A DNA stretch of 64,000 nt from positions 1 to 64,000 of the forward strand of contig NZ_RCBY01000010.1 of the NCBI RefSeq assembly GCF_003838195.1, given 5' to 3'. The notes below the pieces were generated by a model. The model had not been told where the DNA came from. It searched no databases and was given only the letters and a program-made list of their open reading frames with translations. The translations under genes were made by a program, and so were the position numbers. Source of the stretch: Okeania hirsuta (GTDB lineage: Bacteria > Cyanobacteriota > Cyanobacteriia > Cyanobacteriales > Microcoleaceae). This document shows positions 1 through 64,000 of the stretch, one piece after another; within the stretch, counting starts at the first letter, position 1, and every line of letters begins with the position of its first letter.

Positions 1-58
1 CCCCAAGTAATTTTGAACACCCCCGTTGACGGTGGGGGATTAAACCCACAAAGAAAAT
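1..58. repeat. Dispersed repeat family A, copy cut by window edge
   Basis: This is the right part of a repeat carrying the hairpin core CCCCCGTTGACGGTGGGG. The same core occurs at 3120-3143 and, reverse-complemented, near 18240 and 25210. The copy begins at the window edge, so its left part is not visible. No coding sequence was seen between it and about 330. Confidence 0.8.
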
Positions 59-329
59 GATAATGATCATCATTTTTAGAGAAGGGGTTGGCACGTTGAG
101 CTTACCAATCCCTTCTCCCCCAATTCAAGTTGATTTTTATCTCAATTGTTGATGGTAGCCATCACTCACATTTTATGGTAGAAAAAGTCGATCCACTTAC
201 ATAAATAGACCGACCAAATGCAATTTTTATCAGTGATACTCAAGTCCAAACTTTAAAAATTTTAGTTTGGTGATTAACGGTATAGAAAACTGTCAAAATA
301 GAAAGGCATTTCTGGTTGTTTTCCTTTAC

Positions 330-735
330 CAATCACATATGAAAGTTGTCGAAAACATATACAAAGATTTTTAACATTATTTTCTTTGAGCCTTCCATTG
401 TTTTGGTTTCCGATGATCATGATGATTATTAGTCGAGAATTTGTTGATGGTAGTCAATTAATTTTAACTATAGATAGAAGACAATGGAAAAATCATCATA
501 TCTTCGTGATGGCCACTATCTACAAAAAAAGAGCATTACCTATTTACTGGCAAGTTTTGCTCCAAAAAGGCTCTACTAATTTAGCGGAGCAAAAGGCACT
601 TATTCAACCAGTTTTACGGTGATTAAAAAAATATAAACTGGTGGTTATTGGAAACCGGGAATTTTGCCAACGCAAAGCTCCGCGTAGAGTTATATCACTG
701 GCTAAAAGTGAGAGCTAGAACTCCAAAAATTAATT
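330..735 (+). pseudogene. IS4-family transposase remnant
   Basis: An open frame reads RKHIQRFL, LTIDRRQWKN, KKRALPIYWQ and STNLAEQKAL. This is the pattern of the central part of cyanobacterial IS4 transposases around the first catalytic Asp (LTIDR). The frame stops at 620-622, then resumes as KKYKLVVIGNREFC and, one frame over, ELYHWLKSE, both expected next in this family. The N-terminal third and the C-terminal half are missing. It is a degenerate fragment with at least one nonsense and one frameshift lesion. The IS4 assignment is from remembered family pattern. Confidence 0.7.
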
Positions 736-759
736 TGATCTTCCGACAAAAAACAAAAT

Positions 760-1105
760 ACTACCTATAGAAAAAAAGGGAGGCATCATTAGCTTTCGCT
801 GTTTTCGATGGCGTTCTCCATCTTGTACAATTAATAAGTTTTCTCCAAGTTGAGGTTTGAATATTTCATTAGGAGCAGCTGGGGCATCAAGAATTTTGTT
901 TTTAGGATTAAATAACTCTTGAATATCCTGGGGATGACTGACAACTAAAGTCTCTAAATTGCCAAAGGAATTGGTAAAAAAAGTTCTCCATAATTTTGGG
1001 CACAATTATCCAAAAACTCTAATAGTTTTAGGGTTGATTGGATTTGTTGGATAAATTTAGGAGTTTTAAGTTTATCAATTTGTTTTATTGTTATACTGCT
1101 TCATC
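760..1105 (-). pseudogene. Cytochrome P450 N-terminal fragment (decayed paralogue)
   Basis: Read on the minus strand, KLLEFLDNCAQNYGELF is followed, after a frameshift near 980, by NLETLVVSHPQDIQELF and ERHRKQRKLMMPPF. These align along the first ~110 residues of the intact P450 next door (PLEFLESNARQYGDIF, VIISNPQGIQEIF, PHRRQRKLLTPPF). Everything after that point is missing, including the I-helix, ExxR and haem-Cys regions. It lies directly downstream of the intact gene on the same strand, which suggests a tandem duplication that decayed. It cannot make a working P450. Confidence 0.85.
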
Positions 1106-1140
1106 AAACTGATACAAAACGTCACAATAGGAGCTAATTC

Positions 1141-2520
1141 TTAAACAGGTACTAGCTGATTTTGATAACGCTTTCCCTTAACCACCATCCGAACCCCATC
1201 TGCTGGAGCCATCAACAAACCACGACGCACTGCTTTAACAGGCTTTTCATCTGCTAATGCCAACTCCCAACTAGATAGTATGGTTGCTAATACCAATTTC
1301 ATCTCAAACAAGGCAAAAGCCTGACCAATACAGCGACGGTTGCCACCGCCAAAAGGCAAATATTCATAAGGGGAAAATTGACGTTCTAGAAAACGCTCTG
1401 GTTTAAACTGCTTCGGTTGAGGATATAAATCTTCCCGATGATGAGTTAAATAAATACAGGGACTCAGAAAAGTTCCTGGTTGAAACTGATAACCCATAAT
1501 TTCTAGGGGTGACTTCACCTGTCGTTGAAGTGCTAATATCGCTACTGGATAAATTCGCAGAGTTTCTTTGCACACAGCATCCAAATAGGGCAATTTTAAA
1601 ATTTCCATCGGATCTGGTTTATCTCCGAGTGCATGAAGTTCTTGCAGCAGTTTATCTCGAATTTCTGGTTGACGGTGAATCCAGTAAAATGCCCATGCTA
1701 AAGCTGTTGCAGTAGTTTCGTGACCAGCTACTAACAGAGTAATTAACTCATCGCGCAATTCTAAATCTGTCATAGGTTGTCCCTCTTCATCCCGCGCTGC
1801 CATCATCAAAGACAAAATATCGGTGCGAGATGGATCGGGATTTTCCCTACGTTCAGCAATTTCAGCATAGATTAGTTTATCAATGTCTCGCTCATTCTGC
1901 ATCAACCACCCCCAAGGACTTAACGGACCCCAATCTTTTTGTAGTGCAGGGAAAAATAATAAGATAGATCTGAAGATAGATTCTCTTCCCTCAAATCTAG
2001 TAGTTAACAATTGGTCCATTTCTTGTAAGCGTTGACCTTCTTCTAAACCAAATACAGCTTTTAAAATTACTTGAAATGAGATTCTTTGAGTAGAGGAACG
2101 AATGGAAAAAGTTTTGTTTGTTATCCATTGAGATGTAACTTGCTGAATGATTTCACGAATGAGCTCGCCGTAAGCTAGCATCCTTTGGCCATGAAATGGT
2201 GGTGTTAAAAGTTTCCGTTGTCGTCTGTGAGGAGCGCCTGAAAGTGCTAGAAGAGATTGTTCTCCTAAAAAAATCAACCTTGTCCCATTTCCGCCGGCAT
2301 CTAATTTTTCTGGATCGGTGGCAAAAATTTCTTGAATTCCTTGGGGGTTACTGATGATTACCATTGACTGTTTACTCTCACCTAATAAAACAGGAAGGGT
2401 AAAGATATCACCATATTGTCTAGCATTACTTTCCAAGAATTCCAAGGGTTTGACTATTCTTTGCAGTTTATTCAGGAATGACAGATTTTTTGGGCCTTTA
2501 GGGAGTTGGGATGTGACCAT
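1141..2520 (-). CDS. Cytochrome P450, CYP110-like
   Basis: Haem-thiolate monooxygenase of 459 aa. The oxygen-binding I-helix motif AGHETT is at residues 265-270, the K-helix ExxR is ETLR at 319-322, PERF is at 374-377, and the haem-binding loop FGGGNRRCIG is at 390-399 with Cys397 as axial ligand. Length and motif spacing are those of a full bacterial P450. The N-terminus (LPKGP) lacks a membrane anchor, so it should be soluble and need separate redox partners. The overall pattern resembles the cyanobacterial CYP110 family, some members of which oxidise fatty acids or terpenes; the substrate here is unknown. A decayed N-terminal paralogue lies just downstream at 760-1105. The upstream region holds two palindromic elements rather than a shared operon. 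Confidence 0.9.
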   Translation of the reverse strand: MVTSQLPKGPKNLSFLNKLQRIVKPLEFLESNARQYGDIFTLPVLLGESKQSMVIISNPQGIQEIFATDPEKLDAGGNGTRLIFLGEQSLLALSGAPHRRQRKLLTPPFHGQRMLAYGELIREIIQQVTSQWITNKTFSIRSSTQRISFQVILKAVFGLEEGQRLQEMDQLLTTRFEGRESIFRSILLFFPALQKDWGPLSPWGWLMQNERDIDKLIYAEIAERRENPDPSRTDILSLMMAARDEEGQPMTDLELRDELITLLVAGHETTATALAWAFYWIHRQPEIRDKLLQELHALGDKPDPMEILKLPYLDAVCKETLRIYPVAILALQRQVKSPLEIMGYQFQPGTFLSPCIYLTHHREDLYPQPKQFKPERFLERQFSPYEYLPFGGGNRRCIGQAFALFEMKLVLATILSSWELALADEKPVKAVRRGLLMAPADGVRMVVKGKRYQNQLVPV

Positions 2521-2570
2521 TTTTTTTTCTGAGTTTGATTGCTACTCTACTAATATACTCTATCTATATT

Positions 2571-2700
2571 AGGACTTACCCATAGACACTATATTGACTG
2601 AGAGCGAATACGATTTGCGTTCCACAAAGCTCCGCTTTACATGTTGCGGAGCAAAACGCCCCTACATACGGTGTTTTCAAGGTTATTCTGTGTAAGTCCT
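2571..2700. repeat. MITE-like element, GGACTTAC termini (copy 1)
   Basis: A 130-bp segment starts AGGACTTAC and ends GTAAGTCCT, so its ends form an inverted repeat. The interior is non-coding and includes a patch rich in 'gctccgc' and 'aaaacgcccctacat', also seen in other intergenic regions. Single matching ends occur at 3004, 11680, 46120 and 48150. I infer a non-autonomous transposon family. Confidence 0.65.
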
Positions 2701-2709
2701 GTATAAATT

Positions 2710-2825
2710 AGGACTTACGCACCTGCAACGTATTGTCGTCCTAAGCGACCGATAGGGTTTGGGGAGTATTCCGGAACAGAAAGCAATCTCAAACCCTGGT
2801 TTTTTGTACCTCATGCGTAAGTCCT
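2710..2825. repeat. MITE-like element, GGACTTACGCA termini (copy 2)
   Basis: A 116-bp segment begins AGGACTTACGCA and ends TGCGTAAGTCCT, with matching inverted ends. It sits 10 bp after copy 1 but its interior is different. Together the two fill the space between the P450 and kinase promoters. No reading frame is evident. Confidence 0.65.
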
Positions 2826-3050
2826 GTATATCTGTATTTACGATCGCATTTTTACTACATTCATTAGACTTCCCCGGAAAAGATGGATTAGAGGGAAATA
2901 ATTTATGATTTATCTACGATAATTGATTTTATTTTTTATTATTGGAGATGTTTATTATGTAGCTTCTAGCAAAGCCAGATTCTTAACTCCAAAATACACT
3001 AGATTGGGACTTACGCAAATACGCTATATATTACCTTGGAATAAAATAGG

Positions 3051-3168
3051 TTGAAGAAGGAGACAGGAGACAGGAGACAGAAGGAAAATTACATGGGGAT
3101 TCGCTCCCCCAAGTAATTTTGAACACCCCCGTTGACGGTGGGGTATTAAACCCACAAAGAAAATGATA
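3051..3168. repeat. Dispersed repeat family A, full copy
   Basis: This copy has a run of GGAGACA units, then ATTACATGGGGATTCGCTCC, then the GTTGACGG hairpin core and TTAAACCCACAAAG. Reverse-complement copies lie at 18212-18340 and 25181-25335, and a truncated copy lies at the window start. The hairpin can fold as an RNA stem. The interval from 3169 to the kinase start at 3450 is AT-rich with nothing else recognised. Confidence 0.85.
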
Positions 3169-3449
3169 AACTATCAGGAAAAGTTATCAAATCTGACAAA
3201 AGCTTCCCTTACAAATTTTTAACTCTATAGATGTACTAATTTGTCTAGATTAACCGTAAATCTTTTCAGATTTGCCCACCCGACATTTTTGATATTCTCT
3301 TACTGTATAATCAAGATAATTATACTTAAATATTATCAAAATTATGCTAGAGATACTTCACAATTTATCATCAGATAAAAAATCAAAATAAAATTTCCTA
3401 GATAATTGATATAAATCATCGCACAAATATCAAAAATTTTAACTCCCTC

Positions 3450-4796
3450 ATGTCTGCTAAAGTCAAACTTACTATTATCCAAGGAAGTATGCTCGGCAAA
3501 GAATTTATCTTTGAAGAACGAACTACCTGTATTATCGGTCGTCATCGAGACTGTAGACCCAGACTACCTAGTGATGAACAACATCGTACAATTTCTCGTT
3601 ATCATTGTCTACTTGATATTAATCCTCCAGATATACGAGTGCGTGATTTTGCTAGTAAAAATGGTACTTATGTTAATGGTAAAAAAATTGGGCAACGTCA
3701 ATCTGAGCATATTCCTGAAACAACAAAAAAAAATAATTTTCCTGAATATGAATTACAATCAGGAGACCAAATTCAATTAGGAAATACTATTTTTCAGGTT
3801 AGTCTTGAAGAAGAAACAGAAATGCCTCCAGAAATGCTTGATCAACCAAGAACTTGGCAAGCAAAAACAGTTGAATTATCAACTTTACGACCAAGTTTAG
3901 GTGATTCTACTATAACTACAATTCCTGGTTATACGACACTTAATTTATTAGGAAAAGGTGGCTGTGGAGAAGTTTATTTAGCTAAAAATAATCATACTCA
4001 AGAATTAATAGCTTTAAAAACAATGTTGCCAGAAATCATAAATAATCCTAATGCTATAAATCGTTTTTTGAGAGAAATAGAAAATACTAAAGCTTTAAAT
4101 CATCCGAATGTTGTTAAATTGAAAGATTATCATTATAGCGATCGCCTATTTTTTTTTACTTTAGAATATTGTAATGGTGGTAGTATTTGGAACTTGATGC
4201 AGAGTCATGGTTATCAGTTATCTGTTGAAGTGGCAGTGCCGATTATTTTACAGGCTTTAGATGGTTTAGAATATGCCCATAATGCAGAAATTCCTTATGT
4301 AAAAAAGGCAGATGGTAGTTTGAGTATTGGGCGAGGTTTGGTTCACCGCGATATTAAACCAGCTAATATTTTTCTGAGTAATGTAGATAATTCAACAGTA
4401 GTAAAAATAGCAGATTATGGATTAGCAAAAGCTTTTGATTTAGCAGGTTTAAGCGGGCAGACAATTACGGGAAATAAAGGTGGTACTTTTCCATTTATGC
4501 CCAGGCAACAAATGATTGATTTTAAATATGTAAAACCAGAAGTAGATGTTTGGGCAATGGCAGCAACTTTATACAATATGTTAACTGGTGTATATCCTCG
4601 TGATTTTGTTGGTAAAGACCCAATTTTAACTGTATTGCAAACTAAACCTGTGCCAATTAGACAAAGAAATATTTCTATTCCTAAATCTTTAGCAGAGGTA
4701 ATTGATTTAGCATTAATTGATCAACCAGAAATTTATTTTAAAACAGCTCAAGAATTTAAACAGGCATTGTTAAATAGCGATCGGTATTTTCCGTAA
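3450..4796 (+). CDS. FHA domain-Ser/Thr protein kinase
   Basis: Eukaryotic-type (Hanks) protein kinase of 448 aa with an N-terminal FHA domain. The FHA domain spans about 5-118 (GRH at 30-32, SRYH at 49-52, SKNGTYVNG at 69-77) and should bind phospho-threonine. The kinase starts near 160: glycine loop GKGGCGEV 168-175, Lys190 in ALK, HRD 299-301 with KPAN following, and DYG at 322-324 in place of the usual DFG. Catalytic residues appear intact. No transmembrane segment follows the kinase, so it is predicted cytoplasmic. FHA on the kinase's own N-terminus suggests autophosphorylation-dependent regulation or substrate docking. The gene stands alone, with different-strand neighbours on both sides. 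Substrates are unknown. Confidence 0.92.
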   Translation: MSAKVKLTIIQGSMLGKEFIFEERTTCIIGRHRDCRPRLPSDEQHRTISRYHCLLDINPPDIRVRDFASKNGTYVNGKKIGQRQSEHIPETTKKNNFPEYELQSGDQIQLGNTIFQVSLEEETEMPPEMLDQPRTWQAKTVELSTLRPSLGDSTITTIPGYTTLNLLGKGGCGEVYLAKNNHTQELIALKTMLPEIINNPNAINRFLREIENTKALNHPNVVKLKDYHYSDRLFFFTLEYCNGGSIWNLMQSHGYQLSVEVAVPIILQALDGLEYAHNAEIPYVKKADGSLSIGRGLVHRDIKPANIFLSNVDNSTVVKIADYGLAKAFDLAGLSGQTITGNKGGTFPFMPRQQMIDFKYVKPEVDVWAMAATLYNMLTGVYPRDFVGKDPILTVLQTKPVPIRQRNISIPKSLAEVIDLALIDQPEIYFKTAQEFKQALLNSDRYFP

Positions 4797-4979
4797 CGGA
4801 ATGATCTGCAAACAGCACTCAGCTTTCAGCACGCTAATCAAAAGCTTAAAATTCAGACAACGCTAGATATTCCTTCTTCCTTCTTCTGCCGATCTCTGAC
4901 TTCACGTCACAACCAAAATCCTGTAAGGGCGAATGGCCATTCGCCCCTACTTTGTTCTACCGAAATGATACTAATTTAA

Positions 4980-6107
4980 TTAGTTTGAAGATTTTTTCCA
5001 AGGTGATTGATAATATATCTGAGAACCTTTGTCTGAGACAAAATGACAAGCTAAATAAGAGTTGATAAAACTCTTCCATACAGGTTCGCTTGAATACCGA
5101 TAATACTCACCCAAAAGAGGTTTTATTGCCTCCGTAGCTGTCTTTAAATGATAGTGTGGCATACTCAGAAAAATGTGATGAGCTACATGAGTACCAATAT
5201 CGTGATGAATAGAATTGATAAAACCATAGTCGCGGTCAATACTAGACAATGCACCTTTCAGGAAGTACCAGTCATCTCCACGATACCAGGGAATATCTGC
5301 TTCAGTGTGGTGTAAGTAGGTGACTAAATCTAGCCAGACGACAAATATTACATAAGGAACTAGGTAATATTTTACTAAAAATACCCAACCAAACTGATAG
5401 GTGAGCCATCCCAGAAAACCTACCATTAACATCCAGAGTGCTGAACTTGTTAAGACATCCCACTTTTCAGAAGGACGAAATAATGGACTGTTGGGCAGAA
5501 AATGAGAGCCAGCACGATTAGGCGATCGCCTAAATAAATAGAGTGGATAAGCTAATAATGGCAGGTAAAAGCGAAATAGCTTTTCATACCAAGGCATCAT
5601 ATTATACTTACTTTCAGAAACAGGATACCAACTTTCATCAGTATCAAGATTTCCAGTATTGGCATGGTGAGTTCTATGACTAATGCGCCAACCGTGGTAA
5701 GGCACGAGAATGGGAGTGTGAGACAAATGCCCAATGAGGTTATTAAACCATTTATATTTGGAGAAAGAGCCATGACCGCAGTCGTGTCCCACTACAAATA
5801 AAGCCCAAAACATAGTTCCTTGCATTAACCAGAAGATGGGAAAAAAGAACCATGAATCCAGATTATAGGCGATTGCATACAGACCAGCAATAATGCCAAT
5901 ATCAAGAAAAAAGTAGCTCAGAGACTTCCAGAGAGAAGGCTCAAAACAGTGTGGAGGAATAGCTGCTTTCACTTCTTGAAGAGTAAAAGGTAACTCTATT
6001 TTTGAGGGAGTTAAGTTTGTCTTAGTTGCTTGATCGAGAACAGTGTTTGATTGCACTAAATTTTCAACTTTGTGTAATATGTCTGATATTTCATCCTCAC
6101 AAGTCAC
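4980..6107 (-). CDS. desB: Acyl-lipid omega-3 (delta-15) desaturase DesB
   Basis: Membrane di-iron fatty acid desaturase of 375 aa. The three histidine boxes are HDCGH at 108-112, HRTHH at 144-148 and HVAHH at 307-311, with four hydrophobic segments between and around them. The context around the boxes (LVPYHGWRISHRTHH, WYRGDDWYFLKGA) is the DesB type, which inserts the omega-3 double bond into glycerolipid acyl chains, rather than DesA or DesC. It uses ferredoxin and acts in thylakoid and plasma membranes. In other cyanobacteria desB is induced by cold; I see no clear control element here. The start ATG at 6107 gives the expected length. A single gene with no co-directional partner close by. 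Confidence 0.92.
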   Translation of the reverse strand: MTCEDEISDILHKVENLVQSNTVLDQATKTNLTPSKIELPFTLQEVKAAIPPHCFEPSLWKSLSYFFLDIGIIAGLYAIAYNLDSWFFFPIFWLMQGTMFWALFVVGHDCGHGSFSKYKWFNNLIGHLSHTPILVPYHGWRISHRTHHANTGNLDTDESWYPVSESKYNMMPWYEKLFRFYLPLLAYPLYLFRRSPNRAGSHFLPNSPLFRPSEKWDVLTSSALWMLMVGFLGWLTYQFGWVFLVKYYLVPYVIFVVWLDLVTYLHHTEADIPWYRGDDWYFLKGALSSIDRDYGFINSIHHDIGTHVAHHIFLSMPHYHLKTATEAIKPLLGEYYRYSSEPVWKSFINSYLACHFVSDKGSQIYYQSPWKKSSN

Positions 6108-6762
6108 ATTTTGCAGATTTAGCTTCCATCAACTACCCCTAACTCTTCTGAACTAACAGAGAGAAAAGGGGTATAAATTTATGGAACTTTCACTGCATTA
6201 GGACGAATCTCATCAGCTATAGAACAAAAGCTAGTGAGAGATGAAACGACCATTATTATATATTATCTAGGGGTAATTTTTGACAAAAATTTTATATTTC
6301 TAGTGCAGGATGGCAGATTATTAAGATAGTAGGGGAGCGGGGGGTTCTTGAGGACACGGAGAGGGGGAGACAGGGAGACGCGGAGATAGAGTGTCACCGA
6401 CACGCCGTGTCCCCGTGTCCGGTGTGTCTCCGTTTCCTCATAGGGAGTAGGGGAGTAGGGAAAATAGAAAGATTTACTGTTGAAGCACTCATGATAAGTT
6501 TTTTCCAGAGCGCTCTTATCTGCACATGATATAACCAGTTACAAAATCCTAAAAGCCTTAACAATCAAGACTTTCAAGACTTTCAAGACTTTCAAAAAAT
6601 TTTATTTTTAATTTTTTATTTACCAAAAAATTGTGGTTTAAAGCCTCCCCTTTTAAGGGGATAATAAATAAAAATTGCCCTTTGAATCAATCCTCTCCTT
6701 GAAAAGAAGAGGTAATTCTAAATTCTTAATTCTAAATTCTAAATTCTTGAAGCGTAGCGGCA
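6108..6762. other. Intergenic repeats, no gene seen
   Basis: Holds a purine-rich stretch with gagacagggagacgcgg and its complement around 6355-6430, an ACTTTCAAG triplication near 6570-6590, and a repeat around 6620-6665 (GTGGTTTAAAGCCTCCCC followed by TTTTAAGGGG). The last is also found near 44570, with a divergent copy near 23140. TAATTCTAAATTCT repeats run up to the ilvA stop. Short open frames here are repeat translations. Confidence 0.6.
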
Positions 6763-8274
6763 CTAGGCTAAAAATAGCTTGTAGGCTGGGTTTTGGCTTT
6801 CATCCCAATAGCGATAACCAAAATTATGGACAAAACTTTGCCATTCGGCCATCTCATCAGGAGGGACTTGCATTCCGACCACAATGCGTCCATAATCTGA
6901 CCCATTATTACGGTAGTGGAAAAGACTAATATTCCAGTTGGGACTCATGGAGGCGACAAATTTCATTAATGCTCCTGGCCGTTCGGGGAACTCAAAACGG
7001 TAAAGTAATTCGTGGTGGGCGAGGGGAGAACGACCCCCAACCAAATGGCGCAGGTGTAGTTTTGTCAGTTCGTCGTCAGTTAAGTCTAGGGTTTTCAAGC
7101 CTTGATTTTCAAAAGTTTCTACTATTTTGGCTGCATCAGCGCGGTTTTCTATTTGTACTCCTACAAAAATGTGTGCTTCTTTTTCCTCAGCAATGCGATA
7201 GTTGAACTCAGTAATATTACGTTTGCCCAGACAGTCACAAAATCTACGGAGACTACCTGGAGTTTCGGGAATAGTAACGGCAAATATGGCTTCGCGACGT
7301 TCCCCAAATTCTGCTCTTTCAGCCACAAAACGGAGGCGGTCAAAATTCATATTGGCACCACAGGCAACGGCGATCAGGGTTTCATCTTGAATTTTTTCTC
7401 GCTCAACATAAGCTTTTGCACCAGCGATCGCCAATGCGCCAGCAGGTTCGACAATGGAGCGAGTATCTTCAAATACATCTTTGATAGCTGCACAAGTATC
7501 ATCTGTTTCGACGAGAATAATATCATCTACATATTGCTGACATAGACGAAGTGTTTCTTCTCCTACTTCTCGCACTGCAACACCATCGGCAAATAATCCT
7601 ACTTGAGGTAAGCGGACTCGGTGTCCAGCTTTGAGAGACTGCGACATAGCATCAGCATCAGCAGGTTCAACGCCAATAATTTTGATTTCCGGACGCAACC
7701 GTTTAACATAAGCAGCAATACCAGAAATTAAACCCCCACCACCAATGGCAACAAAAATAGCGTGAATGGGTTTTTGATATTGGCGGAGAATTTCCATACC
7801 AATTGTTCCTTGTCCGGCGATGACGTAGGGGTCGTCAAAGGGGTGAATAAAAGTTAAACCTTTTTCTGCTTCCAGTTGATGGGCGTAACTAGAAGCTTCA
7901 TCATAGGTTTCGCCATACAAAATAACTTCCCCTCCTCTAGCTTTGACAGCATTAACTTTTAGTTGAGGGGTAGTGACAGGCATGACTATGATGGCGCGAG
8001 TACCGAGGCGACCTGCAGCTAGGGCAACTCCTTGAGCGTGATTTCCAGCGGACGCTGCGATGACTCCCTGGGAGAGAATTTCTGGAGGCAGTTGAGCCAT
8101 TTTATTGTAAGCTCCGCGTAATTTGAAGGAGAAGACTGACTGCATATCTTCTCGTTTGAGTAGGAGGTTGTTTTGGAGGCGTTTTGAAAGGTTGGGAGCG
8201 GTTTCAAGTGGTGATTCTTGGGCTACGTCGTAGACGCGGGCAGTGAGAATTTGTACTAGATAGTCACAATACAT
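6763..8274 (-). CDS. ilvA: Threonine ammonia-lyase, biosynthetic
   Basis: PLP enzyme converting L-threonine to 2-oxobutanoate and ammonia, the first step of isoleucine synthesis. The chosen start (ATG at 8272-8274, MYCDYL) gives 503 aa, typical of the biosynthetic form. An in-frame extension upstream to 8355 translates a low-complexity intergenic repeat (PSAFCLLASAF) and was rejected. The PLP lysine lies in SFKLRGAYNKM (Lys51), the phosphate-binding glycine loop is AIGGGGLISG, and SAGNHAQG is the conserved substrate loop. The C-terminal ~180 residues form two ACT-like regulatory domains (starting near VTIPETPGSLR and RFEFPERPGALM), which in this family give isoleucine inhibition and valine activation. 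No operon partner is adjacent. Confidence 0.95.
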   Translation of the reverse strand: MYCDYLVQILTARVYDVAQESPLETAPNLSKRLQNNLLLKREDMQSVFSFKLRGAYNKMAQLPPEILSQGVIAASAGNHAQGVALAAGRLGTRAIIVMPVTTPQLKVNAVKARGGEVILYGETYDEASSYAHQLEAEKGLTFIHPFDDPYVIAGQGTIGMEILRQYQKPIHAIFVAIGGGGLISGIAAYVKRLRPEIKIIGVEPADADAMSQSLKAGHRVRLPQVGLFADGVAVREVGEETLRLCQQYVDDIILVETDDTCAAIKDVFEDTRSIVEPAGALAIAGAKAYVEREKIQDETLIAVACGANMNFDRLRFVAERAEFGERREAIFAVTIPETPGSLRRFCDCLGKRNITEFNYRIAEEKEAHIFVGVQIENRADAAKIVETFENQGLKTLDLTDDELTKLHLRHLVGGRSPLAHHELLYRFEFPERPGALMKFVASMSPNWNISLFHYRNNGSDYGRIVVGMQVPPDEMAEWQSFVHNFGYRYWDESQNPAYKLFLA

Positions 8275-8887
8275 AGGTTTTATTTGGTTAGTAAATGCTT
8301 GATTATTGGGAAAGGCAGAGGCCAGGAGGCAGAAGGCAGAAGGGTATAAAACCATTTCTCAAAAACTTTTCTACACTTTGTTGAGCAGGGGACTCACCCC
8401 TAACCCCTCCGGTGGAGGGTAGGGCTGTTTCATTCTCGATAGACACAGGGACACGGAGACAGGTCAACACCGGGATGGAGGCTTTTAAGCGCCATTGAAC
8501 CCAATATCCTCTCAGAGCTTAAAGACGCTTATTGGCGCTCAAAATCGGCAAATTTTGGCAAATTTCACTGTTCCACTATCCCCTCATCTCCTGTTCTCCC
8601 GCTCATCCTTAATCTACAATACTTTAAAACAGCCCTGCCTCCCAGGAGGGGAAATAGGTAGTTGCATGCAACGTCCGTACAGGGAGAAGCAAACATAAGA
8701 ATAATTAACATTAACGCAAGCTTAAATTAGCAAAAAAGTGATTTTGTTTGTACCGATCAGTTGACAACTGAAGTACTGCCCAAGTATAACAATAATGCAT
8801 GGGAATTGGTATAAAATCCTATCCAGTTGTTCCTTCTACCCTTTGCTCTGAGCATGGCTGCCTTCGCTCATCTTATCATTACCTACT
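8275..8887. other. Intergenic repeats, no gene seen
   Basis: Contains CCCCTAACCCCTCC-type tracts, a 'gcatgcaacgtccgtacagg' motif resembling one near 51090, and AT-rich sequence. The open frame at 8495-8698 has no recognisable protein features and is treated as chance. Confidence 0.5.
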
Positions 8888-9016
8888 AGACCGACACATC
8901 TAATTTTATGCATTAGATTATTGGGGCGGGGGCGGGTTTACTTAGTCGTAGGTGACACCATTAACTTAACGCGGAACCCGCCCCTACTATTGCACCATTT
9001 TAGGCGTGTCAGTCCA
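8888..9016. repeat. MITE-like element B, inverted partner at 62859
   Basis: The roughly 130-bp block running from AGACCGACACATC to GGCGTGTCAGTCCA recurs almost exactly in reverse complement at 62859-62989, 54 kb away. Both ends carry an inverted TGGAC(C/T)GACAC-like sequence, and the interior has the palindromic pair GGGCGGGTT and AACCCGCCC. Non-coding; inferred mobile or palindromic repeat. Confidence 0.75.
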
Positions 9017-9186
9017 CTACAGGACTTATATCATGTTAATTCTTCCAGTTTTTGATATTTTTTTATACCTCCGGTATCGCACAAAATCTCAAAAAAAGCG
9101 ATCGTTCTGCCTGCTATTGGAGAAAGTGACAGAGTGATAGTTTTTCTTGAAAATAGGAAACCGAGATTTCGGTTGATCTCATCGGG

Positions 9187-9316
9187 TTATATCATGTCCG
9201 GATAAGAGCGTGATCAAAACCTTTTCCCTTCTAACCTTTTCTTTCCTTCTGCCTCCTGCCTCCTGCCTTCTGCCTTACCTCCTCCAAAGTGTTAAGTATT
9301 CAACCGGACATGATAT
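9187..9316. repeat. MITE-like element C (ATATCATGTCCGG termini)
   Basis: The left end is TTATATCATGTCCGGAT and the right end AACCGGACATGATATTA, an inverted pair about 130 bp apart. The interior is mostly CCTTCTGCCTCCTGCC-type low complexity. The same ends occur near 14851-14870, 21609, 21900, 23930, 29920 and 31473, so this is an abundant family in the window. Confidence 0.7.
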
Positions 9317-9363
9317 TACTGAGCCACAAGAGCGCGATCGCTCTTAGACAATATGCTTGGCGT

Positions 9364-11619
9364 TTATTTCATATTCCATTGATCTAGCCAAAGATTCTTA
9401 AGTTTTTCAATTGTGCTTTCCTTGTCTCTCACTATCTTTTTCCAGCCTGCTCGGATCGCGTCCTTTTCCTTCTTTGTTAGTTTCCATGAGAGTGGTGGCT
9501 CGTATTCACCTTCTGCGCTATAAAATGATTGTTTTGCTTTTAGATCTGGAGTAACTTCTTGCTCTGCAGTCTTTAGTCCTAGTTTTGCTTCCTCAGTAAT
9601 AGAAGGGAAGAAGATGGGGAAATATTCAATTTCTACGTTTCCATCATTCTGTTTTGCGCTCTCCCATTCCTGCAACAATTCTACCTCAGTTAAATTGCGG
9701 GAAGTAAGAATTGGCCTGCGAACCTTGAATAAGCCTAGCAACGGACCAATAGTTGCCATAAACAAACCTCGCTTCTTTTCCTTTTTAGGTTGCTCATTAG
9801 GTTTGGTTTCAGGAAAAGGATTGATTTGTAAGATCAGAATTCTTTTTATTTCTGGGGTAGTTTCTTCACCTTTTTGGGTAGGTTTTTCACGAAGAAGCTC
9901 CTCAAGCCATTCTAATGCTGTCACAAAACCAGAATTGTCGAAATAGCCACCATCAGCGACGTGATAATTTTCTATCTTGCGATCTTTACCATCAGCGACG
10001 CGGTCGTCGGCTCGACAAATGGGAGATATGTAAGGGAACGTGGCAGAAAGTCTTGCACCTGTGACAACATCAATATCTTTTCCTGGATAAAGACTATTAA
10101 AGTCGAAGAATTTTTTCTGAGAGTTGTTGGGAAATTTCGCTGGTGTAACTAGCAACCGCCAGCCATTGTCAACCAGAGTTGCATTCAATACAGGGAGCGG
10201 AATATTACCTTCTTCAACTTCCCCTCGCCAGTCGGCTAAGGTTTTTGGAGACTCTGGGGTTTTCATACGTCCTTGCCAGTCCTTCTCGATCGCAATACCT
10301 CGATCTCTGACTTTGGGAGTGAGAATGTCTGGTAGGAACGGGAGGAAAATCACGCGCCACAAGTCAGGATAGGCTAATCCCCAACCTACTGCATCTAAAC
10401 TGTTTGCGGTAGCGCCCTCAAATATTTTTTCTGATTCTGAAGTCGGTGGAAAACCTTTATATGTAAAGCGATCCAGATAATACATTGCACCTACTGAGCC
10501 ACCAGAAACGGAACTAATTAATCCAATTGCTTTAGTAAATGATTCCCCTAACTCTTCTTGCAAGCCAGTCAATACTTGAGCCGTCCATCCAGCGGCTTGA
10601 ATTCCACCTCCACTAGCACAGACAACAACTACAGTTTGTTTTGCAAGAGGCTCTTCTAGATCTTGTTTGTCCAGACGCTTTTGTAATAAGGCCGTCAAAT
10701 TTTTTTGCTCTTCTGGCTGTTCTGGAGCATCCTTTAATGTAAAATAGTGATCGACATTCAAAAGCCTATAGAGCGCTACAGCAATCAGCACCCAGAAGAA
10801 CAAGACAGAAATACGCGAGTAATCGAAGAAGAAGGTAAGACTGCCCAACAAAAGCACCGATACGGAAATTAACAACATTACATATAAAAGTGCTGGCGGT
10901 TCTTGTATCTTCTTATCGGGGGGCAACGAACTTGGCATAAAAAGCTTAAATGCGATTATATAGATAACAACAAGAACGATGAAGAAAACAATAGCGTCAA
11001 AATGATTGTTGTTTAAAATACCATTATCGATATAGCCTGCTGCTTTGGAAGAGTGTTGGGTCAAAAAGGAAATTGCTTTCACCAAAACCTTATTAATACC
11101 GGGAATTTTATCGACCGAGAGAAAGTTTTGAATCAGTTTGAAAAGAAACAAAAAGATAACGCCAAATGACACCCCCAAAAACAATCCAGACCATCTTTTG
11201 TTATTATCCATTTCTTCCTGGGATAATTCAAATACTGTCAGGGTCGTCGGTAATGCCAGGGCGATCGCTAACACATAATACCAAACTTTAGAAGAAGAAA
11301 CTCCAGGCAGTTCCGGAACCCCAAAACGAGCTGGCGCACCACCAAGGATTATTGCAACGACAAAGGTTACGGCTGTTCCCGCCACAGTTGCACCCAAAAT
11401 TGTCAACGCAATTTGACCAGCGCCACGCAGGACAAAAAGATTCTTGAGCATAGATTTCAGGGCACCTGTTGCGAGGAAAGGGAGCGCAATAAGCAATACA
11501 CCCATGAGCAGAGGTATGCGTAGAAAAAAGACATACTGCCAAAAGGCGCTAGGCAGTAGCAGCCATCCCGTAACTACTACCCCTACAAGCACCAGCCATA
11601 AAATAATTTTTTGAAGCAC
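9364..11619 (-). CDS. Membrane-anchored patatin-like phospholipase
   Basis: Protein of 751 aa with a hydrophobic N-terminal half (about seven predicted membrane segments within residues 1-290) followed by a patatin-type hydrolase domain. The oxyanion loop is ASGGGIQAAG at 335-344, the nucleophile elbow is SSVSGGSVG with Ser372, and the catalytic Asp motif is DGGYFDNSG with Asp556. This Ser-Asp dyad is characteristic of patatin-like lipid acyl hydrolases, so the likely activity is hydrolysis of membrane lipids. The polytopic anchor is unusual, since most patatins are soluble. The start at 11619 has the purine run AGGAGGAAAGC just upstream, a good ribosome-binding site. Substrate and biological role are unknown. 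htpX lies next on the same strand, 200 bp upstream. Confidence 0.85.
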   Translation of the reverse strand: MLQKIILWLVLVGVVVTGWLLLPSAFWQYVFFLRIPLLMGVLLIALPFLATGALKSMLKNLFVLRGAGQIALTILGATVAGTAVTFVVAIILGGAPARFGVPELPGVSSSKVWYYVLAIALALPTTLTVFELSQEEMDNNKRWSGLFLGVSFGVIFLFLFKLIQNFLSVDKIPGINKVLVKAISFLTQHSSKAAGYIDNGILNNNHFDAIVFFIVLVVIYIIAFKLFMPSSLPPDKKIQEPPALLYVMLLISVSVLLLGSLTFFFDYSRISVLFFWVLIAVALYRLLNVDHYFTLKDAPEQPEEQKNLTALLQKRLDKQDLEEPLAKQTVVVVCASGGGIQAAGWTAQVLTGLQEELGESFTKAIGLISSVSGGSVGAMYYLDRFTYKGFPPTSESEKIFEGATANSLDAVGWGLAYPDLWRVIFLPFLPDILTPKVRDRGIAIEKDWQGRMKTPESPKTLADWRGEVEEGNIPLPVLNATLVDNGWRLLVTPAKFPNNSQKKFFDFNSLYPGKDIDVVTGARLSATFPYISPICRADDRVADGKDRKIENYHVADGGYFDNSGFVTALEWLEELLREKPTQKGEETTPEIKRILILQINPFPETKPNEQPKKEKKRGLFMATIGPLLGLFKVRRPILTSRNLTEVELLQEWESAKQNDGNVEIEYFPIFFPSITEEAKLGLKTAEQEVTPDLKAKQSFYSAEGEYEPPLSWKLTKKEKDAIRAGWKKIVRDKESTIEKLKNLWLDQWNMK

Positions 11620-11819
11620 GATATTGCTTTCCTCCTAGAACGTTTAACTCAGCAAGACTTTACATTCACTGGACTTACGCTTTCAAGTCGGTTCTAAAGC
11701 TAAATGTAGTTTCCGGTGCGCGGTGCGGCACCATATACGTCTATTATACTACAATTTATTCTCTTCTTCCTTCTTCTTTCTTCCTTCTTTCTTCTTCCTT
11801 CCTGACTCCTCAAAATTTA

Positions 11820-12671
11820 CTATCCCAGTAATTTTTGCTCTAATTGTAGCAACTTTTCAATTCGCGCCTCTGTGGATGGGTGAGTAGAAAATAAATTAGC
11901 CATGAATTTACCGGAAAATCCATTCATAATTAGTAATGGCTCAAAAGCTGGGTTACCATTCAATGGCATTTGTCTAGCATTTTGGTCTAACCTCTGCAAA
12001 GCTTGAGCAAGGGCGCGGGGGTTGCCAGTTAAATCGCCAGCACCTGCATCAGCAGCAAATTCACGAGTCCGGGAAATTGCCATTTGTACAACACTAGCAG
12101 CAACCGGAGCTAACATGATCGTCAATAACATCACAATTGGGTTAGATCGGTTGTCGCGGGAACCCCCACCAAACCACATAGAATAACTAGCTATTTGAGT
12201 TAACCAAGATATCCCACCTGCAACGGTTGCTGCTACTGCTTGGGTGAGAGTATCGCGATTTTTGATATGACTGAGTTCGTGGGCAATTACTCCTTCAAGT
12301 TCGTCCTCTGGTAAAATTCTCATAATACCTTCGGTAACTGCTACTGCTGCGTGATGGGGGTCTCGACCTGTGGCAAAAGCATTAGCTGCGGCAGTGGGAA
12401 TGATATAAACTGCTGGCATGGGTAGACGTGCGCGATCGCACAATTTTTCTACCATATTATAGAGTCCTGGTGCTTCTGCTTGATTTACTGGTCTGGCATT
12501 ATAAGCTGCTAGAGCTATTTTGTCTGAGAAAAACCAGGAACCCAAGTTCATTACTGCTGCTAATACTAACCCCACTGTAGCACCTGTTAGGCCACCGATT
12601 AACCAATAACTAACTGCTACTAATAAACCGCTAAGTATTCCTAATAAAGCCACAGTTTTTACTATGTTCAT
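11820..12671 (-). CDS. htpX: M48-family zinc metalloprotease, HtpX-like
   Basis: Membrane metalloprotease of 283 aa. Two N-terminal hydrophobic segments (about 5-27 and 31-48) precede the zinc motif HELSH at 131-135 and the third ligand in REFAAD (Glu204). A further hydrophobic pair lies between them (about 140-165 and 178-198). This is the standard HtpX layout, a quality-control protease for damaged membrane proteins, with the active site facing the cytoplasm in E. coli. The FSTHPSTEARI motif near the C-terminus is also typical. A purine-rich GGAGGCAACC precedes the start codon closely. Regulation is not visible from sequence. Confidence 0.93.
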   Translation of the reverse strand: MNIVKTVALLGILSGLLVAVSYWLIGGLTGATVGLVLAAVMNLGSWFFSDKIALAAYNARPVNQAEAPGLYNMVEKLCDRARLPMPAVYIIPTAAANAFATGRDPHHAAVAVTEGIMRILPEDELEGVIAHELSHIKNRDTLTQAVAATVAGGISWLTQIASYSMWFGGGSRDNRSNPIVMLLTIMLAPVAASVVQMAISRTREFAADAGAGDLTGNPRALAQALQRLDQNARQMPLNGNPAFEPLLIMNGFSGKFMANLFSTHPSTEARIEKLLQLEQKLLG

Positions 12672-12894
12672 AAAGGTTGCCTCCTGTTAAGGCCAATGGT
12701 TTCTATATTTTATTCTCAGGTGGCGATCGCTCTTTTATGATATTTTTTTCATTGTAGCTTTTACGATTGGTTTACTTATGGTCGGAAATCATGACAAAAG
12801 GTTCGGTTTTTGTGAAATTTTATAGCTATTAATACTCAGCTCGTCTCTCTTTAAATACCCACAAATAACATTTATTAGGCAGCAGTAGGGACGG

Positions 12895-14065
12895 GTAGTG
12901 CTCAATATGTAATGGTAGAGGAGTTTCGACTTAGTTAACAATTTGCGCAATTTATTGACATAATACGCTAGTTCTCACAGGCAAGTAGTAACGAGGGTGA
13001 CGCTTTGTATCTTCTGCACTAATCCCTGCTATTCGCATTTCTGGGGTGTCTATCTATATAGACGTAGACCTATCCTGAAATCTCGCTCCCTACGCTAAAA
13101 CGGCGTAGTAAGGGTTTGAGGACTTTTTTAGTTATGTTAATTGACAAAGACTTAAATGTAAGTATAGAGTGTAGAGATGGGGTTGGCTTGACCGTTAATG
13201 CCTGTGGATGAGTAACCGCCGACGGCCTCAGTAGAAGCAGGAAGTAAACATCAATTTGTTACGTTATGTGACGCTTTGTATCAGTTTTATGAAGCAGTAA
13301 AAGTTACTGTTGTCCATCCATGCCTACCTGTCCAAAGTGTGCATCTTCAAAAACTGTCAAAAATGGCCATATCTATAATGATAACCAGCGGTTTTTGTGC
13401 TGCGAATGTGGACGACAATTTGTGGAAAACCTTACCTAGAAACTGATTGACCAACCTACTCGCGAGCTGATTGACCAACTGTTATCAGAAAGGATTTCAC
13501 TGGCTGGCATTGCACGCGAGTGTCCAAGTTTCGGACCAATGGCTACAAGCTGGCTGTCAACCAGAAATATGCACAAGTGCCCAGAAAGCTTAAGGTTCAG
13601 CCAAAAAAAAAGGAGAAGCTCACAATTAAATGTGATGAATTATGGTCATTTGTGGACAACAAAGGTAATCAGCAGTGGGTCTGGTTAGCGATGGAAGTAG
13701 AAGCTCGTGAAATTTTGGTGTTGATATCAGCTCACGGGATGAAGAAGCAGCTAGACATTTGTGGCAGTCCTTACCTGGGGTTGATCGTCAATGTGCCTTT
13801 GCGGAGCGTTGCTCTAGCGGTATCGCATACACTGATTTTTGGGCTGCAAGAGCGTGGTGTTTTACCCAGTAAACGACATCAAGCGGTGGGAAAAAAAACA
13901 GGGAAGACTTCTGACATTGAACGATTCAATAATACCTTAAGACAAAGGGTATCCAGGTTAGTACGAAAAACTTTGTCCTTCTCCAAATAAGATTGAAAAT
14001 CACATTGGCGCTATTTGGTATTTGATCCATCACTATAATCAATCATTACTTGTTTAGCACTACCA
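12895..14065 (+). mobile_element. Probable IS1-family insertion sequence, defective
   Basis: GGTAGTGCT at 12895-12903 and its exact inverse AGCACTACC at 14057-14065 bracket a decayed IS1-type transposase and lie immediately past its stop. Nine matching bases is a plausible IS1 terminal repeat, but the left end is about 420 bp from the transposase start, longer than normal, and I could not find a target duplication. The left 400 bp is non-coding, so the left boundary is tentative. Confidence 0.45.
13320..14057 (+). pseudogene. IS1-family transposase, disrupted
   Basis: The frame begins MPTCPKCASSKTVKNGH with a zinc-finger-like CPKC and CCECGRQF, typical of the InsA-like N-terminus of cyanobacterial IS1 transposases. 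It hits a stop at 13438, continues as LIDQLLSERISLAGIARE, shifts frame near 13520, then reads KCDELWSFVDNKGNQQWVW and SDIERFNNTLRQRVSRLVRK. Another shift near 13987 leads to KIENHIGAIWY and the final stop. At least three lesions make it inactive. The DDE core is partly recognisable (DELWSF; Asp region scrambled around 13770-13840). Confidence 0.85.
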
Positions 14066-14252
14066 GAGGGGCTTTAGATTCCTCAAAAACCCACAATTTT
14101 TTGCCGATAGTTTTTTTGTGGAAAAACCGCAAAGAGTCGAAACAATATTATTTATCATGTCACTGTGTTTATTAGTATATAATCTCGGCCAAAGAGAGTT
14201 GATAAATACTTGAAAAAGTACCAGTAATCTCCTCAAAAATCAGTTAGAAAAT

Positions 14253-14363
14253 ATGACAACTACTCCCACATTAAGATGGATATTTCAATGCTTTCAAGGA
14301 GTTCATTTGTTAACCATAAATCAACGCCAACAAGTAGTTAATCTCACAGAGGAACGGAGTTGA
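14253..14363 (+). pseudogene. Transposase N-terminal scrap, IS1634-like
   Basis: This 36-codon frame reads TLRWIFQCFQGVHLLTIN and QQVVNLTEER, then stops; ILQFLPSPCQR follows in the next bases. This resembles the conserved N-terminus of IS1634-type transposases common in cyanobacteria. No downstream catalytic part was recognised. The following frame at 14410-14598 (62 aa) matches nothing I know and was not called as a gene. Confidence 0.5.
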
Positions 14364-14670
14364 ATTTTACAGTTTTTACCCTCCCCTTGCCAAAGATAAG
14401 ATATTATCAGTGATGCGCTTCGGGTGTGCAATGATGTTCCGCACCCTCCGGGACATGATCGCACTACCTGAATTGAGAAAACTGATTGATGCTCTCGATG
14501 GGAGTATAGTTGCTCCTGTATTTTCTACTGATGATCAGAACTTTCTGGTTGCTCAACAATACTTTAACCCTCACTTTTTTGATGTTTTATACAATTAGGA
14601 GTTGGCTGAAATTCCGAACGCGATTCATGTTTTTTTGTAATACATTATGAAGTGCGGAATGTGGGTTATA

Positions 14671-14847
14671 ATATCAAATCCGTTTAATTGGACATAAAAA
14701 AAATCTTCAATCGTCATAACTACGCTCATCTTTGTAATTCTTTCTTCTCCTGACTCCTGAGGACTGACTTCCCCTCCTGGGAGGGGCGGGGGTGGGTTGA
14801 CTCCTCCTAACTTAACCATTCTATGGTTGTTTAACCGGATTTAATAT
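14671..14847. repeat. Dispersed repeat D (ATATCAAATCCG), copy 1
   Basis: Begins ATATCAAATCCGTTTAATTG and ends GTTTAACCGGATTTAATAT. A near-identical copy in the same orientation is at 21219-21369. The inverted ends (AATCCGTTTAA / TTTAACCGGATT) suggest a MITE, related to family C by the CCGGA-type terminus. This copy has an extra G-rich segment inside. Confidence 0.8.
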
Positions 14848-14867
14848 AAGTATTCAACCGAACATGA

Positions 14868-15281
14868 TATAGAACCCCCGATCGTATCTTTGCACGGGGT
14901 ATGTGCTTTTGGCTGCCGTCCTCAGAACTTAGTTCTGGTGAAGTCAGGAGATTCAGGAACGAGAATAGGGCAAAAAGCGGATGGGACCCCGCGTCCTTCG
15001 GGTATTTCTTTCCTCCGGAGGAGGAGCTACGCTAACAGAAACGCTTTGCCTAGGGCAGTTGCTTCAATTCGGCGGGGCGCCTATTGGGTGGTGGCAGGTT
15101 CTGCCCACAGTACCTTGGGAACCCTAAGGAAGGGCGTACTGCACTCACCGCCCTTCGGGGTACCAGGTAGGGCGCTAAGCAGGTAGAAAAATGCTTCCAT
15201 TTCCCTATTTCCCCATCTCCCCATCTCCCCATCTCCCTATTTCCCCATCTCTTTTTAAATAGATCTCAAATGGGTTCTATA
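14868..15281. repeat. MITE-like element E (TATAGAACCCC termini), copy 1
   Basis: About 414 bp starting TATAGAACCCC and ending GGGTTCTATA. The interior has TGTGCTTTTGGCTGCCGTCC, GGGACCCCGCGTCC and a C-rich tail (CCCCATCTCC repeats). A shorter inverted copy of the same material is at 40644-40872, where it separates two truncated genes. The translated frames inside are not protein-like. Confidence 0.75.
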
Positions 15282-15300
15282 AGTCCTATGTCTATCAAGT

Positions 15301-16132
15301 CTATGCAAGAAAATGAACGCCACTGATATCACTGCTATTCAATTCACTAAAAAATTCTTCAAATGTACCTGATGTTGAAATACCCAGGGTATTTGGGTTA
15401 AAGATAAATACATCTTCGTCTTGACCCGATACATCAGTTACAGAAAAGCTACCGGTTGTGGACAGAAGTAGTTGCTCTCCATTAATACCAATAGCATCAA
15501 TGTCTTCACTATGCCCGGTAAGATCTACATCACTACCGTCGAATTCAATAGACCAAGCTCCAGTATCAGGATTGAAACGTAGTATATCTTCATCTTTACC
15601 GCTAATTCCTGAGACATTAAAGCTCCCTCGAGTGGAAATTAGAAGGTCTTTAGTAAGAGGATCGACACTCAGACCATCAATATCTTCACCACCTTCAGTT
15701 AAGCCAACATCTGAACCATCGAAGTATAGCTCGAAAGAACCGCTACTGTTGTCTCCAGATGATGTGGGAGTAAACTTAACAATGTCAGAGTCATCTACTT
15801 GGATGCCATTTATATTTTTAGGTCTCTCAAAAGAAAACAGAATTTCATTATCGTCAATCACTTCAAAAGCATCAATCCTAAAACCTTTAAGACCAACATC
15901 TGAACCATCGAAGAATTTACTGAAACTCTGGTCAGTTAGATTATACTCAACGATGTCTTCTCGTCTGAAACTAACTCCACCTAGAGTTTGGTTGTTTTTT
16001 AGGCTAAACAGTAAAGATTCAGTTTCGGGAGTTGGTGGTTGAGGTTCGGGAGTTGGTGGTTGAGGTTCGGGAGTTGGTGGAGGATGAGGTGTTAGCGGTG
16101 CGGGTGGTAAGGTTGGCGTTGGAGGTAGATTG
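15301..16132 (-). pseudogene. Detached C-terminal part of beta-helix surface protein
   Basis: On the minus strand a frame enters from a Pro-rich linker (PPTPEPQPP units, then ESLLFSLKNN) and runs to a stop at 15301. It contains about three copies of a ~70-residue module with FDGSDVGL, EDIDGLSVDP, ISTRGSFNVSG and DEDILRFNP. There is no start codon until an internal ATG at 15861, partway through the first module. It is in the wrong frame relative to the upstream beta-helix gene (16210-17835), which shares the same linker. I infer one ancestral gene of about 840 codons split by small indels in the linker. The module is not a family I can name. Confidence 0.6.
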
Positions 16133-16209
16133 GTGGTTGAGGTTCGGGAGTTGGTGGTTGAGGTTCGGGTTGATGGAGGATGAGGTTCGGGTTGATGGAG
16201 GATGAGGTG

Positions 16210-17835
16210 TTAGCGGTGCGGGTGGTAAGGTTGGCGTTGGAGGTAGGTTGGTGGTTGAGGTTCGGGAGTTGGTGGTTGAGGTTCGGGAGTTGGTGGTTGA
16301 GGTTCGGGAGTTGGTGGTTGAGGTTCGGGAGTTGGTGGTTGAGGTTCGGGAGTTGGTGGTTGAGGTTCGGGAGTTGGTGGTTGAGGTTCGGGAGCTGGTG
16401 GCTGAGGTTCCTGTACTTCATAAGCACCGATATCTACCGTACCATTGACAATGCGATCGAATTCCTGCCCCCGTTGGTCGAACGTTAATCCTGTTGCACC
16501 TCCGTTATCCCCGGCATCAATAGCAATACTATCAGAGAGTAAGGCGTGGGTTTCAGTAGAACCACCGTTATTTTGTAGGGGACCCAAACCAGGATCGCCT
16601 GATAAAAATGGATTATAATGGCCGTCTTCAATCAAATTATTGACGTTAGTGTCGATCTTGCTAGTCTTCAGCACGGCATCGCGACCAGTGCTGTTGGCAA
16701 TGATGGTATTGGTGAGGTTTGTCCTCCCTTCACTAAATAAACCACCTCCACGTCCATCAGCAGAATTACCATAAATGGTAGAATTGGTAATTGTTGCGAT
16801 ACCAGAACTACTGAAAATACCTCCACCATCAGCGCTATTACCCGCAGTACTGTTATAAGAAATAGTAGAGTTAGCAACGGTTAAATTGCCATTTTTACTG
16901 TAAACTCCGCCACCATCTGTTCGATCTAGGCCAACTGCTGAATTACCTGAGACAGTTGAATTGGTAATTTCTAGATCGCCATTACGGCTAAAAATACCGC
17001 CCCCATCAGCAGATCCGAACTCACTGGTCATTAATGTCGAATTATTAGCGATGGTTGAGTTTGCGATTGTCGTATTACCATGGCGGTTATAAATACCACC
17101 ACCGCTACCCAGGGCAGTTCCTTCAAGAGTATTGCCAGAGATAGTCGAATTAGTAACCGTTATGTCACTATACCAACCATAAATCCCACCACCGTCACTC
17201 AGACCACCAGTGACTTTATTACCGGAAATAGTGCTATCAACAACGTTGAGCTGACCATTGCGGATGGATACACCACCACCGTCAGGGTCGTCACCAAAAT
17301 CATTTTGAAATTCGGGGTTTCCGTCGGCTAATTGTCCCTTGACTTCATTATTAATAATATCTGTGTTGACGATTTTCAAATAACCACCATAACTATTGAT
17401 TCCACCACCATCAATAGATCTGCCTATGTCGTATTGCCCCTCAATGCCAGTTGAGGTATTGCCGGAGATGATACTGTCTTGAACGGTCAGATTCTCGGAG
17501 GTGAAAATTCCACCACCACCACCTATTGGATTGCCTCCAGTAATGGTTAAGCCATCTATGAATACATCAATCAGATCGTTATTGCCGTTATCGATATTGA
17601 AGACCCGGAAGCCATTCTGTTGTGCATCCACTGTCAGCAGATTTGCACCTAATCCATTGATGGTGAGAGGATTGGTGATCGATAATTCTCCACTGGTCAG
17701 TCCGATGGTCATTCCTGTGAGGGAACTATCAAAGGTAATGGTATCGGCATCCGGCGTAGCATTTGCCATCGCAATAGCATCCCGCAGACTGCCATTACCC
17801 GCATCCATGGTGTTGGTTACATTAAAAGTTGCCAT
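16210..17835 (-). CDS. Right-handed beta-helix (CSLREA-type) surface protein
   Basis: Protein of 541 aa. The N-terminus contains GSLRDAI, the signature of proteins that begin with a CSLREA-like segment. Residues ~60-400 carry repeating coils such as STISGN and NSTIYGNSADG with GGGIF turns, typical of parallel beta-helix secreted or adhesin-like proteins. A conserved end piece follows (DSIAIDAGDNGGATG, DQRGQEFDRIVNGTVDIGAYE). Then comes a tail of about seven PEPQPPT/A units ending in an abrupt out-of-frame sequence (YLQRQPYHPHR). The real product probably continued into the modules at 15301-16132. No classical signal peptide is seen, which suggests export by a non-Sec route (inference). The start at 17835 has AGGA about 15 bases upstream. 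Confidence 0.75.
   Translation of the reverse strand: MATFNVTNTMDAGNGSLRDAIAMANATPDADTITFDSSLTGMTIGLTSGELSITNPLTINGLGANLLTVDAQQNGFRVFNIDNGNNDLIDVFIDGLTITGGNPIGGGGGIFTSENLTVQDSIISGNTSTGIEGQYDIGRSIDGGGINSYGGYLKIVNTDIINNEVKGQLADGNPEFQNDFGDDPDGGGVSIRNGQLNVVDSTISGNKVTGGLSDGGGIYGWYSDITVTNSTISGNTLEGTALGSGGGIYNRHGNTTIANSTIANNSTLMTSEFGSADGGGIFSRNGDLEITNSTVSGNSAVGLDRTDGGGVYSKNGNLTVANSTISYNSTAGNSADGGGIFSSSGIATITNSTIYGNSADGRGGGLFSEGRTNLTNTIIANSTGRDAVLKTSKIDTNVNNLIEDGHYNPFLSGDPGLGPLQNNGGSTETHALLSDSIAIDAGDNGGATGLTFDQRGQEFDRIVNGTVDIGAYEVQEPQPPAPEPQPPTPEPQPPTPEPQPPTPEPQPPTPEPQPPTPEPQPPTPEPQPPTYLQRQPYHPHR
16257..16405 (-). repeat. 21-bp tandem repeat coding PEPQPPT
   Basis: About seven copies of a 21-bp unit (plus-strand GGTTCGGGAGTTGGTGGTTGA) encode PEPQPPT on the minus strand. 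Two further clusters of the same unit lie at 16025-16080 and 16130-16170, separated by a duplicated GCGGTGCGGGTGGTAAGG-containing block. Since 21 bp is a multiple of three, unit-number change keeps frame; the frame break comes from the spacer block. Confidence 0.9.
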
Positions 17836-18727
<892 letters not shown>

Positions 18728-20899
18728 ATGTCCAAAAACAAAAAGAATGCGACAGAAAGTGCAGAAACTAAGGCAGAAAAAAATTTTAGCGATCCACAAT
18801 ACTACTTTAATAGAGAATTTAGTTGGTTAGAGTTTAACCGTAGAGTTTTATCTGAAGGTTTAGACCCCCGTACTCCCTTATTAGAGCGTTTAAAGTTTTT
18901 AGGAATTTTTAGTTCTAATTTAGATGAATACTTCATGGTCAGAGTAGCAATTCTGAAAAAACAAATAGAAGCTGAAGTAAATAAATTAACTCCAGACGGT
19001 CGTACCCCCCAAAAACAACTTGATGGGATTAATCAAAGACTATTGCCAATGGTTTCTTTACAACATCAATTCTTTGAGAAAACTTTACGACCAGAGTTAG
19101 TAAAAAATGGCATTCATATCCTCAATTATATAGACCTCAATCAAAAACAAAAAACATACTTACAAAACTATTTTGAAGAACATATATTTCCTGTACTAAC
19201 ACCTTTAGCTATTGATGCTAGTCACCCTTTTCCATATCTATCTAATCTCAGTTTAAACTTAGCAGTAATGCTGAAAAATCCAGAAACTCAGGAAGATTTA
19301 TTAGCCAGAATCAAAGTTCCCAAAATATTACCTCGGTTTTTACCCTTGCCAGAAAAACTACAGGTGCAAGAAAAGAATGAAACTGTACATTGGATGGGAG
19401 TGACTCTCGAACAAGTCATTGCTCATAACTTGGGTGCTCTGTTTCCTGGTATGGATATCCAGGAATATCATCTATTTCGGGTTACTCGTGATGCCGATCT
19501 ATCAGTGCAAGAAGATGAAGGTGATGACTTGCTATTGGTAATTGAAAAAGAACTGCAAAAACGCCGTATTGGTGGTACCGTAGTGAGAATGGAAATTAAT
19601 TCAACAATGCCTAGTACATTAAAAAAGATATTAATGGAAAAGTTGGAGCTATCAGAAAAGGATGTATACACAGTAGATGGATTACTTGATTTAAAAGATT
19701 TGATGTCATTCATGGGGTTACCATTACCACAACTCAAAGATCCAAATTGGGCATCTACTATCCCATCACGGTTGCGAAATCATGGCGATCGCATAGCAAC
19801 TTCTGACCAGAATAAGAATAATGGCATAGACTTTTTTGCAGTCATTCGCCAGAAAGATGTATTGGTACATCATCCATATCACTCTTTTGCAAGTACGGTA
19901 CAAAGTTTCATTACTCAAGCTGCCCACGATCCTAATGTGTTGGCAATTAAGATGACTCTCTACCGTACTTCTGGAGATTCACCTATTATCAATGCTTTAA
20001 TTGCTGGAGCAGAAAATGGCAAACAAGTAGCAGCATTGGTGGAATTGAAAGCAAGATTTGATGAAGAAAATAATATTCAGTGGGCGCGGAAGTTAGAACA
20101 ATCTGGCGTTCACGTTGTTTATGGTTTAGCAGGTCTGAAGACTCATACGAAAATTGTGATGGTGGTGCGTCAGGAAGAAGGTCATATCCGTCGCTATGTT
20201 CATATTGGCACTGGTAACTATAATCCCAAAACAGCTAAATTTTATACTGATTTAGGTTTATTTAGCAGTCGCCCAGAGTTAGGAGCAGATTTAACAGATT
20301 TGTTTAATTTCTTGACAGGATATTCGCGCCAGCAGTCTTATCGGAAATTGTTGATAGCTCCTGTAAATATGCGCGATCGCTTTATTAAGCTCATTAATCG
20401 TGAAATTGAGAATTGCCAAAAAGGAAAAACAGGTCGCATTGTTGCTAAGATGAATTCTTTGGTGGACTCGAAAATAATTGCTAAGTTATACGAAGCTTCT
20501 CAAGCAGGGGTGAAAATTGATTTGATTGTTCGAGGTATTTGCTGTCTGCGTCCTGGTTTAGAGAGTGTAAGTGAAAATATTAAGGTAGTAAGTATTATTG
20601 GGCGTTATTTAGAACATTCTCGTATTTTCTACTTTTATAATAATGCTCAAGAGGAGGTATATATTGGTTCTGCGGACTGGATGCCTCGTAATCTTGACCG
20701 TCGGGTAGAAGCTATTACTCCTATTGAAGATCCTGACTTAACGAAAGAGCTGCAAGAGATTATGGGTATTCTGTTATCTGACAACCGTCAAGCTTGGGAT
20801 TTACAATCAGATGGTCAGTATATTCAGCGTCGCCCTGTTGATAATTCTCCAGAATTGGGTTCTCATAAAATTTTGATGGAAACATCAATCAATAATTAG
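18728..20899 (+). CDS. ppk: Polyphosphate kinase 1
   Basis: PPK1 of 723 aa polymerises the gamma-phosphate of ATP into inorganic polyphosphate, reversibly. The N-terminal domain opens with FNREFSWLEFNRRVL (27-41). The head domain follows. The two C-terminal catalytic domains carry the phosphorylated histidine in KTHTKIV (His473) and the second conserved histidine in YLEHSRIF (His630). YVHIGTGNYNPKTA and the final VYIGSADWMPRNLDRRVE are hallmark segments. Length is normal and every key residue is present. The enzyme is membrane-associated in other bacteria and supports phosphate storage. It is transcribed alone, with repeat-filled regions on both sides; ppx is not adjacent. Confidence 0.96.
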   Translation: MSKNKKNATESAETKAEKNFSDPQYYFNREFSWLEFNRRVLSEGLDPRTPLLERLKFLGIFSSNLDEYFMVRVAILKKQIEAEVNKLTPDGRTPQKQLDGINQRLLPMVSLQHQFFEKTLRPELVKNGIHILNYIDLNQKQKTYLQNYFEEHIFPVLTPLAIDASHPFPYLSNLSLNLAVMLKNPETQEDLLARIKVPKILPRFLPLPEKLQVQEKNETVHWMGVTLEQVIAHNLGALFPGMDIQEYHLFRVTRDADLSVQEDEGDDLLLVIEKELQKRRIGGTVVRMEINSTMPSTLKKILMEKLELSEKDVYTVDGLLDLKDLMSFMGLPLPQLKDPNWASTIPSRLRNHGDRIATSDQNKNNGIDFFAVIRQKDVLVHHPYHSFASTVQSFITQAAHDPNVLAIKMTLYRTSGDSPIINALIAGAENGKQVAALVELKARFDEENNIQWARKLEQSGVHVVYGLAGLKTHTKIVMVVRQEEGHIRRYVHIGTGNYNPKTAKFYTDLGLFSSRPELGADLTDLFNFLTGYSRQQSYRKLLIAPVNMRDRFIKLINREIENCQKGKTGRIVAKMNSLVDSKIIAKLYEASQAGVKIDLIVRGICCLRPGLESVSENIKVVSIIGRYLEHSRIFYFYNNAQEEVYIGSADWMPRNLDRRVEAITPIEDPDLTKELQEIMGILLSDNRQAWDLQSDGQYIQRRPVDNSPELGSHKILMETSINN

Positions 20900-20909
20900 A
20901 TATAGGCAC

Positions 20910-21056
20910 TAGACATCTCCTCCAAAAGAGGGAGTAGGCAGCTTTGCTGTAGGCAGTAGGGAACCCACCCCTCGCCCCTCCCCCTCCCAGGAGGGGAAAG
21001 AATTGATATATCTAGTGTGAGAATTGATTTGATTTTTGATTTTTACCAGATGTCTA
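20910..21056. repeat. MITE-like element F (TAGACATCT termini), copy 1
   Basis: A 147-bp element starts TAGACATCTCC and ends CCAGATGTCTA. A copy at 32398-32544 has the same length and nearly the same interior (GCAGCTTTGCTGTAGGCAG, CCCTCCCCCTCCCAGG). Shorter relatives lie at 50963-51060 and around 51515-51540. Both full copies sit a few bases after a stop codon (ppk here, scpB there). Confidence 0.85.
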
Positions 21057-21218
21057 CTAGACTAAATTAAACTAGAAGATAGTATTTTGGTTTAAACTGT
21101 GAAAGTAAGTTTTAATTTTGGGCGTTGCTGATTCTAGGTATGATTTGATAATTTTGTCTTTTGTATTTTTTATTTTGGATAGTTTGAACTACTTGTTAAT
21201 ATTAACTTTTCCCTATTA

Positions 21219-21369
21219 ATATCAAATCCGTTTAATTGGACATAAAAAAAATCTTCAATCGTCATAACTACGCTCATCTTTGTAATTCTTTCTTCTCCTG
21301 ACTCCTGAGGACTGACTCCTGAGGACTCCTAACTTAACCATTCTATGGTTGTTTAACCGGATTTTATAT
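21219..21369. repeat. Dispersed repeat D, copy 2
   Basis: Same orientation and nearly the same sequence as 14671-14847, but with a repeated CTGAGGACTGACTC segment instead of the G-rich insert. Ends are ATATCAAATCCG and CCGGATTTTATAT. Confidence 0.8.
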
Positions 21370-21608
21370 AACTTTTCCCTATTCCCTATTCCCTATAAAC
21401 TTACTTTCATACCTTAATTCAGCAATGCCTAATTTTGATATATTACTAAAGGAAAAGCAGGTGCAAATTGAAAAATTAAATTAGTGCTGAATCCACAATA
21501 TTCAGAGGATGATTAACTCAGAAAATTTAGAAGAATCTGATGATCCGAGTCAGGGGAAATATTTTTCCCACTGTTCCCTCTTCCCTGCTGTTCTTACAGA
21601 AGAACAGT

Positions 21609-21913
21609 AATATCATGTCTGGATAATTAGTAGACCTCTGGTGAAAAAGATATAGATTTTTTGCAGGAGTAGGCAACAGGCAAAAGATAAGATTTTTTTA
21701 AGATATTTTTACGAAAAAGGCACGAAAAATGATTTTTTAGGGTGAATTTTTCGTATCCAAAACCTGCTCTAATTAAAAGGTTTATTTATTTTCCATCAGA
21801 TGTCTAGTGATAAAAAAAACTTTCTCCTCCTCTTTCTTCCCTCCTGACTCCTGAGGAGGTCCACCTGATTCCTCCGTCGTTTATTTATAACTGTTCAACC
21901 GGACATGATATAA
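21609..21913. repeat. MITE-like element C, long copy
   Basis: Left end ATATCATGTCTGGAT at 21609 and right end CAACCGGACATGATATAA at 21896-21913 form an inverted pair about 305 bp apart. The interior is non-coding and not shared with the 9187-9316 copy. The rest of the 20900-22010 gap is AT-rich without genes. Confidence 0.55.
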
Positions 21914-22010
21914 GTAGCTAATTAACTCGAAATTTAGGGGCGAAAAGTTGTTCGCCCCTGCTCAGATTAATTAATTGTTGTGGGTATTATTTTAGATAAA
22001 TGTGATTAAT

Positions 22011-22889
22011 TTATCGGCGTCGTCTAGATCCAAAACCACCACCGCGACGAGAGGGAGATAACCCACCACTACCAAAACTACGACGTTGTTGGCGAGGTTT
22101 TGCTTGATTGGAACGACGCAAGTCACTAGCACTAGCACCGCTTCCTGTGGAACGATTGAGATTTTGCTGCTGTCTGCGAGTGTTGTTACTTCTAGTTGAA
22201 TTAGTTACACCTGTAGCACGCAATGTTTGACGATTTTTAACTGCTGCTGGTGGAGCTTGATAACGTTCTTGATATCGGTTAACAGCTTGGTCATAGCTAT
22301 TACCATACCCACCATAACCAGTCATTACTCCACCTGGTTGATAAACTGGCGGTACATAATATTGAGGTCTGAACAACATATTACTAATTGCTCCACCAAC
22401 TACCTGACCTGCTATTGCTCCAGCAAAAGGTGTCCAGAAGTTAGACTCCCGACGCACAATTATTGTTTCTTGTCTACCTGTTTCGGGATTTGTTTGAGTT
22501 TCAGTTACGTTATGTACATATTCAATTTTAAAGTCTGGTTTAATGTGTAAACTAGCTTGGTTGCCATTAATCTCAGCATAGTTAGTTTTGCCTTCCTGAA
22601 TTTCTTCCTCAGTCAAACTTGCCATTTGCAAATCTGTCGTACTATACATCGGTGGTTTACCTGACGGAGTATTCAGCAACATTAATGTATACTCACCGTT
22701 AGCATCATTATAAGTTGCCTGTTGTACAGGATATTGCCCCTGGGTTACTTGGTTTCGGTTTTGCTTAATGGGGTTGGAGGGAATATTGGGATTTGAGTTT
22801 TGATCTGAAGTTGTGTTTGAACTGCCACAAGCGACTGTTGTCCAACACAATGTTAAACACATAAACAATACCGTCAATTTACGCAACAT
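22011..22889 (-). CDS. Predicted lipoprotein with glycine-zipper segment
   Basis: Protein of 292 aa not assignable to a named family. A lipoprotein signal peptide is clear: MLRK, a hydrophobic core, then TVAC with Cys21 as the lipidated residue. Residues ~25-55 are Asn/Gln/Ser-rich and disordered. A middle region includes EYTLMLLNTP and LTEEEIQEGKTNYAEIN. FAGAIAGQVVGGAISN near 157-172 is a glycine-zipper-like segment, often seen in surface proteins that insert in or contact the outer membrane. The last ~90 residues are Arg, Ser, Gly and Gln rich and end in RRRR. Likely anchored in the periplasm or outer membrane. No partner gene is adjacent. Confidence 0.75.
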   Translation of the reverse strand: MLRKLTVLFMCLTLCWTTVACGSSNTTSDQNSNPNIPSNPIKQNRNQVTQGQYPVQQATYNDANGEYTLMLLNTPSGKPPMYSTTDLQMASLTEEEIQEGKTNYAEINGNQASLHIKPDFKIEYVHNVTETQTNPETGRQETIIVRRESNFWTPFAGAIAGQVVGGAISNMLFRPQYYVPPVYQPGGVMTGYGGYGNSYDQAVNRYQERYQAPPAAVKNRQTLRATGVTNSTRSNNTRRQQQNLNRSTGSGASASDLRRSNQAKPRQQRRSFGSGGLSPSRRGGGFGSRRRR

Positions 22890-22991
22890 ATTTTACGATC
22901 GCTCCTAAATAATCTAATTTTGAGTGAGTGTTACTTATTATTATACCTTTATTTTACCTTTGAGAGGGGAATAAAGAAGTCAGAAGTCAGA

Positions 22992-23100
22992 AGTTAACCC
23001 ACCCCTAACCCCTCCTGGGAGGGGAAGTAGGGGATGCGTGAGCAACCCTCCAAAAACCCGATCGCCTTAAAAGGCGAGGTTGCGCGACCAAATTATTTTG
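22992..23100. repeat. Dispersed repeat G with GCCTTTTAAGGCG hairpin, copy 1
   Basis: Runs from TTAACCCACCCCTAACCCC to GTTGCGCGACCAAATTATTTT. Its reverse complement occurs at 50118-50231. It contains the perfect hairpin CGCCTTAAAAGGCG. The remaining bases of 22890-23261 include a TTTTAAGGGG motif and a GCTCCTCCGGAGGAGG palindrome near 23226, with no gene. Confidence 0.75.
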
Positions 23101-23261
23101 ATCAACCGAACTATCTTAAGTTTTACCGAGAAATTGTAGTCTCAAGTCTCCCCTTTTAAGGGGATAAAAAAAAGAAAATTCCGTATTTTCGTAGCCTCCT
23201 TATTGGAGAGGTACTGTTAGCGTAGCTCCTCCGGAGGAGGCTAACTGATAACTGAAATAAC

Positions 23262-23864
23262 CTACAGGGGAATCAATTCAGGAAAATTGAGTAATAGTTG
23301 TTCATTGTCTAACTCATCCCCTAAACGTGCTGGAGAAAAATGTATTTGAATACCTCGCAGTTTTTCTTGATAATGCAGATTAATTAAGGCTTTTAATGCT
23401 ACAGTCATTGCATTCATGCTAGCAAGATCGGCTTCAATATCTGGCACTTCTCCCTGAAAAGCAACTGTGAGCATTACTACTAAATTACCAGTAGGTGATA
23501 AAGTTAGAGGTTGGTCATCTGCCTCATAATCTTCATTGTCCCCAGAACTTAGGTAACGAGAGGCTGAGTCTGTAAAGAGTTCGTCAAAGAAATCTCCTGC
23601 TTCTCCTTCATCCCAGATCACATCTCCCTCATTAGAAGCAGACTGCCAATAGGTATCATACTGTAGGAGACTCTGACAGACTTCAACCAGTCTTTCTCCT
23701 GCTACTTCCAAGTTACCTTCTGATGCAACTATCTCCCTCACAGCTCGATTCAAAACACCCAATAAAGGCGTTACCTCTGAACCCGCTAAGTGAACAAATA
23801 AACGAGAGACAACAAATCGAGTTTTACCTGTAAATTTCTTGAAACTATCTTGCCAAGAACTCAT
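23262..23864 (-). CDS. DUF1517-domain protein
   Basis: Protein of 200 aa resembling the soluble domain of DUF1517 proteins of cyanobacteria and plants. Supporting features are a helical N-terminus (RFVVSRLFVHLAGSE), a central strand LVVMLTVAFQGEVPDIE, and the closing pattern ELDNEQLLLNFPELIPL, which parallels the LxxxELLxxYPxLxxL ending of that family. It lacks the N-terminal membrane anchor of many relatives. Residues 82-118 are acidic and linker-like. The biochemical role of the family is not established. The gene is isolated between repeat regions. Confidence 0.65.
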   Translation of the reverse strand: MSSWQDSFKKFTGKTRFVVSRLFVHLAGSEVTPLLGVLNRAVREIVASEGNLEVAGERLVEVCQSLLQYDTYWQSASNEGDVIWDEGEAGDFFDELFTDSASRYLSSGDNEDYEADDQPLTLSPTGNLVVMLTVAFQGEVPDIEADLASMNAMTVALKALINLHYQEKLRGIQIHFSPARLGDELDNEQLLLNFPELIPL

Positions 23865-24341
23865 AATTTACCTTCAAAAAAATCAAAAGTCAAAATTAAA
23901 AAGTCAAAAGTAATAAACGTTAATTATATCATGTTTGGATAATCAGTTATGATTAAAATTTAGTGGTTATATCAAATCTCATTAATTAGCCATAATAAAA
24001 ATGTTTTTCTCTCTCATGCGTTGTTAGGAACGATAGGTTAATCTCCCTATAGAAAATTAATCAAGCAATGGCTAAAGTAGCGAGTGTTTGACAACAAGCA
24101 ATTCCACCCACCTCTCTAGCTTCCCTCCTGGGGAATGGGGGTGGGCACACCTCAAGGAGGGGAAATAAGTCCCCTAAAGTCCAAACGTCACATTACACGG
24201 TATGGAAGAAAGACTTATGGAATTTGCCAAATCTATAGACATGAAAAAACTGAAAGGATTGAAAACGCTGATTAAACCATCCTCCAAAAGTATCAGAACT
24301 CATTATCGAAAATTAGCAGAAAATCGAAAATTAGCAGAAAT
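23865..24341. other. Intergenic repeats upstream of dead IS630
   Basis: Includes AAAGTCAAAA-type heptamer repeats near 23880-23910, a family C-like end ATATCATGTTTGGAT at 23931, and a C-rich CCACCTCTCTAGCTTCCC tract. From about 24200 the sequence may belong to the 5' part of the IS630-type element below, but the frame is lost. Confidence 0.45.
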
Positions 24342-24878
24342 ATGTTACCTTTATACATCTGCATCAGCTCAGTGTTTATAGATGAAACAGGTGTAATGCT
24401 TGGTTTAACAAGAACTCATGCCGGTTCAAACAAGGGAACTAGAGTATATGAAATGAAGCCATTTTATCGAGGTCAAAAAGTTACAGTAATTGGTGCAATA
24501 AGTGTTAAAGAAGTAGTAGGGTTAATGACAATAAATAATTCCATGGATAGCAAAGCATTCAAAGTATTTATTGAACATTTTTTACTGCCAGAGTCATGGC
24601 CAGTAGCAGTAGTAGTTATGGATAATTTACCCGCACATAAACTAGCATCAATTGAACATAGAATTGAATCTGTAGGAGCTAAAGTCATAAATTTATCTCC
24701 ATACTAACCGGATTTTAATCCCATTGAATTATGGTGGTCACAATTAAAATCTTTTTTACGGAGCTTTTCTCCAACTACAGCAAAAATGGTTGATAGAATC
24801 ATCTCTGTGGCAATTAAGTCAATGAATCCTCAACATTTAAAAAACTGGTTTGCCAAGTGTTGTTACTGTGCCTCATAA
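24342..24878 (+). pseudogene. IS630-family transposase, interrupted
   Basis: The DDE domain of an IS630/Tc1-type transposase. The first Asp is in FIDETGVML, the second in VVVMDNLPAHK, and the third acidic residue in PDFNPIELWWSQLK. A TAA at 24705-24707 falls inside the invariant SPYSPDFNPIE segment, where a serine is expected (TCA to TAA would explain it). The same frame then reads on to a natural stop at 24876-24878. The N-terminal helix-turn-helix half is missing or out of frame. A single nonsense plus loss of the 5' part makes it non-functional. Confidence 0.88.
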
Positions 24879-24955
24879 CAACGGAAAGCGCTGTAAGAAG
24901 AAAGAGTAGTATAAGAGAAAGTTTTTTGTTAACTAATTTGATATCATACCTCAAA

Positions 24956-25120
24956 TCACCAACACCGCTAAATTAAATCCGGTAATCAGAGGATGGGTAA
25001 CTACTACTCAACTCTAGTCAGTAAGGAGACATTTAAAAAACTAATAAATTAAATCCGGTAATCAGAGGATGGGTAACTACTACTCAACTCTAGTCAGTAA
25101 GGAGACATTTAAAAAACTAA
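24956..25120 (+). pseudogene. Group II intron maturase C-terminal scrap, duplicated
   Basis: The plus strand reads QITNTAKLNPVIRGW, then after a one-base loss NYYSTLVSKETFKKL. LNPVIRGWxNYY...VSKxTFxKLD is the conserved maturase/X-domain region of group II intron reverse transcriptases. The block from AAATTAAATCCGG to AAAAAACTAA is repeated exactly in tandem with a 76-bp period (24969-25044 and 25045-25120), and both copies carry the same deletion, so the deletion came before the duplication. No RT domain or intron RNA domain V was recognised nearby. Confidence 0.75.
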
Positions 25121-25180
25121 ATAGTCTTCTTTGAAGCTAGAAGCTCGGTTTTTTCCATAACGTTATTAAACGGACATAAT

Positions 25181-25335
25181 ATTATCATTTTCTTTGTGGG
25201 TTTAATACCCCACCGTCAACGGGGGTGTTCAAAATTACTTGGGGGAGCGTAGACGCGGAGCGGCCCTTCGTTGACTATCCCCATGTAATTTTCCTCCTGT
25301 CTCCTGTCTCCTGTATCCTGTCTCCTTCTTCAAAA
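25181..25335. repeat. Dispersed repeat family A, inverted copy with insert
   Basis: As at 18212-18340, but with an extra ~30 bp segment (GTAGACGCGGAGCGGCCC) inside the GGGGGAGCG...CCCCATG part, next to the hairpin. This shows small repeats nesting inside larger ones. Confidence 0.85.
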
Positions 25336-25765
25336 ATACTGATGTCAGTAATATTAATAAATATGGCGATCTAATCTGAGAAAAACAATTTCAACCCCAG
25401 CAAGCAAATTATAGCGATCGCTACAGAGAAGGATTTGCTTTAGAGTGCAAAGTCATCCAGCAAACCCAGAAAATAATTGCTATGGACAATATCATTATTC
25501 TGATTCCTTTTTATCAGCATTTTGTCTTTTTCCTGTCAAATATTTTTACAGTTGAAACCAAAATGGTATTTAGTCTTTACCTACCTAATGACATAATCTA
25601 TAGCAGTAGAGTTATTGGCTCTTATTTTTGTGAACCCCATCAAAATTAGTACGCTTTAACTATATATAAATACAGATGTCAAAAACAATGATATTAGTTA
25701 TGATATTAGTGAATGTTCAACTAATCAAAATAATATAATTTCCTAATATTAGCGAGTAAAAAGTT
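25336..25765. other. AT-rich leader of the histidine kinase gene
   Basis: About 430 bp with one HIP1 site near 25413 and no gene. The last 100 bp are strongly AT-rich and probably hold the promoter, but no box is distinct enough to call. Confidence 0.4.
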
Positions 25766-28700
25766 ATGAAATCTGATGTCAATAGTTTGTGCACCTGCCA
25801 AAAACAGTTAGTTGATTTACAAAATGAAAATGCTATTATTCAAGAACGTTTATATCAGTTGGAGCAAATATTAGATATTTTACCTGAAAACTTGATTTGT
25901 CAAGATTTGACGAACCAGGAAATATTTTATAGTAATCGTGCTTTTCAACAACTCAGCAATGAAAATCAAACAGAAATTTTAAAATTCAGCAGGGAGACAA
26001 ACCATAGACATCCAGTAGAAAAAACTACCCAACTCAAACTAAATGATCATACAGAAGAACGCTATTTAGCTATCCATCAAATTCCTCTGCGTAATAGTCA
26101 AGGAAAAATTAGTTATTTAGTAACATTTTCTCAAGATATCACTGAATTGAAACAGGTTCAAAAGTCCCAACAGTTATTATACTCAATTATCAATAGCTTA
26201 CCTCAAATGATTTTTTGGAAAGACCGCAACAGCGTTTTTTTAGGGTGCAACCGTTATGCTGCTCAAATTTGTGGTTTTTCATCACCTACAGAAATTATTG
26301 GTAAAACTGATTACGATCTCCCTTCGACCAAAGAAGAATCTGAGTGGTATCGGGAGTGCGATTTTAGAATTATGGAAACTAACACCCCAGAGTTTAATAT
26401 GACAGAAACCCAACATCGTCCAGATGGTAGTCAAGCTTGGATCGATACCAACAAAATACCACTCCATGACCAAGAAGGAAATGTGACAGGTATAGTAGTA
26501 TCCATCGAAGATATCACTGAGAAAAAGCACACAGCAGCACAACTACAAGAAGTTACAGATCGTTGGCAACGTATTGCTGCTAGCACCCCTGGACTTTTTT
26601 ATCAATATTACCAATCTCCTACAGATCCTATAGGAAAATTTACTTTTCTGAGCGACGGTTGTGATGATATCTACGAAGTCGAACCAGAAGTTGCCCTTCA
26701 GGATAATAGTATGTTGTGGGAATTAGTTCACCCCGACGATCTCCTTACTGTTCAGCAGTCTGTAACTCAGGCATTCAAACTTGAAGCAATATGGCAAACA
26801 GAATATAGAATTACCACTCCTTCTGGCAAGCTCAAGTGGCTACAAGCAACTGCAATGCCATGCAAACAAAAAGATGGAAATGTCTATTGGGATGGCATTA
26901 TTCTTGACACTACTGAACTAAAGAAAACTGAAGTTGCCTTGCGTCAGAGCAAAAAAAAATTAAGATATTTTTTTGAAAAGTCTCCTCTAGCTGCAATAGA
27001 ATTGGATGCTGATTTTCGCGTTGTTGACTGGAATCATACTGCAGAAAAAATCTTTGGTTATAGCAAAGCAGAAGTCTTTGGTAAGTCAACCTCAGAATTT
27101 AATCTTGTTCCTCCCTCAGCTCAGGATGATGTAGCTCAAGTAATTCAACAGTTACTTGCAGGAACAGGAGGAACATTCAATATTAATGAAAACATAACTA
27201 AAACAGGAAAAATTATTATTTGTGAGTGGCACAATTTTGCGTTTTATGATGATGCTCATCAGCTAATTAGTCTTTTCAGTATGGCGCATGATGTCACAGA
27301 ACGCCAAAAAATTCAGTCTGAATTAGTCGAACAACGACAGTTACTCAGAACTATTGTAGATACTTTGCCCCAAGCTATTTTCTGGAAAGACTGCAATAGT
27401 ATTTACAAAGGTTGTAATAGTACGTTTATTAGAGAAATAAATCACCAATCTTGCGAAGAAATTGTTGGTAATACAGACTATAATTTTGCCTTGAGTGAGG
27501 AGAAGGCAAGATTAGAACAACAGAGCGATCAAGAAATTATGTTATCTGGCAAACCACAAATGCACTTAGTTGAACAAAGACAGCTACCTAATGGCAATCT
27601 GGTTTGGTTAGATACTTGCAAAGTTCCTTTAGTTGATGAAAAGGGTAGAATATTCGGTATTCTCGGTACTTATGCAGATATCACTGAACGCAAGCGAGTA
27701 GAAGAACAACTCAAACAGCAAATGATGGCAATTGAAGCAGCAATTGATGGGATTGCAATTTTAGTTGATGGAGAACATTACTCATACATAAATCATGCTC
27801 ATGTGCAGATTCTCGGGTACGATAACCCAGAAGAGTTACTGGGTAAAAGTTGGCAGATTTTATATGAACAGGAACAAATAGAACGTATAAAGAAAGAGGC
27901 TTTTCCTATAATTTCTCAACAAGGTTTTTGGCGGGGAGAGTGTGTTGCTAAACGCAAAGATGGTACAAAGTTCTTCCAGGAAATTGCTTTGACAATGACA
28001 GATGTAGGACTTATTTGTATTTGTAGGGATATTAGCGATCGCAAGCAAGCAGAAGCCAAAATCAAAGAGAGTTATAACTTATTAAATGGAGTAATTAATA
28101 GTACGACAGATTTAATTTTTGCCAAAAATTTACAAGGAGAATTTCTGTTAGTTAACACTGCTTTTGCCAATAGTTTTAATAAATCAGTTGAGGATATTCT
28201 TGGCAAGGATGATACAGCTATATTGCCTCTTGAAGTTGTACGAGAAGTCAGAGATAACGATCGCCAAACTATTAATAGTGGCATTTCAAAAGATTATGAG
28301 GAAATTGTGCCCATACAAGGTCAACTCAGAATCTTCCTCACGACAAAAACACCTTTTCAAGATGCTGAAGGCAATATTATTGGTATTGTAGGTATGACAA
28401 GAGATATTACTGAACTCAAGGGTACTGAACAAAAGTTACGAGAAAAGGCTCAACGAGAACAACTTTTTAACCAAATTATCAGTCAGATACGCCAGTCTCT
28501 GGATATTGAAACTATTTTAAATACTACTCTCAATAGAGTTCGGGAGTTGATGCAAACAGATCGATGCCTTTTTTCCTGGTATTGCACTGATGCAGAAGAA
28601 CCTTATTGGTATTCTAGTAATGTATCTCAAATTCCAGGTTTGCCCGATATACCAGATAAATATCCAGCTTCGATATTAGGTTCGATTAATCAAAAGGCTT

Positions 28701-29848
28701 TGCATTTAGAAGTTATCAAAGTAGTTGATAATGACTTAGAACCAGATCGAATCTTTAGAAAATTGCTCAAATCAATAGGAATTCAATCTTTTCTGTCTGT
28801 TCCCTTTCAAAAAACATCAGGTCAAATTGGAGCATTAGTATGTCATAATCACACTCAGATCAGCCACTGGAGTGATACAGAAATTAGTTTACTAAAAGCT
28901 GTAGTGGAACAGTTAGATATTGCCTTGACTCAAGCAGAACTTTATAATCAAAGTCGCAGCAAGACAAGAGAATTAGAAACTACTCTCAAGAAACTGAAGC
29001 GGACTCAAACTCAGATGATTCAAAATGAAAAGATGTCTAGTTTGGGTCAACTTGTAGCAGGAGTAGCTCACGAAATTAATAATCCCGTCAGTTTTATTTA
29101 TGGCAATCTTTCTCATGCTAAGGAATATACTCAAAATTTATTCAATTTGATCGATCTATATCAAACCCATTATCCTAACCCACATCCTGAAATTCAGGAA
29201 GAAATAGAAGCTATAGAATTAGAATTTTTGCAGGAAGATTTACCGAAACTTTTTAACTCAATGAAGGTGGGAGCTAATCGTATTGAAGATATTGTCAAAT
29301 CTTTGAGAAATTTTTCACGCCTTGATGAATCTGGACATAAAAAAGCTAACCTCCATGAAGGAATTGATAGTACTCTTACTATTTTATACAATCGTATTAA
29401 TCGGCGACATAATCTTCCTGCAATTGAGATAGTTAAAAATTATGGTAATCTTCCAGAGGTGGAATGTTATCCAGGAGAGCTTAATCAGGTATTTATTAAT
29501 ATTATTAGTAATGCCATTGACGCTATTGAAGAAAAAGATGCAAAGCGGACTACCGAACAAATCAAATTAGAACCAAGTCTCATTGAAATTTCCACTAAAG
29601 TTGTTGGTAAATTTGTACAAATTTGTATTCGGGATAATGGACCTGGTATTCCACCAGAAGTCAAAGAACGTCTTTTCGATCCTTTCTTTACAACTAAGGA
29701 AGTTGGTAAAGGTACTGGACTAGGATTATCTATTAGCTATGAAATTGTAGTTGAGAAACATAGCGGTAGCCTAAAATGTAATTCTAATCCTGGTAAAGGT
29801 ACAGAGTTTGTGATGAAAATTCCCATGAAGCTTATACCCTTTCAATAA
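25766..29848 (+). CDS. Multi-PAS/GAF sensor histidine kinase
   Basis: Soluble sensor kinase of 1360 aa. I count seven PAS domains in series: roughly 30-135, 138-255, 265-390, 395-515, 520-645, 655-765 and 775-890. Each of the later ones closes with a DITE(R/L)K-like PAC end. Domains 2 and 5 share LPQxIFWKDxNSxxxGCN, so they look duplicated. A GAF domain follows (about 910-1070), then a coiled segment, the phospho-acceptor in VAHEINNP (His1102), and the ATPase domain with NIISNAIDAI (N box), DNGPGIP, FDPFFTTK and GKGTGLGLS. There is no membrane segment and no receiver domain, so an unlinked response regulator is expected. Ligands are unknown. It is not in an operon. Confidence 0.93.
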   Translation: MKSDVNSLCTCQKQLVDLQNENAIIQERLYQLEQILDILPENLICQDLTNQEIFYSNRAFQQLSNENQTEILKFSRETNHRHPVEKTTQLKLNDHTEERYLAIHQIPLRNSQGKISYLVTFSQDITELKQVQKSQQLLYSIINSLPQMIFWKDRNSVFLGCNRYAAQICGFSSPTEIIGKTDYDLPSTKEESEWYRECDFRIMETNTPEFNMTETQHRPDGSQAWIDTNKIPLHDQEGNVTGIVVSIEDITEKKHTAAQLQEVTDRWQRIAASTPGLFYQYYQSPTDPIGKFTFLSDGCDDIYEVEPEVALQDNSMLWELVHPDDLLTVQQSVTQAFKLEAIWQTEYRITTPSGKLKWLQATAMPCKQKDGNVYWDGIILDTTELKKTEVALRQSKKKLRYFFEKSPLAAIELDADFRVVDWNHTAEKIFGYSKAEVFGKSTSEFNLVPPSAQDDVAQVIQQLLAGTGGTFNINENITKTGKIIICEWHNFAFYDDAHQLISLFSMAHDVTERQKIQSELVEQRQLLRTIVDTLPQAIFWKDCNSIYKGCNSTFIREINHQSCEEIVGNTDYNFALSEEKARLEQQSDQEIMLSGKPQMHLVEQRQLPNGNLVWLDTCKVPLVDEKGRIFGILGTYADITERKRVEEQLKQQMMAIEAAIDGIAILVDGEHYSYINHAHVQILGYDNPEELLGKSWQILYEQEQIERIKKEAFPIISQQGFWRGECVAKRKDGTKFFQEIALTMTDVGLICICRDISDRKQAEAKIKESYNLLNGVINSTTDLIFAKNLQGEFLLVNTAFANSFNKSVEDILGKDDTAILPLEVVREVRDNDRQTINSGISKDYEEIVPIQGQLRIFLTTKTPFQDAEGNIIGIVGMTRDITELKGTEQKLREKAQREQLFNQIISQIRQSLDIETILNTTLNRVRELMQTDRCLFSWYCTDAEEPYWYSSNVSQIPGLPDIPDKYPASILGSINQKALHLEVIKVVDNDLEPDRIFRKLLKSIGIQSFLSVPFQKTSGQIGALVCHNHTQISHWSDTEISLLKAVVEQLDIALTQAELYNQSRSKTRELETTLKKLKRTQTQMIQNEKMSSLGQLVAGVAHEINNPVSFIYGNLSHAKEYTQNLFNLIDLYQTHYPNPHPEIQEEIEAIELEFLQEDLPKLFNSMKVGANRIEDIVKSLRNFSRLDESGHKKANLHEGIDSTLTILYNRINRRHNLPAIEIVKNYGNLPEVECYPGELNQVFINIISNAIDAIEEKDAKRTTEQIKLEPSLIEISTKVVGKFVQICIRDNGPGIPPEVKERLFDPFFTTKEVGKGTGLGLSISYEIVVEKHSGSLKCNSNPGKGTEFVMKIPMKLIPFQ

Positions 29849-29865
29849 ATTCAAAAGTCCTCACT

Positions 29866-29904
29866 AAAGTCAAAAGTCAAAAGTCAAAAGTCAAAAGTCA
29901 AAAG
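29866..29904. repeat. Heptamer tandem repeat (AAAAGTC)n
   Basis: About five to six consecutive copies of CAAAAGT directly after the kinase stop. Short tandem repeats of this kind are common in filamentous cyanobacteria. A similar tract is at 49979-50014. Confidence 0.9.
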
Positions 29905-30038
29905 TTAGAAGTTATATGATGTCCGGTAGCATAGTTTGTGTATAAAATTAAGGTGACAATAGGAGAAAACCTTCTGCTTCCTGCCTTCTGCCTTCTACCT
30001 TCTGCCTTCTGCCTTCTGCCTTCTTCCTTCTTCCTTCT

Positions 30039-30569
30039 TCAAGAAGATGGTATCAAACGTTTTCTCATAGATTCTGCACGTCTTTTTGCAGTATCATTTT
30101 TTGGGTCACATTTCAATGCTGACTCATAAGCTTCTAAAGCTTGAGCAGTTAATTTTTTCTTCTCATAAACATGGCCTAAATTATTGTAAACAGTTACATA
30201 ACTAGGGTCTATTTTTAATGCTTCTTTATATTGCCTAATAGCAATATCGTATTGCTCTTTAGCAAAGTAAGAAAAACCAAGAGCATTATAAATTTTAGCA
30301 AAACTTTCTGAATTTTCTGAACCTTTTAATTTCAGAGCTTTTTGTAACAATTCAGTTGCTTGAGAATACAATTTTTTTTCTAAAAATATACTGCCAAGCT
30401 GATAATATTCATCTATTGTTCCCTGTTCTTTTGTCAGTTTACTTTTCAAATTAGAAAGCTGAATTTCAGTTTTCCTTGTCTTCGCAATCTGGCGAATGAC
30501 AAATATACCTGCCACAGACAATAATATCAGTAGTATTAATAGGTATAAAACTGGTAGAGTGCTATCCAT
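30039..30569 (-). CDS. Ycf37-like TPR protein (photosystem I assembly)
   Basis: Protein of 176 aa: one N-terminal membrane helix (about 5-26), a short charged stretch, then three tetratricopeptide repeats (EYYQLGSIFLEKKLYSQA; KIYNALGFSYFAKEQYDIA; TVYNNLGHVYEKKKLTAQA). Architecture, length and the closing KRRAESMRKRL match Ycf37 of cyanobacteria and red-algal plastids, which helps photosystem I accumulate at the thylakoid. It lies 120 bp downstream of rplT on the same strand and may be cotranscribed with rpmI-rplT. Other single-helix TPR proteins cannot be fully excluded without alignment. Confidence 0.72.
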   Translation of the reverse strand: MDSTLPVLYLLILLILLSVAGIFVIRQIAKTRKTEIQLSNLKSKLTKEQGTIDEYYQLGSIFLEKKLYSQATELLQKALKLKGSENSESFAKIYNALGFSYFAKEQYDIAIRQYKEALKIDPSYVTVYNNLGHVYEKKKLTAQALEAYESALKCDPKNDTAKRRAESMRKRLIPSS

Positions 30570-30692
30570 AATTAATATTAATTTTTATAAGTAATAAGGC
30601 TAGATTTGAAATCTTATGGAGTGGAGTAGGAAGTAGGAAGTAACTGTCATAAAAATTCCCGGTTCCCAACTCCCTAAATCTTCTAGTTGATA

Positions 30693-31049
30693 TTATCCTT
30701 TAGCTTGACTTGCTAATTCAACTACTTTAGCAAAAGTTTCAGGATCTAAAACTGCTAATTGGGCTAACATTTTACGGTTAATGGCAATATTAGTTTTTTT
30801 CATATTACCTATTAGTTGACTATAACTCATGCCCTGTTGACGAGCTGCAGCATTTATCCGAGTAATCCATAAACGACGGAAATCCCGTTTGCGTTTACGG
30901 CGATCGCGATAGGCATTGCGTAACGCCTGCATAACTCGCTGGTTAGCTACTTTAAATAGTTTAGACTGTCTACCTCTAAATCCTTTAGCTAGTTTAAGAA
31001 CTTTGTTACGGCGTTTACGGGCAACATTACCTCTTTTGACTCTGGTCAT
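30693..31049 (-). CDS. rplT: 50S ribosomal protein L20
   Basis: 118 aa, highly basic. It begins [18 protein letters not shown], followed by [19 protein letters not shown] and the arginine-rich [15 protein letters not shown], all diagnostic of bL20. It binds 23S rRNA early in large-subunit assembly and in some bacteria represses its own operon. It follows rpmI by 18 bp, forming the usual rpmI-rplT pair. infC is not adjacent here. Confidence 0.98.
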
Positions 31050-31067
31050 AAATTTCCCCCTAAAATT

Positions 31068-31265
31068 TTACAAATATGGAAGCATTAAACGTACATTTTC
31101 TTCATTAGTCTCATGGACAAGAGCCATTTTAGACAGACGACCCTTGCGAGTGGAGCTTTTATGTTGCAACAGATGACTCTTAAAAGCTTTACGACGCATG
31201 ATTTTTCCACTGCCTGTTACTTTAAAGCGTCTAGCTGCCGCCTTGCGAGTTTTTAGTTTTGGCAT
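31068..31265 (-). CDS. rpmI: 50S ribosomal protein L35
   Basis: 65 aa from ATG at 31263-31265 ([20 protein letters not shown]). An in-frame upstream extension to 31307 adds 14 non-homologous residues and was rejected. The lysine/arginine-rich core with [14 protein letters not shown] is typical of bL35. First gene of the rpmI-rplT pair. Confidence 0.97.
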
Positions 31266-31829
31266 GATTTGCAGTAATTTTAGACACAATGTTTTATTAT
31301 AGCACAAAAATTTGTTAAAATCAAATACCTATTTTATTGGATATGTCCAGAAAAGAGGGAATAGGAAACAGGGAACAGGGATAAATAATTGATGATTTAT
31401 ATAGGACTTAACTTTTTTTCTTGCTCTTAAGCTTCCTGCATCTTCCTTCTTCCTTCTTCCTGACCTTTGCTACCGGACATGATATTAGATTTGGACTTCA
31501 AGTTTGACCTAACAACAACCTTATGATAAAAAAATCAGACTAGACTACTTTGCGCTTCATTGATGAGCAAAGTTTTCTAATCACAATTACCGAAAAATTA
31601 AGGTATAAAGCCTCTCAATTCATGGATAAAAAAGCGGTGGAGGGATGGCGAACCGCGTTTGCGGTAGCATTCCGTAAGGAAAGCAGCTCTGATCAGAGCT
31701 GGTTTTGGAGCCATATCCAATCGACCAAGAGAAGAAAAAAAATCCATCGATCCAATCCTCTTATTTATAAGAAGAGGTAATTCTAAATTCTAAATTCTAA
31801 ATTCTTGAACCCCAAAGTAATGATACTAA
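31266..31829. other. Intergenic repeats between rpmI and scpB
   Basis: Includes GGGAACAGGG-type low complexity, a family C end (CCGGACATGATAT at 31473-31485), and a composite repeat around 31585-31800. The composite repeat has AATTACCGAAAAATTA, GCGGTGGAGGGATGGCG, an AGCTCTGATCAGAGCT palindrome near 31685, and TAATTCTAAATTCT copies also found before ilvA. The open frame at 31550-31780 is a translation of this repeat and was not called. Confidence 0.55.
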
Positions 31830-32342
31830 ATGTTTAGTCTTCCTAGTAAAATTGAGGCAATTTTATACCTCAAAGGACAACCCCTCTCCATTTCTGAAAT
31901 TGCTGAAATTGCCAAATGTGAGCGTGGCCAAGTTAAAGATGCTTTAATCGAATTAATGTCTGAATATGCCCATCGACATACTGCCTTAGAAGTTATAGAA
32001 ACAGAAAAAGGTTATAGTCTTCAACTCAAAGCAACTTTTGCTGAGTTGATAGAATCTTTGATTCAACCAGAGTTGGGAGTAGGTGCTCTGAGGACTTTAG
32101 CAGCGATCGCCCTCAAAGGAGGTATTACTCAATCAGAATTAGTAGATATTCGTGGTTCAGGAGTTTATCAGCACGTTCCAGAACTTGTTACCTTGGGGTT
32201 TGTTCGTAAACGTCGTCAAAAGGAATCTCGTTCTTATTGGTTACAAGTCACAGATAAATTTCATCAGTATTTCCAACTAGATCAACTTCCCCAACAATTA
32301 TCACTTGACCTTAATTCTTTATCCCATGATGAAGAGGAATAA
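31830..32342 (+). CDS. scpB: Segregation and condensation protein B
   Basis: 170 aa. Two winged-helix domains form the ScpB fold: the first is IEAILYLKGQPLSISEIAE, the second GALRTLAAIALKGGITQSEL followed by RGSGVYQHVPELVTLGFV. ScpB dimers bind ScpA and stimulate the SMC ATPase in chromosome condensation. Length is near the lower end of the family. scpA is not adjacent. A family F repeat begins 56 bp after the stop. Confidence 0.92.
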   Translation: MFSLPSKIEAILYLKGQPLSISEIAEIAKCERGQVKDALIELMSEYAHRHTALEVIETEKGYSLQLKATFAELIESLIQPELGVGALRTLAAIALKGGITQSELVDIRGSGVYQHVPELVTLGFVRKRRQKESRSYWLQVTDKFHQYFQLDQLPQQLSLDLNSLSHDEEE

Positions 32343-32397
32343 AATTTGGAAATACAAATAATTCTTAAGTAGGCAGAATCGTATCCACTCAATATAA

Positions 32398-32544
32398 TAG
32401 ACATCTCCTCCAAATGAGGCAGTAGGCAGCTTTGCTGTAGGCAGTAGGGAACCCACCCCTCGCCCCTCCCCCTCCCAGGAGGGGAAATAATTGATATATA
32501 TAGTGTGAGAATTGATTTGATTTTTGATTTTTACCAGATGTCTA
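32398..32544. repeat. MITE-like element F, copy 2
   Basis: A 147-bp element with the same termini and nearly identical interior as 20910-21056. It overlaps a minus-strand open frame that merely translates the repeat. Confidence 0.85.
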
Positions 32545-32560
32545 ATGGGATAGGCAATAA

Positions 32561-32869
32561 TTATAACTGCCAAGGCCAATCAAAGGGATGATAGAAGAGC
32601 GAGCATATGGGTTCAATCAATAAGGGTAGCCAAAATAAGAATATTGTATGAACGAAAACGATTATTATTAAATCAATTTGTTGCAGATTTTGTTGTGAAG
32701 TTAAGTTTTGGTCTATTGTTATAAAAGCATCAAAACTTGATGATGCTAATTTTAACAACTCTCCATTTTTTATTCCTGCCCAACCTTGTTCTGGAACTGT
32801 TATTACTTGATGATTTATAATTTCTCTTTTGAGCTTTTTAGGTAAGCATTCATCCAGCAATATTTTCAT
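32561..32869 (-). CDS. DUF5615 PIN-like toxin-type protein, damaged C-terminus
   Basis: 102 aa. The N-terminal ~72 residues fit the DUF5615 PIN-like family: MKILLDECLPKKLK with the acidic pair DE, VPEQGWAGIKNGELL, and FDAFITIDQNL with the second acidic site. Members pair with DUF433 proteins as predicted toxin-antitoxin modules. The start overlaps the end of the DUF433 gene by 20 bp, so they are translationally coupled. After LIIIV the sequence changes to a Phe/Trp-rich tail (FVHTIFLFWLP...DWPWQL). Expected family patterns reappear in other frames (LRSYN-like, VIII-like), suggesting small indels. Whether it is active is doubtful. Confidence 0.7.
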   Translation of the reverse strand: MKILLDECLPKKLKREIINHQVITVPEQGWAGIKNGELLKLASSSFDAFITIDQNLTSQQNLQQIDLIIIVFVHTIFLFWLPLLIEPICSLFYHPFDWPWQL

Positions 32870-33077
32870 AGGTTTGTTTCAATAATGTTTCTTGAGCTAA
32901 CTTTAATAGAGAAACTGCTTGTTCTTGAGTCACCGTAGGAAAATCATCAAGAAAATCTGCTATAGTTTCTCCTGCACTTAAATAATCAATAAGAGTTTTA
33001 ATAGGAACGCGAGTATTTTTAAAGACTGGTATACCTGATAATATTTCTGGAGATATTTCTATTAAATTATTGTTCAT
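32850..33077 (-). CDS. DUF433-family antitoxin-type protein
   Basis: 75 aa from ATG at 33075-33077 (MNNNLIEISPEILSG). GIPVFKNTRVPIKTLIDYL and FLDDFPTVTQEQAVSLL are the DUF433 pattern, a small DNA-binding-like fold usually encoded just upstream of a DUF5615 protein. A longer frame upstream (to 33260) translates the HicB gene tail region and was rejected. Predicted antitoxin of the pair with 32561-32869; this pairing is from family knowledge and gene order. Confidence 0.85.
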   Translation of the reverse strand: MNNNLIEISPEILSGIPVFKNTRVPIKTLIDYLSAGETIADFLDDFPTVTQEQAVSLLKLAQETLLKQTYENIAG

Positions 33078-33190
33078 AGTTTTTGCTCTTTTGTGTTTTG
33101 ATTTTTGTAATCCTTTTGAGGATAGCACAAAAAGTTGTAATAAAAAAGTAGCGATCGCGAAGCGGAACGGAGTTCTATCGCCTGTTTTAT

Positions 33191-33400
33191 CTATGTCAAG
33201 ATAGACCGATTTTTTGGTGTAGGAATTTCTCGTCCTAATTCTTGAGCAGTTTCTATCCATTCTTGCATAATTATTTCTACGTTTTGTAGTGCTGACTGAT
33301 AGGTTTCTCCATCAGCAATACAACCTGGTAATTCTGGAACTTCTGCTATAAAGGCTTGGTCTTCTTGACTCCAGTATACGATTATTTCGTAGTGTAGCAT
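33191..33400 (-). CDS. HicB-family antitoxin, orphan
   Basis: 69 aa. YEIIVYWSQEDQAFIAEVPELPGCIADGETYQSAL is the partial RNase H-like fold of HicB antitoxins (the xxxEVPELPGC motif is diagnostic). It lacks the C-terminal DNA-binding domain of long HicB forms. No HicA toxin (short, with a GSHxxF motif) was found on either side, so it appears unpaired. It precedes the DUF433/DUF5615 pair on the same strand by about 110 bp. Confidence 0.82.
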   Translation of the reverse strand: MLHYEIIVYWSQEDQAFIAEVPELPGCIADGETYQSALQNVEIIMQEWIETAQELGREIPTPKNRSILT

Positions 33401-33689
33401 TGGCTTAATTTTCTAGATGATATTTGATAATAACTGCACAAATTTGTTTGACTTGATGAGCTTTTGCTTATGGGCTTTTGGCTAGAATATTTAGAATTTC
33501 AGGCTAGGTGGCCAATTTAGAGTTAAGGTTTTGGACTAAAGTATAGCTTCTTTAAAGAGCGATCGCTCTTTGATTTTATAAGTTTTTCTGGAAATTCCTT
33601 ATTAGTTGAGAATATGCTTGTGCTACATTATTAGAAACTATTAATTTTTTTTATTTAAGCCTAGCCATCTCTAAAATGAGGAAAATTTT

Positions 33690-34511
33690 ATGACACGAGA
33701 CCCCGCTGTTTTAAAAAAAGTATCAGTTAGTCTTCCTTTTGGTCTGGGTTCAGCAGAATGGGAAGCTGACTCAACAGAACGTCATGCTGCTTGGTCGCTT
33801 TATGTTGAATTGGTAACGCGTATTTCGGTACAACCTTTGCAGGAAGATGAAGGTATTATGAGAGAGGCTTTAAATTCCCTCTATAGTTTGTTTGGAACTA
33901 CTCGCGAAATTCTCAGAGAAGCTGGCCCTGATGTGGGTGCATCTCATAATTCAGTTGGTGGTCTTGCTATTGCTGTTCTCAACCAAGGATTACGACCTTT
34001 TCTGACAAAGTGGCATCCTAATTTAGAGGAATTAGAGAAACAGCTTAGTTTGGGAAAGTGGAAATTAGCAGATTCAGTAACTTGTTTTCATCTGTTACAA
34101 CTTGTAGGACGTACAAATGAAGGTTGGCTGGGAGCAGAAGATATAGACAGGCTTCCTTGTGATGACATTCACAGAATAAATAAACTTTGGCTCAAATACA
34201 GTAATGAACGTTTTGGGTTTAGTGTTCAGAAGGAAATTTATATTGGTACTGGAAATATATTGGGAAAACTGAACAAAGATGCTTACAAATTATTTGTACA
34301 GAAAGTAGGATGGAAAAAACAGCGAGATTGGGGGTTTAGTGGAGGATGGTTATCTTACGATGATATTACTTTTGATCTTGCAGCTCCAAGAGGACACCTC
34401 CCTGTTGTGGATAAACGACTAAGAATAATAGGAGAAAAACTACATTGGAGGACTAGCAATCAATATGATTTTTCTCTCTTGACGCGCCGTTTTTTGACTT
34501 GTAGTCTGTAG
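33690..34511 (+). CDS. GUN4-domain protein with helical N-terminal domain
   Basis: 273 aa. Residues ~112-242 form a GUN4 domain: LGKWKLADSVTCFHLL, GWLGAEDIDRLPCDDIHRI, then NKLWLKYSNERFGFSVQKEI (FGFSVQ at 175-180) and GHLPVV. GUN4 domains bind protoporphyrin and Mg-protoporphyrin, and stand-alone GUN4 activates Mg-chelatase through ChlH. The first ~110 residues are a predicted helical domain (HAAWSLYVELVTRISVQPL, SLYSLFGTTREILREAGPD) that I cannot assign. I believe it recurs in regulatory or conflict proteins, but this needs a search. It has no membrane segment. Downstream, on the same strand, are a TIR fragment and a TIR-GUN4 protein. It is unlikely to be the housekeeping gun4 because of the extra domain. 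Confidence 0.8.
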   Translation: MTRDPAVLKKVSVSLPFGLGSAEWEADSTERHAAWSLYVELVTRISVQPLQEDEGIMREALNSLYSLFGTTREILREAGPDVGASHNSVGGLAIAVLNQGLRPFLTKWHPNLEELEKQLSLGKWKLADSVTCFHLLQLVGRTNEGWLGAEDIDRLPCDDIHRINKLWLKYSNERFGFSVQKEIYIGTGNILGKLNKDAYKLFVQKVGWKKQRDWGFSGGWLSYDDITFDLAAPRGHLPVVDKRLRIIGEKLHWRTSNQYDFSLLTRRFLTCSL

Positions 34512-34572
34512 CACTTTCGGGTGCAAGTCTACACTATTGTACTCAACCAATATTAAAAACTCTAACATATAA

Positions 34573-34686
34573 ATGTCTGATCCAAAAAAGTTTAATGTTT
34601 TCCTTTGCCACAATAGTCAGGACAAACCTGCCGTTGAAAAAATTGCCGAGGAACTTCTTGCTCAAATTGCTGGTGTTGAATCTTGA
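34573..34686 (+). pseudogene. TIR-domain N-terminal stub
   Basis: A 37-codon frame reads MSDPKKFNVFLCHNSQDK, then AVEKIAEELL, and stops. FNVFLCHNSQDK is the first strand and loop of a bacterial TIR domain, and parallels FDVFLSHNSRDK in the next gene. Everything after the first helix is missing. It is either a truncated relic from duplication of the downstream gene's N-terminus or the remains of a third TIR gene. Confidence 0.7.
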
Positions 34687-34703
34687 AAAAAGGAAGATAG
34701 TTA

Positions 34704-35828
34704 ATGGCTGAAACAGAAAAGTTTGATGTCTTTCTTAGTCATAACAGTCGTGATAAAGATAGCATTAGAATTATTGCACATCAACTTGAACAAGGGGGTT
34801 TTATCACATGGTTCGATGAAGATCAATTTAAAGGAGGAATTGTATGGCAAAAAAAACTCTATAAAGCACTTGATAAAACTAATCTTGCTTTCTTTTTTAT
34901 TGGAACAAATGGTGTAGGACCATGGCAAGAGGAAGAGATAGACTATTTACATAATCGTTATATAAGTAGTCGCAAGAAAAATATATCCATTATTCCTATA
35001 TTTCTACCTGGAGCTGGTATCAAGGATGTTCCTAGAGACCTAAATTATCTAAATAAGTTTCAGTTTATATTTCTTCTTAACTTGGATGATTATAGCGAAA
35101 TTAGCAAATTGTTGGAAATATTTTCAACTTTTGGCATAGTCCCAAATAAACGAAAAAAAAAGCCTAAGAAGGACGACGACCCCACACCAAAAAAAACGCA
35201 TCCTTGTGGCTACATTAGGTTAGAGAGATTGCTTAATCAAGGAAAATGGAAAGAGGCAGATGAAGAAACTATTACTTGTATGGTAAAAGTTTCAGAGCAA
35301 AAGGGAACAGGAAGATGGCTGAATTTCAAGCATATAGAAAACTTTCCTTACACAGACCTTTGTACCATTGACAATCTCTGGGCAGAAAATAGCAAAGGCA
35401 AATTTGGTTTTTCTGTCCAAAAGGAAATTCATCAGATTTCTATGAGTAAAACGAAAAATAATAAGCAAGGATGGAAATTGTTTTGCAGTAGAGTTGGCTG
35501 GCAAAGAGCTGATATGGAAACAGAAAGTAATTTAACTGGACACTTTCCTCGGAAAGTTTGGCAACGCATTCGACTTTCAACAGTTGCAACAGTTGAACCC
35601 CCATTCTTAGATTTATATACCGTCATTAGTCTTATCATTAGCTCTATAGTTAGCTTAGGTAGTGCGATTATACTTGCTAATATATTAGATGCAGGTAATC
35701 ATTTTCACCCATCATATGTTTTATGTTTTTTGCTTTGGTGGGGTATTATGATATATAGGGGAGTATCTCGACAGCGATTTGAGGCAAAAATGATAGTTTT
35801 TCAGACTTTACTTTCAAAAGTAAGGTGA
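34704..35828 (+). CDS. TIR-GUN4 fusion protein with C-terminal membrane helices
   Basis: 374 aa with three parts. Residues 5-140 are a TIR domain: FDVFLSHNSRDK (7-18), WFDEDQFKGG (36-45), and GPWQEEEIDYL (72-82), where the Trp and following Glu residues sit where TIR NADases carry the catalytic Glu. A Lys/Asp-rich linker (147-166) leads to a GUN4 domain at ~170-285 (GKWKEADEETI, NFPYTDLCTIDNLW, GKFGFSVQKEI). Two hydrophobic helices follow at ~303-326 and ~336-352. The layout suggests a membrane-tethered, porphyrin-responsive TIR effector; that is inference. It ends 75 bp from the end of chlH on the opposite strand. Confidence 0.85.
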   Translation: MAETEKFDVFLSHNSRDKDSIRIIAHQLEQGGFITWFDEDQFKGGIVWQKKLYKALDKTNLAFFFIGTNGVGPWQEEEIDYLHNRYISSRKKNISIIPIFLPGAGIKDVPRDLNYLNKFQFIFLLNLDDYSEISKLLEIFSTFGIVPNKRKKKPKKDDDPTPKKTHPCGYIRLERLLNQGKWKEADEETITCMVKVSEQKGTGRWLNFKHIENFPYTDLCTIDNLWAENSKGKFGFSVQKEIHQISMSKTKNNKQGWKLFCSRVGWQRADMETESNLTGHFPRKVWQRIRLSTVATVEPPFLDLYTVISLIISSIVSLGSAIILANILDAGNHFHPSYVLCFLLWWGIMIYRGVSRQRFEAKMIVFQTLLSKVR

Positions 35829-35850
35829 GCAAATATTCACCCACCCTACC

Positions 35851-35904
35851 AATGGATAATTAATAATTAGAGATAACTTTCATTATCATCCATTATCCAT
35901 TAAT
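35851..35904. terminator. Possible bidirectional terminator between TIR-GUN4 and chlH
   Basis: An imperfect inverted repeat: ATGGATAATTAATAATTA on the left and TCCATTATCCATTAATTA on the right, in the short gap between two convergent genes. It could act in both directions, but it lacks a clean GC stem and T-run, and similar ATGGATAATTAAT tracts are common low-complexity repeats. Confidence 0.3.
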
Positions 35905-38900
35905 TACTCTATCCCTTCTATCCGATCCTCTACTTGCTGATACAACTCACGCAACTTATCCAAATTACTCTCACTCGTCTCCCAATAACCGCGACCGTTC
36001 ACTTCCAACAATGTAGTCACCATCTTGCGGAACGAATGCGGATTCAAATTCAACAACCGCTGCTGCATCTGCTCGTCTTTAATAAAGGTCTCATTCACAT
36101 CTTCATAAACCCAATTATCAACGGCACCAGCAGTCGCACTCCATCCCATAGTATTCACGAGACGCTTTGACAACTCCCGCACTCCTTCATAACCATGAGA
36201 CAACATTCCCTCATACCATTTTGGATTCAACATTTTTGTCCGCGCATCTAAACGTACTGTCTCAGATAATGACCGCACCTGAGCATTGGCAGTTGTCGTA
36301 TCCGCAATATAAGAAGATGGTTTTTTACCATCATCTCGGAGAGTCGCTACAATCTTTGTCGGATCGGAATCAAAATAATGACTCACATCCGTCAAACTAA
36401 TTTCCGACGAATCTAAATTCTGGAATGTCGCATCCGCAGTTTTCAACGCTGACTCAAACACTTTCCGGTTATCTTCCATCATTCCTGGGTTGTCAGAATT
36501 AAACGCAAACGACTTGCGCTTCAAATACATTTCCTGTAATTCTGACTCATCTTCCCAGGTACTATTCTCTACTGCCAAGTTAACGTTAGCAGCATAAGAA
36601 CCGGAAGCATTAGAAAATACCCGCGTTGCAGCTTGACGTAAATTTACTCCTAAATCTTCCGCTTGCTTGAGAGCGTGCTTCCGCACAAAGTTCATCTCTT
36701 CGGGTTCCTCTGCTTCCGCTGCCATTTTCACAGCTTTATCCAAAAGGTTCATTTGATTGATAAATAAATCTCGGAATACACCGGAACAGTTAATCACGAC
36801 ATCAACGCGCGGACGACCTAATTCCTCCAATGGAATTAATTCCAACTTATTCACCCTACCCAAAGCATCAGGTACAGGTTTCACACCTACCATCCACATT
36901 ACCTGAGCGAGAGATTCACCGTAAGTCTTGATATTGTCAGTTCCCCACAACACAACAGCGATAGTTTCTGGATATTGCCCACCATTTTCTTGCATCTGTC
37001 GCGCCAATAAACGGTCAACCACAATTTTTGCCGACTTAACCGCAGCAGCAGTAGGAATAGACTGGGGGTCGAGGGCGTGCATATTCTTACCAGTAGGCAA
37101 AACATCGGGGTTCCGAATAGGGTCGCCACCAGGTCCGGGTAAAATATATTCCCCTTCCAACGCTCGTAACAGGGAACCCAACTCATTATCAGCACAAACC
37201 TGCTCAAGGCAAAATTCCAAATATTCAAACAGAGGTTTAATAAGTTCCGCATCAACATCCGGAAAACCTGCTGTTTCCAAAGCTTCTATCCAAGGTGCTT
37301 TTTTCCTCATGTTGAAGAAATTGAGTTTGCTAACCATGGAAACTCGACCTTCAGCATCGGTTTGTTGTTTCACTAATGCAGCAACAGCAGCACGAGTCGC
37401 TTCCGTAATACTCTGAACTAACTCTACATCTGCCAAAATACCTTTATTATTGTTTTGGTAAAGTTCCTCAATATCTCGGTTGAGACTATTAGCAATTATT
37501 CGAGGTAAACCAGTTATCCCTTCCTCTTCTCTGTCTAAACTAGCAATATTTACCAAAGTAGCGATCGCCTCTTCAGCACTAGGAGGTTTACCAATAATGT
37601 GCAAACCACAAGGCAACAACCGAGACTCAATTTCCATCAGTCTGCGATAAACATCCCCAACAATTTTATCCCGTTCCTCAGCAGTCAACTCCTGAGCATC
37701 TTTTTCTGGCAGCGTCACATCCTGGTCTAAATTCACTATCCGACACTTATCCATAATAGTGTTGACAATGGGAATACCTCGTCCGCTATCCTTCAAAGTT
37801 TGATAGGAACCGATCAACTCGTTCAACTCCTGCAAACCCTTATATAAACCAGCATTTTCCGCAGGGGGAGTCAAGTAAGAAATAGTCTCAGCATAACTCC
37901 GACGTTTAGCAATAGTCGCCTCACTAGGATTATTCGCTGCATAATAATAGATATTGGGAATACTACCAATCAGATTATCAGGATAACAATCTCCAGACAT
38001 TCCAATTTGCTTACCAGGCATAAATTCGAGAGAACCGTGAGTACCAAAATGCAGCACCGCATCAGCTTTCCAAATTTGTTCTAAATAAGTATAGTAAGCA
38101 GCAAAACCATGATGGGGACTAGCGGAACGAGAGAACAACAACCGCATCGGGTCGCCTTCATAACCAAATGTTGGTTGTACTCCAATAAAAACGTTGCCGA
38201 AACTCTTACCGTAGATTAATAAATTTTCGCCATCGCTATTCAGGTTTCCTGGAGGGGGTCCCCAATTTTCATGTAAACGTTCGGAATATGGTGTCAAACT
38301 TTCATATTCTGCAACTGACATCCGGTGAGCAATATTCAACTCCGGACTTTGATACCGAGCAGTCGCATCATGGATGACTTGCTTCATCAACTCTTCTGCG
38401 GAGTCTGGCAAATCTTGAATATCGTAACCGTTACCTTTGAGTGCTTTGACAACTTCATAGATAGAACCAAATACATCTAAATATGCAGCAGTACCAACAT
38501 TTCCTTTATCTGGTGGGAAACTGAAAATAGTAATAGCAACTTTTTTATTCAGTTTAGGTTTACGTCTAAGAGTTGCCCACTTGAGAGCACGTTGAGCAAC
38601 AGCTTCGATGCGGTCTTGGAGAGCGATCGCTTTTCCGGTCGCCCCATCCCGTCCAGACATAATAATAGGTTCGATCGCTCCGTCAAGTTCAGGAATAGCT
38701 ATTTGCAAAGCTACTTGTATGGGGTGCAAACCAAGTTCGCTTTCTTCCCATTCTTCCGTAGTTTGGAAAACCAGAGGCAAAGCTACCATATATGGTCGGT
38801 TCAACCGTTTCAAAGATTCGATCGCCTTCGGATGGTCTTGTCTAGCAGGTCCCCCCACCAGTGCAAAACCTGTCAAAGAAATAACTGTATCTACTAATGG

Positions 38901-39845
38901 TGTGGGTTCAACTCCTTTAGCAGCAACTTCCCAGAAATAAGCATCGACTGGTTTAGAAAAATCTAACCCTCCAGCAAATACAGGCACAACTCGCGCTCCC
39001 ATTGCCTCCAACTCTTGCAACATCGCAACATAGTGAGCATCATCTCCCGTAACTAAGTGAGTACGCTGCAATACTAAACCAACACAGGGAGCGAGGGGGT
39101 CTTTCAAATCTTCAGAAATGTCTTGGCGCTGGTTGTACCAGTTGAGATACTCTTTAACATCCTCAAACATTTTTGGTGCGAGGGGATGCCAGATACCCAT
39201 GTCTGGATAAACTACTGGATCAACATATTGGAGAGAGCTGTTTTTCTTATCTTTAAAAACATATTTATCTGCCAACATCAGTAGGAAATTTTCCAGGTTT
39301 TCCGACGAACCCCCTAACCAATATTGGAAACTAAGCATAAAGTTTCTAGCATCCTGCGCCTTATCAATAGGCATATACTTCAACACTTTCGGCAGAGTTT
39401 GCAACAACTTCAGCATTCCATCTTGGAAAGAAGAACCAGATTTTTCCTTCCGCTTCCGCATGAACTGAGCGATCGCGCTTTTGCTCTGACCTAGTTGTGC
39501 CATTGAGAAACTTCCCATTTTATTCAGGCGCATCACTTGAGGCATGGAAGGGAATACAACAGCAGCGTCCAGCTTATCTCGGTGGGGGGTAACAGCCTCC
39601 ACTACTTTTTCGGCCAGGTCTTCAATGAAAATTAGGGAAGCGATAAAGATGTTAGCTTCAGAAACTTCTTTTTTAAAGTTTTCGTAATTTTGTGGGTCTC
39701 TTAATTCCTCTATTAAATAGCCACTAATTTCAATGGCCAAATTAGGACTTTTTTCGTTGATAGAGCGCACCGCTGCTGAGAGAGAACTCTGATATTGTGC
39801 TTCTAGAACGATATATACAACTTTTAAGAGCGATCGCCCTTTCAA
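35904..39845 (-). CDS. chlH: Magnesium chelatase subunit H
   Basis: Large porphyrin-binding subunit of Mg-chelatase, which with ChlI, ChlD and ATP inserts Mg2+ into protoporphyrin IX at the first committed step of chlorophyll synthesis. From residue [20 protein letters not shown] to the end (about 1312 residues) the protein is full length for ChlH, including [15 protein letters not shown] and [15 protein letters not shown]. The 5' end is abnormal. The native start, ATG at 39986-39988 ([19 protein letters not shown]) with an AAGGAG ribosome site, is separated from the rest by a 95-bp tandem duplication that shifts the frame, giving a stop after about 48 codons. The only close in-frame start for the long frame is TTG at 39845. 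chlH is essential for phototrophs, so an assembly error, a second copy or weak TTG use must be considered. Confidence 0.9.
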
Positions 39846-39965
39846 GTCTTCTGGGACAATGTGGCGAACGCTCTTAAAAGTTGTATATATTGTGCTTCTA
39901 GAACGATATATACAACTTTTAAGAGCGATCGCCCTTTCAAGTCTTCTGGGACAATGTGGCGAACG
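39793..39965. repeat. 95-bp duplication at the 5' end of chlH
   Basis: The segment beginning TATTGTGCTTCTAGAACG recurs with a 95-bp offset (39793 and 39888), and so does TTCAAGTCTTCTGGGACAAT (39841 and 39936). The junction (39871-39890, CTCTTAAAAGTTGTATATAT) is also an inverted copy of the flanking ATATATACAACTTTTAAGAG, so the region can fold as a long hairpin. Since 95 is not a multiple of three, the first copy is out of frame with the body of chlH. Confidence 0.95.
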
Positions 39966-39997
39966 GCGGGTTTAACAGATGTGAACATTAAGTATTG

Positions 39998-40003
39998 CTC
40001 CTT
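39998..40003 (-). promoter_or_regulatory. Ribosome-binding site of the native chlH start
   Basis: On the minus strand AAGGAG lies nine bases upstream of the ATG at 39988. It marks MFTSVK as the original start codon of chlH, which is the start now out of frame with the main coding body. Confidence 0.75.
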
Positions 40004-40344
40004 GAGGATAATTGCTGATACTTAATGAGTATATTTACCAGAAAATGTGAAAAAAAGGTAGGGTAAGTTCTTGTTTTGATACAATTCTATAAGAATTTGG
40101 AAATTTTTCGTTACATTTATTGACAAAATGAGGAGTATATACTCTCAATCTTTGTTCATAAAAGTTAAGGCGATTTGTATACAAAATAATCTGGGATGAG
40201 GGTATAAATTATCAATTACCTGATGATGAGAAATTAGGATATGTAATTAGTTTTGCTTATGAATTTAATAAGACAGGACTTAACTAATTTTCTGACCTGC
40301 ATTTTACTGAGGTAAAAAACAAACCGAGAACGGAAATCACCTCC
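40004..40344. other. Upstream region of chlH, no gene seen
   Basis: About 340 bp of AT-rich sequence that should hold the chlH promoter on the minus strand. TATACT-like sequences are present (for example minus-strand TAAATATACTC near 40030), but no convincing pair of boxes or operator was identified. Confidence 0.4.
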
Positions 40345-40643
40345 CTACTCTTCGCTCTCCATCTGGGAGATAATCTGCAAACTCCTTTGATCAGATAACT
40401 CCCCTTGACGATTTTCGTTAAGGACTTGCTGCAAAAATATTCCATAATTCTTCATAACAGTCTGAGTATTGGGATGCTCTTCTCCTAGTTGTGAAAACAA
40501 AATAGTCAATGCTTTTAAAAATAAAGGTTCCGCTTCTGTGTATCGCCCCTGGAATTTGTAGAGACCTGCCAGGTTGTTGAGACTGGTGGCAATATCTGGA
40601 TGTGCCGACCCCAGTAGTTGCTTTCTCATTTCCAAAGCTTCTG
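40345..40643 (-). pseudogene. TPR protein, 5'-truncated
   Basis: About 98 codons remain of a kinesin-light-chain-type TPR protein. YTEALEMRKQLLGSAHPDIA, then SLNNLAGLYKFQGRYTEAEP and GEEHPNTQTVMKNYG, are the classical cyanobacterial tandem TPR units. The natural stop is present at 40345. Upstream, the frame runs straight into the palindromic element at 40644-40872 exactly in the middle of a TPR helix (YTEALE), and no further TPR sequence is found beyond that element. So the 5' part is gone, not just interrupted. Confidence 0.8.
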
Positions 40644-40872
40644 TATAGAACCCCTAAACGGATCTATTTAAAAATAGAGAAGGAGATGGGGAGATGGGGA
40701 GATGAGAGTATTTTTCTACCTGCAAGGGAAGCTACCAGGTTTGCTATTGGGCGACGCGGGGTCTCATCCGCTTTTTCCCCATTCTCGTTCCTGAATTTCC
40801 ACAACTTCCTCAGGCTGAGGACGGAAGCCAAAAGCACATACCGCGTCCAAAGATACGCTCAGGGGTTCTATA
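40644..40872. repeat. MITE-like element E, copy 2, at a rearrangement point
   Basis: Starts TATAGAACCCC and ends AGGGGTTCTATA, inverted relative to and shorter than 14868-15281 (shared GGGATGGGGAGAT, CGCGGGGTC, CGGAAGCCAAAAGCACATA). It separates a TPR gene lacking its 5' part (minus strand) from a lectin gene lacking its 5' part (plus strand), which points to a deletion or recombination at this element. Confidence 0.8.
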
Positions 40873-41105
40873 ATCCATCCAGGCAGTCAGTATGGGCAAC
40901 AAACACTCACGACCAAGGTGCTAGAGTGTTGGCAATGCAAGCAGATGGTAATTTAGTTATCTATGCAGATGGAGGCCGTGTTCTTTGGGCTTCAAACACT
41001 CATGGGAATCCAGGTGCTTTCCTAGCTATTCAACAAGATGGTAACGTGGTTGTCTACACCAATCGTGGTGTGCCACTTTGGTCTACGGGTACAAATGGTC
41101 GTTAA
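40873..41105 (+). pseudogene. Bulb-type (GNA-like) lectin domain, 5'-truncated
   Basis: The frame after the palindromic element reads QSVWATNTHDQGARVLAMQ, ADGNLVIYADGGRVLWASNT and QQDGNVVVYTNRGVPLWS. The QxDGNxVxY motif that binds mannose in B-lectins is present twice (QADGNLVIY, QQDGNVVVY). The upstream part of the gene is missing. A continuous frame extends back through the repeat to 40602, so a chimeric 167-aa peptide could be made, but its first ~90 residues translate the repeat and are not homologous to lectins. Confidence 0.75.
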
Positions 41106-41432
41106 TTGGCTATTGGCTGAGTACGATCGCCGATCGCGTAGGCTATGTTAGCAGGGAAGCAATCTATCAATAAATAGATAATCTCTGTTCCTGCGTAACT
41201 CACAAAATCCTTTGCATAACTAATCTAGCCACAGCAGTAAGGTGTGTTAACAATAGGGAACTTACCACAGGATTAACTCAACTCATCCTTGAATGTTTCC
41301 CTGCCTATCCCTGTACTAAATCGAACAGCTTGGCGATCGCATTGCAGATAAGCTCTAGAAGTCTTCTCTGTCTGCGGGCAGCAAAAGTTTTCGATATAAT
41401 GCTAAGTAAACATTTTTTCCTCATGCCAGTTT
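41106..41432. other. Intergenic, no gene seen
   Basis: Short spacer with a GATCGCCGATCGCG cluster near 41127 and no reading frame of note. The last 50 bp precede the DUF433 gene and may hold its promoter. Confidence 0.4.
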
Positions 41433-41663
41433 ATGAACTACCGAGACATCATTACAATTGAGCCTGAAAAACGTGGTGGTAAGCCTTGCGTCCGTGGCTT
41501 GCGTATTACAGTCTATGAAGTCCTTGAGTACCTAGCTTCTGAGATGACTGAAGCAGAAATTCTAGACGATTTTCCCGATCTGACGCGAGAAGATTTAAAA
41601 GCATGCATTGCTTATGCTGCTGACCGCGATCGTCGGTTTATGAGTGCCCCATTATCCCCATGA
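41433..41663 (+). CDS. DUF433-family antitoxin-type protein (second locus)
   Basis: 76 aa. ITIEPEKRGGKPCVRGLRIT and EILDDFPDLTREDLKACIAY are the full DUF433 signature. It overlaps the start of the DUF5615-type gene by ATGA (41660-41663), the usual coupled arrangement of this predicted toxin-antitoxin module. The partner toxin gene is frame-broken, so this antitoxin is probably a survivor of a decaying pair. It is only distantly similar to the 32850-33077 protein. Confidence 0.88.
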   Translation: MNYRDIITIEPEKRGGKPCVRGLRITVYEVLEYLASEMTEAEILDDFPDLTREDLKACIAYAADRDRRFMSAPLSP

Positions 41664-41993
41664 AATTACTTTTTGATGAGAATCTATCGCCTAAATTACC
41701 AAACCGTTTGAGCGATTTTTTCCCAAACTCCCTTCACCTTCGAGATGTGGGCATGAAAGCGACAATCGACCCAATCGTTTGGGATTATGCATGCATACAA
41801 CGATCTAATCATCGTCTCGAAAGATGCTGATATGCACGATCTGAGTTTAGTATTTGGAAATCCACTGAAAGTGATTTGGCTTCGCCTTGGGAACTGTTCG
41901 ACATTACAAGTTGAAAATTTGCTGCGTCGGGAGTTTAGCGCGATCAAATTATTTGACGAAGATGAGACTTTATCCCTGCTTGCTTTATCATGA
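41660..41993 (+). pseudogene. DUF5615 PIN-like toxin, broken by TGCA duplication
   Basis: The frame starts MKLLFDENLSPKLPNRL with the family's acidic DEN, then runs VWDYACIQRS into a stop. The downstream frame reads AYNDLIIVSKDADMHDLSL with the second acidic site, then NPLKVIWLRLGNCST to a natural stop at 41993. Removing one of the two adjacent TGCA copies at 41788-41795 restores a continuous DYAYNDLIIVSKD, an intact ~110-aa protein. So a single 4-bp duplication inactivated an otherwise good gene, and recently, since no other lesion is visible. Confidence 0.88.
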
Positions 41994-42124
41994 TGCACTA
42001 GGTTTTTACCTGCTGCGATCGCATACATTTTGTTTTGCGAGCGCTTGCTTGCTATACTTCCCTCAAAGACAGTCCATACCGACGAGACAAACACCGGGAA
42101 GTTAAAAGCTGCTGGAGTAAAGCA

Positions 42125-42229
42125 ATGGTGAAACCTTCAATTCTTGACCCTGCCACAAGTTACAGCTTTAGCCAGTATAACACCCTAGCCTTTGACACCG
42201 CCGATGTTCTAGCGGGACTTGAACGATAA
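42125..42229 (+). other. Small open frame, possible 5' scrap of unknown gene
   Basis: 34 codons: MVKPSILDPATSYSFSQY then NTLAFDTADVLAGLER and stop. The LDPxxSYxFSxY opening resembles the N-terminus of a recurrent cyanobacterial hypothetical protein, but I cannot name it. It may be a truncated relic or a real short gene. The rest of 41994-42295 shows nothing else. Confidence 0.3.
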
Positions 42230-42295
42230 AAAGCAGAAAATTAGGATATAATGCAATTAAATCAAGAGTTTCACGTTGAGAGGTAAGAGTTATTA

Positions 42296-42898
42296 ATGGC
42301 TTTTAGTGATTATAAAACTATTGCTCAAGTTCAACAAGAGTATAAGATCAAGTATTTGGAAGCAGACTTTATTGAAATTACCCATTTAAAACCTTCTGAT
42401 CTGTTTGTCAGGGAATTGAAATTCAGCGAACAGAACATGGATATATACACATCTGAATACTCAAGATGTGAAAATATTATTTATCCAATTTTAAGAGAAG
42501 TTTATAAAAGTTTTATTGATAAGTATACTCTTTGGAGCCACAAGTTCATAACATACGATACTAAACTAAATGGAGCGCCTGATTACTTGTTTTCAACAAA
42601 GTCAGAATTAGGTAAAACTGTTTTGGGTTTTCCAATCGTCGTTGTTGTTGAAGCAAAAAAGAATGATTTTAGTGAGGGATGGGGGCAATGTCTCGCTGAG
42701 TTGATTGCTGTGCAAAAATTAAATAAAGCCGAGGAACTTGCTGTGTATGGGATAGTAACAGATGGAGAATTATGGCAATTTGGAAAATTAGTATCCGATG
42801 AATTCACAAAAAGCAAGTTGAGAATTGCTATTACCGATTTAGATAAAATTTTCGGAACAATAAGTTTTTTATTGTCAAGCAAAAGGGAAGCAGATTGA
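42296..42898 (+). CDS. PD-(D/E)XK nuclease-like protein
   Basis: 200 aa. The motif set GAPDYLF (Asp96), VVVVEAKK (Glu119, Lys121) and WGQCLAEL (Gln131) fits the PD-(D/E)XK nuclease fold, D-(x)n-ExK with the trailing Gln helix, as in many uncharacterised cyanobacterial proteins. The catalytic residues are present. It has no obvious methyltransferase or specificity partner next to it, so it is not a visible restriction system. A copy of its residues ~26-40 is preserved at 44728-44798. GAGAGG lies before the start. Function unknown. Confidence 0.65.
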   Translation: MAFSDYKTIAQVQQEYKIKYLEADFIEITHLKPSDLFVRELKFSEQNMDIYTSEYSRCENIIYPILREVYKSFIDKYTLWSHKFITYDTKLNGAPDYLFSTKSELGKTVLGFPIVVVVEAKKNDFSEGWGQCLAELIAVQKLNKAEELAVYGIVTDGELWQFGKLVSDEFTKSKLRIAITDLDKIFGTISFLLSSKREAD

Positions 42899-43025
42899 AA
42901 TTAAACTCGGTTTTTTCTTGCCTTCAACACCAAAGTTTAATAGTATCCCATGTCCTTTATTGAAAATCAAATAGGGGTTCCCCTCTGCAATCCAAGGTTT
43001 GAAGAGGGGAATTCTCACTCCATTG

Positions 43026-44243
43026 TTAAATTTGGGTAAAATTAGCGGGGTCTTGATCGCGCCGATCGCGTACTGGAATGGGTATTCCTTGGCGATCGCC
43101 AGATAGAGCTGCCGTCGTTTCTAATGCTTCTCTCAGTCGTTTGCTAGCATAGATAGACATATCTCTGGGTACATTAATACGATCGCGCAGGTAGCGCAGG
43201 GCTGGATCGGAAGCAGATGGTGGCGGACACAGTTCTCCTGTTATCATGTAAGTCAGAGCGCAACGCAAGGCTTCATCAAAAAGGCGATCGTCCGCTGGAT
43301 TAACGCGAATGATATTCTCACGATGCTTGATCACCCGTTGCAGAGCTTCTGTTCGAGACGTTTCGGGTTCTGGATACATCACATCTGGTAATCCCAACCA
43401 AGGACCGCAATCGACTCGTTTTTGATTAATCTCAGTTTGAGACTCTTGGTTAGGATAACATCCGCCCATTTGCGGTGGTAAATCGTGGGCATGGGTATGA
43501 AAATCGCTTTGTGTTCCTCTATAGGTGGATCGGGTTTCCATAGCATCAAACCAATCAGAGAGCTTTGGGTTTTCTTCCCGCAATGAATAGCCTTTGTAGT
43601 AGTAGAGACTGGCATTCATCCGCTCGATGTATGGAGTAAAAACCAAATCAACTATACCAAATTCTTCCAGAAAATAAGATCCTGGAGTACTGGCAAGAGC
43701 TGCTTCAACTTTAGCCACGATGGTGGTAAATTGATCTCGACTGCGTTGTTCGTCCCTTTGCGATCGCGTGGGGTAGCACAACCAACTACACCAACCGCGA
43801 AAGAGTAGGCGTTCTAGCTGGCGCAGAGGCAGCGCTCGGCGATCGCCCATTCCCACCCGATTTAATGGACCAAATGCGTTTTCTAATGCTAATAAGATAT
43901 TATCACTTTCTGTAATTAACTGACCGTCAAGTTCTAGCGCAGGAAGCATTCCCGATCGCACCTTTTGCTTATACCACTTTTCTTTCGTTCCATAACAGAA
44001 CATAGTGACTTTCTCGATACGGTACGGAATTTGCTTTTCCTCTAACCACAGCCACACTTTTTGGCAATAAGGACACCAAGCATGATGATCGCGATAAAGA
44101 GTAACTCGCACATCTGATTCGGCTTGTCCAAACAGCCGCAATCTTGCTTGGGAATTGGTTGGTCCGTTAATGGTATCTCGCTCAAATGTGGCGAGTTGTT
44201 GTAGTTCTTCCCAACTCAAAGGCAAAGATTTGGTCGATATCAT
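43026..44243 (-). CDS. Glutathione S-transferase family protein, long form
   Basis: 405 aa. A thioredoxin-fold N-terminal domain begins near residue 45 ([20 protein letters not shown]) with the CxxC pair Cys57/Cys60, and continues through [19 protein letters not shown], the cis-Pro and gamma-Glu-binding Ser region of GSTs. A helical GST C-terminal domain spans ~130-240 ([14 protein letters not shown]). A further ~150 residues rich in Arg, Pro and Asp extend beyond the normal GST end. The CPYC motif points to glutaredoxin-like or omega-type thiol chemistry. Substrate unknown. Flanks are repeats and unrelated genes. Confidence 0.85.
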
Positions 44244-44727
44244 AAGTTACTCCAGAAAATAATGTTCAATTTTATCACAACTTCATTTATCCGATTCGGA
44301 GTCTGACGGTTAGCAGCTTGAGGAATATAGGAAACCATGCGATTGTTCATACTTTCGCCCAAAAATTAAATAGGGCTAAGGTGTTGAGAGGGTGGGGAGT
44401 GTGGGAAGTTTGGGGAGGGTGGGAAGACAGAGAAAGTAGGAGGAATAATTTTTCTTTGATTTTTCTTCCCCTCCTCACCCCCAAATTCTGAATTTTTGAG
44501 GGTAAGGGAATTAAAACAGGCGCACTTTTTTAGAGTCGAAAAAGGCTAAAAGCTTTATTTACCGAAAAATTGTGGTTTAAAGCCTCCCCTTTTAAAGGGA
44601 TAATAGAGAAAAATTTTCCTTTGAGTCAATCCTCTTCTTGTCGCTGATCGCGCGATACCAGACCCCAAGATGGTGGAAAAATATCCGAAATGCTAGAATT
44701 CAGTTGTTCTGGACGCATAATTGTGTC
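44244..44727. other. Intergenic repeats upstream of GST
   Basis: Contains G-rich GGGTGGGGAGTGTGGG tracts near 44390 and a copy of the TGTGGTTTAAAGCCTCCCC repeat at ~44573, related to 6632 and 23141. No gene. Confidence 0.5.
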
Positions 44728-44798
44728 ATTGAAATTACCGATCTAAAACCTTCTGATTTTTTTGTTAAGGAATTAAGGCTGCACTCAGAAAAATTGTA
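44728..44798 (+). pseudogene. Scrap of the PD-(D/E)XK gene 5' region
   Basis: ATTGAAATTACCGATCTAAA and following bases translate IEITDLKPSDFFVKELRL and then stop. This matches IEITHLKPSDLFVRELKF of the gene at 42296-42898. No other part of that gene is present here. It indicates a past duplication of the locus. Confidence 0.8.
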
Positions 44799-44833
44799 AA
44801 ATATAAGTCCTAATAAAATCAGAGGCACTATAA

Positions 44834-46021
44834 ATGTCTAAATCTAGTCAAGTTTTAATTGATGCTTTTCTCGCTGAACGTAATACACCAAATCCTCTCG
44901 GTGACCGTAGTCCTACCTGGGGTCGTCATGTAGACGATCTTTCTCTGGTCGATCCTGGAGAAATTGCAGAAAGTGTTGTAGTTATTGAACCCTGGGAGCA
45001 TGTTGGCGAACGACCCAAGGATAAAGTTGGGGTCATTGCATCAGAGAACGTGGCCTATATTGTCGATCAGATACTGGGTTTACCTACCCTTATTGTGCCC
45101 GCTTGGAAGCATGGTATTTCTGACCTAAAGCGCTTTGCTTCCCTGGCAAGGGTAGCCAAACTTATAGTATTGGAAGGGGGCAAACCGGATGTTCATGTAA
45201 AAGATACTTTTTCGCCAGCATTTCCTCGTTCAGATGCTACGCAACTGATTGTTGAATTCCTCTTAAAACAGGTGCCTTTCATTGGCATTTGTCTCTCTCA
45301 TCAGCTTACGGCGCAGGCCCATGTAGAATTAATCCGTGAATCTGTGGATCGTCTAGAAAAATCACAACAACCAGCGTTTGTTGCTGTCAGTCGTCGCATT
45401 GCCGAGGTGGCAAATCGCCTGAAGGTCGAAAAGAGTTATGGTACTGTCGCCCAATCTTGGAATGATGAATCGTTTGCAGTTGCTAAGAATGAAGAAATTA
45501 GCCATTCTAATACACGTTTATACCCCTACCGGGATCTTGAGATTCCTCATGTTCCGACTGAAATCACGGAGGCATATCGTGTAGTAGCAAAACGTTTTGA
45601 TGCTATCATTGATGTAGCACTCCAGTACGAGAACAATCTGCACATTCAGGCATTTCATGGCAACGAAGTATCAGAAGAATCAATGCGGTTCGTATGTTGG
45701 GCCTATCAGCAAATTCACCATGCGATAACTGCTTACAGCCTTGAAGCGGCCTCGATACTAGACCTACAAAGCCTAATGGATGCACCCATTGGTGTCGAAA
45801 TTTTAGCTTCAACACATACTCAAAGTGGCGATCCGTTATGTGAGGTGGCAGCAACCGGTATTTATTGGGATAACGGCCGGAAAGCACTAACTACCCAGTT
45901 TCACCCAGAACTTGATGAATCGTTAATAACAGCATCTGAAGGTTGGGCACTTTCCTGGGAAGATATGAAAAATTCTGATGGAATTCGTTTGTTAGCACGT
46001 ATACTTCAGTCAGTTCTCTAA
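44834..46021 (+). CDS. Class I glutamine amidotransferase-like protein
   Basis: 395 aa. The nucleophile elbow FIGICLSHQL places Cys153 in G-I-C-L-S-H-Q, close to the GxCxGHQ of class I amidotransferases. The matching His-x-Glu is TTQFHPE (His357, Glu359), so a full Cys-His-Glu triad is present. The 200 residues between them are longer than in ordinary GATase1 domains and carry an inserted helical region (RRIAEVANRLKVEK, EITEAYRVVAKRFDA). There is no synthetase domain and no neighbour that would use ammonia, so the acceptor reaction is unknown. The N-terminus is not a signal peptide. GAGGCAC precedes the start. Confidence 0.75.
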   Translation: MSKSSQVLIDAFLAERNTPNPLGDRSPTWGRHVDDLSLVDPGEIAESVVVIEPWEHVGERPKDKVGVIASENVAYIVDQILGLPTLIVPAWKHGISDLKRFASLARVAKLIVLEGGKPDVHVKDTFSPAFPRSDATQLIVEFLLKQVPFIGICLSHQLTAQAHVELIRESVDRLEKSQQPAFVAVSRRIAEVANRLKVEKSYGTVAQSWNDESFAVAKNEEISHSNTRLYPYRDLEIPHVPTEITEAYRVVAKRFDAIIDVALQYENNLHIQAFHGNEVSEESMRFVCWAYQQIHHAITAYSLEAASILDLQSLMDAPIGVEILASTHTQSGDPLCEVAATGIYWDNGRKALTTQFHPELDESLITASEGWALSWEDMKNSDGIRLLARILQSVL

Positions 46022-46138
46022 AAATGAGTAAGAAACCGCTTCCCTCATCAATTTAGGGCAAATGCCATTGAGGGCGAATGCTATTCGCCCCTAAATATGT
46101 CGTTTTCAAGGGAGTTGTATGCGTAAGTCCTGATGGTA

Positions 46139-47077
46139 TTAATTCTTATCCTCAAATCCTGCCACTTCAGATAAAGTATAAAGAGGTCTACCTTTCACTT
46201 CTTCATAAATACGTCCGATATATTCTCCTAAAATTCCAATACTTACTAATTGTACTGCTCCTAAAAAGAAAATTGCCATGATAATTGTTGCCAAACCAGT
46301 TAATGGTGAATCTGGATAAAAAATCCGCCAATATAAAACTAAACAAGCCATCAATAAAGCAATACAAGCAGCAAATAATCCTATATAAGTAGAAAGTCGT
46401 AAAGGTACTTTAGAAAAAGAGACTAAACCATTAATTGCTAAAGCTAAAGACTTAGCAAAAGTATATTGAATATCACCAGCAAAACGAGGTTCGCGCTCAA
46501 ATTTAATTGCTGTTTGTTTAAAACCAACCCATGCTCTTAAACCTCGAATATAACGATTAGTTTCTGGCATTTTATTCAACACATCTACCACACATCTATC
46601 CATTAAACAAAAATCTCCCGTATCAATGGGAATATCCACATCTGCTAAATGTTTTAAAATCCGATAATATAGAAAAGCAGGCAACTTTTTTAACCAACTT
46701 TCTTGATGTCTTTTTGTGCGTTGAGCATAGACAACTTGATAACCTTGTCGCCACTGTTCAATTAAGTCTGGAATTAATTCTGGTGGGTCTTGCAAATCTC
46801 CATCTAAAACTACAATAGCTTTCCCCCTAGCAAAATTTAAACCAGCAGTAACAGCAATTTGATGTCCGAAATTACGGGCAAAACTTAAGTAACAAATTCG
46901 AGAGTCTTGTTGATGTAATTCTCGGAGTATTTGTAGAGAGCGATCGCGACTCCCATCATTAATTAAAATTAATTCTACATCTCCATCCATTCTATTCAGA
47001 ATGGCACTGATACGCCGATATAATTCTGGGAGATTTTTCTCTTCGTTATAAATAGGAATTACTATAGAATATTTCAT
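46139..47077 (-). CDS. GT2 glycosyltransferase, polyprenyl-phosphate sugar type
   Basis: 312 aa from ATG at 47075-47077 ([16 protein letters not shown]). A longer frame to 47152 adds a translated CTTCCTCTTCC-type repeat ([12 protein letters not shown]) and was rejected. The nucleotide-sugar site is [12 protein letters not shown] (Asp92, Asp94, Asp97), and the acceptor region has [10 protein letters not shown] and [13 protein letters not shown]. Two C-terminal membrane helices lie at about 230-290. This is the layout of DPM1/GtrB-like enzymes that transfer a sugar to undecaprenyl phosphate for wall or surface glycan modification. No flippase or acceptor transferase is adjacent. Confidence 0.9.
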
Positions 47078-47202
47078 AAAAGTAGGAAGAAGGAAGAGGG
47101 AAGAGGGAAGAGGGAAGAAACAATAATTTCCTATTAAAATAGATTTTTCCATAAATCATATTATCCTTTTCGAGCTACTCTTGTAGAGATGTTTTATAGA
47201 AC

Positions 47203-47312
47203 ATACAGCGTATTTCATATTAGCCAGGTATACCAGTCACTGGTAAGATGCCCGCACTACAAACACTTTAGCATTTATATTTGTACCTCATCTATCTGCA
47301 ATCTGCTGTATC
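47203..47312. repeat. Dispersed repeat H (ATACAGCGTATTTCATAT), copy 1
   Basis: Starts ATACAGCGTATTTCATAT and ends TCTGCAATCTGCTGTAT. An inverted copy is at 52048-52156, and a left-end copy is at 57068-57150 (ATACAGCATATTCCAAATAT). All contain a GGGCATCTTGCC-like core in one orientation. Confidence 0.7.
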
Positions 47313-47463
47313 TACATTTCTGAAATTGGTTGAATAATCTTAAACTAAAACATAATATAATACCACTGAATGAATTTATGGAAAATATGATAAGCTAAGA
47401 ATAGTTTAGATTCCCTATTCCCTATTCCCTATTCCCTATTCCCTTTGACAAAAATTTAGATAT

Positions 47464-48123
47464 ATGGTTTCAATGCAAAACAGCTTATCAAATAATTTAT
47501 GGAAAATAAATCAACAATTAGCAACAGTATGTTTATCTCATCCTTTTGTGCAAGGAATTGCTGACGGTACACTGCCTCATAAAAGTTTTGCCTATTATGT
47601 AGGACAAGATGCTTTTTTCCTCAAAGCATTTGCCCGTGCTTACAGTATTGCTGCAGCTAAGTCCCCAGACTGGAAAACATTTGAACTGTTTCATGCTCTC
47701 GCAGGTGGGGTAAAAGAGGAATTGCAACTGCATCAAAACTATGCGGCAGCATGGGGAGTAAATCTAGAAACTATTACACCAGGATTTTCTACACGGCGTT
47801 ATACAGATTTTTTATTAGCAACAGCTTGGAGTAATAATATTGGAGCGATCGCTGCAGCAATGACTCCTTGTATGCGACTTTATGCTTTCTTAGGACAACA
47901 GTTGGCTACACCAGAAATCCCAGAGCATCAATATTCTGAATGGATTCGTACTTACAGCAGTCAGGATTTTGAACATTTGACGCAAAAGCTGGAGAAAGTG
48001 ATAGACAGTTACGCAGATAATACTCAAGAAGCAGAATCAACCTACTGTTATGCCATGCTCTGCGAACGAGATTTCTTTCAAGCAGCTTGGGAAATGGCAA
48101 GTGTTAACAGAGTAGAGGAGTAG
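47464..48123 (+). CDS. tenA: TenA/thiaminase II family protein
   Basis: 219 aa, all-helical TenA fold. Key residues of the thiaminase II site are visible: Asp in YYVGQDAFFL (Asp49), the nucleophile in AAMTPCMRLY (Cys136), and the C-terminal Glu in CERDFFQAAW (Glu201). TenA hydrolyses aminopyrimidine degradation products to salvage hydroxymethylpyrimidine for thiamine synthesis. ATG at 47473 (MQNSLS) is an equally possible start. The gene stands alone; no TPP riboswitch was recognised in the 390 bp upstream, which has a TTCCCTA repeat tract (47408-47452). Confidence 0.88.
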   Translation: MVSMQNSLSNNLWKINQQLATVCLSHPFVQGIADGTLPHKSFAYYVGQDAFFLKAFARAYSIAAAKSPDWKTFELFHALAGGVKEELQLHQNYAAAWGVNLETITPGFSTRRYTDFLLATAWSNNIGAIAAAMTPCMRLYAFLGQQLATPEIPEHQYSEWIRTYSSQDFEHLTQKLEKVIDSYADNTQEAESTYCYAMLCERDFFQAAWEMASVNRVEE

Positions 48124-48441
<318 letters not shown>

Positions 48442-49749
48442 CTAACGCCCCAACTTATTCGGAATACCTTCACAACCACCAGGTATCTTTCTCCTACTTT
48501 TTTCCCCAGACCAAGCACAACAATAATAACGTTGTTCGTCAGACAACCGTTTGACTCCATTAAAGTCAACATTTTCTACCACTGCACCAGTACAAATACC
48601 TGTTTGATAGTTAGGTACATGAGTACGACTGCGAGGAGTAGCAGTTTCTGCATTACCATAGAAAAATCTTGCTCCTCTCAAGTCAGCACCTACCAGACTT
48701 GCTTCATACAAAATAGTACGAGAAAAATTTGCTTTGACCAAGTCACAATCACTAAGATTAGCTCTAACAAGATTAGCATCACTTAATTCTGTCCAACGTA
48801 AATCTGTTTTTGTCAGGTCAGCACCAGCTAACATTACTCCTAAGTCAATCACACGAATACCATATTCCCTGTCTTCCGCATAACCCCCATTACCATCTAA
48901 AATAGGCCGACCAAGTTGGCGATCGCGCTTAATCGGTGTTATTAGTCTAGACTGAGATAAAAATCTGAGAATTTTCGCTTTACCTTCTCCATCTACACTT
49001 TTAATAATAGCTGCTGTACGTCCTTCAGCGATCGCTCTTTCCTGTGGCCAATCTTCCAATAAACCTTTTTCATCCATTGCCAGATCGGAAACTCCTTGAA
49101 AGTAAGCATCAATGGTTTGTTGTTGAGTAATGCGGTTTTGCTGAATGGTCAAATCTTTGGAAATAACGTATTGTCGCCAAGCTACATATACAGCAATAAT
49201 TGCAATTAAAATTTGACCCAAAGCTCCGATGAGTTCGCCCACCGCTCCAATGGCATCCCAGTTAATCTGAATATTACGAGTACCTGGTTCTTGGTTTGCT
49301 CCACTTAACATCAGTAAACCAACAATAGCGGCCAAGATACCAAAGCAAGCAATAATCAGATTACGCCAAACTGGAGGAATGAGGGTTTTCCAGACTTTAC
49401 CCCAACTAGGCCAAATCATTCTGATGGAAGCTACCATTGCCACAACCGCGCTGCTATAACCAAGCAGCACATTATCTATGGCTAACCCCAGAATCATTAC
49501 GGCAATTGCTGTCAGGGAGACAATGGACGCAATTCGATTCTTTGGCCCTTCCTCTGCTTGATTGTTTGCCAAACCATTAAGTTGTGTGGGAGAGGAGGGT
49601 AACATTTGTTCTATTTCATTTTCTACCAAGTTTAATTGCTCTATTGGTGTTTTTACAGGAGCGATCGCTGCTTTTGTGCCATTAGAATTTTCTGAGGTTG
49701 GACTGGTGTTTTGAGAATTAGCTGAAGAAGAGTTTGAATCATTATTCAT
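48442..49749 (-). CDS. Membrane protein with pentapeptide repeats
   Basis: 435 aa from ATG at 49747-49749 (MNNDSNSSSAN); an upstream TTG at 49782 would add 11 lysine-rich residues and is less likely. Residues 1-70 are Ser/Asn/Glu-rich. Several hydrophobic segments lie between ~75 and 195 (SLTAIAVMILGLAID, LIIACFGILAAIVGLLML, GALGQILIAIIAVYVAW). A cytoplasmic-looking domain follows, including ATIDAYFQGVSDLAMDEKG-like sequence. From ~315 to 375 there are about eleven pentapeptide units (ADLTK, ANLVR, ANLSD, CDLVK, ANFSR, ADLRG), which form a right-handed beta-helix. The final 50 residues contain four Cys. Function unknown; common in cyanobacteria. Confidence 0.8.
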   Translation of the reverse strand: MNNDSNSSSANSQNTSPTSENSNGTKAAIAPVKTPIEQLNLVENEIEQMLPSSPTQLNGLANNQAEEGPKNRIASIVSLTAIAVMILGLAIDNVLLGYSSAVVAMVASIRMIWPSWGKVWKTLIPPVWRNLIIACFGILAAIVGLLMLSGANQEPGTRNIQINWDAIGAVGELIGALGQILIAIIAVYVAWRQYVISKDLTIQQNRITQQQTIDAYFQGVSDLAMDEKGLLEDWPQERAIAEGRTAAIIKSVDGEGKAKILRFLSQSRLITPIKRDRQLGRPILDGNGGYAEDREYGIRVIDLGVMLAGADLTKTDLRWTELSDANLVRANLSDCDLVKANFSRTILYEASLVGADLRGARFFYGNAETATPRSRTHVPNYQTGICTGAVVENVDFNGVKRLSDEQRYYCCAWSGEKSRRKIPGGCEGIPNKLGR

Positions 49750-49978
49750 ATAATTTTTAATTTTGATTTTTTTGATAGACAATTAATTTGTTAAGTTTTT
49801 GTAATATCTATAAAAAACTGAAAACATTAGAAAAGAGAAGTTATGCCAATAATTTTACGGGTAAGTTTAGCTAGAGGTTAGGTTTTATATCAATTATATT
49901 GGGACTAAACCTGCCAAGACATTAGAAGTCAAAAGTTAAAAGTTAAAAGTCAAAAAATATTGATTAATCTAGGACTCA

Positions 49979-50014
49979 GTCAAAAGTCAAAAGTCAAAAG
50001 TCAAAAGTCAAAAA
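49979..50014. repeat. Heptamer tandem repeat (AAAAGTC)n
   Basis: About five copies of AAAAGTC, preceded at 49925 by a degenerate AAAAGTTAAAAGTC tract. Same unit as 29866-29904. Confidence 0.9.
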
Positions 50015-50117
50015 TTAGAAGCAAAAAAATATTAATTTAGGACTCAGGGGGGTTTTGATTAATTGAGATAAGGACTTTGACTTTGAGTTGGATGTGATAA
50101 GTTAACTTGACTATTTA

Positions 50118-50231
50118 TCAAAATAATTGGGTCGCGCAACTCCGCCTTTTAAGGCGAAATATTTTTGGAGAGTTGCTCAAATCCCCTACTTCCCCTCCTG
50201 GGAGGGGGAGGGGCGAGGGGTGGGTTGACTT
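50118..50231. repeat. Dispersed repeat G, copy 2
   Basis: Reverse complement of 22992-23100: CAAAATAATTGGGTCGCGCA, the CCGCCTTTTAAGGCG hairpin, then CCCTACTTCCCCTCCTGGG. The rest of 49750-50379 is AT-rich or low-complexity with no gene. Confidence 0.75.
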
Positions 50232-50379
50232 CTGTACGTCGCCAATCCGACGGCTCCCCTATCTAACTTCTGACTTCGTTAAGGCTCAGAGGCCGTGTAT
50301 TTTCTATTAGGATAGATAGAAAGAGGTTCAAAAAGTACCTTTGTTTAAAATTTAGCCATTACTTTGATATTGTAAAATT

Positions 50380-50946
50380 ATGACAAATTCTGAAATTCTA
50401 GTTAAGAAGGAAAAATTAGAGAACCCACCTTTGGAAATACATTATTTGGGCGATCGCTCTTTGCGTCAGTCAGCAAAGCGTGTGAATAAGGTAGATGATG
50501 ATATTCGGAAACTGATACGAGAAATGCTCCAAACTATGTATAGTGCTGATGGTATTGGTCTAGCTGCACCCCAGGTGGCTGTCCAAAAACAAGTAATTGT
50601 TATAGACTGCGAGCTAGATAATGCTGCTACGCCCCCTCTAGTTTTGATTAATCCTACGATTAAAAGGTATGGTAAAGAAGTTTGTCTTTTCCAAGAAGGG
50701 TGTCTGAGTATTCCTGGGGTTTATTTAGATGTTAAACGTCCCGCAATAATTGAAGTTACCTACAAAGATGAAAATGGTCGTCCGAAAACTCTTCAGGCTA
50801 AAGAATTATTATCTAGAGCAATTCAGCATGAAATGGACCATCTTCAAGGGGTGCTGTTTGTAGACCGAGTAGAAAATAAATTGGCACTGAATGAAGAGTT
50901 GACTAAGCATAAGTTCTCTCCTAAAGCTGTCAAATCTGTTGCTTAA
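50380..50946 (+). CDS. def: Peptide deformylase
   Basis: 188 aa metallo-hydrolase removing the N-formyl group from nascent proteins. All three motifs are present: GIGLAAPQV (58-66), EGCLSIP (Cys108 as metal ligand) and QHEMDHLQG (His150, Glu151, His154). The cofactor is Fe2+ in the cell. Length is normal for the cyanobacterial type-1B form. It stands alone with no fmt gene adjacent. Confidence 0.96.
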   Translation: MTNSEILVKKEKLENPPLEIHYLGDRSLRQSAKRVNKVDDDIRKLIREMLQTMYSADGIGLAAPQVAVQKQVIVIDCELDNAATPPLVLINPTIKRYGKEVCLFQEGCLSIPGVYLDVKRPAIIEVTYKDENGRPKTLQAKELLSRAIQHEMDHLQGVLFVDRVENKLALNEELTKHKFSPKAVKSVA

Positions 50947-50962
50947 AGTCTCGCAAAATTAA

Positions 50963-51060
50963 TAGACATTTCCAGAAAAGAGGCAACAGGCAACAGGGAG
51001 GAAAAATTGATAATTTCTTGATCAGAATTGATTTTATTTTTGATTTTTACCAGATGTCTA
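50963..51060. repeat. MITE-like element F, short relative
   Basis: 98 bp from TAGACATTTCCAGAAAAGAG to TTTTACCAGATGTCTA, sharing termini and the TTTTTGATTTTTACCAG end with the 147-bp copies. A further half element ends at ~51537. It again lies a few bases after a stop codon (def). Confidence 0.7.
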
Positions 51061-51128
51061 ATAGACATCTAGGAATAGGGAGTAGTAGGGACGTTGCATA
51101 CAAAGTCCGTACAAAGTAGGGGGAAATA

Positions 51129-51396
51129 ATTGGGGCTTACCGATCTAATCTAAAAGCATTGACATATAAAGACAAGTGCCTTTTTGGGGTCGAATTGCAG
51201 TACCTGGTTTTTAGCTGTTGATGCTCATGCATGGAGCGTATTTTAGGCTCATAGTTGGGCAGAAAAATCCCAAATTGACAATTCTTACTCCTACTTCCTC
51301 GCTCATTCCCATTTCTCCCCTCCTGGGAGGGGGAGGGGCGAGGGGTGGGTTGTCTCCTACCCCAGCAAAAAGACTTTCCATCAGCAAACCCTAATT
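51129..51396. repeat. MITE-like element J (AATT(A/G)GGGCTT termini), copy 1
   Basis: Left end AATTGGGGCTTACCGAT and right end ATCAGCAAACCCTAATT, with AAAAGACTTTCCATCAGC before the right end. A second copy, 57905-58132, has AATTAGGGCTTGCTGAT and TTTTCAGCAAACCCTAATT. TAGGGTTTGCTGA-type ends are widespread in cyanobacterial non-autonomous elements. Confidence 0.7.
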
Positions 51397-51635
51397 GATG
51401 ATTTATGTACGGTAATTGATTTTATAGCAAAGAACGAGTTGATGATGAATCTTAGACAGAGAAATTCTTTTCCCACTGTTGCCTGTTGCCTGTTACCTGT
51501 TTCCTGCTATATTTTTGATTTTTACCAGATGTCTAATACAAAAGCAATAGTCCAGAAGTTTAAGATTTATTAGTTCTTAACTTTAGTGATTATCATAAAA
51601 AATTAAAATAGTCAATATTTTTGGAGAAGAAAGTT

Positions 51636-51836
51636 ATGGTAGGAACTCCTAAATCAACATTGCTTTTGGGTGGGTCTTGTATAGCAGCGATCGCAGCAGT
51701 TGGTTCTATTTTTGAGTTATCTTCTGGGGAACCAGAATTAGGTGGTCTAGTAACAGGGATAATTTTGAGTCTGAGCATTCCTCTAGCTACTTTACTCTTT
51801 TATTTAGCAATTCAAGACGCTAAGGCGAATCAATAG
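51636..51836 (+). CDS. Small two-helix membrane protein
   Basis: 66 aa from ATG at 51636, with GGAGAAG ending six bases upstream. An earlier TTG at 51621 would consume this ribosome site and was rejected. Two hydrophobic segments, LLLGGSCIAAIAAVGSIFEL (about 8-27) and LVTGIILSLSIPLATLLFYL (about 40-60), are separated by SSGEPELGG. The composition and good ribosome site argue for a real gene. It resembles small conserved hypotheticals of cyanobacteria, but I cannot assign a family. No same-strand partner is close (the PrsW fusion starts 530 bp on). Confidence 0.6.
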   Translation: MVGTPKSTLLLGGSCIAAIAAVGSIFELSSGEPELGGLVTGIILSLSIPLATLLFYLAIQDAKANQ

Positions 51837-52364
51837 AAATTAAAGAAGCGGTCAGCACTCAGCACTCAGCAAGATTACTTTTTTTAAAGTGCCAGAAGGG
51901 GATAGGGGACACCTCCTAAGATTAAACGACAAGCTAGAAGTCAGAGATTTAAACCCAAGCTTTTAGCAGTCTGAAAGCTGAGTGCTTTTTGCGGAGCATT
52001 CTGGTACGGAAAATACGGATCGCTAGTTAAGCAATAAACAATGGACAATACAGCAGATTGCAGGTATATGAGGTACAAATATTGATGATAAAGTCTTCGT
52101 AGTGTGGGCATCTTGCCCACAACAGATGTACCCCACTGATATGAAATATGCTGTATAGCAATGTGTGCTGGCATATTTACAAATTACAAGAGGTGTCCAA
52201 TAGCTAAAAGTCTTATATTATCGGTTTTTTATTCCCCCAGATAAGCTGTTGCCTTCCGGAGCTATTGCCTGTTGCCTGCGCACGGCGCTATATTTAATTG
52301 ACAATTAATTGTTCATTGCTTATCAATAATTATTTTGACTAAAAATTTTAAAGATATCTAAAAA
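51837..52364. other. Intergenic region with repeat H copy
   Basis: Besides repeat H at 52048-52156 it contains CAGCACTCAGCACTCAGCA near 51855 and low-complexity GCCTGTTGCCTG near 52268. No gene was found; a minus-strand frame at 51941-52174 translates the repeat. Confidence 0.5.
52048..52156. repeat. Dispersed repeat H, inverted copy 2
   Basis: Starts ATACAGCAGATTGCAGG and ends GATATGAAATATGCTGTAT, the reverse of 47203-47312. The core GGGCATCTTGCCCACA is a near-perfect short palindrome. Confidence 0.7.
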
Positions 52365-53723
52365 ATGGCATTTCTGCGACAACTGTCTACAAGAGGGGTA
52401 TACGAGGAAAAGCTCATAAAAAAGTATCTATCTGAGATAGAGGAGATAGTGCTAGGACGCGATCCCAAGTGTCAAATTGTCCTAGAGACAAAATTTTATA
52501 CAACGGTTTCTCGCCGTCATGCCCTAATTCGTATTCATACCAAACAGGCCAAAACTACTGGTTTAGTATGGGAAATCTGCGACCTCAATAGTTCTAATGG
52601 TACTTATATTAATGGACGAAGAATACAGGGAAGTCAAATTTTACAGGTGGGCGATCGTATTCGTCTGGGTTACAAAGGACCAGAATTCATCTTCGATAAT
52701 TTATCCTACCAAAAATCAACCTTATCAGTATCACAATCAGTAAACTCTACTTCACTTCCTGTCAATTCTGTTCCTAATGTTGAAGATGTTGAAGATACTG
52801 AGTCGATAACTTTGACCCAGTTATTTCCTATTGCCTCCACAGGAAAGCAATTAGCTAAAAAAGCCTATCTTTATCCAGGTATTATCACTGTATTTTTTGT
52901 GATTTTAATGTTTTTAACCGTGGGTAGAGCAATAGCTTTCAATTTTTTATTAGCAGCTTATATTGCTACTGCTGCTTATTATTTCGTTTATCAACTTTGT
53001 GGCAAACAGAAACCTTGGTGGGTATTATTCGGAGTAGCTTTAACAACTGTTATTATCTTATTAAGTCCAATTTTGACATTGTTTATTGGAGTATTTCGTT
53101 TTATACTTCCTGGTGATATATCAGTAAATCCTGAGCAAGTTGGCTTTCTTGATTTCCTGATTAGAATGTTTTTTGGCGCGGGATTAATGGAGGAGTTGTT
53201 AAAAGCATTACCTGTGTTTTTAGCACTATTAATAGGTCGTAATTTACCTGATCCCTGGCGAAATAAAATTGGTGTTTGGGAACCTTTAGATGGAATTTTA
53301 TTAGGAACAGCTTCTGCAGTAGGATTTACTTTATTAGAAACTCTGGGACAATATGTTCCGAGTATTGTGGATAGTGCTAGTTTACAATTGGGAGTAGATG
53401 CGGGTCAATTGGTAGGATTACAATTGTTAATTCCCAGAATTTTAGGTTCAGTAGCTGGACACATGGCTTATAGTGGTTATTTTGGTTATTTTATTGGGTT
53501 AAGTGTTTTAAGACGTCGTAATAGTTGGTTGATTTTGGGAGTTGGTTATTTTACCGCATCTATTCTTCATGCTTTATGGAATGCTTGTGGGATTTTAAAT
53601 ATATTTCTTTTGGCTTTTGTGGGAGTTATTTCTTATGCTTTTTTAGGGGCGGCTATTTTAAAAGCAAGAGTTCTCTCTCCCACAAGAAATGAAAATTTTG
53701 CGACTCAGGTTTTAATGAAGTAA
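52365..53723 (+). CDS. FHA domain-PrsW-type intramembrane protease fusion
   Basis: 452 aa. The N-terminal 115 residues are an FHA domain (LGRDPKCQI 30-38, SRRHALI 49-55, SSNGTYINGRRI 76-87). After a Ser/Thr/Val linker come about eight membrane helices (~170-440) with the PrsW/CPBP-like signature: GAGLMEELLKALPV (Glu276, Glu277, Lys280), GFTLLETLGQY (Glu325), VAGHMAYSG (His366) and ILHALWNACG (His402). PrsW proteases cleave membrane-anchored anti-sigma factors or related targets inside the bilayer. Fusion to a phospho-Thr-binding domain suggests that Ser/Thr kinase signalling controls substrate capture (inference). A candidate partner kinase also bearing FHA is at 3450-4796, but not linked to this locus. 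Confidence 0.9.
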   Translation: MAFLRQLSTRGVYEEKLIKKYLSEIEEIVLGRDPKCQIVLETKFYTTVSRRHALIRIHTKQAKTTGLVWEICDLNSSNGTYINGRRIQGSQILQVGDRIRLGYKGPEFIFDNLSYQKSTLSVSQSVNSTSLPVNSVPNVEDVEDTESITLTQLFPIASTGKQLAKKAYLYPGIITVFFVILMFLTVGRAIAFNFLLAAYIATAAYYFVYQLCGKQKPWWVLFGVALTTVIILLSPILTLFIGVFRFILPGDISVNPEQVGFLDFLIRMFFGAGLMEELLKALPVFLALLIGRNLPDPWRNKIGVWEPLDGILLGTASAVGFTLLETLGQYVPSIVDSASLQLGVDAGQLVGLQLLIPRILGSVAGHMAYSGYFGYFIGLSVLRRRNSWLILGVGYFTASILHALWNACGILNIFLLAFVGVISYAFLGAAILKARVLSPTRNENFATQVLMK

Positions 53724-54149
53724 TATCTAAATTTAATTAAGCAAAAAAATAGATTAATTAACCATAGGCTATATATTTTTGCTTGACCACAGGATTACAT
53801 TTAACCATCACCACAATTGGACTAATTTCATCAGAAGCTATTTAATTTGATTTGATTGGGGGAGTGTTAATTTAACAATATCACTCAGTGAAAAAAGTGA
53901 TACAACTGGGCGATAAAAAAACAATAGTTTAAGCTTTCCCAAGAAGTTTGGAAACTATATTATTGTGCTAAATTATCATCATTGTAAATAATACCAATTC
54001 CCAAAAATAATGCTATAGTTCATGAGAACTTCAGTTATTAAGTAATTAACTTATATAGAATAACTTTTTTGCTACTTTAAGGTAAGTTAATATCAATTAT
54101 TATTATGTTTTATTCACCTCCTGGTAGGAGTTAGGAGTGGGTACCCTAC
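53724..54149. other. AT-rich intergenic region
   Basis: About 430 bp without genes. CTTCAGTTATTAAG near 54028 recurs near 54942 (AACTTCAGTTATTAAG), together with CCAATTCCCA-type flanks, so the HTH gene is bracketed by copies of a short repeat. Confidence 0.45.
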
Positions 54150-54566
54150 TCAAGAAAATATAGAAAAGTTTTTGAGAAATAGTATAACAAATTTGCAATT
54201 AATCAAAAGTTGCTTCAAATACTCCAAAGCAATTTCTACTTCCAGCTTTTTGTCTGAAGTAAAAATGCCAGTTATACCTACTCCAGCTTTGAATTTTGAT
54301 TTTTTCTGAGTAAAAGATTGACTTAGAGGCCAATTAACAAGGGAATGCCAGTCTTCTATTCCTACAACTTCAGACAACTTTTTGAAAGAATCAGGAGAAA
54401 TAGATGTGCTACTCATAAAGCACTTCAATGTTGATATTGAAACAAATGCTGATTCATACCACTCTTTTTGTGTTTTTTTCCAACTTTTTTTGATTCTAGC
54501 TATATTTACTTTTTTAATACCTTCTTCTGAAAGACATATAGAACTTGAAGTTTTTTTTCTGCTCAT
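54150..54566 (-). CDS. Predicted regulator with STAND-type N-terminal HTH domain
   Basis: 138 aa. Residues ~8-80 (CLSEEGIKKVNIARIKKSW, STLKCFMSSTSISPDSFKKL, GIEDWHSLVNW) match a helix-turn-helix-like module usually found at the N-terminus of large cyanobacterial NB-ARC/STAND ATPases with WD40 or pentapeptide repeats. Residues ~92-125 (AGVGITGIFTSDKKLEVEI, ALEYLKQLL) look like a small alpha-beta domain that often follows it. No ATPase part is present, so this is a stand-alone short form. GGAGGTG lies four bases before the ATG, a strong ribosome site. Family assignment is from memory of pattern. Confidence 0.6.
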   Translation of the reverse strand: MSRKKTSSSICLSEEGIKKVNIARIKKSWKKTQKEWYESAFVSISTLKCFMSSTSISPDSFKKLSEVVGIEDWHSLVNWPLSQSFTQKKSKFKAGVGITGIFTSDKKLEVEIALEYLKQLLINCKFVILFLKNFSIFS

Positions 54567-55081
54567 ACAACACCTCCAGTATATGGTCGTTAAATATTGC
54601 TATTAGCGTATATTTCTTTGGAAAGAAATTAATGAGTCAGAATATATATAGAACAGAAACAAATGAAAACAAGTAATGTTGCAGTATATTAACTGTACTA
54701 ACAGACAGAAATAAATTGGCCATAATATATACAAAAAGAGCCAAAATAGAACTAAATTGAATAGTTCAGAGAAAAACATCAATGTGACACCGTTAGTATT
54801 GTCACAGTAAAAGTTTGGAGTCATAAAAAAACTTTCAAAATCAACTCAACATTCTCTTTTTTGTCTCAATATTATTGATTGAGGTAAAGTTATCCTGTTT
54901 TTTATTAGACCAATTCCCATGCATTAATGCTATACTTCCGATGAACTTCAGTTATTAAGCAATAATAATCGTTTAGTAATGTTTATAACGATTATCGGCA
55001 TTAAACCAAGATATCTTATGAGATTTGGTATTAGATATCTCCCAATAAATAATCAGTTTTGAAAAATACCGGAGAATAAAA
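54567..55081. other. AT-rich intergenic region
   Basis: About 515 bp. A 73-codon minus-strand frame at 54603-54824 is Phe/Leu/Tyr-rich, as expected from AT-rich DNA, and was not accepted. It contains the second copy of the CTTCAGTTATTAAG repeat. Confidence 0.45.
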
Positions 55082-55291
55082 ACGGAAAATAACTCTACTC
55101 AAGAAAATCAAACATTCCCAAGTTGTATCGAAACCCAGGAAGTGACTCCTATTAATTTAATTTATAAAGTTGCCGACCTGGCAATTGAAAATAGTGATGC
55201 TGGTTTAATTCCTGCTGGAGCATTGGGAAGTTCTATTGTTATTTGTGCGATTGCCCACTCAGCAATCAAATTAATCCGCGCATTGCGTTAG
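55082..55291 (+). other. Possible small gene with ACG in place of a start codon
   Basis: An open frame of 69 codons after a TAA ends at TAG 55289-55291. It reads TENNSTQENQTFPSCIETQE, then INLIYKVADLAIENSDAGLI and ALGSSIVICAIAHSAIKLIR. The composition is protein-like: a polar N-terminus, then a Gly/Ala hydrophobic helix. There is no ATG, GTG or TTG near the beginning; CCGGAG lies eight bases before the ACG. Either ATG has mutated to ACG, or this is a relic. GTG at 55142 is a weaker alternative start. Confidence 0.35.
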
Positions 55292-55339
55292 TAGAATATT
55301 TTTTAAAAGGATATTTGTACAGTCAAAAAATCTAGAAAA

Positions 55340-56441
55340 ACCTCTACTCTATGACCTCCGAATAGAGAAGTTTTCAAAGTACCATTCTTTTGTCAGGAAG
55401 GAGGGTAGGGTAGTTAGGTTTTTGATTGGCAAATCACTTACCTATTTGAGGGGTAAATTTTCTAGATTAAGTATAGTGCTATAGTTTTTTTCCTAACTGT
55501 GGAAAGACTCTTCTGTGAATAGAAAGCTTTTCAAACCACTATTATCTTTTCGGGAAGGGAGTAACAGCAGTAAGATTTTGGAATTTGCAAATCATTTGTC
55601 TATTTGAGGGATAAATTTTCTAGATTAAGTATAGTGCTATAGTTTTTTTCCTAACTGTGGAAAGACTCTTCTGTGAATAGAAAGCTTTTCAAACCACTAT
55701 TATCTTTTCGGGAAGGGAGTAACAGCAGTAAGATTTTGGAATTTGCAAATCATTTGTCTATTTGAGGGATAAATTTTCTAGATTAAGTATAGTGCTATAG
55801 TTTTTTTCCTAACTGTGGAAAGACTCTTCTGTGAATAGAAAGCTTTTCAAACCACTATTATCTTTTCGGGAAGGGAGTAACAGCAGTAAGATTTTGGAAT
55901 TTGCAAATCATTTGTCTATTTGAGGGATAAATTTTCTAGATTAAGTATAGTGCTATAGTTTTTTTCCTAACTGTGGAAAGACTCTTCTGTGAATAGAAAG
56001 CTTTTCAAACCACTATTATCTTTTCGGGAAGGGAGTAACAGCAGTAAGATTTTGGAATTTGCAAATCATTTGTCTATTTGAGGGATAAATTTTCTAGATT
56101 AAGTATAGTGCTATAGTTTTTTTCCTAACTGTGGAAAGACTCTTCTGTGAATAGAAAGCTTTTCAAACCACTATTATCTTTTCGGGAAGGGAGTAACAGC
56201 AGTAAGATTTTGGAATTTGCAAATCATTTACCTATTTGAGGGATAAATTTTCTAGATTAAGTATAGTGCTATAGTTTTTTCCCTAACTTTGGAAAGACTC
56301 TTCTAGCAATAGAGAGATTTTCAAAGCACTATTATCTTTTCGGGAAGGAAGCAACAGGAGTGAGATTTGGGAATTTGCAAATCATCTACCTATTTTCGGG
56401 GTAAATTTTCTACATAAGTATAGTGCTATAGTTTTTTCCTG
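55340..56441. repeat. 158-bp tandem repeat array with palindromes in each unit
   Basis: GTATAGTGCTATAG recurs at 55471, 55629, 55787, 55945, 56103, 56261 (period 158) and 56418 (157). Units starting 55471 to 56103 are nearly identical; outer units are degenerate. Each central unit has TATAG-TG-CTATA, AAAGCTTT and ATTTGCAAAT, all short inverted repeats, plus the conserved CTTTTCGGGAAGGGAGTAAC. As 158 is not a multiple of three and stops occur in all frames, it does not code for a repeat protein. It fills the space between the 55082 frame and the NUDIX gene. Confidence 0.95.
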
Positions 56442-56458
56442 CCGTACATATTATTTTT

Positions 56459-56872
56459 CTACCTACCAAATTTAGGCCATAACACCTGGACAAAAAAATC
56501 ATTCAAAATCTTGTTACATTGAAATGCCAGTTGATTTTGATCTAATTCATCTTTAGTAAAATAAGCTAAACGTTGACCTTCATTAAGTTGAATTTGCTTT
56601 AAATCTAAGTCTATTTGCTTCCAGAAAACGTAATGTTCTCTATCATAAATATTGTACTTTTGAAAAAAGTTAATATCTGTTAATTCAATTTCGATTTCTT
56701 CCCTTATTTCTCTGCATATACATTGTTCAGGAAGTTCACCATTTTCAATAAATCCTCCTAATAAATTCCAAGTATTAGGAAAAGGAATAGAATCTTTATT
56801 ATCTCTAAGCACGAGTAAAATTTGCTGAGAACTGTTAAACAAAATAATTACACAACCTTGTAATTTGTTCAT
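56459..56872 (-). CDS. NUDIX hydrolase
   Basis: 137 aa. The NUDIX box G-x5-E-x7-REUxEExGU is visible: Gly40, Glu46, then REIREEI at 54-60 (GGFIENGELPEQ leads into it). These Glu residues bind the metals that hydrolyse a nucleoside diphosphate linked to another group. The N-terminal CVIILFNSSQQILLVLRDN strand pair is typical of small MutT/ADPR-type members. Substrate cannot be told from sequence. The downstream side of this gene is the 158-bp array. Confidence 0.9.
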   Translation of the reverse strand: MNKLQGCVIILFNSSQQILLVLRDNKDSIPFPNTWNLLGGFIENGELPEQCICREIREEIEIELTDINFFQKYNIYDREHYVFWKQIDLDLKQIQLNEGQRLAYFTKDELDQNQLAFQCNKILNDFFVQVLWPKFGR

Positions 56873-57151
56873 ATTTTTCTTCTATTAGAATATATTTATT
56901 TGGGATATTATATAGATGGGATAAATATAGCGATCGCCTAATATCAAATCTGGTAACATGGGTGTAATTATATCTTATAGGGACAAATGGTTATCCGCCC
57001 TGACAGGGGTAATAATGGAATATAATTGAGAAATATTTGGCAATGATTGAAAATAGAACATTTTTTTATACATACAGCATATTCCAAATATATGAAGTAA
57101 AGAGATTAAAAATTGAATGTTATCAGTGCGGGCATCTTGCCAGCTTCGGGA

Positions 57152-57890
57152 GTAGATAAACAGAATTTTTACCCTGAAAATAAAAAGTCAAACTATTACC
57201 CACCCCAAACAAATAATTATCGGCAGTTGTCTCTAGAAAATTCTCCATATCAGTTAACTTATTACTGTGAAGAATCAGATTTTGCCGAAGTAGATAAACA
57301 GAATTTTTACCCTGAAAATAAAAAGTCAAACTATTACCCACCCCAAACAAATAATTATCGGCAGTTGTCTCTAGAAAATTCTCCATATCAGTTAACTTAT
57401 TACTGTGAAGAATCAGATTTTGCCGAAGTAGATAAACAGAATTTTTACCCTGAAAATAAAAAGTCAAACTATTACCCACCCCAAACAAATAATTATCGGC
57501 AGTTGTCTCTAGAAAATTCTCCATATCAGTTAACTTATTACTGTGAAGAATCAGATTTTGCCGAAGTAGATAAACAGAATTTTTACCCTGAAAATAAAAA
57601 GTCAAACTATTACCCACCCCAAACAAATAATTATCGGCAGTTGTCTCTAGAAAATTCTCCATATCAGTTAACTTATTACTGTGAAGAATCAGATTTTGCC
57701 GAAGTAGATAAACAGAATTTTTACCCTGAAAATAAAAAGTCAAACTATTACCCACCCCAAACAAATAATTATCGGCAGTTGTCTCTAGAAAATTCTCCAT
57801 ATCAGTTAACTTATTACTGTGAAGAATCAGATTTTGCCGAAGTAGATAAACAGAATTTTTACCCTGAAGATAAAAAGTAAAACTATTACC
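57152..57890 (-). repeat. 138-bp tandem array copied from the neighbouring gene
   Basis: Five identical 138-bp units start at 57152, 57290, 57428, 57566 and 57704, with a sixth partial unit at 57842. Both strands are open through the array (46 codons per unit). On the minus strand the unit reads GKNSVYLLRQNLILHSNKLT and ENFLETTADNYLFGV. This matches GKNSVYLLLENMTIDGDELT and LLDTTANNYFPGD at the C-terminus of the membrane protein encoded just upstream on that strand (58161-60323). So the sense direction is minus and the array is an amplified, diverged copy of that gene's 3' end. Translation of either open strand is not assumed. Confidence 0.9.
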
Positions 57891-57904
57891 CACCCCAGGG
57901 AAAT

Positions 57905-58132
57905 AATTAGGGCTTGCTGATAAAATATAAAAGCACTGATAGATAAAGGTTTTAGCCTTTTTAGGTTGAAAAAAATGCCTGGTTTTCAGTTGAAAACCCT
58001 CAAAACTTTAGCATAAAATGCAGAATAATAGCAGAAAAATCACTCTTACAAATATATCCAACTATCTCCTAACTACTCTCTACTCCCCCACTCATCTACT
58101 CCTGAAAAAGACTTTTTCAGCAAACCCTAATT
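57905..58132. repeat. MITE-like element J, copy 2, inserted in the array
   Basis: Left end AATTAGGGCTTGCTGAT, right end TTTTTCAGCAAACCCTAATT. It splits a copy of the 138-bp unit. The sequence left of it matches the middle of a unit (CCCCAGGGAAATAATTA) and the sequence right of it continues the unit (TAATTATCGGCGGTTATCTC). TAATTA on both sides could be a target duplication, though it is palindromic and so ambiguous. Confidence 0.85.
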
Positions 58133-58160
58133 ATCGGCGGTTATCTCCAGAAAATTTTCT

Positions 58161-60323
58161 CTAGTCATCAACAATAAGATTATTGATTACCCATCCACAT
58201 TTATCCGTTAATTCATCCCCATCAATAGTCATATTTTCCAAAAGCAAATAAACCGAATTTTTACCAGCGAGTGAAAAATTCAAGTCAGACAAATCTCCAG
58301 GAAAATAATTATTGGCAGTTGTATCAAGCAAATTTCCTTGCTCATCTAAAGAAGAAAACGCAAGAGACAAACCATCACATTCTTGATTCAGAAAATTCAG
58401 TTTACCAGTAATTTTTACTGATTCGGATATTTGCCCTAAATAGAGAAAATATTTAGAGGTTTGTTTAGTAGTATCCGAGGGGTCTGTCATTAATTTATAA
58501 CCATTTTCAGAAATTTGAGTAACTGCCGAATAATTATAAGTAATATAAGGAGATTGATTTAAACTCATCCAGTCTAACTGTCTACCTGGACGTTGAGGAA
58601 TTTGTTTTTGTACTGCTGATAAAGTTTGTACAGCAGTCGCTACAGAAGTAGGGCGAAATCTTTGATAAAAACTGACAGTAATTCCACCATCTAAGATAAA
58701 TTCTTCTGGCAATTTTCGGAAATCTTGAGCAATGGGAAAATTTTGAGTAAAAGCATCATAGACAAACTTAACTAAATCTTGTTGCCCTGGTTTTAAGACT
58801 TGTTCATCAGTTAATAATACTTTCTGAAATGGGTGAGCAATAACTATATATTGTGCTTCTAATAATTCTGGCAATGGGTAAGTATCGCGGGTGTCAATAT
58901 GTGGTTTACTTATTGCTCTTAAATTCGGCCAAGTTTCAGGATTAATTATCCGATTAGCGTTTCTAATAATATTGGCATTAAAAAGATTTGAGGAAGCAGC
59001 TACATATACTAATTCTCGATTTTTGGCTAATTTACTTAGATAATCGCTCAGACGTAAAACTTCATCATAGTCGGAACGAATTAATGGAGAAAAATTAGTG
59101 GCAAATAATGGTCGTAGAGAATGATGAAATTTGCCAATTGTAGTTATGCCAAGGAAAAAATTTCCAAGTAACAATATTCCCGTGAGACTTAAAATGATTA
59201 ATCTAGTTTTGTCTGGAAAAATATTAATGGTCGTCCAGATAAATGAAGCTAATCCTAAAACTATTATTGGCGTAAAATGTAGAGAGTAATGAATATTGCC
59301 ATAACGGAGTAAAATCAACCATTCAGCTAAAGAAAAAAATCCGAATAATAAGAGAAAAATAGTAGTGGATGGAATTAAATATTTTGTCAGAACACCAACA
59401 GAAAATCCTGTGGCAACTAATAGTAAAGTTATTAATCCATAAAAACAGGCATAACGCCAGAAAATGTCAGGTATTGATAAACTCCAAGCAGCATAAAGAG
59501 TTCGATAATTTTCTGTCAAAGAACTTTGGATAAAACCCCAAGCAAAAATTGATATAGTCAGGAAACTACTGAGAGAAATCAGACTAATTTTAATGGCGCT
59601 TTCTAAAAGTCTTTTCCAGGAATTATTGACAGAATTGAAAGTAGTCAAAAAGTTAATCATAGTTTGGCAACTAACAGCAGCAAGAAAAGCTATGGCGCTA
59701 TAAGCAAAATGTCTCCTTAAAACAATAGATATGCCCAAACATAATCCAATGACAGGAATTTGCCACCAAGCAGTCAATCTAATATTTTGTAAGTAAATTA
59801 AAATCGCCAATAAAATAAATAAAGTCGCTCCAATATCAGGATATCCTCTTAAACTCGGACTCCAAGTCATAGGTATTAATAAAGCGATCGCTACTGTTGA
59901 CCAAAATACCCACCGAGAAGGAACTGGAATTAATTTTGTCGCGATAGAACCGACCAGCAAACTAAATGGTAATAAATAGACCAGATTAATACTCAAAATA
60001 TAAACAATTCTTTGATTACCAAACAGATAAAGAAATGGAATTAACGGCAGCACAACCAAATAATTTTTCTGTTGAGATAAAGAACCTAAAATATCATCAA
60101 TAGCTCTTTGAGGTGATGCTCGAAATAAATTTGTTAAATTATTTGCTGCGTTCTGATATCCCACAAAGTCCCACCAATAAATTGTATGTTCATGAGATAT
60201 ATATATTGATGTTATGACAGTAATTATCAAAACTACAATTAAAAAAATAATGCTATTAATCAGAAAGCTAGACTGTGAATTAAGTTTAGTATTTAATAAT
60301 TTGAAAAAAGAGTGATTGTTCAT
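58161..60323 (-). CDS. Polytopic membrane protein, GT39-like, with C-terminal module
   Basis: 720 aa. About eleven membrane helices fill residues 20-400. The first extracytoplasmic loop has YWWDFVGYQ, with an Asp in the position typical of lipid-linked-sugar GT-C transferases (PMT/ArnT-like), and RGYPDIGA and RRHFAYS lie in later loops. Residues ~410-720 are soluble and presumably periplasmic. The end (SSLDEQGNLLDTTANNYFPG, SLAGKNSVYLL) is a beta-rich module, copied in the array downstream. The family call is tentative: it could be a glycosyltransferase or another polytopic protein. An RmlA-like gene and a GT2 gene follow on the other side, suggesting a surface polysaccharide neighbourhood. 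Confidence 0.65.
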   Translation of the reverse strand: MNNHSFFKLLNTKLNSQSSFLINSIIFLIVVLIITVITSIYISHEHTIYWWDFVGYQNAANNLTNLFRASPQRAIDDILGSLSQQKNYLVVLPLIPFLYLFGNQRIVYILSINLVYLLPFSLLVGSIATKLIPVPSRWVFWSTVAIALLIPMTWSPSLRGYPDIGATLFILLAILIYLQNIRLTAWWQIPVIGLCLGISIVLRRHFAYSAIAFLAAVSCQTMINFLTTFNSVNNSWKRLLESAIKISLISLSSFLTISIFAWGFIQSSLTENYRTLYAAWSLSIPDIFWRYACFYGLITLLLVATGFSVGVLTKYLIPSTTIFLLLFGFFSLAEWLILLRYGNIHYSLHFTPIIVLGLASFIWTTINIFPDKTRLIILSLTGILLLGNFFLGITTIGKFHHSLRPLFATNFSPLIRSDYDEVLRLSDYLSKLAKNRELVYVAASSNLFNANIIRNANRIINPETWPNLRAISKPHIDTRDTYPLPELLEAQYIVIAHPFQKVLLTDEQVLKPGQQDLVKFVYDAFTQNFPIAQDFRKLPEEFILDGGITVSFYQRFRPTSVATAVQTLSAVQKQIPQRPGRQLDWMSLNQSPYITYNYSAVTQISENGYKLMTDPSDTTKQTSKYFLYLGQISESVKITGKLNFLNQECDGLSLAFSSLDEQGNLLDTTANNYFPGDLSDLNFSLAGKNSVYLLLENMTIDGDELTDKCGWVINNLIVDD

Positions 60324-60342
60324 ATTTATCCCGAAATTAGAT

Positions 60343-60420
60343 ATAGCGCTAGGGAATAGGGAATAGGGAATAGGGTTTTAGGATTGAAAAATGTCCTAAG
60401 CAATTCTTGTAGTGCTATAG
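60343..60420. repeat. Short palindromic repeat (TATAGCGCTAG...GTAGTGCTATA)
   Basis: Begins TATAGCGCTAG and ends TTGTAGTGCTATAG, with GGAATAGGGAATAGGGAATA between. The end TAGTGCTATAG also appears in every unit of the 158-bp array, so the two may share a terminus. Confidence 0.5.
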
Positions 60421-60529
60421 CTGTGGTCTTGCCATATAATTCTCATATAATTATATTGAGCTAATATCAAACTTTTCTGAATTTTACCGTCTTATTATAT
60501 CTTTGGAAATATCATTTACAGAAAAAAAT

Positions 60530-61500
60530 TCTTATCCTGTGTGTCACTTTGCCAAAATAGACAGAATTAATTAATGGATAATTTTCCCTGATGAGCGGTA
60601 ATTTTTTTCCCTTTTCAGTAGTGGAGCTGTTTGGCAAAATTTCACAGAATTTTCTCGCAGAAAAATCTCTTATCTTGTTTGTCACTTGACCAAAATAGCG
60701 AGAATTAATTAATGGCAAATTTTCCCTAATCACCGAGAAATTTTTTCCCCTCTTCAGTAGTAGAGATTTTGGGCAAAATTTTACAGAATTTTCTCGCAGA
60801 AAAATCTCTTATCTTGTTTGTCACTTGACCAAAATAGCGAGAATTAATTAATGGCAAATTTTCCCTGATGAGGGAGAAATTAGTCTCCTCTTCAGTAGTG
60901 GAGATTTTTGGCAAAATTTTACAGAATTTCCCCAGAAAAAATCTCTGACACTGTGTGTCATGTTCTGAAAATAGCGAGAATTAATTAATGGCAAATTTTC
61001 CCTGATGAGGGAGAAATTTTTTGCCCTCTTCAGTAGTAAAGATTTTGGGCAAAATTTCACAGAATTTCCCCAGAAAAAATCTCTGACACTGTGTGTCATG
61101 TTCTGAAAATAACGATAATTAATTAATGGCAAATTTTCCCTAATCACCCAGAAATTAGTCTCTTTTTCAGTAGTGAAGATTTTGGGCAAAATTTCACAGA
61201 ATTTCCCCAGAAAAAATCTCTGACCCTGTTTGTCATGTTCTGAAAATGGAGAAATTTGTCTCTTGTTCAGTAGTGGAGCTTTTTGGCAAAATTTCAGAGA
61301 ATTTTCTCACAGGAAAAATCTCTTATCCTATTTGTCACTTTCTCAAAATAGTCAGAATTAATTGATGGATAATTTTCTCTGATGAGGGAGAAATTTGTCT
61401 TCTCTTGAGTAGTAAAGATTTTTGACAAAATTTTACAGAATTTCTCCCAGAAAAAATCTCTTATCCTATTTATCACTTGACAAAAATAGTCACAATTAAT
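60530..61500 (-). repeat. Second array of ~138-bp units upstream of the membrane protein gene
   Basis: TGTCAC/TGTCAT landmarks fall at 60542, 60680, 60819, 60956, 61094, 61231, 61333 and 61471 (as TATCAC), giving spacing of 137-139 bp except one 102-bp unit. Units are 80-95% alike by eye, less uniform than the 57 kb array. The minus strand carries the 46-residue motif NSRYFGQVTNKIRDFSARKF and LPKISTTEE in shifting frames. The same period as the 57 kb array and a faint match (FG...F.(A/G)(R/K)) suggest a common origin, but this is not proven. Confidence 0.88.
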
Positions 61501-61657
61501 TGACTAATAGTTTTTTCTTCTTGCTTCTTCCTTTCTCCCTCTTGCTTCTTCCTTCTTCCCTCTTGCTTCTTCCTTCTTCCTTCTTATGCTAAAGTGAGAA
61601 AAAATTCAGCCCTAAGAACAAAAACTACAACAAAAATCCGCAATTGGAAGTATTGAC

Positions 61658-62752
61658 ATGAAAGCATTAATTCTCTCTGGTGGAAAAGGTACAAGGTTAC
61701 GTCCTCTTACTTATACAGGAGCAAAGCAATTAGTACCAGTTGCGAATAAACCTATTTTGTGGTATGGCATTGAGGGTATTATCGCAGCAGGTATTACCGA
61801 CATTGGCATTGTTATTAGTCCAGAAACGGGAAAAGAAGTACAAGAATTAACAGGAAACGGCGAAAAATTTGGAGCTAATATTACCTATATTCTGCAAGAG
61901 CAACCTGCTGGTTTAGCTCATGCTGTGAAAATTGCCCAACCATTTTTGGCAGATTCTCCTTTTATCATGTATCTAGGAGATAATATTATTGAGAGTCAGC
62001 TAGAACAATTTTTAGAGACTTTCAAACAAGAACAATTAGATGCTTTAATTTTGCTGCGAAAAGTACCTAATCCCACAGCATTTGGTGTAGCAAAAGTAGA
62101 TGAAAAGGGAAAAGTTTTAGGGTTAGTAGAAAAACCGAAAGTTCCTCCATCTGATTTGGCACTGGTGGGAATATATTTCTTCTCAAATAAAATCCATAAT
62201 GCCATTGCTAATATCAAACCTTCAGCTAGAGGAGAATTAGAAATTACTGATGCTATTCAATATTTAATTGACCAACAAACATCCGGTGCAGATCAAGAAA
62301 TTTCTGTTGAAGCACGTACCTTAGAAGGTTGGTGGTTAGATACAGGTAAAAAAGATGATTTACTCAGTGCTAATCAAATTATTTTAGATACTCGTTTAAC
62401 TAATTCAGTAAATGGGGAAATAGATTCTCAAAGTCAAATTATTGGGCGAGTAAAAATTGGTGAAAATACTAAACTAATTAATTGTAGTATTCGAGGTCCG
62501 GTGATTATAGGAGATAATTGTCACTTGGAAAATTGTTTTATTGGTCCTTATAGTAGTATTGCCGATAATGTAACTTTAATTGATGTTGACATTGAGCATA
62601 GTGTGATATTACAAGGAGCAAAAATTATTGAAATTCACCAACGTATTGTTGATAGTTTACTCGGTCGTCGTGCCCAACTAATTAATGCTCCACAACGTCC
62701 TAAAGCATTACGATTTATGATTGGTGATGATAGTCAAATAGAATTAACATAA
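61658..62752 (+). CDS. rfbA: Glucose-1-phosphate thymidylyltransferase, long form
   Basis: 364 aa. The nucleotidyl transferase motif LSGGKGTRLRPLT (6-18) and the substrate segments QEQPAGLAHAV, MYLGDNI and VEKPKVPPS are present. A C-terminal left-handed beta-helix (~245-335, hexapeptide-like VKIGENTKLINCSIRGPVII) marks the long StrD/RffH-related type rather than short RmlA. It makes dTDP-glucose from dTTP and glucose-1-phosphate, precursor of dTDP-rhamnose and other deoxysugars. No rmlB, C or D is adjacent in the window. The following GT2 gene, on the same strand, may use such sugars. Related sugar-phosphate nucleotidylyltransferases with other substrates are possible. Confidence 0.85.
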   Translation: MKALILSGGKGTRLRPLTYTGAKQLVPVANKPILWYGIEGIIAAGITDIGIVISPETGKEVQELTGNGEKFGANITYILQEQPAGLAHAVKIAQPFLADSPFIMYLGDNIIESQLEQFLETFKQEQLDALILLRKVPNPTAFGVAKVDEKGKVLGLVEKPKVPPSDLALVGIYFFSNKIHNAIANIKPSARGELEITDAIQYLIDQQTSGADQEISVEARTLEGWWLDTGKKDDLLSANQIILDTRLTNSVNGEIDSQSQIIGRVKIGENTKLINCSIRGPVIIGDNCHLENCFIGPYSSIADNVTLIDVDIEHSVILQGAKIIEIHQRIVDSLLGRRAQLINAPQRPKALRFMIGDDSQIELT

Positions 62753-62858
62753 TTAGGCAATAGACAACAGGCAACAGGCAACAGGCAACAGGCAACAGGG
62801 ATAAGGGGATAAGGGATAAAAGTTTCCGAGTTTTTATGTATTTTTAGCATTATTGTAG

Positions 62859-62989
62859 TGGACTAACACGCCTAAAATGGTGCAATAGTAGGGGCGGGTT
62901 CCGCGTTAAGTTAATGGTGTCACCTACGACTAAGTAAACCCGCCCCCGCCCCAATAATCTAATGCATAAAATTAGATGTGTCGGTCCAG
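62859..62989. repeat. MITE-like element B, inverted partner of 8888
   Basis: Reverse complement of 8888-9016 over its full length, with TGGACTAACACGCC and GTGTCGGTCCA ends. It abuts the hairpin repeats at 62990. Confidence 0.75.
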
Positions 62990-63139
62990 TAGGGTGCGTT
63001 AGACGGCTAAAATTTAGACTCGGAACGGTATTTAGAAATCCATCGTAACGCACCATTTTAGTCGGTCTAGTAGGGTGCGTTAGACGGCTAAAATTTAGAC
63101 TCGGAACGGTATTTAGAAATCCATCGTAACGCACCATTT
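62990..63139. repeat. Two tandem palindromic units (GGTGCGTTA...TAACGCACC)
   Basis: Two copies with an 81-bp period start GGGTGCGTTAGACGG and end CCATCGTAACGCACCATTTT, each with inverted ends. The spacer TCGGTC(C/T)AGTAGGG repeats the end of the preceding element. A 95-codon minus-strand frame here is translation of the repeat only. Confidence 0.85.
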
Positions 63140-63196
63140 TAGTTGTTTTAGCTTCACTTAACTGAACTTTTACCCCACCCCGAAGGAGAAACTAAT

Positions 63197-64000
63197 ATAA
63201 AAACTATATACTTTCTCACAGTTAATTACTATTCCACTCAATTAATTCAAAAATTAATCAATTCCATTACATTAACTCCCCAACTATTTCAGGAAATTAT
63301 TATCATCAATAATTCTACCGATGATAATTCTATTTATCAACTCCAAAAGAACACCACAATTATTATCGACTCAGAAACTAATTTAGGATATGGAAAAGCT
63401 TGCAATTTAGGATTAAACTGGATTTATGACCAAAACCCTCAAGCCATAATTTGGTTAATTAATCCCGATGCTTATTTATTCCCGGATTCTCTGGAAAAAG
63501 CACATCATTTTTTAGCCAAAAATCCCGAATTTTCCATATTAGGAACAACCGTCTACGAACCCACAGGAAAAGTTTGGTTTAGTGGCGGAAAATTTATTCC
63601 TAAAACTGGCAAAATAATTGCTAATGAATTTATCTCCAACACAGAAACATCAATCGCAGATTGGGTGACAGGATGCAGTATGTTAATTAACTTCAAAAAC
63701 TTTAAAAACTGTCCTGAATTTGATGAAGATTATTTTTTATATTATGAAGATTTTGACTTCTGTAGACGCTATGTAAAACAAGGTCATAAAATTGCCATAA
63801 CTCAAAAAATATCTGTAATTCATCAACCATCTTCCATTACCAATAAAAATCCCGAATTAAAACTTGAGCATAGCATCTATAGCTACCTATTAAGTTTAGA
63901 AAAACATACAAATAAATTAGTTTTAATATATAGATTACTCAGAATTACTATAGCTGCTTTAGTTAAGCTACCAATAAATTATCAAATAGCTCATGTTAAA
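63197..64000 (+). CDS. GT2 family glycosyltransferase, 3'-truncated by window; ATA start position
   Basis: 268 codons run open to the window end. The N-terminus IKTIYFLTVNYYSTQLIQKL and the nucleotide-sugar loop IIIINNSTDD, NLGYGKACNLGL and WLINPDAYLF are typical of rhamnosyltransferase-like GT2 proteins, as is the acceptor segment CSMLIN...FDEDYFLYYEDFDFCRR. The codon where Met is expected is ATA at 63197-63199, with AAGGAG eight bases upstream (63183-63188). No ATG, GTG or TTG fits better. So either a rare ATA start is used or the start codon has mutated. Likely part of surface polysaccharide synthesis with the rfbA-like gene upstream. Confidence 0.82.
   Translation, partial: MKTIYFLTVNYYSTQLIQKLINSITLTPQLFQEIIIINNSTDDNSIYQLQKNTTIIIDSETNLGYGKACNLGLNWIYDQNPQAIIWLINPDAYLFPDSLEKAHHFLAKNPEFSILGTTVYEPTGKVWFSGGKFIPKTGKIIANEFISNTETSIADWVTGCSMLINFKNFKNCPEFDEDYFLYYEDFDFCRRYVKQGHKIAITQKISVIHQPSSITNKNPELKLEHSIYSYLLSLEKHTNKLVLIYRLLRITIAALVKLPINYQIAHVK

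Follow-up and report, generated by a model that had tools for sequence, protein, structure and literature searches.

A 138-bp tandem array of Okeania hirsuta derived from the 3' end of a predicted membrane glycosyltransferase gene

Parent gene, inserted element and array

The window, i.e. the whole analysed stretch of 64,000 nucleotides from Okeania hirsuta, contains a minus-strand gene whose stop codon is followed by a unit remnant, an inserted element and a tandem array. Four further genomes (G001 to G004) were placed in the genus of the window, with G003 being Okeania SIO2C9. The features of the locus are as follows:

57123-57151, no strand: right side of the array, where it stops abruptly; the gene-type copy and right flank known from G002, G003 and G004 are missing
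57151-57909, minus strand: tandem array, period 138 bp, 5.5 copies, 99% matches
57152-57841, minus strand: five 138-bp units, 100% identical, 46 codons each, open in the frame homologous to the gene
57842-57909, minus strand: partial sixth unit of 68 bp, 63/68 (92.6%) identical to the other units
57910-58127, no strand: MITE-like insertion of 218 bp with inverted ends and repeat copies elsewhere in the genome
58128-58159, minus strand: remnant of the first downstream unit, directly 3' of the stop codon, 28/32 identical to a unit
58161-58202, minus strand: tail element of 13 codons, KCGWVINNLIVDD, plus stop, with the closing strand E711-719; absent from the window units
58203-58334, minus strand: source module in the gene, 44 codons (NLLDTT...ELTD, residues 664-707), aligned with the unit without gaps
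58161-60323, minus strand: parent gene (ORF, 720 aa), predicted GT-C-type membrane glycosyltransferase with a C-terminal beta-sandwich at residues ~600-720

Sequence searches with the parent protein gave no match in Pfam, NCBIfam or PDB, and the nearest named relatives of the gene were Okeania MAGs. The AlphaFold2 model (mean pLDDT of 85.4, pTM of 0.81) showed a multi-helix membrane fold of the GT-C kind (STT3/ArnT/Emb-like). With Foldseek, nine chains were obtained at E ≤ 0.001, all of GT-C type (E = 3.3e-7 to 4.6e-4), originating from oligosaccharyltransferase complexes of yeast and human, Emb proteins, ArnT, PglB and AftA. Their TM-scores to the query were modest (0.27-0.43). Based on this model, the parent gene probably encodes a GT-C membrane glycosyltransferase. 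As a class, GT-C glycosyltransferases comprise a catalytic acidic residue in the first luminal loop. Lower Foldseek matches included beta-sandwiches over ~120-150 columns, among them CBM22 and CBM16 domains and also IBDV VP2, as well as BtuJ1 over ~175 columns; these matches would fit the C-terminal beta-sandwich of the predicted protein. In the model, the source module forms the strands E665-673, E680-686 and E692-699, and a unit spans three of the last four strands of the terminal beta-sandwich. The 13-codon tail, which holds the closing strand (711-719), is missing from the window units, so that one unit does not represent a whole domain. This tail is retained in the gene-type copies of G002, G003 and G004.

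The array consists of head-to-tail units of constant length, as is characteristic of a minisatellite, and its sequence contains no N. In agreement with the preliminary description of this DNA, the complete identity of the five whole units supports a recent expansion or homogenisation of the array. Open reading frames of 256 codons on the minus strand and of 255 codons on the plus strand were found in the array; open frames of ~255 codons on both strands are to be expected from the repetition of one stop-free unit.

The MITE-like element is bordered by the ends GGGTTTGCTGA and TCAGCAAGCCC, which are inverted (10/11) and flanked by TAATTA on both sides. Whole or partial matches with E ≤ 1e-22 were found at no fewer than 39 other places in the same genome, a count that represents a lower bound, as 40 of 490 first-look candidates were scored. 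An insertion with nearly identical ends occupies the same site in the congener G004 (locus L039). The preliminary description had regarded gene end and array as continuous. While the match directly after the stop codon proved to be real (E = 5.5e-4), the element now intervenes between the two. Since it splits what appears to be a single unit, the insertion probably interrupted a formerly continuous stretch from gene end to array.

Origin and history of the units

An alignment of the units with the end of the gene, which had been proposed beforehand as a check, showed significant similarity. Compared to the last 57 codons of the gene, the unit could be aligned without gaps over 44 codons with 22/44 identical residues and 89/132 identical bases, whereas none of 100,000 codon shuffles reached 89 identical bases (maximum 67). 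The gaps given by BLAST at the DNA level are an effect of the alignment and do not occur in the codon alignment. The proposed resemblance of the units to the C-terminal module was thereby borne out, and the motifs GKNSVYLL and TTANNYFPG (TTADNYLFG in the gene) are present as claimed. In the own genome (8.79 Mb, 716 contigs), the only matches of the unit with E < 0.001 outside the array were the gene end (2.4e-5) and the stretch after the stop codon. A search of 61 genomes of the family, including the own one, with two array units as query resulted in matches in 12 genomes, located at orthologous gene ends or in downstream copies; one marginal further match was found on contig 73 of G001 (E = 0.006). 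The sequence comparisons confirmed that the array descends from the 3' end of the parent gene and that this origin is old.

In its arrangement, with copies immediately following the 3' end of a gene, the locus resembles a diversity-generating retroelement, in which the gene end would be the variable repeat and the second copy downstream, here the array, the template repeat. In contrast to such elements, the array showed no bias towards template adenines: 10 of the 43 mismatches lie at an A of the unit, with A comprising 38 of the 132 unit bases. In addition, the 11 RVT_1 matches of the genome all lie on contigs other than that of the window (C2), so no reverse transcriptase accompanies the array on the same contig. 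This explanation was rejected and its probability is regarded as negligible.

Copies of the gene tail after the stop codon were found in three of the four congeners. G002, G003 and G004 carry gene-type copies, consisting of the 44-codon module, the 13-codon tail and a stop codon, as well as tail-less units, while G001 showed no tail copies within the 1.1 kb from the gene to the end of the contig. All five genes of the genus have the same length (720-722 aa) and the same tail, and none of them contains an extra C-terminal module. In Okeania SIO2F4 (L043, G021), which belongs to a different genus in the taxonomy used, a partial unit of ~75 bp follows directly after the stop codon. Since L043 comprises 262 bases after the gene, the absence of an array in this strain rests on the search of the whole genome G021, in which the gene end was the only match.

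A tree was calculated from 108 bases of 21 sequences (units and gene ends), with copy_G002 (due to an indel), the two partial G003 copies and gene_G011 left out. In this tree, the tail-less units of the three congeners and of the window formed one clade with a support of 100. This clade grouped with the genes of sister lineages (support 90) and not with the genes of the own strains. Unit 1 of the window is identical to the gene of Okeania SIO3I5 at 84/108 positions compared to 69/108 for its own gene. From this pattern we infer that the tail-less units probably predate the radiation of the genus; more rapid evolution of the gene end within the genus could contribute to it. The form with several 138-bp units was found in no strain other than that of the window, and TRF detected a 227-bp unit present twice in L041 and no tandem copies at the array site in L039, L040 and L045. 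These numbers refer to draft assemblies from a small sample of five strains, in which unit numbers may be wrong.

Due to this draft state, the copy number, or the apparent exchange in the relatives described below, could also be an assembly artefact. The first copy that follows an N gap in L041 duplicates the gene end over exactly 127 bp. At the 100-N gaps of L041 (8246-8345) and L042 (9202, 10684, 12572 and 13273), the flanks overlap by exactly 127 bp, which resembles an assembler k-mer. Such exact overlaps are the signature of an assembler and can mimic a tandem duplication. The first G003 copy (part0) was discounted as a likely overlap of this kind and was excluded from the evidence. By contrast, N is absent from the window array and from the full copies of G003 (two), G004 and G002. 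These full copies diverge from the genes of their own strains by 6.3, 6.9, 6.9 and 9.8%, respectively, which exceeds what a collapsed overlap would leave. An artefact is therefore given a low probability.

Exchange between the gene end and its copies

Strain-specific states common to the gene and its copies, as expected for concerted evolution, were observed in G003. In four quartets, the gene and its own copy were grouped by 8, 9, 10 and 10 sites, compared to 2, 2, 3 and 3 sites grouping the copies across strains and one site each for the third pattern, and the grouping of the G003 gene with its copies reached a tree support of 93. For G002 and G004, two concerted sites stand against seven sites for orthology and none for the third pattern, which points weakly to gene/copy exchange in these strains. 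The copies of G002, G003 and G004 have an array-type junction in common at their left ends, so that the duplication seems to predate the states shared in G003.

The G003 gene comprises 34 strain-unique substitutions, of which 9 lie within the last 57 codons (binomial p = 0.00082, for one of five strains tested and with linked sites being counted). Six of these 9 changes are nonsynonymous, compared to 8 of the 25 changes found in the remaining 686 aligned codons. The other four strains showed 2-3 unique tail changes each without any excess (p of 0.1 to 0.7). All of these changes are unpolarised, so that some represent outgroup states kept by one strain. Six of the 9 strain-unique tail bases of G003 are found again in one or more of its own copies, with one of the six being also the usual outgroup base. 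The bases common to gene and copies, together with the excess of tail changes, indicate that gene and array do exchange sequence in SIO2C9. They suggest a transfer from the array to the gene, with the direction being unproven.

In the window strain, three unique tail changes were determined for the gene. Two of them occur in no copy, while the third is found in the copies of G004 and G002 and also in four outgroup genes and is at most a hint of transfer. Among the aligned rows, the combination of the codons CTT ATT near the stop codon is shared by the window gene and the G002 copy alone, the ATT base by itself being the state of several outgroup genes. A comparison of the tail changes with the copies gave no clear trace of the own array in the window gene. 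Since the window units are closer to the genes of sister lineages than to their own gene, exchange is not visible in this strain. The exchange that had been envisaged between gene and array was thus found in the sister species G003, and weakly in G002 and G004, but not in the window strain. The proposed search for gene variants with array-derived segments gave a candidate in the G003 tail and no clear case for the window gene.

The preliminary description had gone one step further and considered the array as a reservoir of cassettes, donating variant C-terminal modules by gene conversion and thereby changing the putative carbohydrate-binding end of the glycosyltransferase. This would agree with the exchange between gene end and copies (in G002 and G004 two sites), with the excess of unique changes in the last 57 codons of G003 (p = 0.0008, in one of five strains tested), and with the gapless in-frame alignment of unit and module. 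Against it, the five whole window units are identical, which means that one variant is stored with little diversity, a unit lacks the closing beta-strand, the five genes contain no extra module at lengths of 720-722 aa, and four of five strains showed no excess of tail changes. Known systems of silent cassettes differ in these respects. In pilE-pilS, an expressed gene exchanges sequence with silent partial copies. For vls, an expressed gene with contiguous silent partial copies that exchange sequence with it is described (PMC11499132). The locus is similar in combining an expressed gene with contiguous silent partial copies that could exchange with it. In contrast to both systems, the window units share 67% identity with the gene and do not differ from one another, so that, apart from the partial unit (63/68), no set of mutually different silent variants was found. 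Mosaic alleles of the expressed gene may be represented by the G003 tail changes common to gene and copies, again with unproven direction, and none was clear in the window strain. With identical units, no clear array trace in the window gene, and constant gene length and tail, the proposal of a cassette reservoir has little support and is considered unlikely.

A related possibility, for which we see little probability, is that the untranslated downstream copies serve as a template bank by which gene conversion would rewrite the last beta-strands at the putative carbohydrate-binding end of the glycosyltransferase. If so, the SIO2C9 gene would have taken up array mutations made under relaxed constraint, and the codons CTT ATT of the window gene would represent a second transfer.

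Constraint on the units and interpretation of the array

The comparison of the window units with the units of G004 and G002 resulted in dN/dS values of 1.65-2.57, based on few sites, while the chimeric G003 unit showed values of 0.48-0.89 compared to other units. Except for this chimeric unit, no consistent synonymous excess was found in the array units, and little indication of protein constraint was obtained. For the RNA, the array unit gave no fold signal (z of -1.21 and -0.84) and the array no match in Rfam.

These data bear on the question whether the array could itself be a gene or a functional RNA, i.e. encode a repeat protein of 46-aa modules (ORF of 256 codons) or act as a structured 3' UTR. 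The minus-strand frame is open throughout, and non-coding DNA of Trichodesmium is reported to be largely transcribed (PMC4649490). The plus strand is open to nearly the same extent, however, dN/dS between the units of the strains is mostly above 1, related copies are broken by a stop codon, a frame change or a MITE insertion, and no signal of RNA structure was determined. An expressed repeat protein was rejected due to the lack of a consistent synonymous excess, and a function of the array as gene or RNA is altogether very unlikely.

The array can with good probability be explained as a neutral minisatellite of the gene tail, which arose as a by-product of tandem duplication, and not as a dedicated switching device, and evolved partly in concert with its parent gene. 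Most likely it has no dedicated function, the neutrality being argued from the absence of signal. A partial duplicate after the stop codon would represent the ancestral state. Direct repeats flanking the gene terminus would then allow units to be added and deleted by unequal crossing-over or replication slippage, while gene conversion would spread sequence between the gene end and the gene-type copies. The array of the window strain would have kept only the tail-less kind, a MITE would have inserted at one end of the array while the other end was lost, and one 138-bp unit would recently have been amplified to five identical copies. The effect of the array on the gene would be an occasional accidental rewriting of its last 57 codons.

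Some observations count against this explanation. The 138-bp units keep their length and open frame in several strains and dN/dS of the chimeric unit is below 1, so that a coding constraint keeps a small probability. The excess of tail changes in G003 would also result from a selected exchange, which counts against the neutral reading, and the predominance of orthology sites over concerted sites (7 to 2) in G002 and G004 counts against the concerted one.

Compared to known systems, the window array shares with bacterial minisatellites or VNTR arrays the head-to-tail order, the recent identical copies and the absence of a strong coding or RNA signal. It differs from them in that its unit originates from the last module of the neighbouring gene and that such copies in a congener still exchange sequence with the gene. 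A partial tandem duplication with concerted evolution is resembled by the G003 copies, which are closer to the gene of their own strain than to the copies of other strains, but here the duplication is restricted to the last 57 codons, and the copies are apparently non-coding DNA located 3' of the stop codon. Among the literature matches listed, the titles and opening lines of the abstracts contained no account of this array or of a gene-tail array in Okeania or Trichodesmium.

As a neutral gene-tail minisatellite, the array would be an example of a long-unit tandem array born from a gene's own end within a repeat-rich cyanobacterial genome, with stages of the process found across related species. 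Apparently non-coding arrays would then not be inert, as they can exchange sequence with their gene of origin, and the cost or benefit of arrays adjacent to genes becomes testable.

Long tandem repeats are common in this genome background, with 45 arrays of a period of at least 60 bp in 834 kb (window and 39 further stretches). A survey of mechanical ORFs of at least 120 aa, which included the window and the array ORF and in which some matches represent overlapping ORFs or coding repeats, showed copies adjoining the own ORF for 15 of 447 3' ends compared to 14 of 441 5' ends, so that a general bias for 3' ends copied downstream was rejected. Among the 15 cases at 3' ends, only the window gene has at least four downstream copies of at least 60 bp, while one other ORF has at least six downstream copies of 25 bp.

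Further repeats were observed in the window. A second array of 138-bp units (60519-61503), which has no evident relation to the first one, fills the gap upstream of the parent gene; the same site comprises ~15 copies of 139 bp in G004, ~10 copies in G002 and a run of ~4.1 kb in G003. An Rfam match to RAGATH-25 at 60998-61049, in an array other than the one studied here, was below the threshold (22 bits compared to a cut-off of 49) and was taken as chance. A third array (55425-56437) with 6.4 copies of 158 bp lies directly after a NUDIX hydrolase gene (56459-56872, minus strand). Beside the same NUDIX gene, G004 carries a 156-bp version with ~10 copies and G002 none. The convergent ORFs at 15458-16042 (plus strand) and 16210-17835 (minus strand) share a region of 21/42-bp repeats (16024-16410) at their facing 3' ends, and near-perfect two-copy tandem duplications are located at 62980-63143 (81 bp) and 24969-25120 (76 bp).
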